Assembly (NCBI RefSeq): GCF_001428545.1
Contig: NZ_LMHZ01000025.1
Location: forward strand, 1 to 63,256
DNA: 63,256 nucleotides
Origin: Noviherbaspirillum sp. Root189
GTDB taxonomy: Bacteria > Pseudomonadota > Gammaproteobacteria > Burkholderiales > Burkholderiaceae_D
Direction of reading: 5' to 3'
Shown: positions 1 through 63,256 of the stretch, piece after piece
How the letters are laid out: each line of letters opens with the position of its first letter
Position numbering within the stretch: position 1 is the stretch's first letter
Notes under the pieces: model-generated
What the model was told of the DNA's origin: nothing
Seen by the model: only the letters and a program-made list of their open reading frames with translations
Database searches by the model: none
Translations under genes and position numbers: made by a program

Positions 1-345
1 GGCGCAGGAGGAGTCAATAGCGGGCTATTGACGACGAGTGCAACGCCGGCAGGCAGAAAAAGACGCGATCTCATGGTGCGTTATGGGTTGGGATTGGTAT
101 AAGCCCGTTACCTGATCTTCAATGGGGCGACAGGCACTTTCTCACCGTCTGTCGCGCTCTTCCCTGTTTCCCATTTTGTTTGCCATTCTGCGGTGTTGCA
201 GCGTCGCACTATTGCAGTACTACAGAGTTATGCCGCGGCACGCCCCGCCGATGCAAGCCATTGCTCTATACTGTTCTGTTCCGGCCCATGCTCTTTCACA
301 TCGATTGCAGTCCATCATTCCGACCGGAAAGGACAACGACATACT
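1..345. other. Left-edge non-coding stretch with a short hairpin
   Basis: No gene is convincing here. Positions 13-32 form a perfect 8-bp stem (GTCAATAG / CTATTGAC) around a CGGG loop, without a T-run on either side. A leftward reading frame opens with an ATG at 74-72 and runs off the window edge. A rightward frame ends at a TGA at 29-31. Either could be the end of a neighbouring gene and I cannot choose between them. The stretch from about 115 to 330 shows nothing recognisable. Confidence 0.3.
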
Positions 346-777
346 ATGTCTAATTTCAATAAGATTCTGGAAACACCCGAAGAAACCGAAGCGGCATTTT
401 ATGAAGCCATCAGCCGTGCCGACGTCGATGCCGTCATGGCGTTGTGGGCAGATGAGGAAGACATCGTCTGCATCCATCCCGGCGCTCCGCGCCTGGTCGG
501 CCATGCATCGATCCGTGCCGCGTGGGAATCGATTTTTGAACAGGGCGGGGTCCATATCCGCCCGGTGCAACTGCATGTGACACAAAACATGATGACCTCG
601 GTGCACAACATCATCGAGGAAGTCCATCGCACCGTGTCGCGGCAGCAGGACATCCATATCCTCGCGACCAATGTCTACGTCAAGACGCATGCGGGATGGC
701 GCATCGTGACCCATCATGCATCGGTCGTACCCGGCGAGGCACCGAGCGATATTTCCGTGAGCGCGCTGCTGCACTGA
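346..777 (+). CDS. SnoaL/NTF2-like domain protein
   Basis: A 143-residue protein of the nuclear-transport-factor-2-like fold (SnoaL/DUF4440 type). The pattern is typical: an N-terminal helix with ETEAAFYEAISRAD, then MALWADEEDIVCIHPG, a GHASIRAAWESIF helix and a C-terminal sheet ending in THAGWRIVTHHAS. Such proteins are small cone-shaped binding or isomerase folds, and the substrate cannot be read from sequence. The ATG at 346 was chosen because an AAAGGA ribosome-binding site lies about 13 bases upstream and the family N-terminus fits; longer versions add unrelated residues. It ends 6 bases before the hydrolase gene, so the two are probably co-transcribed. There is no signal peptide, so it is cytoplasmic. 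Confidence 0.75.
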   Translation: MSNFNKILETPEETEAAFYEAISRADVDAVMALWADEEDIVCIHPGAPRLVGHASIRAAWESIFEQGGVHIRPVQLHVTQNMMTSVHNIIEEVHRTVSRQQDIHILATNVYVKTHAGWRIVTHHASVVPGEAPSDISVSALLH

Positions 778-783
778 TTCGAC

Positions 784-1737
784 ATGCAATACACCGCTCC
801 TTCGTGGCTTCCCGGCGGCCACCTGCAAACCATCTATCCGGCGAAATGCATCCCCAAGCCGAAGGTTGCGTATCGACGCGAACGCTGGCCCACGCCGGAC
901 GGCGATTTTATCGACATCGACTTCGTCGACGGCAAACCGGGACAGCCCTTCGTCGTACTGTTTCATGGCTTGGAAGGCTCGTCGGATAGCCACTACGCCC
1001 GCGCGCTGATGGCGCAGGTTGCCGCACTGGGCTGGTCCGGGGCGGTGCCGCATTTTCGCGGTTGCTCGGGCGAGCTGAACCATGCGCCCCGCTTCTATCA
1101 TTCCGGCGATGCGAGCGAAGTCGAGTGGATCATCCGGCGTCTGCACGCCATGCGCAGTACAGCGCATCCGGGGGCAAAATTCTATGCGACCGGGGTATCG
1201 CTCGGCGGCAATGCGCTGTTGCGCTGGCTGGGCGAATCGCAACATCTGGCCAGGATTGTCGACGCCGCCTGCGCCGTCTCGGCACCGCTCGACCTGGCTG
1301 GCGGTGGTGCTGCGTTGTCGCGTGGCTTTAACATGATTTACACCCGCGTCTTCCTTGAAACGCTCAAGCCGAAATGCGTACAGAAGCTGCTGCAGTTTCC
1401 CGGTCTGTTTGATAAAGACACGATGCTTCGTGCGCGCAATCTTTACGAATTCGACAATATCGTGACGGCGCCATTGCACGGCTTTCGTGATACCGATGAC
1501 TACTGGCATCGTGCCAGCGCCAAACACGTATTGTCGGACATTACCGTGCCGACCCTGGTGCTGAATGCAAAGAACGATCCCTTCCTTCCTGCACATCATT
1601 TGCCACAATCGGCATCGCCCAGCGTCACGCTCGAGTATCCTGAACATGGCGGCCACGTCGGCTTTGCCGTTGGCGGGCCGCCCGGCAAGCTCGATTGGCT
1701 GCCCCGGCGCGTGATCGACTTTCTGCAAGCGGCCTAG
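784..1737 (+). CDS. YheT-type alpha/beta hydrolase
   Basis: A 317-residue alpha/beta-fold hydrolase of the YheT/COG0429 family. Visible landmarks are the family opening PSWLPGGHLQTIYP, the oxyanion-hole strand VVLFHGLEGSS, the nucleophile elbow GVSLGGNALL (serine nucleophile), the acid strand LNAKNDPFLP, and the catalytic histidine in EHGGHVGF. The whole triad is therefore intact. The family is assumed to hydrolyse esters, but natural substrates are unknown. It starts 6 bases after the NTF2-like gene and precedes an unknown gene by 35 bases, which suggests a three-gene unit. Length and motif spacing are normal for the family. Confidence 0.85.
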   Translation: MQYTAPSWLPGGHLQTIYPAKCIPKPKVAYRRERWPTPDGDFIDIDFVDGKPGQPFVVLFHGLEGSSDSHYARALMAQVAALGWSGAVPHFRGCSGELNHAPRFYHSGDASEVEWIIRRLHAMRSTAHPGAKFYATGVSLGGNALLRWLGESQHLARIVDAACAVSAPLDLAGGGAALSRGFNMIYTRVFLETLKPKCVQKLLQFPGLFDKDTMLRARNLYEFDNIVTAPLHGFRDTDDYWHRASAKHVLSDITVPTLVLNAKNDPFLPAHHLPQSASPSVTLEYPEHGGHVGFAVGGPPGKLDWLPRRVIDFLQAA

Positions 1738-1772
1738 CGTGACCACTGCACCGCCATCGAAAGGAGCGAGAC

Positions 1773-2381
1773 ATGGATGAAATCGTCAAACAGGCAATGG
1801 CAAAATGGCCGAACGTGCCGCATTGCTATGGCTGGCTTGGCCTGGATGCCCGTGGCGTATGGCGCATGCGGGATGAACGCGCGCAGACCTTACAGCTTCC
1901 CGGCGACAAGATTGCCAATGCCGCGCTGCTGGGTTTTATCAATCGCAATTACACGCATGACGACAAGGGGCGCTGGTATTTCCAGAACGGACCGCAACGC
2001 GTCTATGTGAATCTTGAAGCGACTCCCTATATCGCCCGTACCGATCCGGCGCAAGGCTTCCTGCTGCAAACAGGGGATCCGCTCGCGACGATTAACGAAG
2101 CATGGCTTACCGAAGGCGGCCAGCTGGTACTGCGCAGCGGAGAAAAGATTGCGCTGGTGGACGATCGCGACATGGCGCAATGTCTGCCGCAATTGCAGCT
2201 GGATGGCGGCCCCGTCGGCGATGAGCAATTGCTTGCCTGGATTGAAGGCGAAGGCAAGTCTGGCAAACTTAATTTCGACTATGCCGGCGGCCGCATCGAT
2301 GTTGGTTACATCAGGCGGGAAGCGCTCGCCGAGCGTTTCCGTTTCGTGACGGCGCCGCAGCCCGATGCGGCATCGGCTTGA
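1773..2381 (+). CDS. Conserved betaproteobacterial protein of unknown function
   Basis: A 202-residue soluble protein that I recognise only as a conserved hypothetical of Burkholderiales; I do not assign a DUF number. It starts with a clear AAGGAG site six bases before the ATG. The sequence is rich in W, Y and G with many short beta-type segments (RWYFQNGPQRVYVNLEATPYIAR; TEGGQLVLRSGEKIALVDDRD). There is no signal peptide, membrane segment or catalytic signature. It follows the YheT-type hydrolase by 35 bases and is probably the last gene of that unit. Beyond its stop lies the inverted-repeat element at 2432-2559. Function unknown. Confidence 0.6.
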   Translation: MDEIVKQAMAKWPNVPHCYGWLGLDARGVWRMRDERAQTLQLPGDKIANAALLGFINRNYTHDDKGRWYFQNGPQRVYVNLEATPYIARTDPAQGFLLQTGDPLATINEAWLTEGGQLVLRSGEKIALVDDRDMAQCLPQLQLDGGPVGDEQLLAWIEGEGKSGKLNFDYAGGRIDVGYIRREALAERFRFVTAPQPDAASA

Positions 2382-2431
2382 TCGCAGGTATCAGATAGCC
2401 GAATTGAATTAGTTCAACATCGCCAGCGCTC

Positions 2432-2559
2432 CTAGAGCGGATTCCATCGTGTGTACTGTCGCCTCGGTCCGCCTTGACGCGCAGGACGGCGTTGCTTGTC
2501 GCTTGTGTGGCCCGCCACACGGCACTTCGCGCGCCTTGTCCTGATGAAATCCGCTCTAG
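2432..2559. repeat. 128-bp inverted-repeat (MITE/REP-like) element
   Basis: The ends are 17-bp inverted repeats, CTAGAGCGGATTCCATC at 2432-2448 and GATGAAATCCGCTCTAG at 2543-2559, identical except for one position. Both ends carry CTAG. The interior holds a second hairpin, GTGTGG-CCCG-CCACAC, near 2505-2520. There is no reading frame or transposase. The right arm overlaps the last bases of the leftward protease gene and supplies its TAG stop. I see no second copy in the window, so mobility is only inferred from the structure. Confidence 0.55.
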
Positions 2560-4094
2560 CGCTCGCGGGCTTCCTTCATTTCTTCCATCCACCGTGCTTT
2601 CAATTCCCGTTCACGCGCATCGATGACAGCCTGATCGTAGAACGAGGCGTCCGGCGAACGGCGCGCAATACCAAGCTGATCAATCGCGGCCGGCATGGCG
2701 CCATTGATTGCATAGGCTTCGGCAAGCGCCAGATGTTGCAGTGCCTGTCTGCCTTGTGCTGCATATGCCTGGGCGAGCTTGTCCTGCAGTTTGGCATCGC
2801 TACGGTAGAGCTGAACCTGGTCGCGCAGGTAGTCAACCGCATCGTTATTGCGCCCCGCACGCATCAACGCGTCGGCATATTGCCGGGCGATGCCTCGTGA
2901 TATGGGGAACTTCGATCGTGCCGCATCCGCTTCCTTCAACGCGCCATTGACATCGTTGGCGGCCAGTTTGACGTCAATGGTTAAACTGGCGAGCACCGGG
3001 CTTTGGACCGGCGCTCCTGCGCCCTGCGCAGCCGCGTAGGTTTCCTGCAGCAGACTCTGCGCCTTGGGCACGTTGCCTTGTCGGAGGGCGATCACCGCCT
3101 GGCCATATTTTGCGCCCATGACTTGCATACGCGTCTTCAACTGCAGCTGGTTATTAAACGCTTCCGATGCAATGCGCAAACCTTGCGGGGATAGATCTTG
3201 CAGGACGCGTAAGCGTGCGCGGATCAGATGGAAATCGATACTGTCTGCACGTTGTTTATAACGTTGGCCACGCGTACGGGCTTCAATGTCGGCCATCCGT
3301 TCGGTGGTCAGCGGGTGCGATCGCAGATAAGCAGGCGCGGAGTCCGTATACGACCGCGTGGCATTCTGCATCCGCCCAAAAAAGGCGATCATTCCCGATG
3401 TATCGTAGCCGGCATCACGCAGGATCTGCAGGCCGACGCGGTCGGCTTCGCGTTCTGCATCCCGGCTGAAATTGAGCTGCCGTTGAATCGCAATGCCCTG
3501 CCCGCCCATCATCAAGGCAGCCGAGGTATCGGGACTGGATCGCGCCGCCAACGCAGCGAGCAACACCGCCGCCAGCGGAATCAAGGCATCCTGCTTCTGC
3601 TTGCCCAGCATCCGCGCGATATGCCGCTGCGCCACGTGGCCGACTTCATGCGCCATGACCGATGCCAGCTCCGATTCGTTCTGCGCCGCAAGCACCAGGG
3701 CGGAATGCACGCCAATAAAACCACCAGGCAAGGCGAACGCATTCAACATCGGATCCCGGACTGCAAAAAACTCAAAGTCGTAGAGCGCTTCGCCGCGCGC
3801 CTCCGGCTGGACAGCCAACAGGGTTGCGCCGAAATTGTTCAGGTACTCCGACACCGGATCGTCATCCAGAAAGTCACGATCGCGCCGGATTTCCCGCATG
3901 ATCTGTTCACCGAGCTTGCGTTCCATTAACGGCGACAGCGCTTCCCGTTCGGTATCGCCGAGGCTGGGCAGATTCTGGCCATGTGCAGCAACAGGAAACC
4001 AGGCCGTCGGCATGCCAATGGACGCCGCCAGCGTCACTGCCATCACCGAACGTGCCAACCGGTATCGTTTTGGAAAGAAAAATTTCGATTTCAC
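2556..4094 (-). CDS. bepA: M48 metallopeptidase with TPR domain, BepA-like
   Basis: A 512-residue periplasmic zinc peptidase resembling BepA (YfgC), which assists or clears misassembled outer-membrane proteins such as LptD at the BAM complex. Residues 1-40 are a signal peptide (basic start, hydrophobic core, AAHGQ). The M48 domain follows, with the zinc site HEVGH at 149-153 and a further acidic ligand in the EREAD segment at 214-218. From about residue 270 to the end the protein is helical with TPR-like repeats ending in a charged tail. It is divergent from moaC across 56 bases. The final TAG stop is contributed by the arm of an inverted-repeat element, so the C-terminus may differ from relatives. 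Confidence 0.85.
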
Positions 4095-4150
4095 GGTGCT
4101 ATGATACCTCGACAGGAATCCTCTTCACTACGGAATCAAGTTTGTTACCT

Positions 4151-4666
4151 ATGGACACAAAAGAACACAAGGATGGCCCGAACGACAACGGTGGGCTGAC
4201 GCACTTCGATGCAACCGGACAGGCGCATATGGTCGATGTCGGCGGGAAGGACGAGACGCATCGCGTCGCGGTTGCGACTGGGACGATACGGATGAAGCCG
4301 GAAACGCTGGTGATTATTCAGTCGGGGACGGCGAAGAAGGGAGACGTGCTGGGGATTGCGCGGATTGCGGCGATTATGGGGGCGAAGAAGACGAGTGATT
4401 TGATTCCGTTGTGTCATCCGTTGGCGCTGACGAAGGTGTCGGTGGATTTCGTTTTCGACAATCCGAATTCTTCAATAGATTGTACGGCCCGCGTTGAAAC
4501 ACATGGTAAGACAGGGGTCGAAATGGAAGCGTTGACGGCCGTACAAGTTGGACTTTTAACGATTTACGATATGTGCAAAGCCGTGGATCGGGGCATGGTA
4601 ATGACGAATGTGCAGGTACTGGTAAAGCAAGGCGGAAAGTCAGGTTATTGGACTACGGACATATAA
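4151..4666 (+). CDS. moaC: Cyclic pyranopterin monophosphate synthase MoaC
   Basis: A 171-residue MoaC, which with MoaA converts GTP to cyclic pyranopterin monophosphate in molybdenum cofactor synthesis. Landmarks are [20 protein letters not shown], the [18 protein letters not shown] core with its conserved histidine, [23 protein letters not shown] and the C-terminal GGKSGYW. Length is slightly above the usual 160 because of a polar N-terminal tail. The ATG at 4151 gives the family start; upstream extensions look unrelated. Codon and base use change within the gene: the first two thirds are GC-rich like its neighbours, while from about 4470 onwards the sequence becomes AT-richer and continues so to about 6900. 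No molybdopterin genes are adjacent. Confidence 0.93.
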
Positions 4667-5125
4667 GCTATTACAGATTTTCAATGGGCCGTTACAACGC
4701 CATCGGCATCAGGAGTTTTGTCGTCCCTAGCTATATCGATAATAACGTCCGGCGTTGCTGGATATGCACTTGGTAGTCAATAACTCCACCTCGCACGATC
4801 ACCCCAAAGTACATGCCTGTCTTCCTAACGTCCTCGCTAACATGTGCGCTACCTATCTGCCTACAGTTCTTAGCTTAATCAATTTCAATTCTAACGCTGG
4901 GTTCACCTGCTCAAGCAAGAGCGTTGAAACGCAATTCATTCAAAACCTTACCGCGCTAACACGCAAGATCGACAGCTTTGTTGAGCAGTACAACACTTTG
5001 CCGTGACCCTTTGTTTGGATTGCAACCGCCGAATCCATACTCCAAAAGATTCAGCGGCTTTGTAAAGTTATTTCAATGACACCACACTAGTCTAATGTAT
5101 TGATTTATCGCGTTCAATTTCCATT
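4667..5125. other. AT-rich intergenic stretch with a doubtful small frame
   Basis: This 459-base gap between moaC and the convergent GT-C/TPR gene is AT-richer than the core genome around it. A rightward frame at 4755-5006 would encode 83 residues with no recognisable motif and no ribosome-binding site, and I do not consider it a supported gene. No clear terminator hairpin was found. It may be debris from whatever event brought in the neighbouring AT-rich DNA. Confidence 0.4.
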
Positions 5126-6886
5126 TCATTTACGTTGAGTATTGCTTGATTCCGCCTTCGCCGTTTGTAGAGTCAAATCTTTAACAAGATCTTCATAGGA
5201 CAGATATGCGTAAGCAATCTTGAAATGCTTTAACGCCATGTCTTTCTTTTCGGTCCGAAGATACAAGATGCCAAGATTACGGTTGAGCATTCGATTTTGT
5301 GGGGCGATCTTCAGGCCATCTTGAAGAACGGATTCCGCCTCGTCATATCGGCGCAGTTTTATAAGAACTGCACCGAGGTTGTTAATCGCAAATGGATCGT
5401 TTGGCTTCATGACTGCGCCTGTACGCAAATACGGCTCTGCCCGCTCCGGCAATCCAAGTTCAGACAAACTATTTCCGACTATGATCCATCCGTTAGCATG
5501 TTTAGGAGCAGCCAATAAACTTTTGAGACCATATTCAAGACTAATCTCAGCTTGGCCAGCATCTTTGTAAGCTGCTGCCAAATTGCCGACTGCAATTGCT
5601 GAATCGGGGTTTTTTAATGCCGTCCAATACCAGAGGCTAACGTTATCATGCCAAACGGCTGCTGTTACTCTAACGTTAGCAAGGCACAATGCGAGTACGG
5701 ACACAACAAGAGCACCATAAACAATTTTCCGGCCTTTATCGTCGATGGGGCGTATGCGCGCAGTAAATACCGCTCCAGCAATTGCAATCATTGCAAGAGG
5801 ATATTGCAGAAAACGTTCATGAACGATACTGTCCCCGATAGTAAGCGGAATGACGTTAATAACAGGGAGCATCGAACAGAAGGCAGCGACCCAATACCAT
5901 AGTTGGAAATTTCCACTTCGAATACCTTGAATTGTTCGAACACCAACCCATAGAATGGTAGCGATTGCCACCCACGCAAGCGGGTCGTTCAAGGTGATTG
6001 GAAACTGCTCGTAATGAATTGGTGATAGGGTAATAAAAGGCATAAGTCCAATCAACCCATACCAGCCGACGGACTTCCCAACTAGCAAGAGACGTTGAAT
6101 TGGTGTACCAACGTCTAAAGGCGAATCAGGCAAATAAAGATAACCAAGTGCAGAATACCGGCAAATTAAATAGACCAGACCTGCTGCAATGATAGCCGTA
6201 TAAACGTAGAGATCGCCGTTAAGCTTTATGCTGTTTAAATAGCCCCTTATTGAAGTAACTTGATGTCGCCGCATTGCGAGGTGCCAGAAGGGCAAAACGA
6301 CCCCCATCGCAGCAGCCATTTCTTTAGACAAGGCTGCCAACAAAAATAGTAAGCCAACAACGATAACACGGATAGCCACTTTCTCAATTTTCGCATCGGC
6401 GTATAGCAGTGCCAATGAAAAAAACGTCAACATCAAGTCGAATCTACCTGAGATCCATGCCGTGGCCTCAACTGTCGCAGGATGCAATCCATACATGAGC
6501 CCAGCGAGTAGCGACACAATTTTACGTCTACTTAATGTAATGTCCTGCTGGAGGCTTAAGACATGCCACACAAGCAAGATTACTAGAATAGTATTTAAAA
6601 CATGTAGGGTTAAATTTGTCGCATGAAAAGAAAATGGTTGGAGGCCTAAAAAGTATAGCTCTCCAATATAGGACAGTAAGACTAATGGTCGAAAATAGTT
6701 AACCGAAACGTCAAAAGGCGACGTCAAGATATCCCACCAGCTATTAGGATCTAAATATTCCGGCTTGAATAAGAATATTTTATCGTCCCATACAAAACCG
6801 TTGTATAAGGCTGGCCAATACGCAAATACAGTGCTAATCGAGACGATCACACAAATGACTGTCAAGCTCGTCTTGGTGTTTTGCAT
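5126..6886 (-). CDS. GT-C-like membrane protein with C-terminal TPRs (TMTC-like)
   Basis: A 586-residue protein with about ten to twelve membrane segments (residues 8-420) followed by a soluble domain of three to four TPR repeats (about 430-575; for example NNLGAVLIKLRRYDEAESVL). The first loop after TM1 carries GFVWDDKIFL with Asp34-Asp35, the position and type of the acidic motif of GT-C glycosyltransferases. The whole layout resembles eukaryotic TMTC O-mannosyltransferases. The expected reaction would be transfer of a lipid-linked sugar on the periplasmic side. It lies 66 bases downstream of pilA on the same strand, behind a terminator, so a role in pilin glycosylation is an inference. Base composition is clearly AT-richer than the surrounding core genes, suggesting transfer. 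Confidence 0.7.
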   Translation of the reverse strand: MQNTKTSLTVICVIVSISTVFAYWPALYNGFVWDDKIFLFKPEYLDPNSWWDILTSPFDVSVNYFRPLVLLSYIGELYFLGLQPFSFHATNLTLHVLNTILVILLVWHVLSLQQDITLSRRKIVSLLAGLMYGLHPATVEATAWISGRFDLMLTFFSLALLYADAKIEKVAIRVIVVGLLFLLAALSKEMAAAMGVVLPFWHLAMRRHQVTSIRGYLNSIKLNGDLYVYTAIIAAGLVYLICRYSALGYLYLPDSPLDVGTPIQRLLLVGKSVGWYGLIGLMPFITLSPIHYEQFPITLNDPLAWVAIATILWVGVRTIQGIRSGNFQLWYWVAAFCSMLPVINVIPLTIGDSIVHERFLQYPLAMIAIAGAVFTARIRPIDDKGRKIVYGALVVSVLALCLANVRVTAAVWHDNVSLWYWTALKNPDSAIAVGNLAAAYKDAGQAEISLEYGLKSLLAAPKHANGWIIVGNSLSELGLPERAEPYLRTGAVMKPNDPFAINNLGAVLIKLRRYDEAESVLQDGLKIAPQNRMLNRNLGILYLRTEKKDMALKHFKIAYAYLSYEDLVKDLTLQTAKAESSNTQRK

Positions 6887-6895
6887 TTCTTACCC

Positions 6896-6925
6896 TAAAA
6901 ATAAGACGCCCCTCGAAAGGGGCGT
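6896..6925 (-). terminator. Rho-independent terminator after pilA
   Basis: Read leftward, ACGCCCCT-TTCG-AGGGGCGT forms an 8-bp stem closed by a UUCG tetraloop and is followed by CTTATTTTT. It sits 27 bases after the pilA stop and only about 20 bases before the start codon of the GT-C/TPR gene. Pilin transcripts should mostly end here, with limited read-through into the next gene. Confidence 0.85.
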
Positions 6926-6952
6926 GCTCTGCTTTAAAACCTTTTTATTTTA

Positions 6953-7387
6953 TTAGCGGCAGTTTGCAGGCATGAATTTGGCAGGACTACCGGAGCAAGT
7001 CCATGTGACCGGCTCGCCGGCTGTCAGGCTAGGACTGAGAGTCAGTGAAGAAGAGCCCGCTGCCGATGTGTACGAGACAGTGATGATGCCACTGTCAGCC
7101 AGTGTGATACTGGCGACGTTTGTTGTTGCACTTGGTGCGGTCCAACCGGAAGTCGCGGATGAAAATGTGCCATTAGTTTGGAATGTCTCGGCCACTGCCA
7201 CCTTAGCAGAAGAAGCTAAGCTGAGCCCTTCAGACACACGTGCACGAATTGTATAGTCTTGATAGGCAGGCAGCGCAACAGCGGCAAGAATACCGATGAT
7301 CGCTACAACAATCATCAATTCAATCAGCGTAAAGCCGCGCTGAGCTGTCTGCACCATTTTCATAGAATTCATTTTCATCGATTTCAT
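6953..7387 (-). CDS. pilA: Type IV major pilin PilA
   Basis: A 144-residue type IVa prepilin. The 18-residue basic leader ends in AQRG, followed by the prepilin peptidase and N-methylation site [19 protein letters not shown] with Glu5, so the mature protein has about 126 residues. The C-terminal disulfide loop is bounded by Cys in TWTCSG and in PANCR. The globular part is rich in Ser, Thr and Ala, typical of pilins that can be O-glycosylated. The start at 7387 is set by AGGGAG eight bases upstream; downstream ATGs would shorten the leader. It is transcribed from a sigma54-type promoter at 7438-7452 and ends at a strong terminator. Assembly genes are not in this window. Confidence 0.95.
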
Positions 7388-7437
7388 AATTTTCTCCCTT
7401 TGAAAGTAGACAGATCGTCTGCCATGTCTTTCGTATC

Positions 7438-7452
7438 GCAAGGGCTGTGCCA
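7438..7452 (-). promoter_or_regulatory. Sigma54 (RpoN) promoter of pilA
   Basis: Read leftward, TGGCAC-AGCCC-TTGC matches the -24/-12 consensus TGGCAC-N5-TTGC at every defined base. It is 51 bases before the pilA start codon, leaving a leader of about 35-40 bases. Type IVa pilin genes are commonly driven by RpoN with the activator PilR, so both position and sequence fit. Confidence 0.88.
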
Positions 7453-7526
7453 GCAGGAAATATCGATGAAAATGTTGAAAAGGAACAAAAATCGTCACAT
7501 TCAACATGTGGCCATGTCGCTTCAAC

Positions 7527-7541
7527 TGACAATTTTTGTCA
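7527..7541. promoter_or_regulatory. Candidate PilR (enhancer) binding site
   Basis: TGACAATTTTTGTCA has perfect 6-bp inverted arms (TGACAA/TTGTCA) and is followed at 7547-7550 by another TGTC. It lies 75 bases upstream of the -24 element of the pilA promoter, in the range where sigma54 activators bind. PilR sites in Pseudomonas contain TGTC half sites. Assignment to PilR is inference. Confidence 0.45.
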
Positions 7542-7628
7542 ATTCTTGTCTAGATGTGCCAGTTTTAGGTATTTAGGATAGGGCTTAGTAGCTCTGCACT
7601 TTTTTAGTTGGGGTAAGCAAGCCTCGCC

Positions 7629-8237
7629 CTAAGCCAGACAAAACCGCATTTCAATACTGGAAACATTAATCAAATCACCATGTTTCAATATTTCTGGTTT
7701 CGGCCCAAGTTGTCGTCCATTGATGGAAGGCGCTTGGCTGCCTTCCATCCGACTCACCATGTACCCGGCCACATCGTGTTTGATAACAACGACATAAGCG
7801 CCAGGCAAGCCAATCGTCGTTAGTGGTTTTATAAGAGGAATTTCTTTTTTCCTGAACTGATCATGGAGAATCTCGACTTTGGCGATCGGTCCGTCGTTGA
7901 GTCGATTAGTTATATTTTGCGACAAGTTTTCGTCAGGCTGAACGCTGTCATCCTCCGCAAGATAGCGAATCTGGTATTTAGCAAGATTAACAACATCGCG
8001 GTCCTGCAAGAAATGCTTCCGTATCGGTTGGCCGTTGATCTGGGTGCCGTTGGTGCTGTTCAGGTCTTCCAGAAAAGCACCGTCCTGGCCAATACCTATC
8101 ATCGCGTGCTCGGCGCTGATAGCGGGGTGATCAATGACGACATCATTGTGCGGGGCGCGTCCGATGGTCGTGCGCTGTTGCACGAGAGTGAGTTCCCACA
8201 GGATCTTTTTACCCAATGACAGAATAATTCTTGGCAC
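7629..8237 (-). CDS. FHA-domain protein
   Basis: A 202-residue cytoplasmic protein. Residues 20-95 form a classical forkhead-associated domain that binds phosphothreonine peptides: TTIGRAPHNDVVIDHPAISAEHA (arginine, serine and histidine of the phosphate pocket) and LEDLNSTNGTQINGQPI. The second half (about 115-202) repeats an FHA-like beta pattern (LTTIGLPGAYVVVIKHD ... PSINGRQL ... LKHGDLINVSSIEMRF) but lacks the binding residues, so it looks like a degenerate second FHA copy. The start is GTG at 8237 with GGAG six bases upstream. It lies 38 bases after the PP2C phosphatase gene and is probably co-transcribed with it. Confidence 0.85.
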   Translation of the reverse strand: MPRIILSLGKKILWELTLVQQRTTIGRAPHNDVVIDHPAISAEHAMIGIGQDGAFLEDLNSTNGTQINGQPIRKHFLQDRDVVNLAKYQIRYLAEDDSVQPDENLSQNITNRLNDGPIAKVEILHDQFRKKEIPLIKPLTTIGLPGAYVVVIKHDVAGYMVSRMEGSQAPSINGRQLGPKPEILKHGDLINVSSIEMRFCLA

Positions 8238-8275
8238 ACTTTCTCCGGCTGCAATGCAAATATCTTATTAGCAGA

Positions 8276-9085
8276 TTACGACTTCCAGTGCAGCAGTCGA
8301 CTCAGGATTCCACTTTTTAGCTGCGGAAGTCTTCCGACCTTCGCCAGGATGACGGAAATGTTGTCATGGCCACCGTTGGCGTTTGCCCGTTGAATTAGGG
8401 CTTCGCATAAAGTGGGAAGTTCTGCGCCAGACTTCTCGATGATTTCATGAAATTCGTTTGCCCCTAACATGTCGGAAAGCCCATCGGAACAAATTAGGTA
8501 GAGATCGCCCTCCTCCACCTGGTGCTCGTGGAGTTCCACCTGCATTCCCGGATCGACGCCAACGGCACGGGTCACCAGGTTACGGTTCTGCGCGTAAGGA
8601 GCCCACGCTGGATCAACCAGTCCGGCATCGATCTGCTCCTGCACCAGGGAATGGTCACGGGTGATCTGGACCAGCTCGCCTTGTCGCATTCGGTAGGCAC
8701 GCGAATCGCCGACATGGGCGACCGTTAATTTATTGCCATGGAAGAGCGCCGCGACGATGGTGGTGCCCATACCGTCATATTGAACATTATCCTGCGCCGC
8801 GGTGATGACGGCGGTATTCGCGCGCTGGATTGCCTCAGTGACTAACTGGTGTAAGCGCTGATCACGCTTGCGGCCGGAAAGGTGACTGAGCCCGGTTTCA
8901 AGAGCCTGCCGTGTTACCTCAACAGCCATCGAGCTTGCCACCTCTCCGGCGTTATATCCTCCCATCCCGTCCGCCAGAATGGCAAAGCCGTATTCCGGAT
9001 TGATATGGATCGCGTCTTCATTATGCGATCGCACCATTCCGGTATCGGTCTTTCCAGCGAATTCGAGTTCGAGCTTGTGTGCCAT
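8276..9085 (-). CDS. PP2C-family serine/threonine phosphatase (Stp1-like)
   Basis: A 269-residue protein phosphatase of the bacterial PP2C/Stp1 family, which removes phosphate from Ser and Thr using two or more Mn or Mg ions. The metal-binding motifs are all present: RSHNEDA near the N-terminus, ILADGMGGYNAGEVAS, LICSDGLSDML, and GGHDNISVILA near the C-terminus. It is the upstream partner of the FHA gene, 38 bases away. No Ser/Thr kinase is in the window. The ATG at 9085 was chosen; an in-frame TTG at 9109 is an alternative, and neither has a good ribosome-binding site. Confidence 0.9.
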   Translation of the reverse strand: MAHKLELEFAGKTDTGMVRSHNEDAIHINPEYGFAILADGMGGYNAGEVASSMAVEVTRQALETGLSHLSGRKRDQRLHQLVTEAIQRANTAVITAAQDNVQYDGMGTTIVAALFHGNKLTVAHVGDSRAYRMRQGELVQITRDHSLVQEQIDAGLVDPAWAPYAQNRNLVTRAVGVDPGMQVELHEHQVEEGDLYLICSDGLSDMLGANEFHEIIEKSGAELPTLCEALIQRANANGGHDNISVILAKVGRLPQLKSGILSRLLHWKS

Positions 9086-9180
9086 GGGGCGATTATACGT
9101 GGGCGACAATATATTGGCGGTAATGCAAGGTGCTGATCAACTCAGTAGTCTGCGGAGATCGATGGAATATCCGCTCGGCA

Positions 9181-9208
9181 AAGAAAAACGGGGAGCCGAA
9201 GCTCCCCG
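9181..9208 (-). terminator. Rho-independent terminator after sucCD
   Basis: Read leftward, CGGGGAGC-TTCG-GCTCCCCG is an 8-bp GC stem with a UUCG loop followed by TTTTTCTTT. It lies about 55 bases beyond the sucD stop and closes the leftward sucC-sucD transcript before the phosphatase gene. Confidence 0.9.
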
Positions 9209-9263
9209 CAGGTACCTGATCTAATTTACCGGCCGGAGCCGGAAGTTTGAGTCAATTACTGAA

Positions 9264-10145
9264 TTACAGCGCAGCTTTCAACAGCTTCGCCATTTCCGAC
9301 GGATTCTTGGTCACGGTGATACCGCATGCTGCCATGATGTCGAGCTTGGCTTGCGCAGTGTCGTCGCCACCGGAAATCAACGCACCGGCATGGCCCATAC
9401 GCTTGCCCGGAGGAGCGGTGACGCCGGCGATGAAGCCAATCACTGGCTTCTTCATGTTGTCCTTGATCCAGCGTGCTGCGTTAGCTTCGTCAGGACCGCC
9501 GATTTCGCCGATCATGATGACGGCGTCGGTGTCCGGATCGTCGTTGAACATGCGCATGACGTCGATGTGCTTCAGACCGTTGATCGGGTCGCCGCCGATA
9601 CCGACTGCGGAAGACTGGCCCAGGCCCAGTGCGGTCAGCTGGCCGACTGCTTCATAGGTCAGTGTGCCGGAACGGGATACCACGCCGATACGGCCCTTCT
9701 TGTGGATGTGGCCCGGCATGATGCCGATCTTGATTTCGTCCGGCGTGATCAGGCCCGGGCAGTTCGGTCCGAGCAGCAGCGTCTTGCTGCCGGCTTTTGC
9801 CATGCGGTCCTTCAGTGCCAGCATGTCACGGACCGGGATGCCTTCGGTGATGCAGATGGCGAGATCGAGTTCGGCTTCAACCGCTTCCCAGATCGCGGCA
9901 GCGGCGCCTGCGGGCGGAACGTAGATCACCGAGACAGTTGCACCGGTCTGGTCTTTCGCTTCCTTGACGTTCGCGAAAATGGGGATGCCTTCGAAATCTT
10001 CGCCAGCCTTTTTCGGGTTTACGCCGGCGACGAACGCGTTCTTGCCGTTAGCATAGTCGCGGCACATGCGGGTGTGGAACTGGCCGGTCTTGCCGGTGAT
10101 GCCTTGCGTGATGACTTTGGTGTCTTTATTGATCAGAATCGACAT
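9264..10145 (-). CDS. sucD: Succinyl-CoA synthetase alpha subunit
   Basis: A 293-residue alpha subunit of ADP-forming succinyl-CoA ligase, which makes ATP from succinyl-CoA in the TCA cycle as a complex with SucC. Landmarks are the CoA-binding N-terminus ([17 protein letters not shown]-like region), [17 protein letters not shown], the conserved IGEIGG segment and the phosphohistidine loop [10 protein letters not shown] with His252. It follows sucC by 14 bases with a GGGAAG ribosome-binding site, so the subunits are made from one message. Length is normal, and a strong terminator follows. Confidence 0.97.
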
Positions 10146-10159
10146 TTATCTTCCCTCGA

Positions 10160-11326
10160 TTATTTACCGTTGGCCGCAGCAACGACTTTCTGCGCGGCTT
10201 CTTCCATCGTGTCGGCCGAGATGATCGGCAGGCCGGAGTCGGCCAGCATCTTCTTGCCGAGGTCTTCGTTGGTACCCTTCATGCGCACGACGAGCGGCAC
10301 CTTGAGGGAAACGGCCTTGGATGCGGTGATCACGCCTTCGGCGATCACGTCGCAGCGCATGATGCCGCCGAAGATGTTGACCAGGATGGCCTTGAGGCCC
10401 GGGTTCTTCAGCATGATCTTGAATGCTTCGGTCACCTTCTCTGCCGTGGCGCCGCCGCCGACGTCGAGGAAGTTGGCCGGCTCGCCGCCGAACAGTTTGA
10501 TGGTGTCCATCGTGGCCATTGCCAGGCCTGCGCCGTTCACGAGGCAGCCGATGTTGCCGTCGAGGGAGATGTAGGCGAGGTCGAACTTCGATGCTTCCAC
10601 TTCAGCCGGATCTTCTTCGTCGAGGTCACGCATGGCGACGATCTCGGGCTGACGGAACAGCGCGTTGGAGTCGAAGTTGAACTTGGCGTCGAGGGCGATG
10701 ACCTTGCCGTCGCCGGTCAGGATCAGCGGGTTGATTTCGGCCAGCGAGGAATCGGTTTCCCAGTAGGCTTTGTACAGGCCTTGCAGCTGCTTGCGTGCGT
10801 CGGCGATCGAGCCGGCCGGCACACCGATCTTGGCGGAGATCGAGTCGGCGTCGGCATCGGTCAGACCGGTTGCCGGATCGATGACGACCTTGTGGATGAG
10901 TTCAGGGTGCTTCTCGGCGACTTCTTCGATGTCCATACCGCCTTCGCTGGAGGCCATCAGGACGACGCGCTGGCTGGTACGGTCGGTCACCATACTGACG
11001 TACAGTTCCTTCTTGATGTCTGCGCCATCTTCGATCAGCAGGCGACGGACCTTCTGGCCTTCCGGACCGGTCTGGTGCGTGACGAGCTGCATACCCATGA
11101 TCGCTTCCGCGTATTCCTTGACTTGCTCGAGCGACTTGGCAACCTTGACGCCGCCGCCCTTGCCGCGGCCGCCCGCGTGGATCTGAGCCTTGACGACCCA
11201 CACCGGGCCTCCAAGAGTTTCGGCCGCCTTGACCGCTTCTTCAACGGAAAAGCACGGGATACCGCGCGGAACCGTCACTCCGTACTTACGGAGGATTTCT
11301 TTGCCCTGATACTCATGGATTTTCAT
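10160..11326 (-). CDS. sucC: Succinyl-CoA synthetase beta subunit
   Basis: A 388-residue beta subunit with an N-terminal ATP-grasp domain ([37 protein letters not shown] with its metal-binding residues) and a C-terminal flavodoxin-like domain ([45 protein letters not shown]). It binds nucleotide and succinate, while SucD carries the CoA site and phosphohistidine. It lies 14 bases upstream of sucD and 44 bases downstream of the DUF2889 gene, so transcription may come partly from that gene. Length is exactly the family norm. Confidence 0.97.
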
Positions 11327-11370
11327 GCGAGCTTCCCTTCAGACGCTTAGTAAAAATAACCTTGTTGGAA

Positions 11371-11952
11371 TTAACTGGATTCGGATACTGCTTGTGGTTT
11401 AACCGCCCAGCGCGGGTAATACTTGGCAACCGCTTCGCCGTCAGTGCGCAGTGCATGGCAGCGGTCGAGTTGGAATGGCTTGTGTGCCTGCTCATCGGTC
11501 GCGGCACCGTCGCGGGTATCGAAGACATCGCCTGCGAAGGCCTGAATCGCAGCAGTCGGCAAAACCTGCGCCAGTTCGGTCAGATGCGTGCAACCATTGG
11601 TGCCGGACAAACGTTGTTTGACGCCGTCACGGAAACCTTTCATCAGGTTCAGGCCGATCAGTTTTTTATAGTCGGGGCCAATGGTGTCGCAATGTCCGGG
11701 ATACGGCACCGCGTCGGACACCGCTTCAGCATCAACGACATTTAACTGGAGATCAATGGTAAGGCGCAGCCAGAGACTGTGGATTGGCTCACCCGCAGGG
11801 CGTATGCCTGAAGCCAGCTTGCTATCGCGTGTCTTGGTGTCTGAAATGTGCGCGTCGATGTCCCACAAACCGTCGTCGCGTGCGAAAGCTTCGATCTGGA
11901 TTGCGCGGGTGTGCTTGAGGGCACGGCGTGAGGACGGCGGAGATAAGGGCAT
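11371..11952 (-). CDS. DUF2889 family protein
   Basis: A 193-residue protein of the DUF2889 family, a conserved unknown of Proteobacteria that in Burkholderiales usually sits between recX and sucC, as it does here. Visible features are the opening RRALKHTRAIQIEAFARDDGLWDIDAHISDTK, then LRLTIDLQLNVVDAEAVSDAVPYPGHCDTIGPDY, and a cysteine/histidine-bearing stretch GTNGCTHLTEL. Its beta-rich first half and conserved CHD and GCTHL segments could bind a metal or cofactor, but no activity is known to me. The ATG at 11952 is preferred over an in-frame TTG three codons upstream. No signal peptide or membrane segment. Confidence 0.85.
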   Translation of the reverse strand: MPLSPPSSRRALKHTRAIQIEAFARDDGLWDIDAHISDTKTRDSKLASGIRPAGEPIHSLWLRLTIDLQLNVVDAEAVSDAVPYPGHCDTIGPDYKKLIGLNLMKGFRDGVKQRLSGTNGCTHLTELAQVLPTAAIQAFAGDVFDTRDGAATDEQAHKPFQLDRCHALRTDGEAVAKYYPRWAVKPQAVSESS

Positions 11953-12255
11953 AAAGACCAATGCCTGTGAAGCGGCAAAATAAAAGCCGCATTTGCGTGT
12001 CGCTGTCGCAGTTTCTACGACAGCAGCCGCTCATGCGGCGCTGCAAAAACCACGAAAGTGTAGCACAGGTCATTGGCGCATAGCCATCGCGACATTTCCA
12101 TGCATGAAAAAGGGACGGAAATGCTTATATGGCTAGAAAGTACGTGTACAACAAGAAATTTATGGGCGACCTGCAGACATTCTCTAAAGACATTCAAGAA
12201 TTTTATTTCTTGATCTTCTGTTTTGTTATAACAGCAACGGAATTAAAGACCGCAT
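11953..12255. other. Intergenic gap between recX and the DUF2889 gene
   Basis: About 300 bases with no supported gene. The half near recX (12130-12255) is AT-rich and may hold the promoter of the leftward DUF2889-sucCD unit, but I cannot point to a convincing -35/-10 pair. Small frames on both strands lack ribosome-binding sites. Confidence 0.4.
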
Positions 12256-12717
12256 TCAGGATGGGTCTTCATCGGCTTCGGCCCGACGAATCGCCGTCTG
12301 AATCGCTGAGTGCGAAAAACCACGCTGCTGGAGGAATCGCATTTGTTTGGCCCGCTCGGCAGCGTCAACCGGGGGCTGCTTAAAACGCTTGCGCCAGACT
12401 TCAGTGGCACGTGATGCTTCGTCCTGAGAGAGTGTCGCCTTAATGTCGCTGAGTGCTTCGCCAGCTATGCCGTGGGTCTGCAATTCGGAAAGGATGCGTG
12501 TATTGCCAAAGCGGGAGGCTCGACGATGCACGAGGGATTCGGAAAAACGGGTTTGGGAAAGGAATTTGGAAGCTTCAAGCCAGTCGAGCAATGCTTCGAC
12601 ATCGTCGCTTTCCTGCGCGTAGCGGGACAATTTGCGGCCAAGCTCAAGCCGACTGTGCTCACGTGTGGATAAATACTTCAGAGCCCGCGCCTTCAGGCTC
12701 ATTTGCAACTTTGCCAT
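12256..12717 (-). CDS. recX: RecA regulator RecX
   Basis: A 153-residue RecX, a helical protein that binds within the RecA filament groove and limits its extension and recombinase activity. It shows the three-helix repeats: [43 protein letters not shown], and [21 protein letters not shown]. The N-terminus and length are normal. It lies 295 bases downstream of recA on the same strand. That gap contains no gene and only a weak CTCCG/CGGAG hairpin near 12750. Because recX shares the strand with recA, SOS-induced read-through probably contributes to its expression. Confidence 0.92.
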
Positions 12718-13012
12718 GGTGTGTCACTTGAAAATTATCACCAGCCTCCGTAAAACCGGAGTCCGGGAACGTATCGTCCTGCGGCTCGCGACCCACAGGG
12801 CATGCATACATGTCGCCGAGTATTCGATGAAGGCATGTCACTCGCGTGACATTCTTAAGTTGCAAGTTGCGATGCCCTCACATTCATCCTGGTGAAATAT
12901 TCCGGCTTCCGGCGCGGGCTCTTTCACGTGAAGTAAGCTAATACAAAACTAGTAGATGATGCGCGGAGCAGGCCAACGGCACCTGCCCGCTTGTACCGAT
13001 GTTGACCGGACC

Positions 13013-14083
13013 TTACTCGGAATCGGTTGCGGATGCCGTTGCTGCCGGCACTGCCTGTCCGGGTGGCAATTCGGGAACGCCAAGCGATGCACGCACCTTG
13101 TTTTCGATCTCACGCGCCAATTGCGGATGCTCTTTCAGGAAGTTACGCGCATTGTCCTTGCCCTGGCCAATACGTTCGCCGTTATAGCTGTACCAGGCGC
13201 CGGCCTTTTCCACGATCTTCGCTTCCGAACCGAGGTCAAGGATTTCACCTTCACGGGATGTGCCTTCGCCATAAAGAATGTCGAAGTGCGCTTCGCGGAA
13301 CGGAGGAGCAACCTTGTTCTTGACGACTTTGACCTTGGTTTCGTTACCGATGACTTCATCGCCGGACTTGATCGAGCCGGTACGGCGAATGTCCAGACGC
13401 ACGGACGCGTAGAACTTGAGCGCATTACCACCGGTAGTCGTTTCCGGGTTGCCGAACATAACGCCGATCTTCATACGGATCTGGTTAATGAAGATCACCA
13501 GCGTATTGGTGCGGTTGATGCTGCCGGTCAGTTTACGCAGCGCCTGGGACATCAGACGTGCCTGCAAACCTGGCAGGGAATCACCCATGTCGCCTTCGAT
13601 TTCAGCGCGCGGCGTCAGGGCTGCCACGGAGTCGACGACCACCAGGTCCACACTGCCGGAACGTACCAGCGCATCGCAGATTTCCAGTGCCTGTTCGCCG
13701 GTATCTGGCTGCGAAATCAGCAACTCAGACAGGTTCACCCCAAGCTTCTGTGCATACCCGACGTCCAGTGCGTGCTCAGCATCGATAAATGCGCAGGTGC
13801 CGCCGATTTTTTGCATTTCTGCGATGGCTTGCAGAGTCAGTGTCGTTTTACCCGAGGATTCCGGGCCGTAGATTTCCACTACACGGCCACGCGGCAGACC
13901 ACCGACGCCGAGAGCGATATCCAGGCCCAGGGAACCCGTCGACACAACCTGCACTTCTTCCGCAACCGCGCCGTCCACCATGCGCATCACGGAACCCTTG
14001 CCAAACTGCTTTTCAATCTGCGCCAGCGCCGCCGCAAGTGCCTTGCTCTTTTCGGGATTTTGCGCTGCTTTCTTTTCGTCCAT
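13013..14083 (-). CDS. recA: Recombinase RecA
   Basis: A 356-residue RecA that forms nucleoprotein filaments on single-stranded DNA, catalyses strand exchange and triggers LexA self-cleavage. Landmarks are the N-terminal [22 protein letters not shown], Walker A GPESSGKT at 73-80, the [12 protein letters not shown] Walker B region, the loop with [20 protein letters not shown], and the acidic, disordered C-terminal tail rich in Ala, Thr and Pro. A textbook LexA box lies about 80 bases upstream. It is followed on the same strand by recX. Nothing unusual in length or motifs. Confidence 0.98.
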
Positions 14084-14164
14084 AACGGTATTCTTTCGAC
14101 GGTTGGTTATTAAGTGATTGGCGAGTCTTCCATCTGGAGGCGCCTTTCAACGTCACAAGGCATA

Positions 14165-14180
14165 CTGTATAAAAAAACAG
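14165..14180. promoter_or_regulatory. LexA (SOS) box of recA
   Basis: CTGTATAAAAAAACAG fits the SOS consensus CTGT-N8-ACAG exactly, flanked by A and T as expected. It lies 82 bases upstream of the recA start in the 308-base gap between recA and the divergent response-regulator gene. LexA repression of recA is well established in Proteobacteria. The rest of the gap (14181-14391) should hold the promoter for the rightward two-component operon; I did not identify it. Confidence 0.92.
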
Positions 14181-14391
14181 TGATTGATGCAAGCATCATT
14201 TTCCATTGACGACAATCTTTATTAAGATGGTACTAGAGTGCAAAGTATCGGGATGGACAGGCTCCAAAATCGGACCGCTGTAAAGCGTGTATTAATTCAG
14301 TAGCAGTTGCGCGGTTAGGAAATCGTTGCCTTGCTGCTATTGATGAAAGGCAATAGACTTACTTATTAACCCTAACTGCGGTTTGACTCCT

Positions 14392-15093
14392 ATGCGCATC
14401 CTCCTTGCCGAAGACGACAGTGTACTAGCCGATGGCCTTACCCGTTCGCTGCGACAGTCCGGTTACGCGACGGATTGCGTGAAGAACGGGCTGGAAGCAG
14501 ATTCTGCCCTGTCGACCCAGGATTTCGACCTGCTGATCCTCGATCTTGGCTTGCCAAAGATGCCGGGACTGGAAGTGCTAAGGCGCCTGCGCGCCCGCAA
14601 TTCCCGCCTGCCTGTTCTAATTTTGACCGCCGGCGACTCCGTCGAGCAGCGCGTGAAGGGACTGGATCTTGGCGCGGATGACTTTATGGCAAAACCGTTC
14701 GCCTTGTCGGAACTGGAAGCGCGCGTACGGGCGCTGACGCGACGCGGTGCCGGTGGAGGTCCGACAGTCATCAAGCATGGCCCGTTGTCGTATGACCAGG
14801 TTGGACGAATTGCTTATATGAATGAACAGATGCTGGATCTGTCTGCGCGTGAACTCGGCCTGCTGGAGGTACTGCTGCAACGTACCGGCCGTCTGGTATC
14901 CAAGGAACAACTGGTCGACCACCTGTGCGAATGGGGGGAAGAAGTCAGCAACAATGCCATCGAAGTCTACGTCCATCGCCTGCGCAAGAAAATAGAAGTC
15001 GGCGGCGTCCGGATTGCCACAGTCCGTGGACTGGGCTATTGCCTTGAAAAATTTTCCGATGCCGCTGCACAGGGAGCGCCAGCATCAAGCTGA
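14392..15093 (+). CDS. OmpR/TctD-type response regulator
   Basis: A 233-residue response regulator with a receiver domain (MRILLAEDDS acidic pocket, phospho-acceptor Asp51 in ILDLGLPKMPGLEVLRR, ILTAGD, and KPFALSELEARVRAL) and an OmpR-type winged-helix DNA-binding domain (LSARELGLLEVLLQRTGRLVSKEQL ... SNNAIEVYVHRLRKKIE ... TVRGLGYCL). The ATG at 14392 fits the family start; a TTG three codons upstream is less likely. The histidine kinase starts 8 bases after the stop and the symporter subunits follow, so the regulator probably controls uptake of the symporter substrate. It is divergent from recA. Confidence 0.93.
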   Translation: MRILLAEDDSVLADGLTRSLRQSGYATDCVKNGLEADSALSTQDFDLLILDLGLPKMPGLEVLRRLRARNSRLPVLILTAGDSVEQRVKGLDLGADDFMAKPFALSELEARVRALTRRGAGGGPTVIKHGPLSYDQVGRIAYMNEQMLDLSARELGLLEVLLQRTGRLVSKEQLVDHLCEWGEEVSNNAIEVYVHRLRKKIEVGGVRIATVRGLGYCLEKFSDAAAQGAPASS

Positions 15094-15101
15094 CCTCGCT
15101 C

Positions 15102-16652
15102 ATGACCGACTCCCGTCGTAAGGCCGGCGCCGAGCCCGCCTCGGAATCACCCCCGCCCACCGCTTACGGAGCAGTCGCTACCCAGCCGGAGGAACGCATA
15201 CAGCGCTCGCTGTTCGGTGAAATCCTGGACTGGATGCTGGTGCCGCTCCTGCTTCTATGGCCGATGAGTATCGCCATTACCTATCTGGTTGCCAAATCGA
15301 TTGCCAACCATCCTTTCGATCGCGCACTGGACGACAATGTGATTGTGGTTGCCCAGCAGGTCAAGGAAGTCAACGGCAAGATCGTGACCCACCTGCCAGG
15401 ATCGGCACGCGATATTTTGCGCGCCGACGACATCGACAATATCTATTTCCAGGTCAGCGGGCCGCTGGGCGAATTCATCGACGGCGATGACGAATTGCCC
15501 ATGCCGGTCGACGAGGAAAAGCCCCCTGCCGGTTCGGTCAAGTTCCGCAATGACATCGTTCGCGGCGTCGACGTCCGGGTCGCTTATGTCTATATCGACC
15601 TGCGCCGTTCGCGCAACAGCAATCCCAAAACAAAAGAATCCAATGTCGTCCTCATACAGGTAGCGGAAACCCTGGATAAGCGCACGCAGCTCGCCAATGA
15701 AATCATCAAGGGTGTGATTCTTCCGCAGTTCATCATTCTGCCGATTGCGCTTGCGCTGGTATGGTTTGCCCTGTCTCGCGGTTTGTCGCCGCTGGCCGAA
15801 TTGCAGCAAAAGATTCGTGCGCGGCGTCCGGATGACCTGAGTCCGATCGATTCGGGCCAGGTACCGGAAGAGATCTCGCCGCTGGTTCGTTCGCTCAACG
15901 AGATGCTGGCCCGCCTTTCGCAAAGTATCGAAATGCAAAAGCGTTTCATCGCCGATGCTGCCCATCAGATGAAAACACCGCTGGCGGGCATGCGCATGCA
16001 GTCCGAGCTGGCTCTGCGTGAAACGCGTCAGGAGGAAATTCACCGCTCGCTCGAACAGCTGTCGAAAAGCTCGGAAAGCGCCACCCGACTTGTGAACCAG
16101 CTGCTGGCACTGGCTCGCGCGGAGAATCAGACGCCGGAAACCAAGCCTTTTGCACCGCTCGAGCTGTCGGAATTGGCGCGTAATGTTGTGCATGACTGGG
16201 TGCCGCAATCCTTTTCAGAAAGGATTGACCTCGGTTTCGAACAGCCGGGGCACCCTGTGATGGTGATGGGAAATTCGATGATGCTGCGGGAATTGCTCAG
16301 CAACCTGATCGACAATGCGCTGCGTTATACGCCGCAGGACGGCCACGTCACCGTGCGGGTGCGCACCAATGTGACGGAAGAACAGGCAATCCTGGAAGTC
16401 GAAGATACCGGCCCCGGCATTCCTTCGGCGGAGCGGGGGCATGTTTTCGAACGCTTTTATCGCATCCTGGGAAGCAACGTGGAAGGTAGCGGCCTGGGCC
16501 TGGCCATCGTGCGCGAAATCGCGCAGCAACACGGGGCGACAGTCGACATTTTCAATAATCCGCATTCCCAGGATCCCAGGCATCCCGGTAGCCTGTTCCG
16601 TGTCACGCTGCGCATGGCGCAGCGCCCGGATTTTATCGAGGACATAGGCTGA
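15102..16652 (+). CDS. Sensor histidine kinase (TctE-like)
   Basis: A 516-residue membrane histidine kinase. After a polar 40-residue N-terminus come TM1 (about 44-66), a periplasmic sensor region of roughly 135 residues, TM2 (about 203-223), a HAMP-like linker, the dimerisation helix with the phospho-acceptor His288 in AAHQMKTPLAGMRMQ, and the ATPase domain with ELLSNLIDNALRYTP, VEDTGPGIP and GSGLGLAIVREI. Its stop overlaps the next start (TGATG at 16650-16654), tying it to the symporter genes. The sensed ligand is unknown, and an organic acid is a reasonable guess from the symporter family. Confidence 0.93.
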   Translation: MTDSRRKAGAEPASESPPPTAYGAVATQPEERIQRSLFGEILDWMLVPLLLLWPMSIAITYLVAKSIANHPFDRALDDNVIVVAQQVKEVNGKIVTHLPGSARDILRADDIDNIYFQVSGPLGEFIDGDDELPMPVDEEKPPAGSVKFRNDIVRGVDVRVAYVYIDLRRSRNSNPKTKESNVVLIQVAETLDKRTQLANEIIKGVILPQFIILPIALALVWFALSRGLSPLAELQQKIRARRPDDLSPIDSGQVPEEISPLVRSLNEMLARLSQSIEMQKRFIADAAHQMKTPLAGMRMQSELALRETRQEEIHRSLEQLSKSSESATRLVNQLLALARAENQTPETKPFAPLELSELARNVVHDWVPQSFSERIDLGFEQPGHPVMVMGNSMMLRELLSNLIDNALRYTPQDGHVTVRVRTNVTEEQAILEVEDTGPGIPSAERGHVFERFYRILGSNVEGSGLGLAIVREIAQQHGATVDIFNNPHSQDPRHPGSLFRVTLRMAQRPDFIEDIG

Positions 16653-16927
16653 TGGATTCTCAACAACTCCTGCAACGCCGCAGGTTGTACTGGCGTCGCG
16701 TACAGCGCTTCACCCTGCTGCTGATCGGACTCTGGTTTTTCATGACCTTCGGGATGATTTTCTTCGCGCGCGAGTTATCCGGATTCAGCATTCTCGGCTG
16801 GCCGTTTTCTTTCTACATGGCGGGGCAAGGCCTGACCGTGTTCTATCTCCTTATTGTTATCGTCTACATGCAGTACATGACACGCCTGGACAAACTGCTC
16901 AACGACGAGCCTCCCCATGTCGAATAA
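16652..16927 (+). CDS. DUF4212 small subunit of a sodium:solute symporter
   Basis: A 91-residue membrane protein with two transmembrane helices (about 20-42 and 53-78) and the DUF4212 pattern, LLQRRRLYWRRVQRFTLLLIGLWFFMTFG ... WPFSFYMAGQGLTVFYLLIVIVYMQYM. In this family the small protein accompanies a large SSS-type symporter and is thought to be its second subunit. It overlaps the kinase stop by one base and the symporter start by 11 bases, so all three are translationally coupled. Confidence 0.92.
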   Translation: MDSQQLLQRRRLYWRRVQRFTLLLIGLWFFMTFGMIFFARELSGFSILGWPFSFYMAGQGLTVFYLLIVIVYMQYMTRLDKLLNDEPPHVE

Positions 16928-18953
16928 GCCGTTCTATCGCCGCCTCATCAGCTATTACACCTGGTACACAGCGGGCTTCATCGTGTTTCTGATTTCCTTG
17001 TCCATCCTGGAGAAGGAAGGCTTTCCGCGCGCATGGATCGGCTACATGTTCATGTTTTCGACCATCGTGCTGTATGCGGGCATCGGCGTTCTCAGCCGCA
17101 CCTCTGATGTGTCCGAATATTACGTCGCCGGACGACGCGTGCCGCCGATGTTCAATGGCATGGCCACTGCGGCTGACTGGATGTCGGCCGCAAGCTTCAT
17201 CAGCCTTGCGGGCGGCCTCTATGTCATGGGTTTCGATGGTTTGGCCTACATTCTTGGCTGGACCGGCGGCTATTGCCTGGTTGCGCTGCTGATTGCGCCG
17301 TTCATCAACAAGTTCGGGCAATACACCATTCCGGATTTTCTTGCGGCCCGCTATGCCGGCCGCTACAGTGGAAATATCGTGCGCGTGCTGGCCGTCATCG
17401 CCACCGTGCTGGTGTCCTTTACCTACGTGGTCGCGCAGATCTATGGCGTCGGACTCATTACATCCCGCTTTACCGGCGTGGATTTTTCGGTCGGTATTTT
17501 TCTTGGACTGGCTAGCATCCTGGTGTGTTCCTTCCTTGGCGGGATGCGGGCGATCACATGGACGCAGGTCGCGCAATACATCATCATCATCATTGCCTAC
17601 ATGATCCCGGTCATATGGCTGTCGGTGAAACATACAAACGTTCCGGTTCCGCAACTGGCCTACGGCTCGGCCCTGTCCAAACTCAGCGAACGCGAAAAGG
17701 AGCTTAACGCCGATCCGATGGAGCAACAGGTGCGCGATATTTTTCAGCGTCGTGCGGAAAAATACGATGACATGCTGAAAAACCTGCCCAAGTCCTGGGA
17801 AGAAGGCTTGATCGATATGCAGCACCATGTCGAAGATCTCAAGCGCAGTAATGCGTCGCTGATCGAAATCAAGGCAGCAAGCAGGATGCTCGCCGCCTAT
17901 CCGAAAGATCCGATAGAGGCCGACCGCAAATGGCACGAGGCGAAAGCCCAGAACCTCGCGCGGGCGGAACCTGTCGTCGCGCATGAAACCCCTTTTCCGG
18001 GAAAGACCAAGGAAGCGTCCGACACCAAACGCAATAACTTTCTCGCCCTTGTCCTTTGCCTGATGATGGGAACGGCTGCCCTGCCCCATATCCTGGTCCG
18101 CTTTTACACGACGCCCTCGGTGCCTCAGGCGCGGCGCTCGGTATTCTGGACCTTATTCTTCATCATGTTGCTGTATATCACCGTACCGGCCCTCGCGGTC
18201 CTTGTGAAGTACGACATCTACAGTTCCCTGGTCGGCACACCATTCTCAAAACTGCCGTCCTGGGTCTCGTATTGGGCCAGCGTGGACAAGATCAATCCGC
18301 TGGTGTCGATCACCGACCTGAATCGCGACGGCATAGTGCAGCTAGCCGAGATCGTCATGGATGGCGATATTGTCGTACTTGCGACGCCGGAGATCGCTGG
18401 CTTGCCCTATGTGATTTCCGGCCTGGTGGCGGCAGGCGGACTGGCGGCGGCATTGTCTACAGCGGATGGCCTGCTGCTCACTATTTCGAATGCGCTGTCT
18501 CATGATATCTACTACAAGACCGTGGATCCCATGGCATCGACGCAGAAGCGCGTGACGATTTCCAAGTTGCTGTTGCTGGTTGTCGCCCTGATTGCGGCCT
18601 ACGCGGCATCCCTGAAACCGGGCGATATTCTTTCAATGGTCGGCGCCGCGTTCTCGCTCGCAGCATCGACACTGTTTCCCGCCCTTGTTTTGGGCGTTTT
18701 CTGGAAGCGGGCGAACCAGCAAGGTGCCATTGCCGGCATCCTGATCGGTTTTGCCGTATGCGTGTTTTACATGCTCCGCACCTACCCTGCACTCGGCGGT
18801 TCCTCGCTGAACCAGTGGTTCAGCATCGCGCCGATCTCGGCCGGTGTGTTCGGTGTTCCTGCGGGTTTCATCTCTATCGCACTGGTCAGCCTGTTGACCA
18901 GTGCACCGGATCGGGGCACGGACGCCTTGGTGGACCATATTCGCACACCTTGA
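16917..18953 (+). CDS. Sodium:solute symporter, VC_2705/ActP-like
   Basis: A 678-residue inner-membrane transporter of the SSS family, close to the VC_2705 and acetate-permease (ActP) types. The core shows SEYYVAGRRVPPMFNGMATAADWMSAASFISLAGG, FTYVVAQIYGVGLI and GGLAAALSTADGLLLTISNALSHDIY. An unusual charged segment of roughly 140 residues (about 235-375, with many Glu and Lys) is inserted between membrane helices, which explains the length beyond ActP's roughly 550; this is known in the VC_2705 group. Acetate or another short carboxylate is the likely substrate by family, but not proven. It is the last gene of the regulator-kinase-DUF4212-symporter operon. Confidence 0.9.
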   Translation: MSNKPFYRRLISYYTWYTAGFIVFLISLSILEKEGFPRAWIGYMFMFSTIVLYAGIGVLSRTSDVSEYYVAGRRVPPMFNGMATAADWMSAASFISLAGGLYVMGFDGLAYILGWTGGYCLVALLIAPFINKFGQYTIPDFLAARYAGRYSGNIVRVLAVIATVLVSFTYVVAQIYGVGLITSRFTGVDFSVGIFLGLASILVCSFLGGMRAITWTQVAQYIIIIIAYMIPVIWLSVKHTNVPVPQLAYGSALSKLSEREKELNADPMEQQVRDIFQRRAEKYDDMLKNLPKSWEEGLIDMQHHVEDLKRSNASLIEIKAASRMLAAYPKDPIEADRKWHEAKAQNLARAEPVVAHETPFPGKTKEASDTKRNNFLALVLCLMMGTAALPHILVRFYTTPSVPQARRSVFWTLFFIMLLYITVPALAVLVKYDIYSSLVGTPFSKLPSWVSYWASVDKINPLVSITDLNRDGIVQLAEIVMDGDIVVLATPEIAGLPYVISGLVAAGGLAAALSTADGLLLTISNALSHDIYYKTVDPMASTQKRVTISKLLLLVVALIAAYAASLKPGDILSMVGAAFSLAASTLFPALVLGVFWKRANQQGAIAGILIGFAVCVFYMLRTYPALGGSSLNQWFSIAPISAGVFGVPAGFISIALVSLLTSAPDRGTDALVDHIRTP

Positions 18954-19111
18954 CAGCCTGTTGCCAGCAGCTTGGCACGCTTTCGGCGCTTGCCTGGAGA
19001 TGAGAACAGTATCGTTCCTGCTGGCACGCTTCTGGCATAAAGCATGAGGAAGCGCAGCGACTACCGGCGATCGTAGCGTTACGCTATCCGGATAACCATA
19101 CAAACAAAGCC

Positions 19112-20536
19112 ATGCCCAACTTTTTTGATGAAATGTATGTGGAGTATGTGGACGGCCCCGCTTCCGTCCGCGCGCACTATCGGCAATTCCAGCAATGGCT
19201 GTCACAACAGCCTCCGGAAATCATTGATCGCAAACGAACGGAAGCCGACTTCATTTTTCGCCGGGTGGGCATCACCTTCGCGGTCTACGGCAACGATGCC
19301 GGTACTGAACGCCTGATCCCCTTCGACATTATTCCGCGCATCATTCCGGCCAAGGAATGGGAAAAACTGGAGGCGGGACTGGTACAGCGCGTCAAAGCGC
19401 TGAACATGTTCATTCACGATATTTATCACGATCAGCACATCGTCAAGGCCGGCGTCGTACCGGCCGAACAGATTTTCAGGAATGCGCAGTATCGGCCCGA
19501 GATGCAGGGCATCTCCGTGGCCTCGGATATCTATGCGCATATCGCAGGCGTCGATATCGTCCGCGCCGGCGAAGGCGAGTTCTACGTTCTTGAGGACAAC
19601 CTGCGCGTGCCCTCCGGCGTGTCGTACATGCTCGAAGACCGCAAGATGATGATGCGGCTGTTTCCAGAACTCTTCGCGCACTACAAGGTCGCGCCGGTGG
19701 CCCATTATCCCGACATGCTGCTGGATAACCTGCGTTCGGTGGCGCCGGTCGGCGTCGTCGATCCGACGGTCGTTGTCATGACGCCAGGCATGTACAACTC
19801 GGCCTATTTCGAGCATGCGTTCCTGGCGCAGCAGATGGGCGTGGAATTAGTCGAAGGCAAAGACCTGTTCGTCGATGACAATGCGGTCTACATGCGCACC
19901 ACACGCGGACCGAAGCGCATCGATGTCATCTACCGGCGCATCGACGACGACTTCCTTGATCCGCTGGCCTTCCGCCCGGATTCCTCGCTCGGCGTGCCTG
20001 GATTGCTGTCGGTGTACCGCGCCGGTCGCGTTACACTGGCCAATGCCATCGGTACGGGTGTCGCGGACGACAAGTCGATCTATCCGTATGTGCCGAACAT
20101 GATCAAGTTCTACCTGTCGGAAGACCCGATCCTGAATAACGTCCCGACTTACCAGTGCCGCAAGAAGGAAGATCTTCAGTACACGCTGGACAAGCTGCCG
20201 GAACTGGTTGTCAAGGAAGTGCACGGTGCCGGGGGCTACGGCATGCTGGTGGGTCCGGCGTCAACCAAGGCCGAGATCGAGGCTTTCCGCCAGCGCCTGA
20301 TCGCCAGACCCGACAGTTACATTGCACAACCGACCCTCGCCCTGTCGGCCTGCCCGACCTATGTCGAATCCGGGATCGCCCCTCGCCATATTGACCTTCG
20401 CCCTTTCGTACTATCCGGCGAAACGGTTTCCATGGTCAAGGGCGGCCTGACCCGCGTTGCATTGAAGGAAGGCTCGCTGGTCGTGAATTCGTCGCAGGGC
20501 GGTGGCACCAAGGACACCTGGGTTTTGGAGAAATAA
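19112..20536 (+). CDS. Circularly permuted ATP-grasp protein of the Anbu cluster
   Basis: A 474-residue circularly permuted type 2 ATP-grasp protein (DUF404/DUF407). Family landmarks include FDEMYVEYVDGPASVRAHYRQF, RRVGITFAVYG, PFDIIPRII, GEFYVLEDNLRVPSGVSYMLEDR, YRRIDDDFLDPL, GVADDKSIYPYVPNMI and VVKEVHGAGGYGMLVGP with its nucleotide-binding glycines. By fold it should join a carboxylate to an amine using ATP, for example making or attaching a peptide; the substrate is unknown. It is the first gene of a four-gene rightward cluster, separated from the next gene by a single base. The 158-base upstream gap after the symporter probably holds the promoter. No signal peptide. Confidence 0.9.
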   Translation: MPNFFDEMYVEYVDGPASVRAHYRQFQQWLSQQPPEIIDRKRTEADFIFRRVGITFAVYGNDAGTERLIPFDIIPRIIPAKEWEKLEAGLVQRVKALNMFIHDIYHDQHIVKAGVVPAEQIFRNAQYRPEMQGISVASDIYAHIAGVDIVRAGEGEFYVLEDNLRVPSGVSYMLEDRKMMMRLFPELFAHYKVAPVAHYPDMLLDNLRSVAPVGVVDPTVVVMTPGMYNSAYFEHAFLAQQMGVELVEGKDLFVDDNAVYMRTTRGPKRIDVIYRRIDDDFLDPLAFRPDSSLGVPGLLSVYRAGRVTLANAIGTGVADDKSIYPYVPNMIKFYLSEDPILNNVPTYQCRKKEDLQYTLDKLPELVVKEVHGAGGYGMLVGPASTKAEIEAFRQRLIARPDSYIAQPTLALSACPTYVESGIAPRHIDLRPFVLSGETVSMVKGGLTRVALKEGSLVVNSSQGGGTKDTWVLEK

Positions 20537-20537
20537 G

Positions 20538-21500
20538 ATGCTGAGTCGAACCGCAGATCACTTGTTCTGGATGGCGCGCTATACCGAGCGAGCCGAAAAC
20601 ACCGCACGCATGCTGGACGTGAATGTGCAGACCGCACTGCTGCCCCAGTCGGCGGAAGCCGCCGAGCAGGGATGGCGGGCAATGCTCGGCATTTCCGAAC
20701 TGCTGAGCGCTTTCGATGACAAGCATGGACTGCTCACCGCGAAGGACGTACTCGACTTCATGGTGCGCGACCCGGACAATCCTTCATCCATCGTATCCTG
20801 CCTGACGCAGGCTCGCGAAAATGCGCGTGCCGTTCGCGGCACGCTAACCACGGAAGTGTGGGAAACCCAGAACGCCACCTATCTCGACCTCCAGGGTAAG
20901 CTGCGCAGCGGAATGCTGGAGCGCGACCCAAGCGCGTTTTTCGAATGGGTGAAATACCGGTCTCACCTGTCACGCGGCGTTACCATCGGCACGATGCTCA
21001 AGGATGAAGCGTTCTATTTCATCCGTCTGGGCACCTTTCTCGAGCGCGCGGACAACACCGCCCGCATTCTCGACGTTAAGTTTCACGGGGCAAACCCGGA
21101 CGCGTATGCGGACGCGCACCCCAATGAAGAGGCGCAGCGTGACTTCTATTACTGGGCGGCGATTCTGCGCTCGGTATCCGCCTTTGAAATTTATCGCAAG
21201 GTCTATCGCGATGTGATCACGCCGGAACGCGTGGCCGAATTGCTGATGCTGCGGGGTGATATGCCGCGTTCGCTGCTGGCGTGTCTTGAAGAGGTGGTCA
21301 ACAATCTGCAGCATGTGCGCAATGACGTATCCGCCGGAACCGAGCGCTTTGCCGGACGCCTGCATGCGGAACTGAAATTCGGCAATATCGAAGAGATCCT
21401 GAAAGAAGGTTTGCACGACTACCTGACGCAGTTTCTGGAACGTATCTACGAACTTGGCAATCGCGTCAGTCGCGATTTCCTGGTTCCTCTGGCAGCCTGA
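20538..21500 (+). CDS. Alpha-E domain protein of the Anbu cluster
   Basis: A 320-residue, almost entirely helical protein of the alpha-E family. Signatures are the opening MLSRTADHLFWMARYTERAENTARML and the internal echo FIRLGTFLERADNTARILDVK, which suggests an internal duplication. No enzymatic activity is established. The constant pairing with a circularly permuted ATP-grasp protein suggests a partner or scaffold for that enzyme. The ATG at 20538 lies one base after the ATP-grasp stop, and the preceding bases (GGAGAAATAAG) include a ribosome-binding site. The transglutaminase-like gene follows 8 bases later. Confidence 0.9.
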   Translation: MLSRTADHLFWMARYTERAENTARMLDVNVQTALLPQSAEAAEQGWRAMLGISELLSAFDDKHGLLTAKDVLDFMVRDPDNPSSIVSCLTQARENARAVRGTLTTEVWETQNATYLDLQGKLRSGMLERDPSAFFEWVKYRSHLSRGVTIGTMLKDEAFYFIRLGTFLERADNTARILDVKFHGANPDAYADAHPNEEAQRDFYYWAAILRSVSAFEIYRKVYRDVITPERVAELLMLRGDMPRSLLACLEEVVNNLQHVRNDVSAGTERFAGRLHAELKFGNIEEILKEGLHDYLTQFLERIYELGNRVSRDFLVPLAA

Positions 21501-21508
21501 GAACCAGG

Positions 21509-22333
21509 ATGCGACACTTCATTCGCCACGAAACGGTATATCGCTATACGGCACCGTTAAACTATACGATCCAGCAACTGCGCCTGTCGCCCCGCAGCGA
21601 ACCGCACCAGCGCATCGTATCCTGGAACATCAGCAGCAGCGGGAGACAACATGCTTTTGTCGATGCGTTCGGCAATCTTTGCCACATGCTGACGATCTGC
21701 GGCCGGCATGACGAAGTACGCATCGTTGCCGCCGGCATCGTGGAGATCACAGCGCTGGACCGGGGTCGCCTCACCACGCCCAACGAATTCTCTCCGCTGG
21801 TATTCACCATGCCGACCCGTTTGACGGACGCGGACGAGAGCATTGTGGCGTTCGCCCATGCGCATTTGTCCGTTGGAGCCGATAGTTCGCGGCTGCTCGG
21901 ATTGGCTGAGGCGATCCAGGGCACGGTGGCCTACCAGACCGGCGCCACTGTGGTGACGTCGACGGCCGCCGAGGCACTACGTCTTGCGCGTGGCGTTTGC
22001 CAGGACCATGCACATCTGTTCCTCGCCTGCTGCCATGTGCTCGGGATTCCGGCCCGTTATGTATCCGGCTACATTGATCCGGGCGATACGGCACATGCCG
22101 AAAGCCATGCATGGGTCGACGTCTGGGTGGAAGAATCCGGCTTTTCCGGTTGGGTCAGCGTCGATGTGACGCACGCCCGTTTTACGGACGCCTCGCATTG
22201 CCGTCTTGCCATTGGACGGGACTACGACTCGGCTGCCCCGATTCGCGGCGTCAGGCGCGGCGGCGGAAACGAGACGCTCAGCGTCAGGGTCGATGTTTCG
22301 CCGACAACCATCACAACACCCACATCGTTGTAA
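21509..22333 (+). CDS. Transglutaminase-like protein of the Anbu cluster
   Basis: A 274-residue protein with an N-terminal beta domain (MRHFIRHETVYRYTAPL ... LRLSPRSEPHQRI, typical of bacterial transglutaminase-like proteins) and a papain-like transglutaminase core. The triad is complete: Cys164 in ARGVCQDHAH, His200 in ESHAW and Asp219 in VSVDVTH. Such enzymes can hydrolyse or exchange amide bonds. Cytoplasmic location is expected, as there is no signal peptide. It starts 8 bases after the alpha-E stop and is followed after 90 bases by the Anbu peptidase. Its position suggests processing of the product of the ATP-grasp ligase, which is inference. Confidence 0.9.
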   Translation: MRHFIRHETVYRYTAPLNYTIQQLRLSPRSEPHQRIVSWNISSSGRQHAFVDAFGNLCHMLTICGRHDEVRIVAAGIVEITALDRGRLTTPNEFSPLVFTMPTRLTDADESIVAFAHAHLSVGADSSRLLGLAEAIQGTVAYQTGATVVTSTAAEALRLARGVCQDHAHLFLACCHVLGIPARYVSGYIDPGDTAHAESHAWVDVWVEESGFSGWVSVDVTHARFTDASHCRLAIGRDYDSAAPIRGVRRGGGNETLSVRVDVSPTTITTPTSL

Positions 22334-22423
22334 GCAGACACCATCGGAAAGCAAAAAATCTATTCTCACAGGGAGCATGCGAGCTTCCTGTAAAATTCCC
22401 ATTTTGCATTCTGTATTGCAACC

Positions 22424-23299
22424 ATGACTTATTGCGTCGCCATGCGCCTCGAAGCGGGGCTGGTTTTCCTGTCTGATTCCCGTACCAACGCGGGCGTCGA
22501 CCAGGTCAGCACGTTTCGCAAGATGACGGTCTTTGAAAATCCCGGCGATCGCATGATGGTGCTGATGAGCGCAGGGAACTTGTCAATTTCCCAATCCATA
22601 CGCCAGATTATCGCCGAGCGCAAAAGCGCCTCCGGCAAGAGTCTCTGGACGGCCGCCACCATGGATGAAGCAGCCCAGATTGTCGGTGAGGCAGTCCGTA
22701 CCGTGTATGAGCGTGATGCCAAATCGCTGCGTGAATTTGGCATCGACTTCAACGTCAGCCTGATTTTAGGCGGGCAGATCAAAGGCGAGCGTTGCCGCTT
22801 GTTCCAGGTTTATTCGGCCGGCAACTTCATCGAATCCCACAACGAGAACACTTACTTCCAGATCGGCGAAGCCAAATACGGCAAGCCAATCATTGACCGT
22901 GTTGTCACGCCGGCCACGCCGCTTGATGAAGCGGCGAAGTGTGCGCTTATCTCCATGGATTCGACTCTGCGCTCGAATGTCTCGGTCGGCTTGCCGCTGG
23001 ACTTGCTGATTTATGAAACCGATACGCTGTCCGTAACGCGTTTTGTGACAATCGATGAAAAAAACCAGTACTTCCGGATGATTCGCGATACCTGGGGCAA
23101 GCAGCTGAAAGCCATTTTCGAAGGCATTGACGACCCGGTATGGAATGCCACGTCCGAGACCGATCCGAATGTCCTGTCGACCAGCGCGACACGCAACCAG
23201 CCGGTACGTGTGCCTCCGCCAGAAGGCGTGGCGACGTCAAATACGCCTGGCCCGTTGCAAACCCTGGCTCAGGATGGCCGAAACCGGCAGCAGCATTAG
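22424..23299 (+). CDS. Anbu proteasome-like peptidase
   Basis: A 291-residue member of the Anbu (ancestral beta-subunit; COG3484) family of proteasome/HslV-fold proteins. It begins MTYCVAM, so removal of Met exposes Thr2 as the N-terminal nucleophile without a propeptide. The Ntn-hydrolase pattern is clear: GLVFLSDSRTNAG with the conserved Asp, RKMTVF with a Lys, and VLMSAGNLS. The core ends near residue 245. The last 45 residues are Pro/Thr/Asn-rich and look disordered, longer than I expect for Anbu. Anbu proteins assemble into open helical or ring-like particles, and peptidase activity has been hard to show. It is the last gene of the cluster, closed by a palindromic terminator. Confidence 0.92.
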   Translation: MTYCVAMRLEAGLVFLSDSRTNAGVDQVSTFRKMTVFENPGDRMMVLMSAGNLSISQSIRQIIAERKSASGKSLWTAATMDEAAQIVGEAVRTVYERDAKSLREFGIDFNVSLILGGQIKGERCRLFQVYSAGNFIESHNENTYFQIGEAKYGKPIIDRVVTPATPLDEAAKCALISMDSTLRSNVSVGLPLDLLIYETDTLSVTRFVTIDEKNQYFRMIRDTWGKQLKAIFEGIDDPVWNATSETDPNVLSTSATRNQPVRVPPPEGVATSNTPGPLQTLAQDGRNRQQH

Positions 23300-23332
23300 A
23301 GCAATGTCGGCCTGACAATCCCATGCCAAACA

Positions 23333-23356
23333 AAAAGGCGCCCGCGGGCGCCTTTT
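23333..23356. terminator. Bidirectional terminator between Anbu gene and purM
   Basis: A perfect 24-bp palindrome (AAAAGGCGCC-CGCG-GGCGCCTTTT) gives a 10-bp stem with A-runs on one side and T-runs on the other, so it can end transcripts from both directions. It lies between the rightward Anbu gene and the convergent leftward purM. Confidence 0.9.
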
Positions 23357-23425
23357 GCTTTTCCTGCTTCATTTGCATTGTTTGCTTCGTACCGATTCGA
23401 TACGAAGGCTTCTCATAAAGCTAGG

Positions 23426-24469
23426 TCAGACTACCTGGGTTGGTGCTTCGTCACCCTGGCGTTCGCGGATTTCACCAATACGGCTGACGTTCTCGCCGGC
23501 AGCCTTCAGTTGTGCAATCGCGGCATCCGCATTTTCTTTCGATACGATCACAACCATGCCGATACCGCAGTTAAAGACACGATGCATTTCGGCATCCGCG
23601 ACGTTGCCATGCTGTTGCAGCCACGTAAACAGCGGCGGCATGGTCCATGCGTCACGATGCAAGACGGCGGTCAGCTTGTCACGCAGCACACGAGGTACAT
23701 TTTCCACCAGACCGCCGCCGGTGATGTGCGCCATGCCCTTGACTTCCAGTGTCTCCATCAGCGCCAGCAACGGCTTGACGTAGATATGGGTTGGTTCGAG
23801 CAGCACGTCGGCAAGGCGGCGACCATGGAAGTCGGCGTTCAGGTCCGGTTGCGCCACCGAAATGATCTTACGGACCAGCGAATAGCCGTTGGAGTGCGCG
23901 CCAGAGGACGCCAGGCCCAGCACCACGTCACCAGGGATGATCTTGCTGCCATCAATAATCCTGGATTTTTCCACCGCGCCGACAGCAAAACCGGCCAAGT
24001 CGTACTCGCCGTCGGGATACATGCTCGGCATTTCAGCGGTTTCACCGCCAATCAGTGCGCAGCCGGCCAGTTCGCAACCCCGGGCGATGCCCTTGATCAC
24101 ATCGGTCGCCGATGGCACGTCGAGCTTGCCGCAGGCAAAATAATCCAGGAAGAACAGGGGTTCTGCGCCCTGCACCAGAATATCGTTGACGCTCATCGCG
24201 ACCAGATCGATGCCGACCGTGTCATGCTTGTTGAGGTGGAACGCCAGCTTCAGCTTGGTGCCAACGCCGTCGGTGCCGGAGACCAGCACCGGATCCTTGT
24301 ACTTTTTGCTAATTTCGAACAGCGCGCCGAAGCCGCCGATGCCGCCAAGCACGCCTTCCCGCATGGTGCGTTTGGCAAAGGGCTTGATGGCTTCGACCAG
24401 GGCATCGCCTGCGTCAATGTCGACACCGGCATCGCGGTAAGAAAGGGAAACGTTGGAAGTGGAACTCAT
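23426..24469 (-). CDS. purM: Phosphoribosylformylglycinamidine cyclo-ligase
   Basis: A 347-residue PurM (AIR synthetase), which closes the imidazole ring in purine synthesis using ATP. Landmarks are [75 protein letters not shown] and [13 protein letters not shown]. The ATG at 24469 gives the family start; a longer in-frame version would add 19 unrelated residues. It is divergent from hda (161-base gap) and convergent with the Anbu gene. Soluble, cytoplasmic, normal length. Confidence 0.96.
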
Positions 24470-24630
24470 GATAATGGGTGCAGAGGCGGTAAAATAGGCG
24501 GTTAGGGGCCAAAATCCGGCGACCAAACCGCTATTTTAACAAACCGATCCGTCCAAGCTTCCAGTTTCATGCCATTTTCTTTCCATCCCGAGCAGAAACC
24601 CGGCCAAAGCGGCAGTACACGGCTACCGTC

Positions 24631-25314
24631 ATGAGGCAATTAGTGCTCGACCTGGGCGCGGAAAAACCGCCAACCCTGGAGTCCTTCGTTGTAGGTCAAA
24701 ACGCAGAGCTGGCGCAGCTTCTGCGGCATTTTGCACGGCGCACGCAGCCCGCGCCGGCCGACCGTTTTGTCTATCTCTGGGGCGAACCCGGGGCCGGCAA
24801 GACACATCTGCTGCATGCCCTGGCGGCCGAAGGAAATGGCCGTTACATCCCGGCCGGCTCGCCCGAAAGCGACTACCTGTACGATCCGGCCGTATCCCTG
24901 TACCTGATGGACGATTGTCAGTTGCTGTCGGCCGACGCGCAGATTTCCGCCTTTGCCCTGTTCAACCAGGTCAAGGAAAACGGCGGCCTGCTGGTCAGCG
25001 CCGGCGACAAGCCGCCGGTCGGACTGGCACTGCGCGAGGATCTTCGTACCCGTCTTGGCTGGGGATTGATCTATCAGGTGCACGGCCTCACCGACGAGGA
25101 AAAAATCTCCGCGCTGACCCAGGCTGCACAGGCACGCGGCATCAACCTGTCTCCTGGCGTGTTACCCTATCTGATCACCCATTTCCGTAGGGACATGCGT
25201 TCCCTGTCGGCCATGCTCGACGCCCTGGACCAATATTCCCTGGAGACCCAGCGCCCGATCACGCTGCCGCTGTTACGCAACCTGTTGCAACTCGAAGGTG
25301 AACCAAAAGCATAA
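24631..25314 (+). CDS. hda: DnaA regulatory inactivator Hda
   Basis: A 227-residue Hda, a DnaA-related AAA+ protein that binds the DNA-loaded sliding clamp and stimulates hydrolysis of DnaA-bound ATP, preventing re-initiation of replication. The N-terminal clamp-binding motif QLVLDL (residues 3-8) is present, then Walker A GEPGAGKTH (51-59), Walker B YLMDDCQ, and the arginine-finger/sensor helices to the C-terminus. There is no DnaA-type DNA-binding domain IV, which separates it from DnaA. Its stop overlaps the next start (TAATG), beginning a run of overlapping genes to panB. Confidence 0.93.
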   Translation: MRQLVLDLGAEKPPTLESFVVGQNAELAQLLRHFARRTQPAPADRFVYLWGEPGAGKTHLLHALAAEGNGRYIPAGSPESDYLYDPAVSLYLMDDCQLLSADAQISAFALFNQVKENGGLLVSAGDKPPVGLALREDLRTRLGWGLIYQVHGLTDEEKISALTQAAQARGINLSPGVLPYLITHFRRDMRSLSAMLDALDQYSLETQRPITLPLLRNLLQLEGEPKA

Positions 25315-25982
25315 TGAATCTTGCCCTTTTCGATCTAGACCATACCCTGATACCGCTGGACTCCGATTACGAGTGGGGTCAATTCCTGGTACGCATCGGC
25401 GCCGTTGATGCCGTCGAATTCGCCCGCCGCAATGCCGCCTTTTATGCCCAGTATGAAGCCGGCACCCTCGACCCCGTCGAGTACCTCGAATTTGCACTGA
25501 GCACACTGGCACAGTTTCCCCGCCGCGAACTCGATGCCTGGCACCGCCAGTTCATGGCTGAAGTCATCGAGCCGGGCATCAAACCGGCAGCGCTTGAACT
25601 GCTGGCACGCCACCGCGATGCCGGCGACGAGATCGCCATCATCACCGCGACCAACCGCTTTGTGGCCGCCCCGATCGCACGGGCGCTCGGTGTCGATAAC
25701 CTGATCGCCGCCCAACCCGAAGTCAACGCGGAAGGTGAAATCACTGGCAAGCTGCTCGGCATTCCGACTTCCGGCCCCGGCAAGGTCATCCATACCAATG
25801 AATGGCTGGCCGCGAACGGCAAGTCCCTGTCGAGCTACGAGCGCAGCTATTTCTACAGCGATTCCCAGAACGACATACCGTTGCTGTCCGCCGTTTCCCA
25901 TCCGGTTGCCACCAACCCGAACGCCTTGCTGAAAGCGCATGCACAAGCACAAGGCTGGCCCATCCTTTCCCTGTTCGAATGA
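25314..25982 (+). CDS. HAD-IB family hydrolase (SerB/CicA-like)
   Basis: A 222-residue haloacid-dehalogenase-type phosphatase of subfamily IB. Motif I is LALFDLDHTLIPLDSDYEWG (the first Asp is the nucleophile), motif II is IITATNRF, motif III includes GPGKVIH, and motif IV is YFYSDSQNDIPLL. The four-helix cap lies between motifs I and II. Relatives include phosphoserine phosphatase and CicA; the substrate here is not determined by sequence. It overlaps hda by one base upstream and pcnB by four bases downstream (ATGA), so expression is coupled. Confidence 0.9.
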   Translation: MNLALFDLDHTLIPLDSDYEWGQFLVRIGAVDAVEFARRNAAFYAQYEAGTLDPVEYLEFALSTLAQFPRRELDAWHRQFMAEVIEPGIKPAALELLARHRDAGDEIAIITATNRFVAAPIARALGVDNLIAAQPEVNAEGEITGKLLGIPTSGPGKVIHTNEWLAANGKSLSSYERSYFYSDSQNDIPLLSAVSHPVATNPNALLKAHAQAQGWPILSLFE

Positions 25983-27340
25983 TTAAAAAGTTTATCAAGC
26001 GCATACTCGGCGTAAAGAATAAAGCGGCCGCTAACCAGCCAGCGGTGCTCGGCCCGAATGAACACGGCATCAATCCGCAATTGCTGTCATCCAATGCGAT
26101 ACGCGTAACGCAGACGCTGCAGGAAGCGGGTTTCAAGGCCTTCGTCGTCGGCGGTGCGGTGCGCGACCTGTTGCTCGGGGTGAAGCCCAAGGATTTCGAC
26201 GTCGCCACCAATGCAACACCCGAACAGGTCAAGCGCCTGTTCCGGCGCGCCTTCATCATTGGCAAGCGCTTCCAGATCGTGCATGTGATGTTCGGCCAGG
26301 ACATCATCGAGGTCACTACCTTCCGTGGCGCCTCGGCGGAGAGCTCTCCCAAGGATGAACATGGTCGCGTGCTGCGCGACAACACCTTCGGCGAACAGCA
26401 TGAAGATGCGGTGCGCCGCGACTTCACCATCAATGCGATGTACTACGATCCGGCGAATCGGCAGGTGCTCGATTACCACAACGGCATCGCCGATATCCGC
26501 AGCAAGACGCTGCGCATCATTGGTGTGCCGGAAGCGCGCTACCGTGAAGATCCGGTGCGTCTGCTGCGCGTGGTGCGCTTTGCCGCCAAGCTTGGGTTCG
26601 AAATCGATCCCGAGACGCGTGAACCGATCAAGGTGATGGCGCCGCTGATCAACAACGTGCCGGCCGCACGCGTTTTTGATGAAATGCTCAAGTTGCTGAT
26701 GAGCGGACATGCCCTTGCCTGCCTGCAGCAATTGCGCAAGGAAGGATTGCATCACGGCTTGCTGCCGCTGCTCGACGTCGTGCTGGAACAACCGCTCGGC
26801 GAAAAGTTTGTCACACTGGCGCTGGCCGGTACCGACCAGCGCATACGCGAAGGCAAACCGGTTTCTCCGGGCTTCCTGTTTGCGTCGCTGCTGTGGCATC
26901 AGGTCCTGGAAAAATGGACCGCCTACCAGGCGGCAGGCGAATATCCGATCCCGGCCCTCCATCTTGCCGCTGACGATGTACTGAATACCCAGACCGAAAA
27001 GCTGGCCCTGCAGCGCAAGATCGCCACCGATATGCGGGACATCTGGGCCATGCAGCCGCGCTTTGAGCGCCGCGTCGGCAAGTCACCGTACAAGATGCTC
27101 GAACACATGCGTCTGCGTGCCGGTTATGACTTCCTGCTGCTGCGCTGTGCGTCGGGTGAAATCGATGCCGAGATCGGTGAATGGTGGACCGCCTTCATGG
27201 CTGCCGATGGTCCGGGGCGTGAAGAATTACTGGCGCGAAAACCGAAAACCGAAGGTGACAGTCAGGCGCCGAAAAAGCGTCGTCGTCGTGGCGGACGCAA
27301 CAAGCCGAAAGGCGCTGCGGCGGAAGGCAGCACACCATGA
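25979..27340 (+). CDS. pcnB: Poly(A) polymerase I
   Basis: A 453-residue bacterial poly(A) polymerase, which adds 3' A tails that promote RNA decay. The class II nucleotidyltransferase core is clear: AFVVGGAVRDLLLGVKPKDFDVATNATPEQVKRLF, with the two catalytic Asp in DFD, then RRDFTINAMYY and YREDPVRLLRVVRFAAKLGF. The basic C-terminal tail (KKRRRRGGRNKPKG) is typical of PcnB rather than of CCA-adding enzyme. The start at 25979 overlaps the preceding stop by four bases and gives the short basic N-terminus MIKKFIKR. It overlaps folK by four bases. Confidence 0.94.
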   Translation: MIKKFIKRILGVKNKAAANQPAVLGPNEHGINPQLLSSNAIRVTQTLQEAGFKAFVVGGAVRDLLLGVKPKDFDVATNATPEQVKRLFRRAFIIGKRFQIVHVMFGQDIIEVTTFRGASAESSPKDEHGRVLRDNTFGEQHEDAVRRDFTINAMYYDPANRQVLDYHNGIADIRSKTLRIIGVPEARYREDPVRLLRVVRFAAKLGFEIDPETREPIKVMAPLINNVPAARVFDEMLKLLMSGHALACLQQLRKEGLHHGLLPLLDVVLEQPLGEKFVTLALAGTDQRIREGKPVSPGFLFASLLWHQVLEKWTAYQAAGEYPIPALHLAADDVLNTQTEKLALQRKIATDMRDIWAMQPRFERRVGKSPYKMLEHMRLRAGYDFLLLRCASGEIDAEIGEWWTAFMAADGPGREELLARKPKTEGDSQAPKKRRRRGGRNKPKGAAAEGSTP

Positions 27341-27831
27341 GCATTGTGACTGAGGTGCGGACCGCCTGTTACATCGGCATTGGCGCGAACCTTGGCGATG
27401 CGCGGGACCAGGTGGAGCGGGCAATTGCCCGCATCGGGGAGTTACCGTCGAGTTCGCTTGTCGCGCAGTCCAGCTTGTTCCGAACCGCTCCGATCGATGC
27501 CGGCGGCGATGATTACATCAATGCGGTCGTCAAGCTTGAAACCAGCCTGACCGCATCTGCGCTACTCGATCACTTGCAGGCGATAGAACAGGATTTCGGG
27601 CGAGAACGCCCCTATGTCAATGCCCCGCGAACGATGGATCTTGACCTGCTGCTCTATGGACAGTCGATAATGAAGAGCGACAAGCTGACGGTACCGCACC
27701 CACGCATGACACAGCGCGCTTTCGTGCTGATTCCGTTGCTTCAAATCGATCCCTTTATCCAGATTCCAGGCAAAGGTGCAGCACACAGTTTTGTGCCCGC
27801 TGTCGCTGGCCAGGCTATTCAGAAAATCTGA
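27337..27831 (+). CDS. folK: HPPK, folate synthesis
   Basis: A 164-residue 2-amino-4-hydroxy-6-hydroxymethyldihydropteridine diphosphokinase, which transfers pyrophosphate from ATP to the pterin in folate synthesis. Landmarks are CYIGIGANLGDARDQVERAI, SSLFRTAPIDAGG and the signature RTMDLDLLLYG, with the metal-binding aspartates, then VPHPRMTQRAFVLIPL. It overlaps pcnB by four bases (ATGA), a gene order common in Proteobacteria. A DUF486 gene follows after 2 bases. Confidence 0.96.
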   Translation: MSIVTEVRTACYIGIGANLGDARDQVERAIARIGELPSSSLVAQSSLFRTAPIDAGGDDYINAVVKLETSLTASALLDHLQAIEQDFGRERPYVNAPRTMDLDLLLYGQSIMKSDKLTVPHPRMTQRAFVLIPLLQIDPFIQIPGKGAAHSFVPAVAGQAIQKI

Positions 27832-27833
27832 AC

Positions 27834-28181
27834 ATGCAAATTCCTGTTTCCCTGCAGACGGTCGGTCTGCTGGCCATGTCGAACGTATTCATGACCGTCG
27901 CCTGGTACGGGCACCTGAAAAACCTGGCAAGCAAACCCTGGTGGATCGCGGCGCTGATCAGCTGGTCAATTGCGCTGTTCGAGTACCTGTTGCAGGTACC
28001 GGCCAACCGCATCGGCTACACTGAATTCAGCCTGGCGCAGCTCAAGATCATGCAGGAAGCAATCACGCTCTCGATCTTCGTTCCGTTCGCCATGCTATAC
28101 ATGAACGAGCCGTTCAAACTCGATTACGTCTGGGCAGCCCTGTGCCTGGTCGGCGCGGTCTATTTCATTTTCCGTTCATGA
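27834..28181 (+). CDS. DMT-superfamily protein, DUF486
   Basis: A 115-residue inner-membrane protein of the DUF486 family, with four transmembrane helices predicted by eye (residues about 8-27, 35-52, 72-90, 97-113). The conserved stretches are FMTVAWYGHLKNL, PWWIAALISWSIALFEYLLQVPANRIGY and LDYVWAALCLVGAVYFIFR. It is a small relative of drug/metabolite exporters, and neither substrate nor function is known. It is sandwiched between folK (2 bases) and the deoxynucleoside kinase (four-base overlap), so it is co-expressed with them. Confidence 0.9.
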   Translation: MQIPVSLQTVGLLAMSNVFMTVAWYGHLKNLASKPWWIAALISWSIALFEYLLQVPANRIGYTEFSLAQLKIMQEAITLSIFVPFAMLYMNEPFKLDYVWAALCLVGAVYFIFRS

Positions 28182-28819
28182 GCCTCGATCGCTACAAATA
28201 CATTGTCGTCGAAGGTCCGATCGGGGTCGGCAAAACAAGCCTTGCGCGCAAGCTGGCGGAAGCCTTCAATGCGCATACGCTGCTCGAGCATCCGCAGGAA
28301 AATCCTTTCCTCGAAAAGTTTTATCGCGACCCGACACACTATGCGCTATCCGCACAGATGTTTTTCCTGTTCCAGCGCATGAATCAGCTGCGTGAACTGG
28401 CACAGACTGACCTGTTCAACGTACGCATGATCTCGGACTTTCTGCTCGACAAGGATCCAATTTTTGCCCGGCTCACACTCGGCGACGACGAACTCAAGCT
28501 GTACCAGCAACTGTACGACCATCTGCGACCGCAGGCACCCGTGCCGGATCTGGTTGTCTACCTGCAGGCACAGCCCGAGACCCTGGTTGAACGCGTGCGC
28601 AAGCGCGGTATTGCGATGGAAGCCGGCATCTCGGAAATATACCTGTATCGGCTCTGTGAAAGTTACAGCCGTTTCTTTTATCATTACGACGCCGCGCCGC
28701 TGCTCATCGTCAATACGGAACACCTGAATCCGATCGAGCGCGACGACGACTTCAACCTGCTCCTTCAACGCATCGATACCATGCGCGGCAAGCGGGAGTT
28801 TTTCAACCTCGGGGAATAA
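28178..28819 (+). CDS. Deoxynucleoside kinase family protein
   Basis: A 213-residue kinase of the deoxynucleoside kinase (dNK/dGK) family, which phosphorylates deoxynucleosides for salvage. Walker A is GPIGVGKT at 13-20. Further motifs are the substrate-binding [16 protein letters not shown], the catalytic region [14 protein letters not shown], and the lid [17 protein letters not shown]. The ATG at 28178 overlaps the DUF486 stop by four bases; the longer frame start is not supported. panB begins two bases after its stop. The base specificity cannot be told. Confidence 0.9.
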
Positions 28820-28821
28820 TC

Positions 28822-29652
28822 ATGGCAGGATATCTGCAAGAAGGCGAACCGGTCGGCCGCACCAAGGCAGTGACTGTGCCGGCGCTGCTGGCAATGCGCA
28901 ACGCGGGCGAAAAGATCGCGATGCTCACCTGTTATGACGCCAGCTTTGCGTCACTGATGGACCGCTGCGGCGTGGATGTGCTGCTGGTCGGCGACTCACT
29001 CGGCAATGTGTGCCAGGGACATACCTCTACCCTGCCTGTTACCTTGGCCGACATCGCCTATCACACTGCTTCGGTGGCACGCGGCAACAAGAATGCACTG
29101 CTGATTGCGGATATGCCTTTCGGCACCTACGCAACGCCTGAATCAGCGTTTGAAAATGCGGTCAAGCTGATGCAGGCCGGCGCGCAGATGGTCAAGCTCG
29201 AAGGGGGTGCGTGGCTGGTCGAGACCGTGCGTTTCCTGACCGAGCGCGCCGTACCGGTGTGCGCGCACCTTGGGTTGACACCGCAATCGGTGCACTTGCT
29301 GGGCGGATTCAAGGTGCAGGGCAAGACCGCGGAAGGCGCTGAAAAGTTAAAGGCCGATGCCCTCGCCTTACAGGAAGCCGGCGCATCGATCCTCGTGCTC
29401 GAAGCCATCCCGAGCGCACTTGGCAAGGAAGTGACCGAGATGCTGGCAATGCCGACGATCGGTATTGGCGCGGGTGTGGATTGCTCGGGGCAGGTTCTTG
29501 TGATGCACGATATGCTGGGCGTGTTTCCAGGCCGCAAGGCGCGTTTCGTGAAGAACTTCATGGATGGGCAGACCAGCATTGATGCTGCGGTGCGTGCCTA
29601 TATCGCCGCGGTCAAGGACAAGTCGTTCCCGGCGGCCGAGCACTGTTTCTAG
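28822..29652 (+). CDS. panB: Ketopantoate hydroxymethyltransferase
   Basis: A 276-residue PanB, which transfers a one-carbon unit from methylenetetrahydrofolate to ketoisovalerate, the first committed step of pantothenate and CoA synthesis. Landmarks are [71 protein letters not shown] and [22 protein letters not shown]. It is the last gene of the overlapping run from hda, and being near folK it shares folate chemistry. panC is not adjacent. A strong palindrome follows six bases after the stop. Confidence 0.97.
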
Positions 29653-29658
29653 TATTCC

Positions 29659-29682
29659 GCCGACGGCGCATGCGCCGTCGGC
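29659..29682. terminator. Palindromic hairpin between panB and can
   Basis: A perfect 24-bp palindrome with stem GCCGACGGCG and a short CATG-type loop lies in the 37-base gap between the convergent panB and carbonic anhydrase genes. It has no long T-run, so it may be a weak or factor-assisted terminator, or an RNA 3'-end protector, for both transcripts. Confidence 0.65.
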
Positions 29683-29689
29683 AAGCCTC

Positions 29690-30367
29690 TCAGCTCTGCT
29701 CTTCTTCGTAGCGCGCCATGGTCTCCGGCAGTTTGGCCGCGAGTTCTTCCGCGCTACTGACGCTTAGTCCCAGATTGCGCAACAGGCCGTCTTGCAGGCC
29801 ATAGATAAAGCTATGCACAGTCAATGACTGGCCGCGTTCCCAGGCATCCTGCACGATGGTCGTCTGGCAGACATTGACCACCTGTTCCAGCACGTTGAGT
29901 TCGCACAGGCGGTCTTGCCTGACCTTGGTCGGCAGGGTTTCGCCGAGATAGCGCTCATGTTTCTGGTGCACGTCCTGCACGTGCCGCAACCAGTTGTCAG
30001 CCAATCCGATACGGCGTCGCGCGAGCGCGGCATGCACACCGGAACAACCGTAATGCCCGTTGACAATCACGTGCTTCACACCAAGCACATCGATGGCAAA
30101 CTGCAGGACTGACAGGCAGTTCAGGTCGGTATGCACTACCACGTTAGCCACATTGCGATGCACGAACAGTTCACCAGGCAAGAGGCCGACGATTTCGTTG
30201 GCCGGCACACGGCTGTCGGCGCAACCAATCCACAGGTATTCGGGCGACTGCTGGGCAGCGAGCTTTTTGAAGAAATCCGGGTCCTTGGCCACGATCGCGG
30301 CCGCCCAGTTGCGATTGTTCCGAAACAGATGTTCCAGAGTCTTGTTGTCGTTCGTCGGTGTCATCAT
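29690..30367 (-). CDS. can: Beta-carbonic anhydrase
   Basis: A 225-residue beta-class carbonic anhydrase that interconverts CO2 and bicarbonate, needed for growth at ambient CO2. The zinc ligands and dyad are clear: Cys49 in WIGCADSRVP with Asp51 and Arg53, and His105 and Cys108 in NGHYGCSG. The rest matches the Can type (AIDVLGVKHVIV, ADNWLRHV, ELNVLEQVVNV, GWERGQ-like AWERGQSLTVHSFIYGL). Two ATGs in tandem (30367 and 30364) are possible starts. It is convergent with panB. Confidence 0.95.
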   Translation of the reverse strand: MMTPTNDNKTLEHLFRNNRNWAAAIVAKDPDFFKKLAAQQSPEYLWIGCADSRVPANEIVGLLPGELFVHRNVANVVVHTDLNCLSVLQFAIDVLGVKHVIVNGHYGCSGVHAALARRRIGLADNWLRHVQDVHQKHERYLGETLPTKVRQDRLCELNVLEQVVNVCQTTIVQDAWERGQSLTVHSFIYGLQDGLLRNLGLSVSSAEELAAKLPETMARYEEEQS

Positions 30368-30670
30368 GATGCTTTGCCAGATAATTCGGTTACGCGGACG
30401 TCCATGGTGATCCGGATGGGATCGTCACGATTAACGACTGGACGCAGATATGGCGCGAAGGTCGCGTGCAAAGCGAATTATACAGATGGAAAGTTGGAGG
30501 TCGGAGAAGTGGAGGCCGGAGACGGCCAGCCATGCGCCGGAACGCATGGACGCAAGATGTGGCGACGGTGCTCGTCCACAATCATGATACGAGCGGAATG
30601 CAATTCCACCCATAGCGTGTCTGTGATGGGCGTGATGGGCGCCTTAGGCTGAGTAGAAACTTGACGTACT

Positions 30671-30711
30671 CCCCCCCCATCCCAGCCTTCCCCCTACCAG
30701 GGGGAGGAGCC
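30671..30711. repeat. C-rich interspersed (REP-like) repeat
   Basis: The sequence contains CCCCCCATCCCAGCCTTCCC followed by CCTACCAGGGGGAGGAG, forming a small hairpin of TCCCCCT against AGGGGGA. It matches, in reverse orientation, the unit at 50924-50967, which carries the same CTGGGATGGGGG tail. This class of intergenic repeat is widespread in Beta- and Gammaproteobacteria. Confidence 0.7.
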
Positions 30712-30757
30712 TTTGCGCCCTCCGGCCAAGGCAGGGGGCTACAAGTGTCACTTCGCT

Positions 30758-30802
30758 CCCGGTTAGTTATTTCCCGGTTAGTTATTTCCCGGTTAGTTAT
30801 TT
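30758..30802. repeat. Tandem repeat, 3 x 15 bp
   Basis: Three identical head-to-tail copies of CCCGGTTAGTTATTT end 31 bases before the stop side of the chalcone-isomerase-like gene. No reading frame crosses them. The unit has no dyad symmetry, so it is more likely a slippage-type repeat than an operator. Confidence 0.9.
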
Positions 30803-30833
30803 ACTGAATGCGCAGAGGTTTCCAGATAGGGTG

Positions 30834-31454
30834 TCAGGTGTTGCCGCGCTGTTGCTCTTCCGGCTTTTCGCCCAGCATGGCCGGTTTGAGTTTGGTGTCG
30901 ACCGGTTTGTCACCTATCCAGATCTTGAGCAAGGCGTTGTAGAAAGTCGGGTCGGGAAGAGCGTCCGACACCTTCTTTCCATTGACGTGAATGATGGTAC
31001 CCGTGTCAGGTATCCAGTCTGTCGTAAGGATATCGCCCTTCTTCAACTCAGGAATGGATGCAAAAATTTCACCGAACTTCTGCAGCTGGTTGATGTACTT
31101 CACTTTCTCGTTACGATCGCTGTTCTGGTTAATGCCGGACATGAAGCCGCGCCCCAGTTCTTCATTACTCACATCGCGCAGCATGACGATGGTCACTCTT
31201 TTGGCGCCCGGCGCGGCAAGCACATCCGGCACAGTGTTTTTCTTTTCGGCGAGATAAAGGCCTGCTACGTACACTTTAAAAATCGCTTTGTAGCGAATGC
31301 CGGCACCATTCAGCTTCAGGTCCTGGTTGCCAAGGCGAACCGTGTCATCCAGCTTGATGCCAGCCACTTCGGCAGCCTGCGCCGAACCGGTGGTCATTGC
31401 AACAGCCATGCAGGCTGTGATAAGTGCATGCCTATAGCGAATGCCAACTTTCAT
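30834..31454 (-). CDS. Periplasmic chalcone-isomerase-like protein
   Basis: A 206-residue protein with a cleavable signal peptide (about residues 1-27, ending TGSAQA|AEV) and a chalcone-isomerase-like domain: GIKLDDTVRLGNQDLKLNGAGIRYKAIFKVYVAGLYL, then VLAAPGAKRVTIVMLRDVS, and FNALL-like FYNALLKIWIGDKPVD. Bacterial members of this fold are exported and have no proven enzymatic role; a fatty-acid- or lipid-binding role is possible by fold. GGAG sits upstream of the ATG. It lies downstream of the dnaJ terminator and is probably a separate transcription unit. Confidence 0.85.
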   Translation of the reverse strand: MKVGIRYRHALITACMAVAMTTGSAQAAEVAGIKLDDTVRLGNQDLKLNGAGIRYKAIFKVYVAGLYLAEKKNTVPDVLAAPGAKRVTIVMLRDVSNEELGRGFMSGINQNSDRNEKVKYINQLQKFGEIFASIPELKKGDILTTDWIPDTGTIIHVNGKKVSDALPDPTFYNALLKIWIGDKPVDTKLKPAMLGEKPEEQQRGNT

Positions 31455-31591
31455 ATTGTCTCCGTGAGTAGGGTCACCGCGCTGATGGTTTTGAATAGTT
31501 ATTATTTATAGAACGAACGGCCGTTTTATTATGCGGAGATTGATTAGAGGTGTAAGTCTAATGTCCATGCTTACAGGCATTGTTTCCATGA

Positions 31592-31627
31592 AAAAAGCCG
31601 CCTGATCTCTTCGATCAGGCGGCTTTT
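31592..31627 (-). terminator. Rho-independent terminator of grpE-dnaK-dnaJ
   Basis: A 15-bp-plus stem (AAAAAGCCGCCTGATC against GATCAGGCGGCTTTTT) with a five-base loop, ending in T-runs on both strands. It lies about 100 bases beyond the dnaJ stop and ends the leftward chaperone transcript. It could also act in the other direction. Confidence 0.93.
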
Positions 31628-31728
31628 TGATCTACCACAAACAGTGATGCATCCCTAAGTTGGCAAGGTATTGCGCTTCACTGCTACAGCGTTGACTGGA
31701 GCAATGGACTACAGCGAAGGACTACGCT

Positions 31729-32859
31729 TTACTCAAAGAACTCCTTGACCTTGTCTTTCCAGGACTTGCTTTGCGGGCTGTGCTTGGAACCGCCGGCATT
31801 GGTCAACTGTTCGAATTCCTGCAACAGTTCTTTCTGGCGGTCGGTCAGCTTGACAGGTGTTTCGACCACAACATGGCAGAACAGGTCGCCCGCATAACCG
31901 GAGCGCACACCCTTGATACCCTTGCTGCGCAGGCGGAAGGTCTTGCCCGACTGCGTGCCTTCCGGCAGTGTGAACGACGCCTTGCCATTCAAAGTCGGCA
32001 CTTCCACTTCGCCGCCGAGTGCAGCCTTCGCGAACGACACCGGAATTTCGCAATGCAGGTCGTCGCCATCACGCTGGAACACCGGATGCGGCTTGATGCG
32101 GATTTCCACATACAGGTCGCCCGGCGGACCACCATTCATGCCCGGTTCTCCGTTGCCCGATGAGCGGATACGCATGCCGTCGTCGATACCCGCAGGGATC
32201 TTTACTTCCAGTGTCTTGTTGCGTTTGATGCGTCCGGCGCCGCTGCAGGTGGGGCATGGCGTCGGAATGATCTTGCCGGTGCCGTGGCACTTGGGGCAAG
32301 TCTGCTGAATGCTGAAGAAGCCTTGCTGCATGCGTACCTGGCCCTGGCCACCGCAGGTGGTACAGGTGGTCGGCGAGGTACCCGGCTTGGCGCCCGAACC
32401 GTGACAGGTGTCGCACTCGTCCCAGGACGGCACGCGAATCGTCGTATCGTAGCCATGGGCCGCTTGTTCCAGTGTAATTTCGAGGTTGTAGCGCAGATCG
32501 GCACCGCGATAAACCTGCGGGCCGGCGCTGCGTCCGCCGCGGGCGCCCTGGCCGAAGATATCACCAAAGATATCGCCGAATGCATCACCGAAGCCACCAA
32601 AGCCAGGCCCGCCTGCGCCACCACCCATGTTGGGATCCACGCCGGCGTGACCATACCGGTCATACGCTTCGCGCTTGCCGCCATCGGAAAGCATCTCGTA
32701 GGCTTCTTTCGCCTCCTTGAATTTTTCTTCCGCACCCTTGCTGTCCGGATTGCGGTCCGGATGGTACTTCATCGCGAGTTTGCGGTACGCCTTCTTGATT
32801 TCTTCGTCCGAGGCGTTTTTCGCTACACCCAGTATTTCGTAATAATCACGCTTTGCCAT
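31729..32859 (-). CDS. dnaJ: Co-chaperone DnaJ
   Basis: A 376-residue type I DnaJ (Hsp40) that delivers unfolded clients to DnaK and stimulates its ATPase. The J domain (residues 1-70) has the HPD motif in MKYHPDRN. A Gly/Phe-rich linker follows. The zinc domain contains four CxxCxGxG repeats ([32 protein letters not shown]). The C-terminal substrate domain ends in a basic helix. It is downstream of dnaK across 98 bases that contain a terminator-like hairpin, and is followed by a strong terminator. Confidence 0.97.
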
Positions 32860-32879
32860 GTTTTCGGCATCCTGAATTT

Positions 32880-32927
32880 AAGCAAAAACGCCGAGCCGAG
32901 GATCGCTGGACGATCTTCGGCTCGGCG
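32880..32927 (-). terminator. Hairpin with U-run between dnaK and dnaJ
   Basis: Read leftward, CCGAGCCGAAGATCG and CGATCCTCGGCTCGG form a 15-bp stem (one G-U pair) around a five-base loop, and the stem is followed at once by GTTTTTGC. This looks like an intrinsic terminator placed inside the chaperone operon. It should make dnaJ message less abundant than dnaK, or mark an RNA-processing site. Confidence 0.8.
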
Positions 32928-32957
32928 GGTCATCACGGCGCGAGCCGTATGACTGGA

Positions 32958-34895
<1,938 letters not shown>

Positions 34896-34935
34896 AATGT
34901 ATTCCTTTAAAAAAGCTGGATTTCTAATGTGTTGA

Positions 34936-34963
34936 ATATGTGGAATAACGTGTCTGTTTCAAG
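34936..34963 (-). promoter_or_regulatory. Sigma32 heat-shock promoter of dnaK
   Basis: Read leftward, CTTGAAA (34963-34957), a 13-base spacer and CCACATAT (34943-34936) fit the RpoH consensus CTTGAAA-N11-16-CCCCATNT with one mismatch. It is about 40 bases upstream of the dnaK start. Confidence 0.8.
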
Positions 34964-35029
34964 TCTTTTTGAGGCCCGTTTTTTCAATTTTTTGCGGGTT
35001 GCAGACACTTTTTTCCAGTTTCAGCAAAC

Positions 35030-35584
35030 TTATTGCGCTACCGTCACGAGCGCCGGGCGCAGGAGGCGGTCGGCGATCATGTAACCCTTCTGAAGCACGC
35101 TGACAATGGTGTTGGCTTCCTGCTCGGCCGGCACCATGGAAATTGCCTGATGCTTCATCGGGTCGAGCTTTTCGCCGGGCTGCGGATTGACCTCGATCAG
35201 CCGGTTACGCTCAAAGGCGGCAGTCAGCTGCTTCAGGGTCATTTCGACACCTTCCTTCAGCGACTCCACTGCCGGCGTTTCCAGCTTCAATGCCATTTCC
35301 AGGCTGTCCTTGACCGGAACCAGCGCCTCGGCAAAATTTTCAATGGCAAATTTATGTGCCTTGGCGATGTCTTCCTGTGCGCGACGACGGATATTTTCCG
35401 TATCGGCCTTGGCCCGCAAGAATGCATCCTGCAGTTCATTGGCCTTGGCTTCAGCGGCAGCCAGTTGTTCTTCAACAGAAGGCCCGGCTGGTGCTGGTTG
35501 CGGTGGCGCGCTTTCGGCAGATGCCGTTTGTTCAGGCTGAACCACTTGTTCGACCTGTTCCTGAGTTTTCTCTTGATCTTGCAT
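35030..35584 (-). CDS. grpE: Nucleotide exchange factor GrpE
   Basis: A 184-residue GrpE, which releases ADP from DnaK. The N-terminal 35 residues are acidic, Gln-rich and disordered. A long coiled-coil helix follows ([36 protein letters not shown]) and then the beta-domain with the family signature near [21 protein letters not shown] and [30 protein letters not shown] at 35584 is preferred; a GTG directly before it is an alternative start. It is the first gene of grpE-dnaK-dnaJ and is preceded by a sigma32-type promoter. Confidence 0.95.
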
Positions 35585-35631
35585 CACAAAAAGTCTCCAA
35601 CAATCAATGACTTACCGTTAATTGCCTTACT

Positions 35632-35659
35632 ACATGAGGGTAATCCGTACTTTTTCAAG
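35632..35659 (-). promoter_or_regulatory. Sigma32 heat-shock promoter of grpE
   Basis: Read leftward, CTTGAAA (35659-35653) and CCTCATGT (35639-35632), 13 bases apart, fit the RpoH consensus with one mismatch in the -10. It lies about 48 bases upstream of the grpE start. No CIRCE inverted repeat (TTAGCACTC-N9-GAGTGCTAA) is seen in this region. Confidence 0.82.
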
Positions 35660-35821
35660 GGGATTTTTGAAACTTCTGAAGGAGTAGTAAGAGTGGATTA
35701 GCTACTGCGGATAAAGCTTGTTACACACTTTACCGAGCGGACGGCTTCCATTCGGTGTCATAAGTATTACCATGAGATATAAACATTGCAACGCACCATG
35801 CGCCGCAAGGATCATCGAGCC

Positions 35822-35917
35822 ATGATAAAACTTCACCTGATATCGGCAGCGATCGTCGCCTATTCGTTAATGGCGACTGCATGGATCTGCCAGGCAGAAC
35901 TCTTGCCGCTACTATAG
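35822..35917 (+). CDS. Possible 31-residue secreted or membrane peptide
   Basis: In the 397-base gap between hemH and grpE, a rightward frame encodes 31 residues with a Lys near the start, a hydrophobic stretch (LISAAIVAYSLMATAWI) and a possible signal-peptidase-like end. An AAGGAT sequence lies about 12 bases upstream, longer than ideal. Small exported peptides look like this, but so can chance frames. I know no relative. The remainder of the gap (35918-35981 and 35660-35821) holds nothing else that I can name. Confidence 0.2.
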   Translation: MIKLHLISAAIVAYSLMATAWICQAELLPLL

Positions 35918-35981
35918 AAGCTGCGACAACCGTAACGACGGCCGGGATCGCATTTCGAGGTGTTCAGCCGAAGCCAATGCC

Positions 35982-37088
35982 TTAATCCCGCGCTCCAAGC
36001 AGGCTTGCCTGCTGTCGCGATACTTCAGCCTCTTTCCGCACCTCTTCTCGCATCATGGGCGTCAGGACGGTAGGCCAGCCGATCATATGCTGTTCCGCGA
36101 TCTCGGCCAGTGCCGCAATCCAGGCGTGATCCTCATTGAGGCAGGGAACGTAATGAAATTCCTTGCCGCCGGCGGTCAGAAAATCCTGCTTGGCCTCCAT
36201 GGCAATTTCTTCCAGAGTTTCCAGGCAATCGCTGACAAAGCCGGGACAGATGACGTCCACGCGACGCGTACCCTCCCTTGCCAGTTTTTGCAGCGTTGGC
36301 GCGGTATAGGGCTGCAGCCATTCGGCCTTGCCAAAGCGCGACTGGAAGGTCACGACATACTGTTCCGGACCGAGCTGCAATTGCTGGGCAAGCAGACGAC
36401 CGGTTTTCTGGCATTCGCAATGGTAAGGGTCGCCGAGCATGAGGGTGCGCTTGGGAACGCCATGAAAGCTCATCACCAGCTTTTCGGGTTTGCCGTGGTT
36501 GTCCCAATGGGCGAGGATACTTTTTTTCAGCGCCTGGATATAGCCTTCGTGATCGTGGTAATGCTTGACGAAGCGGAGTTCGGGAACGTTGCGCACCTTG
36601 CTGTAATGCTTGAAAACCGCATCGAAGATCGATGCCGTGGTGGTGCCGGAATATTGCGGGTAGGCCGGTACGATCAGGATACGGTCGCAGCCATCGGCCT
36701 TTAGTTTTTCCAGCACTTCCGGCAGGCCCGGTCGACCGTAGCGCATTGCATGCGCCACTTGCACATCATGTCCGCGCTCACCGAGATAACCGCGCAGCAA
36801 ACTGGTCTGGCGCTCGGTATGCACGCGTAGCGGGGAACCATCGTTGGTCCAGATGGAGGCATATTTCGCTGCCGATTTTGACGAGCGGAAGGGCAAAATG
36901 ATGCCATTCAGAATGAACCACCACGCCGCCTTCGGAATTTCAACCACCCGTGGATCCGAGAGAAATTGCCGCAGGTAGCGGCGCACCGCCGGTGTGGTGG
37001 GTGCATCGGGCGTGCCGAGATTGACCAGCACGATGGCGGACCTGGCGATCGTGCCGTGCTTGTAGGGCGGTTCTTTGTTGGGGCGCAT
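35982..37088 (-). CDS. hemH: Ferrochelatase
   Basis: A 368-residue ferrochelatase, which inserts Fe2+ into protoporphyrin IX in the last step of heme synthesis. Landmarks are [50 protein letters not shown], the catalytic-histidine signature [12 protein letters not shown], the later [21 protein letters not shown] and [17 protein letters not shown] with a conserved Glu pair. The protein is soluble or membrane-associated at the inner face. It lies downstream of recN by 76 bases on the same strand. A HemJ-type oxidase for the preceding step is encoded at 52389. Confidence 0.96.
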
Positions 37089-37164
37089 TGTTTTTCTGGT
37101 CCAGTAATCGATCGCAATCAGTGGCGGGGCTTTGCCTCGCCTGACTTAGCTTAGCTCAGGCTGT

Positions 37165-38817
37165 TTAAGAGGCAAGCAGTTCACGTGCGTGCTTGCGCGT
37201 GGTCGCGGTGATTTCGATTCCGCCCAGCATGCGGGCAATTTCTTCGATACGTGCCTTGGCGTCGAGTGCGTCAATGCGCGACATGGTGCGACCGTCGGTG
37301 CTGCGCTTGCTGACCTGGAAATGCTGATTGGCCTGGCTGGCCACTTGCGGTAAGTGCGTCACGCAAAGTACCTGCCTGTCCTGGCCGAGGCGCTTGAGCA
37401 GACGTCCCACCACTTCGGCCACGCCGCCGCCGATACCACTGTCAACCTCGTCAAAAATCAGGGTCGGCGTCGCGGTGGCGCTTGAGGTAATCACCGAAAT
37501 CGCCAGCGAGATACGAGCGAGCTCGCCACCCGATGCCACTTTCGCCAACGGGCGTGCCGAGGTTCCCGCATGCGCCGCCACCAGGAATTCGATTTGCTCG
37601 ATACCATAGGCAGCCGGCTCGCAGGGATTCAGCGCGACTTCGAAACGTCCTCCCGCCATGCTCAGTTCCTGCATGGCCGCGGTGACCGCCTGGCTGAGCG
37701 CCGCGGCAGCCTTGGCGCGCGCCTTCGACAGCTTTTGGGCGGCGGCCAGATAGGCTTCCTTCAGTTTTTCTTCCTGCGCCCGCATCGCGTCAAGGTCGGT
37801 GGCATCCGCTAATTGTTTAAGTTGCGTCGACAAGCTCTCATATTCCTGGGGCAGATCTTCCGGTGCGACACGAAACTTGCGTGCGGTCGAATGGATGGCA
37901 TCCAGCCTGGCTTCTACGGTATGCAAGCGCACCGGATCGAGTTCGACGCGGCCAAGATAATCGTTGAGGCCGTATACCGCTTCCTGCAGCTGGATGCGTG
38001 CGGGTTCAAGCGCTTCCACAACCGGCTTGAGCGCGTTATCGATATCGGCCAGTTTGCTCAGCTTGAGCGTCAGCGAGGTAAGCTGCGACAGCATCGGGTT
38101 GGTGTCGGATTCCGAAATGATGCCGAGCGCCTCCTGCGCGCCCTCGATCAGGCTTGCCGCATGCGAGAGACGGCTGTGCTCGGTACTGATGTCGGCCCAC
38201 TCACCGGGCTTGACGGCCAACTTTTCGAGCTCGCCGACTTGCCACTCCAGGCGTTCGCGCTCCAGCAGGACGCTCTTGGCATTGGCTTCGAATTCTTCAC
38301 GCTGCCTGGCCAGTGCGCGCCAGGTCTTGTACGCCGCTGCGACCAGCCTGGCGTCGTCCAGCAAACCGGCCTGGCTGTCGAGCAGCACGCGCTGTGCGTC
38401 GTTCTTCAGCAGCGACTGGTGCGCATGCTGTCCATGGATGTCGACCAGCATTTCGCCGAGTTCACGCAATTGCGATGCGGTCGCCGAGACGCCGTTGATA
38501 TAGGCCTTGGACCGGCCTGCATTGTCGATCACGCGGCGCAACAGCACACCGCCATCATCGTCATTGCTGAACTCATGTTCGGACAACCAGGCGTCAATGT
38601 CGCCGGCACTGCTGAATTCGGCAGTGATGTCGGTTTTGCCGGCGCCTTCGCGTACGACGCTGGCATCGCCTCGCCCGCCAAGAGCCAGAGCCAGCGCGTC
38701 GATCAGGATGGATTTACCGGCGCCGGTCTCGCCAGTGAATACGGTAAAGCCGGGGGCAAATTCCAGTTCGATCGAATCGACAATGACAAAATCGCGTATC
38801 GAAAGTGTACGAAGCAT
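37165..38817 (-). CDS. recN: DNA repair protein RecN
   Basis: A 550-residue RecN, an SMC-like ATPase that acts early at DNA double-strand breaks. Walker A is GETGAGKSILIDAL near residue 30. Two long coiled-coil arms fill the middle (about 150-370). The signature LAKVASGGELARISLA and Walker B TLIFDEVDSGIGG come at the C-terminal side, followed by VLCVTHLPQVASQANQHF. In E. coli recN is strongly SOS-induced, but I could not find a CTGT-N8-ACAG box in the 128 bases upstream here. It follows nadK on the same strand. Confidence 0.95.
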   Translation of the reverse strand: MLRTLSIRDFVIVDSIELEFAPGFTVFTGETGAGKSILIDALALALGGRGDASVVREGAGKTDITAEFSSAGDIDAWLSEHEFSNDDDGGVLLRRVIDNAGRSKAYINGVSATASQLRELGEMLVDIHGQHAHQSLLKNDAQRVLLDSQAGLLDDARLVAAAYKTWRALARQREEFEANAKSVLLERERLEWQVGELEKLAVKPGEWADISTEHSRLSHAASLIEGAQEALGIISESDTNPMLSQLTSLTLKLSKLADIDNALKPVVEALEPARIQLQEAVYGLNDYLGRVELDPVRLHTVEARLDAIHSTARKFRVAPEDLPQEYESLSTQLKQLADATDLDAMRAQEEKLKEAYLAAAQKLSKARAKAAAALSQAVTAAMQELSMAGGRFEVALNPCEPAAYGIEQIEFLVAAHAGTSARPLAKVASGGELARISLAISVITSSATATPTLIFDEVDSGIGGGVAEVVGRLLKRLGQDRQVLCVTHLPQVASQANQHFQVSKRSTDGRTMSRIDALDAKARIEEIARMLGGIEITATTRKHARELLAS

Positions 38818-38945
38818 GGTTATTTCTAATATAAGAGTCGCGGCAATACAAAACCTCGGGACAATGACAGCTGCACCGCCGCTGGCAGGTGTGGCGCCGT
38901 TCCCTGGCCTGGTTCACCGTGGTTGATTGGTCCCGTGGCAAGGCG

Positions 38946-39863
38946 CTATTTTAACTTCCCCGTGACCGAGGGATATTCGTTCCAGTGCAGCTTTTCGCGC
39001 AGGGTGTCGTAATAACTCCAACCCTGCGGATGCAGGAAGGTAATGGTGTGGGCAGAGCGCCGGATCACAATCCGGTCGTGATGCTGCAGGCTGGCCAGGG
39101 ATTGCATGTCGAAATTGACACTCACTTCGCGCCCGCCCACGATCTCAATCACGATATTGCTTGACTCGGGGACAACGATGGGCCGGTTGGACAAGGCATG
39201 CGGCGCAATCGGCACCAGCGCCAGGCCGGAAAGGCTGGGATGCAGCAAAGGCCCGCCTGCCGACAATGCGTAAGCAGTGGAACCGGTCGGAGTGGAAACA
39301 ATCAGACCGTCTGAACGCTGGTTGTACATGAAGCGCCCATCCACCTCGACCTTTAGCTCAACCATGCCGGTTGTCGGTCCGCGCGCCACGACAATGTCAT
39401 TGAACGCCAGTGCATGAAAAATCTGCTGTCCGTCGCGGAACACCGTGCCTTCGAGCAGGCTGCGCTGTTCCGACTCGAGATTGCCGCGCAACATTTCCGA
39501 CAGGACCGCAATCATGCTGTCCTGGGAAATGTCGGTCATGAAGCCAAGGCGTCCCTGGTTGATACCGATCAGGGGGACGTGGTAAGGCGCAAGCTGGCGC
39601 GCAATGCCCAGCATGGTACCGTCGCCGCCGAGGACAATGGCAACATCGGCCTTCTGGCCGATCTCCTGAGCGGTCATGGATTCCACCGCCGGCATGCCGA
39701 CGTTGCGGGCGGTTTCTGCTTCGAGAACGACATGGTGCCCCTTGTCAAGAAGGAAGCTCGCGATGTCGGACAAGGACTGCTCGATCCCGGCGGCCATGTA
39801 TTTGCCGATGACGGCAATGGTCCGGAAGGCAAGCGGTCTGGTAGGAGGCGTGATCGGCAACAT
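38946..39863 (-). CDS. nadK: NAD kinase
   Basis: A 305-residue NAD kinase making NADP from NAD and ATP. Key motifs are the catalytic GGDGT in [27 protein letters not shown], the NAD-contact FNDIVVARG and the [22 protein letters not shown] block. The ATG at 39863 begins a standard N-terminus ([12 protein letters not shown]); a longer in-frame start adds unrelated residues. It is divergent from the HAD hydrolase at 39968 across 104 bases. The order nadK-hrcA in divergent arrangement is frequent in Betaproteobacteria. Confidence 0.96.
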
Positions 39864-39967
39864 GCTGGAGATTAGACCATAATTTCGTAAGCTGAGACAG
39901 GAAGCGCCGTCAGGCCGCCTGGTCAATTTCCGTAAAACCCTGTTGAAACCTGAATCCCGGACGCCAT

Positions 39968-40669
39968 ATGTCAGTTATTAAAGCCGTGCTGTTTGATTTG
40001 GACGATACCCTTTGGCCTATCGTGCCTGTCATCAAGCGTGCGGAAAACCTGTTGTTTGAATGGTTGCAGGCCAACGTGCCGACGGTGGCTGCTCGCGTGT
40101 CGATCGATGGCATGCGGGCGCGCCGGCAGATGCTGATGGAAACCGATCCGGTGTATCAGCTGGACTTGCGGGCACTGCGGCATGCGGTGCTGAAAGAGGC
40201 ATTCATGGAAGCTGGCGAGGAACTTTCCCTGGTCGACGAAGCGATGCATGTGTTTTCACGGGCGCGCAACGAAGTGCCGTTGTTTCCGGAGGTCGAGCCG
40301 ACCTTGCGCGGATTGCGCGAACGCTATGCGCTGGCCTCGGTATCGAATGGCGTGTCGGATCTGAAGGCCATCGGTATTGCGCACTTGTTCGACGCTACCA
40401 TTGCCGCGCACAGTTTCGGTTTGGCCAAGCCGGACGCCGCAATTTTCCATGCAGCCTGTGAAGCACTCAATGTTGCGCCTGGTGAAGCCGTTTATGTTGG
40501 CGACGATCCGCGACTTGACGTCGATGGCGCACAAAAAGCCGGACTGCGCGCCGTGTGGATGAATCGCAAGGAATTGCAGCCGTTGCGGCCACTGCCGCAA
40601 GGAATCACGCCCGATGCGGAGTGTTCCAATCTGGTCGAACTTGACCACTGGCTGCAACAACTGCGGTAA
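39968..40669 (+). CDS. HAD-superfamily hydrolase (subfamily IA)
   Basis: A 233-residue haloacid-dehalogenase-type hydrolase. Motif I is [17 protein letters not shown], motif II is [15 protein letters not shown], motif III is the Lys in [20 protein letters not shown], and motif IV is [27 protein letters not shown] helical cap lies between motifs I and II. Relatives include phosphoglycolate and FMN/5'-nucleotide phosphatases; the substrate here is unknown. It lies 83 bases upstream of hrcA on the same strand. Confidence 0.9.
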
Positions 40670-40752
40670 AACTCTGATAACAATCAAGTTTTTCTGGCTC
40701 CGGATGGCAACAGAAAGTGGCACGGGCGGTCCGGCGTCGTTAGAATAACCGT

Positions 40753-41775
40753 ATGCAACTCGATAATCGCGCACAAACTTTACTGAAAGCACTGGTCGAA
40801 CGGTATATCGCCGACGGTCAACCGGTCGGTTCACGTGCACTTTCCAAGATCTCGGGACTGGACCTGTCACCGGCGACTATCCGCAACATCATGGCGGACC
40901 TGGAAGAGATGGGTTTCGTCGCGAGTCCGCACACCTCGGCCGGTCGCATTCCGACGCCGCGTGGCTACCGGATGTTCGTTGACACCTTGCTGACCGTGCA
41001 AGCCATCGACGAATCGACGGTCGAAGCAAGAATGCAAAAACAGCTGCAGCTGAAGTCCCCGCAAAAGATCATTTCCAACGCGGCGCAGATCCTGTCATCG
41101 TTGTCGCAGTTCGCCGGCGTGGTGATGACGCCACGTCATGAATCGATTTTCCAGCAGATCGAGTTTCTCCGCCTGTCCGAGAAGCGCATCCTGCTGGTCA
41201 TCGTGGCGCCGAATGGCGAAGTGCAGAATCGACTGCTGCTGACCGATGTCGATTACACACCATCCCAACTCATCCAGGCCGGCAACTATATTAACCAGCA
41301 TTTCGCCGGATTGAGTTTCGATGAGATTCGCAACCGCATTCAAAACGAGCTGCGCCAGCTGCGCGACGACATGACGCGCCTGATGCAGGCCGCCGTAGAA
41401 GCCGGAAGCGACGCCATGTCGGACAATAGCGAAGATGTGGTGATTTCCGGTGAGCGCAATCTGCTCAGCGTCACCGACCTTGCCTCCAACATGACTTCAT
41501 TGCGCAAGTTGTTTGACCTGTTCGAACAAAAGACCAGCCTGATGCAATTGCTCGATGTGTCGAGCAAGGCGGCTGGCGTACAGATTTTCATTGGCGGCGA
41601 CTCGCAGTTGCTGCCGGTCGACGACATGAGCGTGGTTACCGCGCCATATGAAGTGAATGGCAAGATTGTCGGCACACTGGGCGTGATCGGCCCGACACGC
41701 ATGGCGTATGAACGGGTGATTCCGCTGGTCGACATTACGGCAAAGCTGTTGTCCAATGCACTCAGTCACACCTGA
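40753..41775 (+). CDS. hrcA: Heat-inducible transcription repressor HrcA
   Basis: A 340-residue HrcA, the repressor that binds CIRCE operators of groE- and dnaK-type operons and needs GroEL to fold. The N-terminal winged helix is seen in [47 protein letters not shown] followed by [20 protein letters not shown], and the GAF-like and C-terminal dimer parts follow ([40 protein letters not shown]). No CIRCE element is seen before grpE, dnaK or hrcA, so its targets (usually groESL) are outside this window. Confidence 0.95.
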
Positions 41776-41852
41776 ATTAAAACTGATTAAAACCTACCCA
41801 GGCAACCGGTCAGACAACTGCCCGCCGGCGGAGGTCAGCCCTGCAACGGGCT

Positions 41853-42242
41853 TCAGCCCATCATCAATTCCGCAACTGATTTGCTGTTGGCCGCGTCGAG
41901 TTTGACAAACTGCAGACCGACGCGAAAGCCGTCATTGCCGCTCAGAATACTGTAAATAACTTTCGCCGGGCCCATCACGCGAACGGTTTTCCCGTTCAGC
42001 GGCGCTTCAAATCCCACCGTACATTCCTGACCGGGCCGCAGTTGCTCCCCGAGCATCAGGCTTAAACCACCAAGGGAAATATCGAGCGTGCGCGCGCGCA
42101 TGGGGCTGGCGCCGGGAAGGACAACAATGGCCGGGCAGCGCAGGATCTTGCGCGGAAAACTTCTTGGTTCAGCAGGCATGGGGCGAGCAGCGGAAGTGAC
42201 GTGGCCGGAACGCTTTTGTGGCGCGGACGGGACATCGTTCAT
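41853..42242 (-). CDS. PilZ-domain protein
   Basis: A 129-residue single-domain PilZ protein. After a basic, Pro-rich leader of about 28 residues come the c-di-GMP-binding motifs: RKILR (RxxxR type) and, about 20 residues later, DISLGG (the D/N-x-S-x-x-G motif), followed by the beta-barrel with GFEAPLNGKTVRVMGPAKVIYS and GFRVGLQFVKLD. Both motifs are intact, so it should bind c-di-GMP. Such proteins regulate motility, pili or surface polysaccharide. It is a lone leftward gene between hrcA and fur. A small diguanylate cyclase is encoded at 56455. Confidence 0.9.
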   Translation of the reverse strand: MNDVPSAPQKRSGHVTSAARPMPAEPRSFPRKILRCPAIVVLPGASPMRARTLDISLGGLSLMLGEQLRPGQECTVGFEAPLNGKTVRVMGPAKVIYSILSGNDGFRVGLQFVKLDAANSKSVAELMMG

Positions 42243-42315
42243 GAAAGCGCGAAGCCTTGGCAGTTGTGGCGACGCGCGAGAAAAATGTTAGCAACGACAA
42301 TGCTTTACCAATTCT

Positions 42316-42747
42316 TTATCGGTTCCGGTGCGGACAGTCGGTCTTGGTGCAATGGCCGTACAGCGCAAGCGCGTGCTCGGCAATGTTGAAACCACGGTCC
42401 CGGGCAACGCTTTGCTGGCGCTTTTCGATTTCCTCGTCAAAGAACTCTTCGACCCGGCCGCAATCCAGACAGACCAGATGGTCATGGTGCGAGCCTTCGT
42501 TCAGTTCAAACACGGCCTTGCCGGTCTCGAAATGATTACGATGTAACAAGCCGGCCTGTTCGAACTGGGTCAGCACGCGGTAAACCGTTGCCAGACCGAC
42601 ATCCATGTTCTCGGTCAGCAAAATCTTGTACACATCTTCGGCGCTGAGATGCCTTACCGTGCTGTTCTGAAAAATATCGAGGATTTTGAGCCGCGGCAGG
42701 GTTGCTTTGAGGCCGCTTGCTTTCAGCTCGTTAGGATTGCTAGGCAT
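42316..42747 (-). CDS. fur: Ferric uptake regulator Fur
   Basis: A 143-residue Fur, the iron-sensing repressor. The winged helix ([32 protein letters not shown] ... [24 protein letters not shown]) is followed by the metal-binding region [32 protein letters not shown] and a second Cys pair CTKTDC near the end. The ATG at 42747 matches the family start; the much longer frame upstream is antisense to bamE. It is divergent from bamE across 76 bases, an arrangement common in Betaproteobacteria. No clear Fur box was found in that gap. Confidence 0.96.
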
Positions 42748-42823
42748 GTTGTTAGTCGGAATCGGGTTATCTGCTTTATCATATAGCGTTTCGGCCCAAT
42801 TGCTCAATGAATTGAGACCCACT

Positions 42824-43447
42824 ATGCGAATGTTGTCTGTATTACCCGATCGTACACCAGCCTTTGGCAGTACGTTGCTTCTGGCGCTCGCCGCCTGCCT
42901 GGCCGGATGCGCATCCAAGAATCCCCTGATGGAAGAACCGGCAGCGCCCGTCGCGGCCAGCAAGCCCGCCCAAGCCGCGCCCGCAGCAGCCAGTGCCGCT
43001 CCTGCGCCTGCGGCAACAACAGCATCGACAGATTCCGCAGTATCCACCGTATCCAAAGCCGAAGGTCCGACTTCCGGTGTAAAGACCACTGCCCCGACCG
43101 GCGTCCGGCGCTTTCTCGGCATATTTTCGCCTTACCGGGTTGACGTTCAGCAAGGCAATTTCGTTTCCCGCGAAATGGTGGCGCAGATCAAGGAAGGCAT
43201 GCAGCGCCCCGAAGGCGTTACACGCGACCAGGTCAAGTTCGTTCTTGGAACGCCGCTTCTGACCGACATCTTCCATGAGGACCGCTGGGATTATGTATTC
43301 CACCTCAAGAAGCGTACCGGCGAAGTCATCTCCAGCCGTGTCACCGCTTTCTTCAAGGACAACCGCCTGGTTAACATCGACGGTGACACCTTGCCGACGG
43401 AAGAAGAATATCTTGCATTCATCGCCGGCACCAAATCGGCCAAATAA
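42824..43447 (+). CDS. bamE: Outer-membrane assembly lipoprotein BamE
   Basis: A 207-residue BamE (SmpA), the small lipoprotein of the BAM complex that inserts outer-membrane barrels. The signal peptide ends in the lipobox LAGC (Cys29; Cys25 is a less likely alternative). A roughly 50-residue Ala/Pro/Ser/Thr-rich linker follows, and then the BamE domain from about residue 95: [53 protein letters not shown]. coli BamE has only about 113 residues; the excess is mostly the linker. It is divergent from fur and 12 bases upstream of dapB. Confidence 0.92.
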
Positions 43448-43459
43448 TCTAATTCAATC

Positions 43460-44263
43460 ATGAGCCAACTTAAAATCGCCGTTGCAGGCGCCTCCGGCCG
43501 CATGGGCCGCATGCTGATTGAGACCATACAGAATGCGGACGACGCTGTTCTCGCCGGCGCGCTTGATGTGCCGTCGTCGCCGGGCGTGGGCACCGACGCA
43601 GCCGCCTTCCTTGGCAAGCCGGCCAATGTCGCCATTCAGTCAGACCTCGCCGCCGGGCTTGCGAATGCCGAATTCCTGATTGACTTCACCCGCCCGGAAG
43701 GCACGTTGAAGCACCTCGAATACTGCGCTGCGCATGGCATCAAGCTCATCATCGGCACGACCGGTTTCGACGAGGCCGGCAAGGCCGCGATCGCGGCCGC
43801 GGCGGAAAAGACCGCCATCGTGTTCGCGCCCAACATGAGCGTCGGTGTCAATGTCACGCTCAAGTTGCTGCAAATGGCAGCCAAGAGTTTTTCCCACGGC
43901 TACGACATTGAAATCATCGAAGCGCATCACCGCCACAAGGTTGACGCGCCGTCCGGCACGGCACTCAAGATGGGTGAAGTGATCGCCGAATCGCTTGGCC
44001 GCAACCTCGACGATGTTGCCGTTTATGCACGCGAAGGCGTGACTGGCGAACGCGATCCTTCATCGATCGGGTTTGCGACCATCCGTGGGGGCGATATTGT
44101 CGGCGATCATACGGTCCTGTTTGCGGGTACCGGGGAACGTATCGAAATCACGCACAAGTCATCCAGCCGCATGAGCTATGCGCATGGCAGCCTGCGTGCC
44201 GCACGCTTTTTGGCGGACAAGAAAACCGGCTTGTACGACATGCAGGCTGTGCTCGGACTCTGA
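43460..44263 (+). CDS. dapB: 4-hydroxy-tetrahydrodipicolinate reductase
   Basis: A 267-residue DapB of the lysine/diaminopimelate pathway, reducing hydroxy-tetrahydrodipicolinate with NAD(P)H. The Rossmann start is [16 protein letters not shown], then [30 protein letters not shown] and the catalytic signature [20 protein letters not shown]-terminal [15 protein letters not shown] is typical. It follows bamE by 12 bases, and tonB follows after 24 bases, so all may share one transcript. Confidence 0.97.
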
Positions 44264-44287
44264 CCAATCTGTAAATGATTACCGCAG

Positions 44288-45043
44288 ATGGACACCGATA
44301 CCCGAAAACGATCGGCATCGGTGCTCCCTGCGGTTGCCACCCTGCTGCTCCATGTCGCGCTGATCGGCGTCGTCGTCACCGGACTGGGCAACAAGCCCAA
44401 ACCGAAGTCGCCGCCCAAACCGCTCGAGGTAACGCTGCTGCAGGCGCCAACACCGCCAGCGCCCCTGCCCGTGATGGCTGAGCCTGCGCCAACGGTATCG
44501 CCTGCGCCTCCGTCCCTGCCCTCGCCCTCGCCTCCACCAGAAAAACCGCCCGAAAAGCGACGTCCCGTGCCTAAGCCCCGCGTCGAACGCAAACCGGCAC
44601 CGAAGCCTTTACCACCGCCGCGCGAAGTACCGCGTACGCAGGCACCGGATGTCACTTTCGACGCCAGGCCGACACCGTCCAGTTCCAGTGCCGTCACAAC
44701 GCCGCCTGCCCCTCCGCCGCCACCCGCTCCGGTCGCTGCCGCCGCGCCTGTCGCCAGGACACCCGTATCGATACCGGCGCGCTATGCTGCCAGCAACCGC
44801 AAGCCGGAATACCCGCGTATGTCGCGGCAAATGGAGGAAGAAGGCACGGTGGTGCTCAGGGTCTTCGTCCAGGCCGATGGCAGTGCCGGCACGGTCGAGA
44901 TCCGGACATCAAGCGGCTTCCCCTTGCTCGACCAGTCAGCCAGGAACGCGGTCCAGTCATGGCGCTTTGAACCAGCCACAAGCGACGGCAAGCCAGTCGG
45001 CGAATGGTTTCTGATCCCTATTCCGTTTAAACTCCAGAACTAG
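44288..45043 (+). CDS. tonB: TonB family energy transducer
   Basis: A 251-residue TonB. The N-terminus has a single membrane anchor (VLPAVATLLLHVALIGVVV), followed by a long proline-rich spacer (about residues 40-165, with PPKPLEV, PPPEKPPEKRRPVPKPR and PPAPPPPPAP) that spans the periplasm, and a C-terminal domain with NRKPEYPRMSRQMEEEGTVVLRVFV and SGFPLLDQSARNAVQSWRFEPA. It passes inner-membrane proton-motive energy to outer-membrane receptors with ExbB and ExbD, encoded directly downstream. No receptor gene is near. Confidence 0.92.
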   Translation: MDTDTRKRSASVLPAVATLLLHVALIGVVVTGLGNKPKPKSPPKPLEVTLLQAPTPPAPLPVMAEPAPTVSPAPPSLPSPSPPPEKPPEKRRPVPKPRVERKPAPKPLPPPREVPRTQAPDVTFDARPTPSSSSAVTTPPAPPPPPAPVAAAAPVARTPVSIPARYAASNRKPEYPRMSRQMEEEGTVVLRVFVQADGSAGTVEIRTSSGFPLLDQSARNAVQSWRFEPATSDGKPVGEWFLIPIPFKLQN

Positions 45044-45081
45044 TCTCAAACTGGCTCCAATTTCACACATACATCATTACC

Positions 45082-45759
45082 ATGAACGAAACTCTCGGAT
45101 TCGCGCATTACTGGGCTCAAGGCGACGCGGTTACCCATTCGGTGGCCTACCTGCTGCTGCTGATGTCGGTGATCAGCTGGTACTACATTTTTTCGAAGGC
45201 CTGGAGTTCATGGCGGATACGCAGGAGCGCCGGCGCGCTCGACGGCTTCTGGAAAGCGCCGACCCTGCCCGACGCGATTGCGATTGTGAAGAACGCCGAC
45301 AGCGAAGACGTCTATGCGCCGCTCGCGGTGCAAAGCGCCGAGGCTGCCAATGTGACGGCCCAGGCCGGCTCGCTCAATGCGACGGTTGATCCCAGCGAAT
45401 TGATCACGCGCACCCTGCGACAGGAAATCAACCGGGTCTCGGCCCGCCTGGAAAGCGGCCTGACCCTGCTGGCCTCGGTCGGCTCCACCGCTCCCTTCGT
45501 CGGCCTGTTCGGCACCGTGTGGGGCATTTACCATGCGCTGGTGGCGGTATCGTCAGCCGGCACGGTACAGATCGACAAGGTGGCCGGACCGGTCGGCGAA
45601 GCGCTGATCATGACGGCGCTCGGGCTGGTCGTGGCGATTCCGGCGGTGCTTGCGTATAACACGTTCACCCGCGTCAATCGTGTTACCCTCGCAGAACTTG
45701 ATGCCTTCGCACATGACCTGCATGCCTACCTGACCACCGGCGCGCGCGTCGGCAAGTAA
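45082..45759 (+). CDS. exbB: Biopolymer transporter ExbB
   Basis: A 225-residue inner-membrane protein of the MotA/TolQ/ExbB family, with three transmembrane helices (near 19-40, 130-150 and 170-190). The conserved core is LLASVGSTAPFVGLFGTVWGIYHAL and VGEALIMTALGLVVAIPAVLAYN. With ExbD it forms the proton-driven motor for TonB. It follows tonB by 38 bases and precedes exbD by 20 bases. TolQ is the alternative, but no other tol genes are present and a TonB precedes it. Confidence 0.93.
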   Translation: MNETLGFAHYWAQGDAVTHSVAYLLLLMSVISWYYIFSKAWSSWRIRRSAGALDGFWKAPTLPDAIAIVKNADSEDVYAPLAVQSAEAANVTAQAGSLNATVDPSELITRTLRQEINRVSARLESGLTLLASVGSTAPFVGLFGTVWGIYHALVAVSSAGTVQIDKVAGPVGEALIMTALGLVVAIPAVLAYNTFTRVNRVTLAELDAFAHDLHAYLTTGARVGK

Positions 45760-45779
45760 CCGCTAGCGGAGCAAAACCC

Positions 45780-46202
45780 ATGGCATTCGGCGGATTCAAC
45801 GACGACAAAAAACAAGCTCCGATGGCCGACATCAACGTTACCCCGATGGTCGACGTGATGCTGGTGCTATTGGTGATTTTCATTATTACGGCGCCGCTGT
45901 TTACGCATTCGATCAAGCTGGATTTGCCGAATGCCCAGTCGACCGCCGCCCCGGAAAAGCCGGAAACGATTTCCCTGTCCATTGACGGCGAAGGAAAGAT
46001 TTTCTGGAACAACGACCCGATCGAGCAGCAGGAACTCGGCAACCGGCTCGCTGTCGCAGCAAAGAAGCAGCCGCAGCCGGAATTGCAGCTGCGCGCCGAC
46101 AAATCCACCCGGTACGAAATCATTGCGCAGGTCATGTCCACGGCCCAGACCAACGGCATGACCAAGATGGGTTTCGTCACCGACTCCAAAGAGAAACCCT
46201 AA
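45780..46202 (+). CDS. exbD: Biopolymer transporter ExbD
   Basis: A 140-residue ExbD with one N-terminal membrane helix and a periplasmic domain. The start PMADINVTPMVDVMLVLLVIFIITAPLFTHSIKLDLP contains the functionally essential membrane Asp. The C-terminal part (LQLRADKSTRYEIIAQVMSTAQTNGMTKMGFVTD) is typical. It works with ExbB to drive TonB. The barstar-like gene starts 4 bases after its stop. Confidence 0.94.
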   Translation: MAFGGFNDDKKQAPMADINVTPMVDVMLVLLVIFIITAPLFTHSIKLDLPNAQSTAAPEKPETISLSIDGEGKIFWNNDPIEQQELGNRLAVAAKKQPQPELQLRADKSTRYEIIAQVMSTAQTNGMTKMGFVTDSKEKP

Positions 46203-46206
46203 CCAG

Positions 46207-46533
46207 ATGCCAGCCGTACAGCTCGATGGTCACGCCCTTACCGATTGGGCTGGATTTCACCAGACCTGCAAGCAAGCCCTCGGATTTCCCGCTTTTTACG
46301 GCGGCAACATGGATGCCTGGATTGATTGTCTGAGCGGATTGCGCGACGGCGACGGCATGTCGGCGTTCCGCCTTGCTCCGGATGAAATGCTCCAGATCCA
46401 GGTGTTGCACTCCGATGTCTTACGGCGGGAAGCCCCGGAAATCCTGTCGGCGCTCGAGGAATGCGCCGCCGAAGTCAACCAGCTGTACGTCGAAAACGGC
46501 AAAAAACCGGCGGTTGGCCTCGTTCTGCGCTGA
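46207..46533 (+). CDS. Barstar-family protein
   Basis: A 108-residue protein of the barstar (barnase-inhibitor) fold: VQLDGHALTDWAGFHQTCKQALGFPAFYGGNMDAWIDCLSGL, with the FYG-x-N-x-DAWIDCL segment typical of barstar, then the central sheet and a C-terminal VGLVLR strand. Barstar inhibits ribonucleases of the barnase type. No barnase-like or other toxin gene lies next to it, so this is an orphan. It follows exbD by 4 bases and is probably translated from the same message. Target unknown. Confidence 0.88.
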   Translation: MPAVQLDGHALTDWAGFHQTCKQALGFPAFYGGNMDAWIDCLSGLRDGDGMSAFRLAPDEMLQIQVLHSDVLRREAPEILSALEECAAEVNQLYVENGKKPAVGLVLR

Positions 46534-46555
46534 ATTGTTGCCTGTTTTGCCCTGA

Positions 46556-49303
<2,748 letters not shown>

Positions 49304-49317
49304 TACCGGGAGAGTTC

Positions 49318-49821
49318 ATGAATCGACGCGCCGCACTGCTCCTCGCCCTGGCCGCCGCCACGACACTGTCGGCGTGCGGCTTCCAGTTGCGTGGATCCGA
49401 TGGCAAGTCCAGCCTGCCGTTCAAGAGCGTGTACATCGGCGTGCCGGAAACATCGCCGCTGGGTGTTGAGCTCAAGCGCTATGTTCGCGCGGGCGGCAAT
49501 ACGGAGATCGTGACCGATCCGCGCCAGGCTGACGCGATCATCGACGTGCTTGGCGAATCCCGGGAAAAGGCGACGCTGTCCCTGAATACGCAGGGACGTA
49601 TCCGCGAATACTCGCTGTATTACCGGATGCGTTTTCGGGTGAGGGATCGCACCGACAAGGAATTGCTGCCGCCAACCGAAATTGTGCTCAAGCGCGACAT
49701 CAGCTTCAATGAATCGCAAGTGATCGCAAAGGAAAAGGAAGAAGAACTGCTCTACCGCGACATGCAGTCCGATGCCGTGCAGCAGATCCTGCGCCGTATG
49801 GCGGCGCTGAAACCTGCCTGA
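49318..49821 (+). CDS. lptE: LPS-assembly lipoprotein LptE
   Basis: A 167-residue lipoprotein that plugs the LptD barrel and helps insert LPS in the outer leaflet. The signal peptide MNRRAALLLALAAATT ends in the lipobox LSAC (Cys20), followed directly by GFQLRG, the classic LptE start. The C-terminal helix QSDAVQQILRRMAAL is typical. It sits between leuS and holA, the conserved order in Proteobacteria, with 14- and 22-base gaps. Confidence 0.95.
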   Translation: MNRRAALLLALAAATTLSACGFQLRGSDGKSSLPFKSVYIGVPETSPLGVELKRYVRAGGNTEIVTDPRQADAIIDVLGESREKATLSLNTQGRIREYSLYYRMRFRVRDRTDKELLPPTEIVLKRDISFNESQVIAKEKEEELLYRDMQSDAVQQILRRMAALKPA

Positions 49822-49843
49822 CCGGCAACATACGGGATAAGCA

Positions 49844-50860
49844 ATGCAACTACGGCTCGACGCACTCGATACGCATCTGGCGAAATCGCTTGCGCCACTG
49901 TATGTGATCACGAGCGATGAACACCTGCTTGCGCTGGAAGCAGCCGACAAGATTCGCAAGACGGCGCGCGCGCAGGGCTATTCGGAACGTGAAGTACTGG
50001 TCGTCGAACGCAGCTTCAAGTGGGGTGCCCTGCTCGCGGCCAATCAGTCGCAATCGCTGTTCGGTGACCGCAAGCTGATCGAGTTGCGCATCCCCACCGG
50101 CAAGCCCGGCAAGGATGGCGGCCAGGCGCTGCAGGAATACGTCGGTGCGCTGAGTCCGGACAACGTCACGCTGATTACGCTGCCTAAGCTGGACTGGCAG
50201 ACGCAAAAGGCAGCCTGGGTGGGCACGCTGCAGCAAGCCGGCGTGTACATCGATATCCCGCTGGTCGAACGCGCGCAATTGCCCGGCTGGATCGGCATGC
50301 GCCTCGCTGCCCAGAAGCAAAGTGCCGACCGGCAAAGCGTCGATTTCATAGCCGATCGGGTCGAAGGCAACCTGCTCGCCGCGCATCAGGAATTGCAAAA
50401 ACTGGCCCTGCTGCATCCGGAAGGCAAGCTGAGTTTTGAACAGGTGCAGGACGCAGTGCTGAATGTCGCCCGCTACGACGTATTCAAGCTGAATGAAGCG
50501 ATGTTGTCGGGCGATGTGGCCCGCCTGGTCCGTATGATCGAGGGTTTGAAAGGCGAAGGCGAAGCGCTGCCGCTGGTGCTGTGGGCGATGGCCGAGGAAA
50601 TCCGGACCTTGCTCAAGGTAAAGGCCGGTGCGGCGCAGGGAAAATCGGTCGGCATGCTGCTGAAGGAATACCGGATCTGGGGTCCGCGCGAGAAGCTGAT
50701 GGAACCGGCACTGCGCAGGCTGAAACTGTCGACGCTGGAAGCGGCGCTGCAGGAAGCGGCGCAAATCGATAAGATGGTTAAGGGTTTGAGGGCAAAGGCG
50801 TTTGCCGGCGATGCATGGGATGCGTTGCTGCAGTTGGGGTTGAAGGTGGCGCGAGGGTAG
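49844..50860 (+). CDS. holA: DNA polymerase III delta subunit
   Basis: A 338-residue HolA, the clamp-opening subunit of the clamp loader. The family start LAPLYVITSDEHLLALEAADKIRK is clear, as are REVLVVERSFKW, LIELRIPTGKPGKDG, YIDIPLVERAQLPGWI and the helical C-terminus FKLNEAMLSGDVARLVRMIEGL ... LPLVLWAMAEEIRTLL. It is the last gene of the leuS-lptE-holA run; a repeat pair separates it from proA. Confidence 0.95.
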   Translation: MQLRLDALDTHLAKSLAPLYVITSDEHLLALEAADKIRKTARAQGYSEREVLVVERSFKWGALLAANQSQSLFGDRKLIELRIPTGKPGKDGGQALQEYVGALSPDNVTLITLPKLDWQTQKAAWVGTLQQAGVYIDIPLVERAQLPGWIGMRLAAQKQSADRQSVDFIADRVEGNLLAAHQELQKLALLHPEGKLSFEQVQDAVLNVARYDVFKLNEAMLSGDVARLVRMIEGLKGEGEALPLVLWAMAEEIRTLLKVKAGAAQGKSVGMLLKEYRIWGPREKLMEPALRRLKLSTLEAALQEAAQIDKMVKGLRAKAFAGDAWDALLQLGLKVARG

Positions 50861-50923
50861 GTGTTGTATGGATCGGGTACTTCATTCCACTGACTAATGC
50901 ACCCCGCCCACTAAAGAACGGCC

Positions 50924-51036
50924 CCTTCCCCCTTTTAGGGGGAAGGCTGGGATGGGGGTGTGAAGGTCGCACGGATGACTGCGGTTGATTCAACCTTCAC
51001 ACCCCCTCCCCACCCCTCCCCCTAAAAGGGGGAGGG
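50924..51036. repeat. Inverted pair of REP-like repeats (BIME-like)
   Basis: Two near-identical units of about 44 bp lie head-to-head, 50924-50967 and 50993-51036. Each has a small hairpin (TCCCCCTTTTAGGGGGA type) and a CTGGGATGGGGG or matching tail ending in TGTGAAGGT / ACCTTCACA. Together they can fold into one large hairpin of over 100 bases. A third, single copy is at 30671-30711. This pair occupies most of the 260-base gap between holA and proA; the rest shows only the proA upstream region. Confidence 0.8.
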
Positions 51037-51120
51037 AGCAAGCCAGTCCAGCGCTAACTTCCGCGCGCCGAACATAAGCCACGCCCAAACAACAATTCTG
51101 CATTTACAAGAGCCAACAAC

Positions 51121-52386
51121 ATGGACATCAAGCACTACATGAACGAAGTCGGTCAACGCGCCCGCAAGGCGTCGCGTGCCATGGCCAAGGCCGACACCGG
51201 CGCCAAGAACAAGGCGCTGTCGCTGATCGCCACAGCCATCCGCGAGCAGGCGGACGACCTGCGCGCGGCTAACCAGAAAGACCTGGAAGCCGCCCGCGTC
51301 AATGGCCTCGCTCCCGCATTGCTTGATCGCCTGACCTTGTCGGACAAGGCCATCGCCACCATGGCTGAAGGCCTGGAACAGATCGTCGCCCTGCCCGATC
51401 CGATCGGTGAAATCTCCAACATGAAATATCGCCCGACCGGCATCCAGGTCGGCCAGATGCGCGTGCCGCTGGGTGTCATCGGCATCATCTACGAGGCCCG
51501 CCCGAACGTCACCGTCGACGCCGCCGGCCTCTGCATCAAGAGCGGCAACGCCACCATCCTGCGCGGCGGCTCCGAAGCCATCCACTGCAACCAGGCACTG
51601 GCCAAGCTGGTCAAGGCCGGACTCGCCGGCGCCGGTTTGCCGGAAGATGCGGTACAGATCGTCGAAACCACCGATCGGGCCGCGGTCGGCGAACTGATCA
51701 CCATGCCGCAATACGTCGACGTCATCGTGCCGCGCGGCGGCAAGGGCCTGATCGAGCGCCTGATGAAAGAGTCCAAGGTGCCGATGATCAAGCACCTCGA
51801 CGGGATCTGCCATGTCTATATCGATGACAAGGCGGATATCGACAAGGCACTAAGAGTCGCGTTCAACGCAAAATGCCAGCGCTATTCGCCCTGCAACACC
51901 ATGGAAACCTTGCTGGTGGCACGCAGCATTGCACCGCAAGTGCTGCCCAAACTTGCCGAATTGTATGGCAGCAAGGAAGTGGAACTGCGCACCGACGACG
52001 AAGCCGGCAAGCTCCTCGCCGGCTATCCGAAACTGGTGGCCGCGACCGAAGAGGACTGGCGTACCGAATACCTTGCCGCGATCCTGTCGGTGAAGATCGT
52101 GGCCAACGTTGACGAGGCCATCGATCACATCAATACCTACTCGTCGCAGCACACCGATTCCATCATCACCGAGGACTACAGCAGTGGCATGCGTTTCCTG
52201 CGCGAGGTCGATTCGGCTTCCGTGATGATCAATGCCTCCACGCGTTTTGCGGATGGATTTGAATACGGTCTCGGCGCCGAAATCGGTATCTCCAACGACA
52301 AGCTGCATGCGCGCGGCCCGGTCGGACTGGAAGGCCTGACATCGCTGAAGTACGTGGTGTTCGGCCACGGCGAAATCCGGGAGTAG
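51121..52386 (+). CDS. proA: Gamma-glutamyl phosphate reductase
   Basis: A 421-residue ProA, the NADPH-dependent second enzyme of proline synthesis. It is an aldehyde-dehydrogenase-fold protein: [76 protein letters not shown], the catalytic-Cys region [18 protein letters not shown], and [31 protein letters not shown]-type end. Length and order of motifs are normal. The hemJ-like gene starts 2 bases after the stop. proB is not adjacent. Confidence 0.97.
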
Positions 52387-52388
52387 GC

Positions 52389-52811
52389 ATGCTCTGGGTG
52401 AAATCGCTACACATCGTCTTTGTCGCGTCTTGGTTTGCCGGCCTGTTCTACCTGCCCCGCATCTTCGTGAACCTGGCAATGGAATCCGACGCGACCGCCA
52501 CCACGCGACTGCTGATGATGGCGCGCAAGCTCTATCGCTTCATGTCGATACTGGGGATTTTCGCCTTGGTGTTCGGCCTCTGGCTATGGCTGGGATACGG
52601 CATCGGCAAGGGGCCGGGCAACGGCTGGCTGCATGCCAAGCTGGCGATTGTGGTGCTGCTGATCGGCTATCACCATGCCTGCGGTGCGCTGCTGAAGAAA
52701 TTTGAAAATGGCCGTAATGTGCGCGCTCATACCTGGTACCGCTGGTTCAACGAAGTTCCCGTGATCGGCCTGCTGCTTGTCACTATCTTGGTCGTGGTCA
52801 AACCTTTTTGA
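52389..52811 (+). CDS. hemJ: HemJ-like protoporphyrinogen IX oxidase (UPF0093)
   Basis: A 140-residue inner-membrane protein of the HemJ/UPF0093 family, with four transmembrane helices. Diagnostic segments are LWVKSLHIVFVASWFAGLFYLPRIFV with the conserved His8, GWLHAKLAIVVLLIGYHHACG with a conserved His and Lys, and RWFNEVPVIGLLLVTILVVVKPF. HemJ oxidises protoporphyrinogen IX to protoporphyrin IX, the step before ferrochelatase, whose gene is elsewhere in this window (35982). It follows proA by 2 bases. CopD-family annotation is an alternative name for the same fold. Confidence 0.88.
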   Translation: MLWVKSLHIVFVASWFAGLFYLPRIFVNLAMESDATATTRLLMMARKLYRFMSILGIFALVFGLWLWLGYGIGKGPGNGWLHAKLAIVVLLIGYHHACGALLKKFENGRNVRAHTWYRWFNEVPVIGLLLVTILVVVKPF

Positions 52812-52847
52812 TGCGGTCGGGACTAACTACTTTGTGAGGAGGATGGG

Positions 52848-53453
52848 ATGGCAAAGGTTTGTGAATATTATCTGGCGCCGCAATCGCCGTGGACCTACCT
52901 GGGTCATGAGCGTTTTGTCGCACTGGCAAAAAAGCACGGCGTACAGGTGGACATCAAGCCATGCGATCTCGGCAAAGTCTTCAATGTGTCGGGCGGCTTG
53001 CCGCTTGCCAAGCGCGCACCGCAGCGCCAGGCGTATCGCCTGGTTGAACTCAAGCGCTGGAGCGAATATCTTCAGATGCCGATGAACATCCAGCCGAAGT
53101 TTTTTCCGGTACCGGGCGATCCGGCAGCGAAGCTTATTATCGCGACCCGGCTTGCGCACGGCACTGACGCTGCATTGAACATCGCCGGTGCAATCATGCG
53201 TGCAGTGTGGGCGGAGGAACGCAACATCGGCGACATGGATACGCTGGCGGCGATTGCGCTGGAGTGCGGGCACGATGGCAAGGCTTTGCTGAAGTCCTCC
53301 GAGACGGCGAGTGTGCAGGCCGAGTATGACCGATACACGGAAGAGGCGATTGCCGCCAACGTGTTTGGATCACCCTGGTACGTGGTCGATGGCGAAGGGT
53401 ACTGGGGGCAGGACAGGCTGGACTTTGTGGAACGGGCGTTTCAGAAGCTTTGA
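52848..53453 (+). CDS. DsbA/GST-kappa-like 2-hydroxychromene-2-carboxylate isomerase
   Basis: A 201-residue thioredoxin-fold protein of the HCCA isomerase/kappa-GST group: CEYYLAPQSPWTYLGHERFVALAKKHGV, then DIKPCDLGKVFNVSGGLPLAKRAPQRQAYRLVELKRW, with a helical insert and FGSPWYVVDGEGYWGQDRLDFVERAF. The active-site position holds Ser-Pro-Trp (SPW) instead of the CxxC of DsbA, so it is a glutathione-dependent isomerase or transferase rather than a disulfide oxidase. GAGGAGG precedes the ATG. Substrate unknown; there are no naphthalene-degradation genes near. Confidence 0.9.
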   Translation: MAKVCEYYLAPQSPWTYLGHERFVALAKKHGVQVDIKPCDLGKVFNVSGGLPLAKRAPQRQAYRLVELKRWSEYLQMPMNIQPKFFPVPGDPAAKLIIATRLAHGTDAALNIAGAIMRAVWAEERNIGDMDTLAAIALECGHDGKALLKSSETASVQAEYDRYTEEAIAANVFGSPWYVVDGEGYWGQDRLDFVERAFQKL

Positions 53454-53529
53454 TTGAACGCTGCGTTGTTGCTGCGCTCCCCACAAACGCAATTGCAATT
53501 ATTGATTTACAACGGATAAAGGGTTCCCC

Positions 53530-54735
53530 ATGGCATATTCTTATTTTTGTCCCTGTCCGCGCGGGCTTGAAGCCGCGCTGGCAGAGGAAATCGGTGAAAT
53601 CGCCCAACACAGCAAAACGCTGAAAGTCCACAATCAGGTACCGGGTGGCGTGCATTGCTCGGGTTCGCTGTCGGACAGTTACCGCATCAACCTGCATTCG
53701 CGGATTGCGTCGCGCGTGCTGCTGCGCATGGCGCAGGCCGGTTACGCGAACGAAAACGATATCTACGACCTCACCCTGGCCCAGCCCTGGGAAGAGTGGT
53801 TCGACGTCGACCACACCATCCGCGTCGACCTCACCGCGATCAAATCGCCGCTGAAAAGCCTGGAATTCACAACGCTCAAGATCAAGGACGCGGTATGCGA
53901 CCGTTTCCGCGACCTGTACCAGAAGCGTCCATCGGTCAACACCCGTACGCCGGACATGCGCATCGTCGGTTTCCTCGACGCGCACAGCTACACCGTCTAC
54001 CTTGACACCTCCGGCGAAGCGCTGTTCAAGCGCGGCTGGCGCCAGGAAACCGGCGATGCGCCATTGCGCGAAAACCTCGCTGCCGGCTTGCTGCGCGTCT
54101 CCGGCTGGACACCCGGCACCGTGCTGTTCGACCCGATGTGCGGCTCCGGCACCATCCTGATCGAAGCCGCACAAATCCTGGCCGGCATTCCGCCGGGTTC
54201 CCGCCGCAACTTCGGCTTTGAAAAATTCCTCGGCTTCAAGGCTGCCGAATGGCAGGCCATCAAGGACGAGGTCAAGCCCAATCCCCTGCCTCGCACGCCG
54301 ACGCTGTTTGGCAGCGATATCTCCGGTGACATGATCGTCATGGCGCGTAACAACCTGCAGAGCGCCGGCATCCAGTTCGATGTGCCGCTCAAGCAGATCG
54401 AGGCGCAGGAAGTCAAACCGCCAAGCGGTATTCCCGGCATCATCCTGACCAATCCACCGTATGGCGAACGTATCGGCGTGCGCGGCGACAGCACCCAGCC
54501 GCCCGACGAAATGGCGACCGCGTTCTACAGTTCCTTCAGCACGACGCTCAAGCAGCGTTTTCCTGGCTGGAAGGTGTTCCTGTTCACCGCCGACCTTGGC
54601 TTGCCCAAGCTGCTGCGTCTCAAGGAATCGCGCAAGACACCATTCTTCAACGGCGCGCTGGAATGCCGGCTGTTCCGCTTCGACATGGTGGCCGGGTTTA
54701 ACCGTCGAGAAGAAGCCAAGCCGAAAACTTCCTGA
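53530..54735 (+). CDS. THUMP-domain RNA guanine-N2 methyltransferase (RlmL-type)
   Basis: A 401-residue class I SAM-dependent RNA methyltransferase. The N-terminal half has a ferredoxin-like/THUMP module (YSYFCPCPRGLEAALAEEIGEI ... INLHSRIASRVLLRMAQAGYANENDIYDL). The C-terminal half has the SAM-binding FDPMCGSGTILIEAA and the N6/N2-type catalytic motif NPPYGERIG near residue 307. It resembles the N-terminal half of RlmL (23S rRNA m2G2445) or YpsC. There is no second RlmK-like domain. The closest assignment is 23S rRNA methylation, but the exact site is inferred. Confidence 0.88.
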   Translation: MAYSYFCPCPRGLEAALAEEIGEIAQHSKTLKVHNQVPGGVHCSGSLSDSYRINLHSRIASRVLLRMAQAGYANENDIYDLTLAQPWEEWFDVDHTIRVDLTAIKSPLKSLEFTTLKIKDAVCDRFRDLYQKRPSVNTRTPDMRIVGFLDAHSYTVYLDTSGEALFKRGWRQETGDAPLRENLAAGLLRVSGWTPGTVLFDPMCGSGTILIEAAQILAGIPPGSRRNFGFEKFLGFKAAEWQAIKDEVKPNPLPRTPTLFGSDISGDMIVMARNNLQSAGIQFDVPLKQIEAQEVKPPSGIPGIILTNPPYGERIGVRGDSTQPPDEMATAFYSSFSTTLKQRFPGWKVFLFTADLGLPKLLRLKESRKTPFFNGALECRLFRFDMVAGFNRREEAKPKTS

Positions 54736-54827
54736 CAAAGCCTCCTGACATGAAGGCCGGCGCCTGCAGGCAAGTCGCTAAGCTTTGGGTTATTCTTCTT
54801 TTTTCAAAATAAGACCAGGAGACACCC

Positions 54828-56306
54828 ATGCTGCAACAAGTCAAGGGCTTGCCCAAACTGAACGATGGCGCGCTGCTGCGCAATCAGGCTTACTTGAACG
54901 GTCATTGGGTCGGCGCGGCGGCGACGTTCGATGTCACCAACCCGGCCGACGGCGTCACGATCGCATCGGTACCCAACATGGGCGCGGACGAAGCGAAGTC
55001 GGCCATCGACGCGGCGCAGGCAGCCTTCCCTGGCTGGTCTGCAAAAACCGCGAAAGAACGCGCTGGCGTCTTGCGTAAATGGTTCGACCTGATGATCGCG
55101 CATGCCGATGACCTCGGCGCCCTGATGACCGCCGAACAAGGCAAGCCGCTGGCCGAAGCAAAGGGCGAAGTTGCCTACGGTGCCAGTTTCGTCGAATGGT
55201 TCGCGGAAGAAGCGAAGCGGGTCTCCGGCGATGTCATGGCATCGACCTGGAGCGACAAGCGCATGGTGGTGCTGAAGCAGCCGATCGGCGTCTGCGCGGC
55301 GATCACCCCGTGGAATTTCCCGATTGCGATGATCACCCGCAAGGTCGCTCCGGCGATCGCAGCCGGCTGCACCATCGTCATCAAGCCAGCCGAACAGACT
55401 CCGCTTTCAGCGCTGGCGCTGGCCGAACTGGCACACCGTGCCGGCATACCGTCCGGTGTCATCAACATCATCACCGCCGATTCGCAGCGCTCGATTGAAG
55501 TCGGCAAGGTCTTGTGCGACAGCCCCATCGTGCGCCACCTTTCCTTTACCGGATCGACGCCGGTTGGCCGAATCCTGATGCAGCAAAGTGCGCCGACCGT
55601 CAAGAAGCTGGCGCTTGAGCTTGGTGGTCATGCTCCCTTCATCGTCTTCGAGGATGCGGATATCGATGCCGCCGTTGAAGGTGCGCTCGCCTCCAAGTAC
55701 CGCAATGCCGGCCAAACCTGTGTCTGCACCAACCGCTTCTATGTCCATGAGGCGGTCTATGATGCCTTCGTTGCGAAGCTTGCCGCCGGCGCTGCCGGCA
55801 TCAAGGTCGGCAACGGTTTTGAACAAGGCGTCGCACAAGGCCCGCTAATCGATGGCCAGGCCATCGCCAAGGTCGAGGAGCATGTGGCCGATGCGCTCGC
55901 CAAAGGTGCAAACGTGCTCGCTGGCGGCAAGCCACACGCGCTGGGCGGACACTTCTATGAGCCGACGGTACTGGGCAACGTTACCGCCGACATGAAGATC
56001 ATGCGCGAGGAAACCTTCGGTCCGGTCGCGGCAGTGGCAAAGTTCAAGACCGAGGAAGAAGCAATTGCCGCAGCCAACGATACGGACTTCGGCCTTGCCA
56101 GCTATTTCTATTCGCGCGACATTGGCCGCGTCTGGCGCGTTGCCGAGAAGCTGGAATACGGTATGGTCGGCATCAATACCGGCTTGATTTCCAATGAAGT
56201 CGCACCATTTGGCGGCGTCAAGCAATCGGGCCTTGGGCGTGAAGGCTCCAAGTACGGCATCGAGGAATACCTGGAAATGAAATACCTCTGCATGGGTGGT
56301 ATCTGA
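54828..56306 (+). CDS. gabD: Succinate-semialdehyde dehydrogenase
   Basis: A 492-residue NAD(P)-dependent aldehyde dehydrogenase of the GabD type, which oxidises succinic semialdehyde to succinate. Landmarks are TPWNFPIAMITRKVAPAIAAGC, LSFTGSTPVGRILMQQ, the catalytic Glu in KKLALELGGHAPFIVF, the catalytic Cys in NAGQTCVCTNRFYV, and EETFGPVAAVAKF. AGGAGA precedes the ATG. GabT, the expected transaminase partner, is not adjacent; the enzyme may act in other routes giving succinate to the TCA cycle. A terminator follows the stop. Confidence 0.93.
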   Translation: MLQQVKGLPKLNDGALLRNQAYLNGHWVGAAATFDVTNPADGVTIASVPNMGADEAKSAIDAAQAAFPGWSAKTAKERAGVLRKWFDLMIAHADDLGALMTAEQGKPLAEAKGEVAYGASFVEWFAEEAKRVSGDVMASTWSDKRMVVLKQPIGVCAAITPWNFPIAMITRKVAPAIAAGCTIVIKPAEQTPLSALALAELAHRAGIPSGVINIITADSQRSIEVGKVLCDSPIVRHLSFTGSTPVGRILMQQSAPTVKKLALELGGHAPFIVFEDADIDAAVEGALASKYRNAGQTCVCTNRFYVHEAVYDAFVAKLAAGAAGIKVGNGFEQGVAQGPLIDGQAIAKVEEHVADALAKGANVLAGGKPHALGGHFYEPTVLGNVTADMKIMREETFGPVAAVAKFKTEEEAIAAANDTDFGLASYFYSRDIGRVWRVAEKLEYGMVGINTGLISNEVAPFGGVKQSGLGREGSKYGIEEYLEMKYLCMGGI

Positions 56307-56337
56307 TCAAACAAGGCTAGATCGGGTGAGCCCGAAT

Positions 56338-56359
56338 CCGGCCTACGGGCCGGTGTTTT
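56338..56359 (+). terminator. Terminator after gabD
   Basis: CCGGCC-TACG-GGCCGG (56338-56353) forms a 6-bp GC stem followed by TGTTTTG. It lies about 30 bases after the gabD stop and before the diguanylate cyclase gene. Confidence 0.7.
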
Positions 56360-56454
56360 GCCTTCATCTTGCCTTCATTTTTTCAGCGCCGTCATTTCTC
56401 TTCGGAAATTTTGACCACATATTGCTATAGATCCCATTCAGAGGAAATAGCACC

Positions 56455-56964
56455 GTGTCAGAACTTGATCCACGCTCGTTGATCTTTGTTGCCGGATTGC
56501 TCGGCCTGCTGACCGAGGAGCTGGCGCGCAGCCAACGCCATGGCCGGCCACTCGCGCTGCTCATGTGCGACCTCGATAACTTCAAGTCCATCAACGACCG
56601 CTTTGGTCATTCGGTTGGTGACCGCGTGATTATCAACTTTGTTGAACGCACCAAGGACCTGCTGCGCAACATCGACTCGCTGGGCCGCTACGGCGGCGAG
56701 GAATTCATCGCCCTGTTACCCGAGACCTCGCTGCAGGAAGCAAAAGCGATTGCAGAACGCATCTGCTTTCATATCTCCGAAGCGACCGTGGACGAACTGC
56801 CAAGGTATACAGTGAGCATCGGCGTCGCTGTTGCGCGGGGAGGTGGTATGGAAGTTGACACGCTGTCGAGTGAAGCGGACCGTGCGTTGTATTGTGCGAA
56901 GGCGAATGGCCGGAATCAGGTAAATCTGGCGGAGAGCCTGGTGAAAGCAGCGTACGCATACTGA
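56455..56964 (+). CDS. Minimal GGDEF diguanylate cyclase
   Basis: A 169-residue protein that is almost only a GGDEF domain, making c-di-GMP from two GTP. The active site is GGEEF (80-84) in RYGGEEFIALLP, a functional GGDEF variant. An inhibitory I-site RNID lies at 71-74, the correct five residues before it, so product feedback is expected. The first 30 residues are helical with a hydrophobic stretch (LIFVAGLLGLL) rather than a recognised sensor. The start is GTG at 56455 with an AGAGGA site upstream. A PilZ receptor is encoded at 41853. Confidence 0.88.
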   Translation: MSELDPRSLIFVAGLLGLLTEELARSQRHGRPLALLMCDLDNFKSINDRFGHSVGDRVIINFVERTKDLLRNIDSLGRYGGEEFIALLPETSLQEAKAIAERICFHISEATVDELPRYTVSIGVAVARGGGMEVDTLSSEADRALYCAKANGRNQVNLAESLVKAAYAY

Positions 56965-57161
56965 TCAAGAGGATCATCTATCTTACAAATCTCGATGGTT
57001 ATTCCCCTAAGAAAAAGCTGTCCTTCCAAATTTCATTGGCACAACATTACACCATTCGCTAACTGCCACGTTTTAAAAAATGATCCGTAACATTTTTCAG
57101 CACGCTGCCCATTCCGCCGTTTTTGCCAATCCCCCTCAAACCCGCGTAAAATGCGCCTGAC

Positions 57162-57235
57162 GCGGGTGTAGCTCAATGGTAGAGCAGAAGCTTCCCAAGC
57201 TTACGACGAGGGTTCGATTCCCTTCACCCGCTCCA
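57162..57235 (+). tRNA. tRNA-Gly (anticodon CCC)
   Basis: A 74-base tRNA with an encoded CCA end. The acceptor arms GCGGGTG and CACCCGC pair, and the D arm is GCTC...GAGC. The anticodon loop TTCCCAA carries CCC and closely resembles E. coli glyU in this arm. The T arm is AGGG-TTCGATT-CCCT. It is followed by a terminator hairpin, so it is transcribed alone, just upstream of a tRNA methyltransferase gene. Confidence 0.95.
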
Positions 57236-57242
57236 GGATGCC

Positions 57243-57267
57243 GGCACCGAATGGTGCCTTTTTTATT
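57243..57267 (+). terminator. Terminator of tRNA-Gly
   Basis: GGCACC-GAAT-GGTGCC (57243-57258) is a 6-bp stem followed by TTTTTTATTT, 8 bases after the tRNA CCA end. Confidence 0.9.
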
Positions 57268-57296
57268 TGCCTAGCTCTTAGTTTCTATCATCTAGC

Positions 57297-58016
57297 ATGT
57301 CCGACAATCACTCCGATGACGCCGTACCGCGGCAGATGCTGTACGACCCGACCGAACATCGCATTCGCAGTTTTGTAACGCGCGCCGGCCGGCTTTCGAT
57401 CGCGCAGGCCCGGGCGATCGATACGCTGGGTCCGCAGTTCTGCATTCCTTATGTCAAGGCACCCTTCGATTTCAATCAGGCTTTTGGCCGCACTGCGCCA
57501 TTGATTCTTGAGATCGGTTTCGGCATGGGCGATACGACTGCGAAGATCGCGGCCGGCATGCCGGACAAGAACTTTGTCGGGGTGGAAGTGCACACGCCCG
57601 GCGTCGGCAGTCTGCTCAAGCTGATCGGCGAACAGAATCTGAACAACCTTCGTATCCTGCAGCACGATGCGGTGGAAGTCGTGACGCACATGATTGCACC
57701 GGATTCCCTCGCAGGCGTGCATGTGTTCTTTCCTGACCCTTGGCACAAGGCGCGCCACAACAAGCGACGCCTGATCCAGGGACCGTTTGTGGCATTGCTG
57801 GCATCGCGCCTTGCGCCGGGAGGTTACCTGCATTGCGCAACCGACTGGCAGGAATATGCGGAACAGATGCTTCAGGTATTGGGCGATGAACCAAGCCTGC
57901 AAAATACCGCTGACGACTATGCGCCGCGCCCGGATTACCGGCCGGTGACGAAGTTTGAAAACCGTGGCATCAAGCTGGGGCACGGCGTGTGGGACCTGGT
58001 GTTTGTAAAGAAATAA
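57297..58016 (+). CDS. trmB: tRNA (guanine-N7-)-methyltransferase
   Basis: A 239-residue TrmB, which makes m7G46 in tRNA variable loops using SAM. Landmarks are [21 protein letters not shown], the SAM site [33 protein letters not shown], and the catalytic [19 protein letters not shown], ending in [19 protein letters not shown]. It lies 61 bases after tRNA-Gly but beyond its terminator, so it is a separate unit. A strong stem-loop terminator follows. Confidence 0.96.
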
Positions 58017-58074
58017 GGTCCACACACCACGCGGACCATCCCTGAGGCTTTGTGCCGACTGATGCTCTCAAAAG

Positions 58075-58110
58075 AAACGGGACGATTCTGGAAAAAATCG
58101 TCCCGTTTTT
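58075..58110. terminator. Bidirectional terminator between trmB and dctP
   Basis: A perfect 13-bp stem (AAACGGGACGATT / AATCGTCCCGTTT) with an eight-base loop, with a T-run to the right (TTTTTG) and a weaker one on the other strand (TTTCTTTT). It lies between the convergent trmB and dctP genes. Confidence 0.92.
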
Positions 58111-58195
58111 GTTTCAATAACTTTTCTGTCAATGCTTCAGCCGGGGTTATGGCGTCTCATTAATGAGGCTGCATCGCGGCACACATCGTTAGCGC

Positions 58196-59203
58196 TTACT
58201 TGCGTACCTTTGCAATCTCGCCCTGCAATTCCTTGATCAGGTCCGCACCGCCTTCGGACGCAAACTTGTCGAATGCCGGCTTGGCTTTCTCACGCATGCG
58301 GCCCAGTTCAGCATCGCTGACCACAGTGACCTGCATACCCTTCTGCTTCAGGAAATCGACCGCCTTGGTGGCGGCTTCGCGGCTGTCCTTACGCTCGAAA
58401 TCACGTGACGCGGCGGCAGATTCCTGAATCGCTTTTTTCTCGTCGGCAGACAGACCGTCCCACCATTTTTTGCTCACGAGGACAATCCATGGGCTATAGA
58501 CGTGCTTGGTGAGCGACAGGTATTTCTGCACTTCGTAGAACTTGCTCGACTGGATGGTATTGACCGGATTTTCCTGGCCGTCGACCGTCTTGGTTTCAAG
58601 GGCGGTGAACAACTCGGAGAACGGCAGGGGTACCGCATTGGCACCGAAACTGTTGAACATGTCGATATAGACAGGGTTTTGCATCACGCGCAGCTTGATG
58701 CCCTGGAGGTCTTCCAGCTTGGCGACCGGGTGCTTGGTATTGGTCAGGTTACGGAAACCGTTTTCCCAGTACACGAGGCCGACGAGTCCCTTGTCCTGCA
58801 GCTTGCCGATGAGCTTCTGGCCAAACGGGCCATCGAGTACCGCATCGGCTTCCTTCTCGTTATTGAACAGGAAAGGCAAGTCGTAGACGCCAAAGTCCTT
58901 GACGATACCGACTAGCGTCGCTGTCGATCCCACCATCATTTCCTGTGCGCCGCCGATCAGTGCGTTCTGCATTTGTGTATCGCTGCCGAGGCTGGCATTG
59001 GCAAAGCCTTTTGCCTTCATCTTGCCGCCGGTTCGCTTGGCGAGATCGTCGGCAAAAAATTTCACCGCGCGCCCCTGATTGCTGTCCTCGGCTAGTCCAT
59101 AGCCGAAGCGGATGATGCGCGGTTTATAATCGGCTGCCTGCACGCTGGCTGACAATCCGGCCAGCGCCAGAGCGATGGCTAATGCATTGACGATTTTTTT
59201 CAT
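58196..59203 (-). CDS. dctP: TRAP transporter substrate-binding protein (DctP family)
   Basis: A 335-residue periplasmic binding protein of the DctP type. The signal peptide is MKKIVNALAIALALAGL with cleavage near VQAAD. The core shows YGLAEDSNQGRAVKFFADDLAKRTGG, the ligand-carboxylate Arg in LQGIKLRVMQNPVYIDMF, SELFTALETKTVDGQENPV, and KHVYSPWIVLVSKKWWDGLS. It catches an organic acid and hands it to DctQM. AGGAG precedes the ATG. Because the operon also contains gluconokinase, the ligand is probably gluconate or a related sugar acid. Confidence 0.94.
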   Translation of the reverse strand: MKKIVNALAIALALAGLSASVQAADYKPRIIRFGYGLAEDSNQGRAVKFFADDLAKRTGGKMKAKGFANASLGSDTQMQNALIGGAQEMMVGSTATLVGIVKDFGVYDLPFLFNNEKEADAVLDGPFGQKLIGKLQDKGLVGLVYWENGFRNLTNTKHPVAKLEDLQGIKLRVMQNPVYIDMFNSFGANAVPLPFSELFTALETKTVDGQENPVNTIQSSKFYEVQKYLSLTKHVYSPWIVLVSKKWWDGLSADEKKAIQESAAASRDFERKDSREAATKAVDFLKQKGMQVTVVSDAELGRMREKAKPAFDKFASEGGADLIKELQGEIAKVRK

Positions 59204-59232
59204 GATGTCTCCTTTGGGTGATTTGATCGGTG

Positions 59233-60510
59233 TTAGCGGAACCAGGTCATCGGCATGGTGATGATCCCGGGGAAAACGGTGAACAGCCCCAGCAATAGCG
59301 TATAAGCCAACAAGAATGGCCAGACACCGCGTGTGGCACTTTCCATGGATATTTTGGCGACACCACAGACCACATTCAGCACGGTGCATACCGGCGGCGT
59401 AATCAATCCGATGGTGCCGACCAGCACAAACATCACGCCGAAATAAGTCGGATCGATTCCGGCCTTGACGGCGACCGGCATCATCACGGGAGCCATCACA
59501 AGAATGGTCGGCGTCAGGTCCATGACGATGCCGACCGCCAGCAACAGCAGCATCATCGCGCCCATCAGCAAGCGTGGATCGTTCATCAATGGCGCCAGCA
59601 TGTCGATGACCTGTGCCGGCAGATCGGCCAGTGTCACCATGTAGGAAGACACCAGTGCCCCTGCGCACAGGAACAAAACAATGCTGGTGGTGCGCGACGC
59701 GTCGATCAGGAGCTTGATCAGTGTCTGGAGGTTTACTTCACGATAGACGAATACGCTGACTAGCAGTGAATACACGGCGGCGACTACCGCTGCTTCGGTC
59801 GGCGTAAAAATGCCGCCGCGCAGGCCACCGATGATAATTACCGGCAGCAGCAACGCCCACAGACCATCGATCAGCGCATGCTTGCGCTGCGCCCAGCTTG
59901 CTTTCGGCTGCGCCACCACAGTCATGCGTCGCGTCATTGCCATCCATACGCCGACCAGCACGATGCCCATCAGTACACCGGGAACGATCCCCGCGAGGAA
60001 TAATGCGCTGATCGAGGTATTGGTCGCAACGCCAAAAATAATGAATGACATCGATGGCGGAATGATGGGGGCAATGATGCCGCCCGATGCGATCAGACCG
60101 GCACTTTCGGGCACAGGATAACCATTGTCACGCATCATCGGAATCAGCAGCGTCGCCAGTGCCGCCGTATCGGCAATCGCGGAGCCGGAAAGGCTGGCGA
60201 GCAGTACGGCTGCGGCAATCGCGACATAGCCAAGCCCGCCCCGGATGTGGCCGACGAGACTGACCGCGAGGTTGATGATGCGGCGCGAAATGCCGCCCGC
60301 GTTCATCAGTTCGCCGGCGAGAATGAAGAAAGGCACAGCCATCAGCGGGAAGTTGTCCGCACCGGACAGCATATTCTGCGCAACCAGCTGGGCATCGAAA
60401 AAATCCAGATGGAACATCAGCACGACGCCCGTCAGCAGCAACGCGAAAGCGATCGGCATGCCGAGCGCCATCAGCACGGTCAGCGATGCCAGGAAAATAC
60501 CCATCGTCAT
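59233..60510 (-). CDS. dctM: TRAP transporter large permease (DctM family)
   Basis: A 425-residue inner-membrane permease with about twelve helices, the sodium-coupled channel of TRAP transporters. Signature regions are MALGMPIAFALLLTGVVLMF, AVPFFILAGELMNAGGISRRIINLA, LGYVAIAAAVLLASLSGSAIADTAAL, IPPSMSFIIFGVATNTSI and IGLITPPVCTVLNVV. It overlaps dctQ by four bases (ATGA) upstream, and dctP begins 29 bases after its stop. Confidence 0.95.
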   Translation of the reverse strand: MTMGIFLASLTVLMALGMPIAFALLLTGVVLMFHLDFFDAQLVAQNMLSGADNFPLMAVPFFILAGELMNAGGISRRIINLAVSLVGHIRGGLGYVAIAAAVLLASLSGSAIADTAALATLLIPMMRDNGYPVPESAGLIASGGIIAPIIPPSMSFIIFGVATNTSISALFLAGIVPGVLMGIVLVGVWMAMTRRMTVVAQPKASWAQRKHALIDGLWALLLPVIIIGGLRGGIFTPTEAAVVAAVYSLLVSVFVYREVNLQTLIKLLIDASRTTSIVLFLCAGALVSSYMVTLADLPAQVIDMLAPLMNDPRLLMGAMMLLLLAVGIVMDLTPTILVMAPVMMPVAVKAGIDPTYFGVMFVLVGTIGLITPPVCTVLNVVCGVAKISMESATRGVWPFLLAYTLLLGLFTVFPGIITMPMTWFR

Positions 60511-61058
60511 TCTGCTACTCCTTGCGGCTGGCCCGCAGGCATTTGCGGCGCATCGATTTCAGTTGGGAGGGCGTTTCCCGGAATGACCGCACGCGGGTCG
60601 TTACGGATAATGCGCCAGAGATTGGCGGCGACGATCAGCATCATCGTTCCGGCGCACAGCAGACCTGAGCCCGCCATCAATGCGGTCGGGTAACCCAGCA
60701 CCGTGGAATACGTCGTCATGCCGATTTTTGTCTGTGTCCAGCTGCCGCTGAAAAAAAGCCAGAGACCATACAAAACCAGCAGGTGACTGAGGACGGCACA
60801 TGCACGACGCAGCTTCGGTGGCAGTATGGCCTGCACCAGCTCGACACCCAGATGCGCATGGTGACGCAGGGCCAGGACGGCGCCGAGAAAGATCAGCCAC
60901 ACGAACATCAGGCGCGCAATCTCTTCAGCCCATGCAATACCGGAACCGAAGCCATAACGTAAAACCACATTGCCGAAGACCAGTACCACCATGATCGACA
61001 ACGCCAGCGCCATCAAGTATTCGGCAAGCCGTTCCGCACGCGGTAAAAGATGTTTCAT
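60507..61058 (-). CDS. dctQ: TRAP transporter small permease (DctQ family)
   Basis: A 183-residue inner-membrane protein with four transmembrane helices: LMALALSIMVVLVFGNVVLRYGFG, ARLMFVWLIFLGAVLALRHHAHLGVELV, a third near LLVLYGLWLFFSG and a fourth near ALMAGSGLLCAGTMMLIV. This is the DctQ pattern, stabilising DctM. It overlaps gntK by four bases upstream and dctM by four bases downstream, so the three are translationally coupled. Confidence 0.93.
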   Translation of the reverse strand: MKHLLPRAERLAEYLMALALSIMVVLVFGNVVLRYGFGSGIAWAEEIARLMFVWLIFLGAVLALRHHAHLGVELVQAILPPKLRRACAVLSHLLVLYGLWLFFSGSWTQTKIGMTTYSTVLGYPTALMAGSGLLCAGTMMLIVAANLWRIIRNDPRAVIPGNALPTEIDAPQMPAGQPQGVAE

Positions 61059-61609
61059 GTCTTGTCCTTCGTGTCTTCGAAATCAAAGTTCGCCAGCACG
61101 CAATCGACTAGTTCATCCGGCGACAAGCGGATATCCGCGCGCATGCCAGCCTCGTCCGCCTGCAATGGCTCTAGATCGCGAAACTGGCTATCGAGCAGCG
61201 TCACCGGCATGAAATGATCCGCCCTTGCCTGCATGCGTTGCGCGATCAGTTCGCGATTGCCATCGAGATGCACGAAGTACAAGTCCGGATCGCCGCCACG
61301 GAGCAGGTCACGGTAACGACGTTTGAGCGCGGAACAGGACAACACAAGGCCGGAATCGCGCTCCGCCGCATCGCGGATTTGCTGTTGCAGGATGAGGAGC
61401 CAACCTTGGCGGTCATGGTCGTCAAGCGGCTGGCCCGCAGCCATCTTGGCAATATTGGCTTGCGGATGATGCTCGTCGCCCTCGACATGGGTAAAGCCAA
61501 GACGCTCGCCGAGCAGACGCCCTATTTCACTTTTGCCGCAGCCGCTGACGCCCATCACGATCCAGCGCATCGGCGGTTTTCTACGGTTGTTGTTTGTTGG
61601 TTCCGACAT
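61055..61609 (-). CDS. gntK: Gluconokinase
   Basis: A 184-residue GntK, phosphorylating gluconate to 6-phosphogluconate for the pentose-phosphate or Entner-Doudoroff route. Walker A is GVSGCGKS (20-27), then FTHVEGDEHHPQANIAKMAAGQPLDDHDRQGWL, LVLSCSALKRRYRDLLR, FVHLDGNRELIAQRMQARADHFMP and DSQFRDLEPL. The ATG at 61609 gives the family length; a longer frame would run through the operator. It overlaps dctQ by four bases and is divergent from the LacI-type regulator across 250 bases. Confidence 0.95.
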   Translation of the reverse strand: MSEPTNNNRRKPPMRWIVMGVSGCGKSEIGRLLGERLGFTHVEGDEHHPQANIAKMAAGQPLDDHDRQGWLLILQQQIRDAAERDSGLVLSCSALKRRYRDLLRGGDPDLYFVHLDGNRELIAQRMQARADHFMPVTLLDSQFRDLEPLQADEAGMRADIRLSPDELVDCVLANFDFEDTKDKT

Positions 61610-61662
61610 GCGAGACAGGCGCCCGGGAAAGTTAAAGAGTTGTGCAGACCTTGGTTTTGCGC

Positions 61663-61682
61663 TACTGTTAGCGCTAACAGTA
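61663..61682. promoter_or_regulatory. GntR-type operator, perfect 20-bp palindrome
   Basis: TACTGTTAGCGCTAACAGTA is a perfect palindrome with a central GCGC, as is usual for LacI/GntR-family operators (E. coli GntR site ATGTTACCGGTAACAT). It lies in the 250-base gap between gntK (leftward) and the regulator gene (rightward), 54 bases from the gntK start. A -10-like element around it for gntK is plausible. Confidence 0.85.
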
Positions 61683-61859
61683 AGCCGGATTTTAATGCGC
61701 GGTCGCAGTTTGTAAAGGAATTTCGATGCGGCAGTGCAGCAAATGGCGATGTGGTCGCTTCGAGCGACAAGCTCTTCTGCAATGGGCATGGCCTCCCAAG
61801 TCTCTTGAAGACATGGCATGCCTTGCGAGCATAGGTTGATTACGGTAAAAAGCTTTTTT

Positions 61860-62882
61860 ATGGCAACTCGAAAACCTCGCCCCACTCAAACCGGTCGCGT
61901 CACCCTGAGCGAGATCGCGGAACGCGTCGGCACCAGTTCGATTACCGTCTCGCGCGTGCTCAATGCACCGCACCTGGTGTCGGCGGAGCTGCGCACGCAG
62001 ATCGAAAGCGTGATCGCGGAACTGGGCTATATGCCCAACCGCGCCGCACGCGCATTGGCGCGTGCCCGCTCGGAAAGCGTTGCGGTACTCATCCCCTCCC
62101 TGTCCAACACCGTGTTCACGCAGCTATTGGAAGGCGTACGTGACGTTCTGCACACGGCGGGTTACCGGACCCTGATTGGAGATACCCGTTACTCGCCGGA
62201 GGAAGAAGAAAGCCTGCTACGCGCGTATCTCGAACATTCGCCGGACGGCATCCTGATTACCGGCTTCGACCAGACCACCGCGACGCGCGAACTGCTCAAA
62301 CGCAGTCGTATTCCCGTCGTGCACATGATGGAATTGACCGATACTGAGGCTTATTCGGTTGGGCTGGAGCAATTCGATGCGGGACGTACCATCACCAGAC
62401 ACCTGCTGGAACGTGGCTACCGCCGGATCGGTTTTCTGGGCGCACAGCTTGACCCGCGCGTGATGGAGCGCCTTGCCGGATATCGTGCGGCATTGCACGA
62501 CGCCGGACTCAATTATCCGATCGGCGAACTGCTCGACCCGACGCCGTCATCCATCGGTCTCGGCGCTAACCTGCTCGGCCGCTTGCTCGAGCAGGCTCCA
62601 CAGACCGACGCCCTGTTTTGCTGCAACGACGACCTTGCCCTCGGCGTGCTTTTCGAATGCCAGCGGCGCAGCATTCCAGTTCCACAAAAGCTGGCTGTCG
62701 CGGGATTCAATGACCTTGCTGCCGCTGCCTGGGTGCATCCCGCACTGACGACCATTGCGACACCACGCTATGACATCGGCCACACGGCGGCGAGCATGCT
62801 GCTGCAGTTGATGAACGGTGAAAAACCAACGCCGGCAAAGAAGGATTTGGGGTTTTCATTGGTGGCGAGGGAAAGTACTTGA
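61860..62882 (+). CDS. gntR: LacI-family transcriptional regulator, GntR-type
   Basis: A 340-residue LacI-family repressor. The N-terminal helix-turn-helix is TLSEIAERVGTSSITVSRVLNAPHLVSAELRTQI with the hinge RAARALARARS, followed by the sugar-binding fold (VAVLIPSLSNTVFTQLLEGVRDVL; GILITGFDQT; IGFLGAQLDPRVMERLAGYRAAL; DALFCCNDDLALGVLFECQ). It is divergent from gntK, and the 20-bp palindrome between them is its probable operator. Release by gluconate is expected from E. coli GntR and the operon content. Confidence 0.92.
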   Translation: MATRKPRPTQTGRVTLSEIAERVGTSSITVSRVLNAPHLVSAELRTQIESVIAELGYMPNRAARALARARSESVAVLIPSLSNTVFTQLLEGVRDVLHTAGYRTLIGDTRYSPEEEESLLRAYLEHSPDGILITGFDQTTATRELLKRSRIPVVHMMELTDTEAYSVGLEQFDAGRTITRHLLERGYRRIGFLGAQLDPRVMERLAGYRAALHDAGLNYPIGELLDPTPSSIGLGANLLGRLLEQAPQTDALFCCNDDLALGVLFECQRRSIPVPQKLAVAGFNDLAAAAWVHPALTTIATPRYDIGHTAASMLLQLMNGEKPTPAKKDLGFSLVAREST

Positions 62883-63130
62883 GGTGCCGCTTATCTGTAT
62901 TTGAAACACCGTGCTGCGGTCAACACCGCTGTAGCTGTCGAACCATTTACTGATTGATATCCTGTTCAGTGGTCGGCTGAAGGCGAAGCGAAGCAGCAAT
63001 TGATCTGCGGCTTAGCCCCGGCAAAAAGCTTGACCCTGCCTCTCACAACGTTTCCAGAACTATGAGGATTTTCTAATCACCTCACGAAGCAAGTGGCGCA
63101 AAGTGCTTGTGCCCGCATGAAATGTTGATG

Positions 63131-63157
63131 TATTGTTAACATATCTGTTTGACAATA
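63131..63157. promoter_or_regulatory. Inverted repeat before the right-edge gene
   Basis: TATTGTTAA and TTGACAATA are inverted arms, eight of nine matching, nine bases apart, ending six bases before the start codon of the right-edge gene. This could be an operator for an autoregulator of the GntR/FadR type, whose sites often contain TTGTNAA half sites. It is also AT-rich enough to overlap a promoter. The 62883-63130 stretch before it shows nothing else. Confidence 0.4.
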
Positions 63158-63162
63158 CTTTC

Positions 63163-63256
63163 CATGCCACCCGCTGCTCCACCCTCCCGCTCGCCCGGTC
63201 CCGCCGGTCCCACCTCGCCCGACTTCCTGCTGGCCGAACTCCAGCGCAAGTATCAC
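63163..63256 (+). CDS. Partial gene cut by the right edge
   Basis: The first 31 codons of a rightward gene. It opens with MPPAAPPSRSPGPAG, a Pro/Ser/Gly-rich tail, and then turns to a helix-like DFLLAELQRKYH. This could be the N-terminal linker of a regulator, but the family cannot be told from this much. An inverted repeat lies just upstream. No clear ribosome-binding site is visible; the start is the first ATG of the open frame. Confidence 0.45.

Follow-up and report, generated by a model that had tools for sequence, protein, structure and literature searches.

The window analyzed here, a 63,256-nucleotide stretch of DNA from Noviherbaspirillum sp. Root189, contains at positions 19112-23299 a cluster of four intact plus-strand genes that encode a circularly permuted (CP) ATP-grasp protein, an Alpha-E protein, a transglutaminase-fold (TG) protein and the proteasome-like subunit Anbu, with intergenic gaps of 1, 8 and 90 bases, respectively. 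This order on one strand is the arrangement that defines an Anbu operon. The preliminary description of this DNA had proposed the same four rightward genes, gaps and families, and the open reading frames, their distances and the Pfam matches (for Anbu also the matches to solved chains) agree with it; with NCBIfam, none of the four proteins was matched at 1e-3. The association had also been called a known one. The cluster type has indeed been described (PMC5666114, PMC6376114), and the copy in the window is intact and complete. It resembles the Anbu operon of Yersinia bercovieri and Pseudomonas reported in these papers in its four families, their order and the candidate catalytic residues, and has as its own the leading promoter element in its Oxalobacteraceae form and a -10-like box 5′ of Anbu. 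Three comparative results are new here: the sigma54-like element, the -10-like box of Anbu, and motifs in the Anbu tail that are under purifying selection.

The four proteins and the conservation of their order

The ATP-grasp protein (19112-20536, plus strand, 474 aa) was matched by PF14403 over the full length of the model (positions 1-374 of 374, E 3.4e-169, over the curated cut-off), which identifies it as a CP-ATP-grasp protein of type 2, and by PF04174 (E 1.2e-157), of which it is the sole match in its own genome. Its solved relative is 3n6x (E 7.7e-231), which is labeled as a glutathionylspermidine synthetase; comparison with E. coli Gss by hhalign gave a probability of 0.1%, using a shallow alignment (Neff 1.7). 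The Alpha-E protein (20538-21500, plus strand, 320 aa) is likewise the only match to its family in the genome (PF04168, E 1.4e-100). Its AF2 model is all-helical with a pLDDT of 87, and no solved sequence relatives were found at E<=1. The TG protein (21509-22333, plus strand, 274 aa) was matched by PF08379 (E 4.7e-20) and PF01841 (E 7.9e-19), and has 3isr as a solved relative (E 2.5e-10). The intact Cys164/His200/Asp219 triad that had been claimed for it was confirmed by alignment as the Cys-His-Asp triad of the core domain, conserved in 100, 98 and 100%, respectively, of 56 non-redundant sequences.

Anbu is a relative of the proteasome that has been proposed to be ancestral, and we know of no substrate, activator or activity for it. 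The subunit in the window (22424-23299, plus strand, 291 aa) was matched by PF00227 (E 3.8e-5) and, among solved Anbu chains, best by 5loy (E 9.1e-89, 300 bits). Thr2, Asp18 and Lys33, which correspond to the N-terminal Thr nucleophile, Asp17 and Lys32/33 as numbered after Met removal, do not vary across all 77 non-redundant sequences, with the window counted in. As had been proposed, Thr2 would be exposed, provided that the Met is removed. As for the C-terminal helix that forms the dimer coiled coil of the split ring, the sequence aligns up to residue 239 of 5loy, and the AF2 model is poor in this part (pLDDT <50 for residues 201-258).

The gene order is conserved, being kept in 19 of 37 Anbu loci of relatives, in 57 of 81 loci of the named set (window counted in) and in 35 of 60 loci phylum-wide. 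Alpha-E was present in all 16 Anbu-positive genomes tested, 15 of which were chosen for the lack of an Alpha-E gene adjoining Anbu, and in none of 4 Anbu-negative relatives.

Promoter-like elements ahead of the ATP-grasp gene and Anbu

A sigma54-like promoter, TGGCACGCTTCTGGC, is located on the plus strand at positions 19022-19036, 75 nt upstream of the ATP-grasp start. It has one mismatch, and the GG and GC of a -24/-12 element (GG-N10-GC) are both present ahead of the first gene. By itself this match is not significant in the whole window. In Oxalobacteraceae, the element forms a conservation island. A score of at least 21 was reached by 34 of 73 upstream regions of the named set compared to 1.7% of 13,277 control segments, and phylum-wide a score of at least 22.5 was reached by 7 of 59 compared to 0.09% of 8,815 controls. 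Columns outside the scoring (-1, 8-10 and 15) hold 1.1-1.9 bits, and the flanks less than 0.5. Scores below 19.5 were obtained for 40 of 59 loci of the phylum set and for 19 of 73 named-set loci, including 11 of 12 from Herbaspirillum; at the twelfth (L110), the best site is 218 nt from the start.

The element could instead be the site of another regulator, with nitrogen control absent from the family. Such a reading would accommodate the A found in place of the usual C at -12, which affects 65% of the 49 non-redundant sites, the 14-20-fold induction that the three genes still show in a P. putida rpoN mutant (PMC7801951, Table 2), and the 17-base form TGGCAYGNTTCTTGATA, which was found in 2 of the 21 genomes searched, in one copy each and solely ahead of the Anbu operon, and so looks operon-specific. 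We nevertheless regard it as improbable, because only the N4 spacing scores high (36/79, compared to 0 for N2, N3, N5 and N6), because the window and most Janthinobacterium loci have the canonical GC at -12, because canonical sigma54 sites recur in part of the other Pseudomonadota, in other families and classes, and because NtrC-like dyads are found at the expected distance.

In the window, the tentative NtrC-like dyad TGCACCGGATCGGGGCA (18902-18918, no strand assigned) precedes the sigma54-like site by 120 bp and falls in coding sequence, where the symporter gene upstream has its 3′ end. One dyad was found compared to 0.23 expected; per 300-bp segment, the p value is 0.0007. Upstream dyads with a score of at least 14 were found in 10 of 60 cases compared to 0.32% of controls. 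RpoN and NtrC are both encoded in the genome. In P. putida KT2440, where PP_2685-PP_2688 has the same gene content as the window, the genes of the operon are induced by nitrogen limitation (PMC8050072, PMC7801951, PMC3325844), and the region upstream of the ATP-grasp gene is nitrogen-responsive in a reporter (PMC8050072). The NtrC/sigma54 dependence of a sister cluster in B. cenocepacia (PMC5491218) also fits with the element, but induction persisted in the P. putida rpoN mutant. Comparison with relatives suggests that nitrogen starvation switches on the first three genes, and NtrC probably exerts this control in the organism studied here. The link to nitrogen starvation did not appear in the preliminary description.

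The view that the four genes are one strictly co-expressed unit was not supported as stated. A -10-like box, TAAAAT, is present on the plus strand at positions 22391-22396, 27 nt before the Anbu ATG, where it may mark a separate Anbu promoter, and a P. putida reporter showed constitutive activity for the stretch ahead of Anbu (PMC8050072), so that strict co-expression of Anbu is not necessary. The box is conserved at 46 of the 53 non-redundant loci, compared to a mean of 4.0 in shuffles, and no conserved -35 box was found before Anbu. In the phylum set it is rare (8/60; shuffles, mean 1.6) and absent from most loci, and therefore it cannot account for the reporter result in P. putida. The expression of Anbu is probably partly uncoupled from that of the first three genes.

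The Anbu tail and a terminator-like hairpin

The C-terminal tail of Anbu (residues 241-291; 23144-23296, plus strand) comprises 51 residues after W240, rather than the 45 originally given; 7 Pro and 7 Thr residues were counted in it by eye. It had been singled out as worth comparing, and the comparison revealed short motifs around PVWNA (238-242), NVLS (249-252), QPVRVPPP (259-266) and GPLQTLAQ (276-283), with invariant columns in 32 sequences, that are under purifying selection (dN/dS 0.03-0.31, by segment), while the linker between them evolves freely. Solved Anbu chains in the PDB (240-251 residues) lack such a tail, which in the window extends beyond the matched part. Apart from Oxalobacteraceae and some other Burkholderiales, most loci have a tail that is short or different, or have none.

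Downstream of Anbu, an inverted repeat that is perfect and has a T-rich tail (23333-23356, plus strand) forms an intrinsic-terminator-like hairpin, in agreement with the palindromic terminator that had been proposed to close the unit. Because terminator-like sites are no more common than in shuffles (5 compared to 4.9), it is the quality and the place of the hairpin that support it.

A proposed nitrogen-starvation model and its alternatives

The reading that we consider probable, though well short of certain, is that of a complete Anbu operon with a lead promoter of the sigma54 kind, probably activated by NtrC, in which Anbu is additionally expressed from its own promoter. Amide bonds would be made and broken by a module that responds to nitrogen starvation, and Anbu would provide it with a chamber whose expression is partly constitutive. 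Gene identity, the Anbu and TG residues, gene order, the conservation of both promoter-like elements and the selection on the tail motifs were established here; for NtrC control in this organism, the chemistry and the docking role, we infer the following. When nitrogen is short, the ATP-grasp, Alpha-E and TG proteins would rise from the lead promoter, and a basal level of Anbu, made from the promoter just 5′ of its gene, would already be present. The ATP-grasp protein with its Alpha-E partner would then form an amide bond, for which a peptide, a polyamine or a protein could be the acceptor. Amides of that compound would be cleaved or exchanged by the TG protein through its Cys/His/Asp residues, and the split ring of Anbu would degrade either the resulting product or the protein so modified and return its nitrogen. 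The conserved tail motifs would be the likeliest docking place for a partner or substrate. Counting against this reading are the A at -12 in most aligned sites, the low scores of many loci, the position of the window's dyad in coding sequence, the induction that persists in the P. putida rpoN mutant, the rarity of the -10-like box across the phylum and the lack of a conserved -35 box, and the published tests in which Anbu showed neither peptidase activity nor a complex.

Alternatively, the operon may serve the synthesis of a small metabolite that contains nitrogen, either a peptide or an amide. Anbu would then act as a peptidase within this pathway and would not degrade proteins, as suggested by Iyer et al. 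2009 according to PMC5666114. The two amide-chemistry enzymes, the nitrogen regulation and the co-abundance of these domains with urea metabolism in marine metagenomes (PMC3597751) are consistent with this. The Anbu authors object that Anbu is a ring of many identical sites and binds proteasome inhibitors (PMC5666114), and no product is known. We consider this alternative unlikely.

Somewhat less likely still is protein tagging for degradation, in which the ATP-grasp and Alpha-E proteins attach a peptide tag, the TG protein edits it and Anbu degrades the tagged proteins. This goes back to hypotheses of earlier authors reported in PMC6376114, and was offered in the preliminary description as a scheme of making, trimming and degrading. 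Gene order and co-occurrence, the intact active sites of Anbu and TG, and the release of phosphate from ATP by the Y. bercovieri ATP-grasp protein (PMC6376114) fit with it. However, direct support is lacking: the tests described there, in which the activity of recombinant Anbu of Y. bercovieri, Hyphomicrobium and P. aeruginosa was assayed, found neither peptidase activity, with proteasome substrates not processed, nor a complex, although binding of proteasome inhibitors by Anbu has been reported (PMC5666114). In addition, no AAA+ unfoldase is encoded within the operon, and Anbu expression is probably partly uncoupled.

Within the nitrogen-starvation model, a more speculative extension, to which we give little weight, is that Anbu in this lineage is a partly constitutive and otherwise idle chamber with a disordered tail as its docking or modification site. 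PVWNA, NVLS, PVRV-PP and, most importantly, PLQTLAQ, in which the Gln is invariant, would capture, or be modified by, the nitrogen-induced ATP-grasp/Alpha-E/TG module, which would thereby switch Anbu on; if true, this could account for the inactivity of purified Anbu. The nitrogen switch ahead of the partner genes, the separate Anbu promoter and the tail motifs provide concrete conditions, and a peptide, with which an activator or substrate of Anbu may be sought.

In B. cenocepacia H111, I35_5080-83 encodes DUF404/407, DUF403 and two transglutaminases, and is NtrC/sigma54-dependent (PMC5491218). It has the combination of CP-ATP-grasp, Alpha-E and transglutaminase in common with the window; as listed, it lacks Anbu and has a large transglutaminase, and thus represents a sister cluster. 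For P. putida PP_2685-PP_2688, the published nitrogen-responsive lead promoter and separately active region before Anbu rest on transcriptome and biosensor data. The published changes in the P. putida Anbu transcript differ, with 1.1-fold in PMC7801951, a first-column table entry of 11.1 in PMC3325844, and log2 4.4 in PMC8050072.

Gene content, catalytic residues and distribution

At 19112-23299, the forward strand carries four intact genes, all reading rightward. Their products, in order, are an ATP-grasp protein of the circularly permuted type, an Alpha-E protein, a protein of transglutaminase fold (TG) and the proteasome-like protein Anbu, and the genes are spaced by 1, 8 and 90 bases. The upstream neighbor is a sodium:solute symporter gene that ends at 18953. 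A hairpin of 10 base pairs, its tail rich in T, follows Anbu at 23333-23356, and the genes downstream are purM (AIR synthase), in reverse orientation, and one resembling hda. PF04168 and PF04174 each had one match in the genome, both at the operon.

The preliminary description had proposed an ATP-grasp protein, an Anbu with Thr2 and a TG with an intact Cys164/His200/Asp219 triad, and all three assignments were borne out. The ATP-grasp match, made at the family level by profile search, is full-length. All 77 non-redundant Anbu sequences (118 before the redundancy filter) have Thr2, Asp18 and Lys33, and the TG triad was kept in 100, 98 and 100% of 56 non-redundant sequences (111 found, 90 of suitable length). 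No loss of catalytic residues that would count against these assignments was seen in the 77 Anbu or the 56 TG sequences. The Anbu residues are equivalent to the candidate catalytic residues Thr1, Asp17 and Lys32(33) of PMC6376114. Two more proteasome-like genes were found in the same genome, at G000:C36:12453-12953 (L220) and G000:C14:86596-87099 (L219). One scored 75 bits against PF00227 and is probably HslV, the other scored 34 bits and is perhaps BPH, both names being guesses.

The gene order proved to be conserved among relatives. Of 37 Anbu loci in relatives, 19 have it (L064, with a larger TG in the TG position, was left out of the 19), as do 57 of the 81 named-set loci with the window counted (some of the other 24 are truncated at contig ends). 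Across Pseudomonadota it occurs in 35 of 60 loci; these 60 were chosen, at roughly one for each genus, from the hits that 101 of 299 genomes gave, and in one of the 35, L171, 2 kb separate Anbu from the gene before it. The operon is already described in PMC5666114 and PMC6376114, so the cluster as such is known. In 20 further tests, Alpha-E was present in 16 of 16 genomes with Anbu and 0 of 4 without it, 15 of the 16 having been chosen because no Alpha-E stands beside Anbu. Among those 15, Alpha-E lies 8-12 kb from Anbu on the same contig in four (G024, G034, G037 and G059) and is merely 30-49% identical in three (G040, G059 and G091). At all 12 named Herbaspirillum loci (L110, L119, L120, L123, L130, L131, L133, L136, L137, L142, L143 and L145), Anbu comes immediately after Alpha-E, with no TG.

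A sigma54-like element and a probable link to nitrogen

The stretch at 19022-19036, TGGCACGCTTCTGGC, is a sigma54-like element: it keeps both the GG and the GC of that layout and lies 75 nt ahead of where ATP-grasp begins. Sites of this kind and NtrC dyads were scored with weights on the known sigma54 and NtrC consensus sequences. The element is significant by its position and not by the whole-window count: two sites were found against 2.49 expected, which is not significant, while its score of 22 out of 24 was reached by only 0.37% of 4,318 control segments. Among the 73 named-set upstream regions of at least 200 bases (from 81 loci), 34 scored at least 21 and 54 at least 19.5, compared to 1.7% and 7.8% of control segments. 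Across the phylum, 7 of 59 leads reached 22.5 versus 0.09% of 8,815 control segments, and 40 of 59 scored below 19.5. At 11 of the 12 named Herbaspirillum loci, no site scoring 19.5 was found before ATP-grasp. Only the 4-base spacer scored high (36 of 79, versus 0 for spacers of 2, 3, 5 and 6), and in the phylum set the corresponding counts were 12 of 42 versus 0, 1, 1 and 1.

When 49 non-redundant upstream regions were aligned on the best site, a conservation island, YTGGCAYRNTTCTTG(A/C)T, was observed. The scored columns are selected, because the 49 come from 58 regions admitted by a score filter set at 18. The unscored columns -1, 8-10 and 15 carried 1.1 to 1.9 bits and column 7 just 0.4, and the flanks printed carried less than 0.5 bits except for column 16 (0.6). 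Against the sigma54 reading, A replaces the usual C at -12 in 65% of these 49 sites. By eye, a near copy of the element, TGGCACGCTTTCGGC, lies at 18973-18987, about 50 bp before it; none was seen in the stretch printed for locus L032.

NtrC-like dyads scoring at least 14 were present 40-200 bp upstream of the sigma54-like site in 10 of 60 non-redundant loci having such a site, versus 0.32% of controls. A perfect dyad was found at a Janthinobacterium locus (L124), and that of the window (18902-18918, score 14.5) lies inside the symporter gene. We take COG3484, a proteasome-type protease group, to be Anbu. A sigma54 regulon predicted for Proteobacteria is enriched in COG3484 (PMC12316311). In B. 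cenocepacia, the sister cluster I35_5080-83 is listed among the common targets of sigma54 and NtrC, with changes of -6.0 to -9.4 in an ntrC mutant (PMC5491218), and the P. putida genes PP_2685-2688 respond to nitrogen limitation (PMC7801951, PMC3325844, PMC8050072). Against sigma54 control, three of the P. putida genes were still induced 14-20-fold in an rpoN mutant (PMC7801951, Table 2). Most likely, the operon would act in nitrogen starvation as a module for forming and cleaving amide bonds. The make, trim and degrade tagging pathway of the preliminary description is among three readings between which the evidence does not decide.

A promoter-like box before Anbu

The gap before Anbu is the longest (median gaps 1, 5 and 83 at 77 loci). 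A -10-like box, TANAAT, was present upstream of Anbu at 46 of the 53 non-redundant loci where the four genes stand together (shuffles averaged 4.0 and never exceeded 11); the box ends 25-34 nt, with a median of 27, from the Anbu ATG. Loci of other layouts had it in 19 of 33 cases (shuffles 2.2). Ahead of the other genes, the counts for this box were 0 of 33 for Alpha-E, 0 of 57 for TG and 1 of 71 for ATP-grasp. The window carries it as TAAAAT at 22391-22396. The alignment of the box regions gave no -35 conservation, and few loci of the phylum set have the box (8 of 60, where shuffles gave 1.6 on average and 6 at the most). Close to where Anbu transcription presumably starts, a T-rich stretch is also conserved; in the window it lies at 22402-22405, 11-14 bases past the beginning of the box.

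Independently, in the P. putida data of PMC8050072, the 200-300 bp upstream of Anbu drove a constitutive, nitrogen-agnostic reporter, while the region before ATP-grasp gave 3.7-fold induction on nitrogen depletion. The reported change of the Anbu transcript differs by study (1.1-fold, 11.1 and log2 4.4). Taken with the box, these data indicate that Anbu shares the operon but is probably also made without the other three proteins. The four genes stand as a shared operon, as had been proposed, but are probably not strictly co-expressed. The Anbu chamber would most likely serve the amide-bond module and also be present beforehand.

The C-terminal tail of Anbu

Six residues, W240, L251, P260, R262, P266 and Q279, were invariant when the window sequence was aligned with 31 of the 42 relatives listed, 32 sequences of this type in all, although a few of the sequences left out depart from this. 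Over 49 close pairs, dN/dS was 0.11 for the core and 0.29 for the whole tail, with 0.03 at residues 238-243, 0.10 at 249-253, 0.31 at 259-266, 1.26 in the linker 267-276 and 0.03 at 277-283; synonymous change was saturated at 284-288. Such a pattern is typical of a disordered tail whose short motifs bind a putative partner. The Herbaspirillum sequences shown keep the tail though TG is gone from the operon, which makes it unlikely that the tail serves only to dock this TG.

Most Anbu proteins in the phylum set end within about 10 residues of the equivalent of residue 240, a few having other tails, and several same-order relatives from other families (L059-L068) likewise end near that position. 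Five Anbu genes of family f26, which we guess to be Comamonadaceae-like, stand alone, with Alpha-E elsewhere in the genome (L151, L153, L155, L156 and L158). They share a different, KKITNPxEKLI-like end, which suggests lineage-specific tail motifs.
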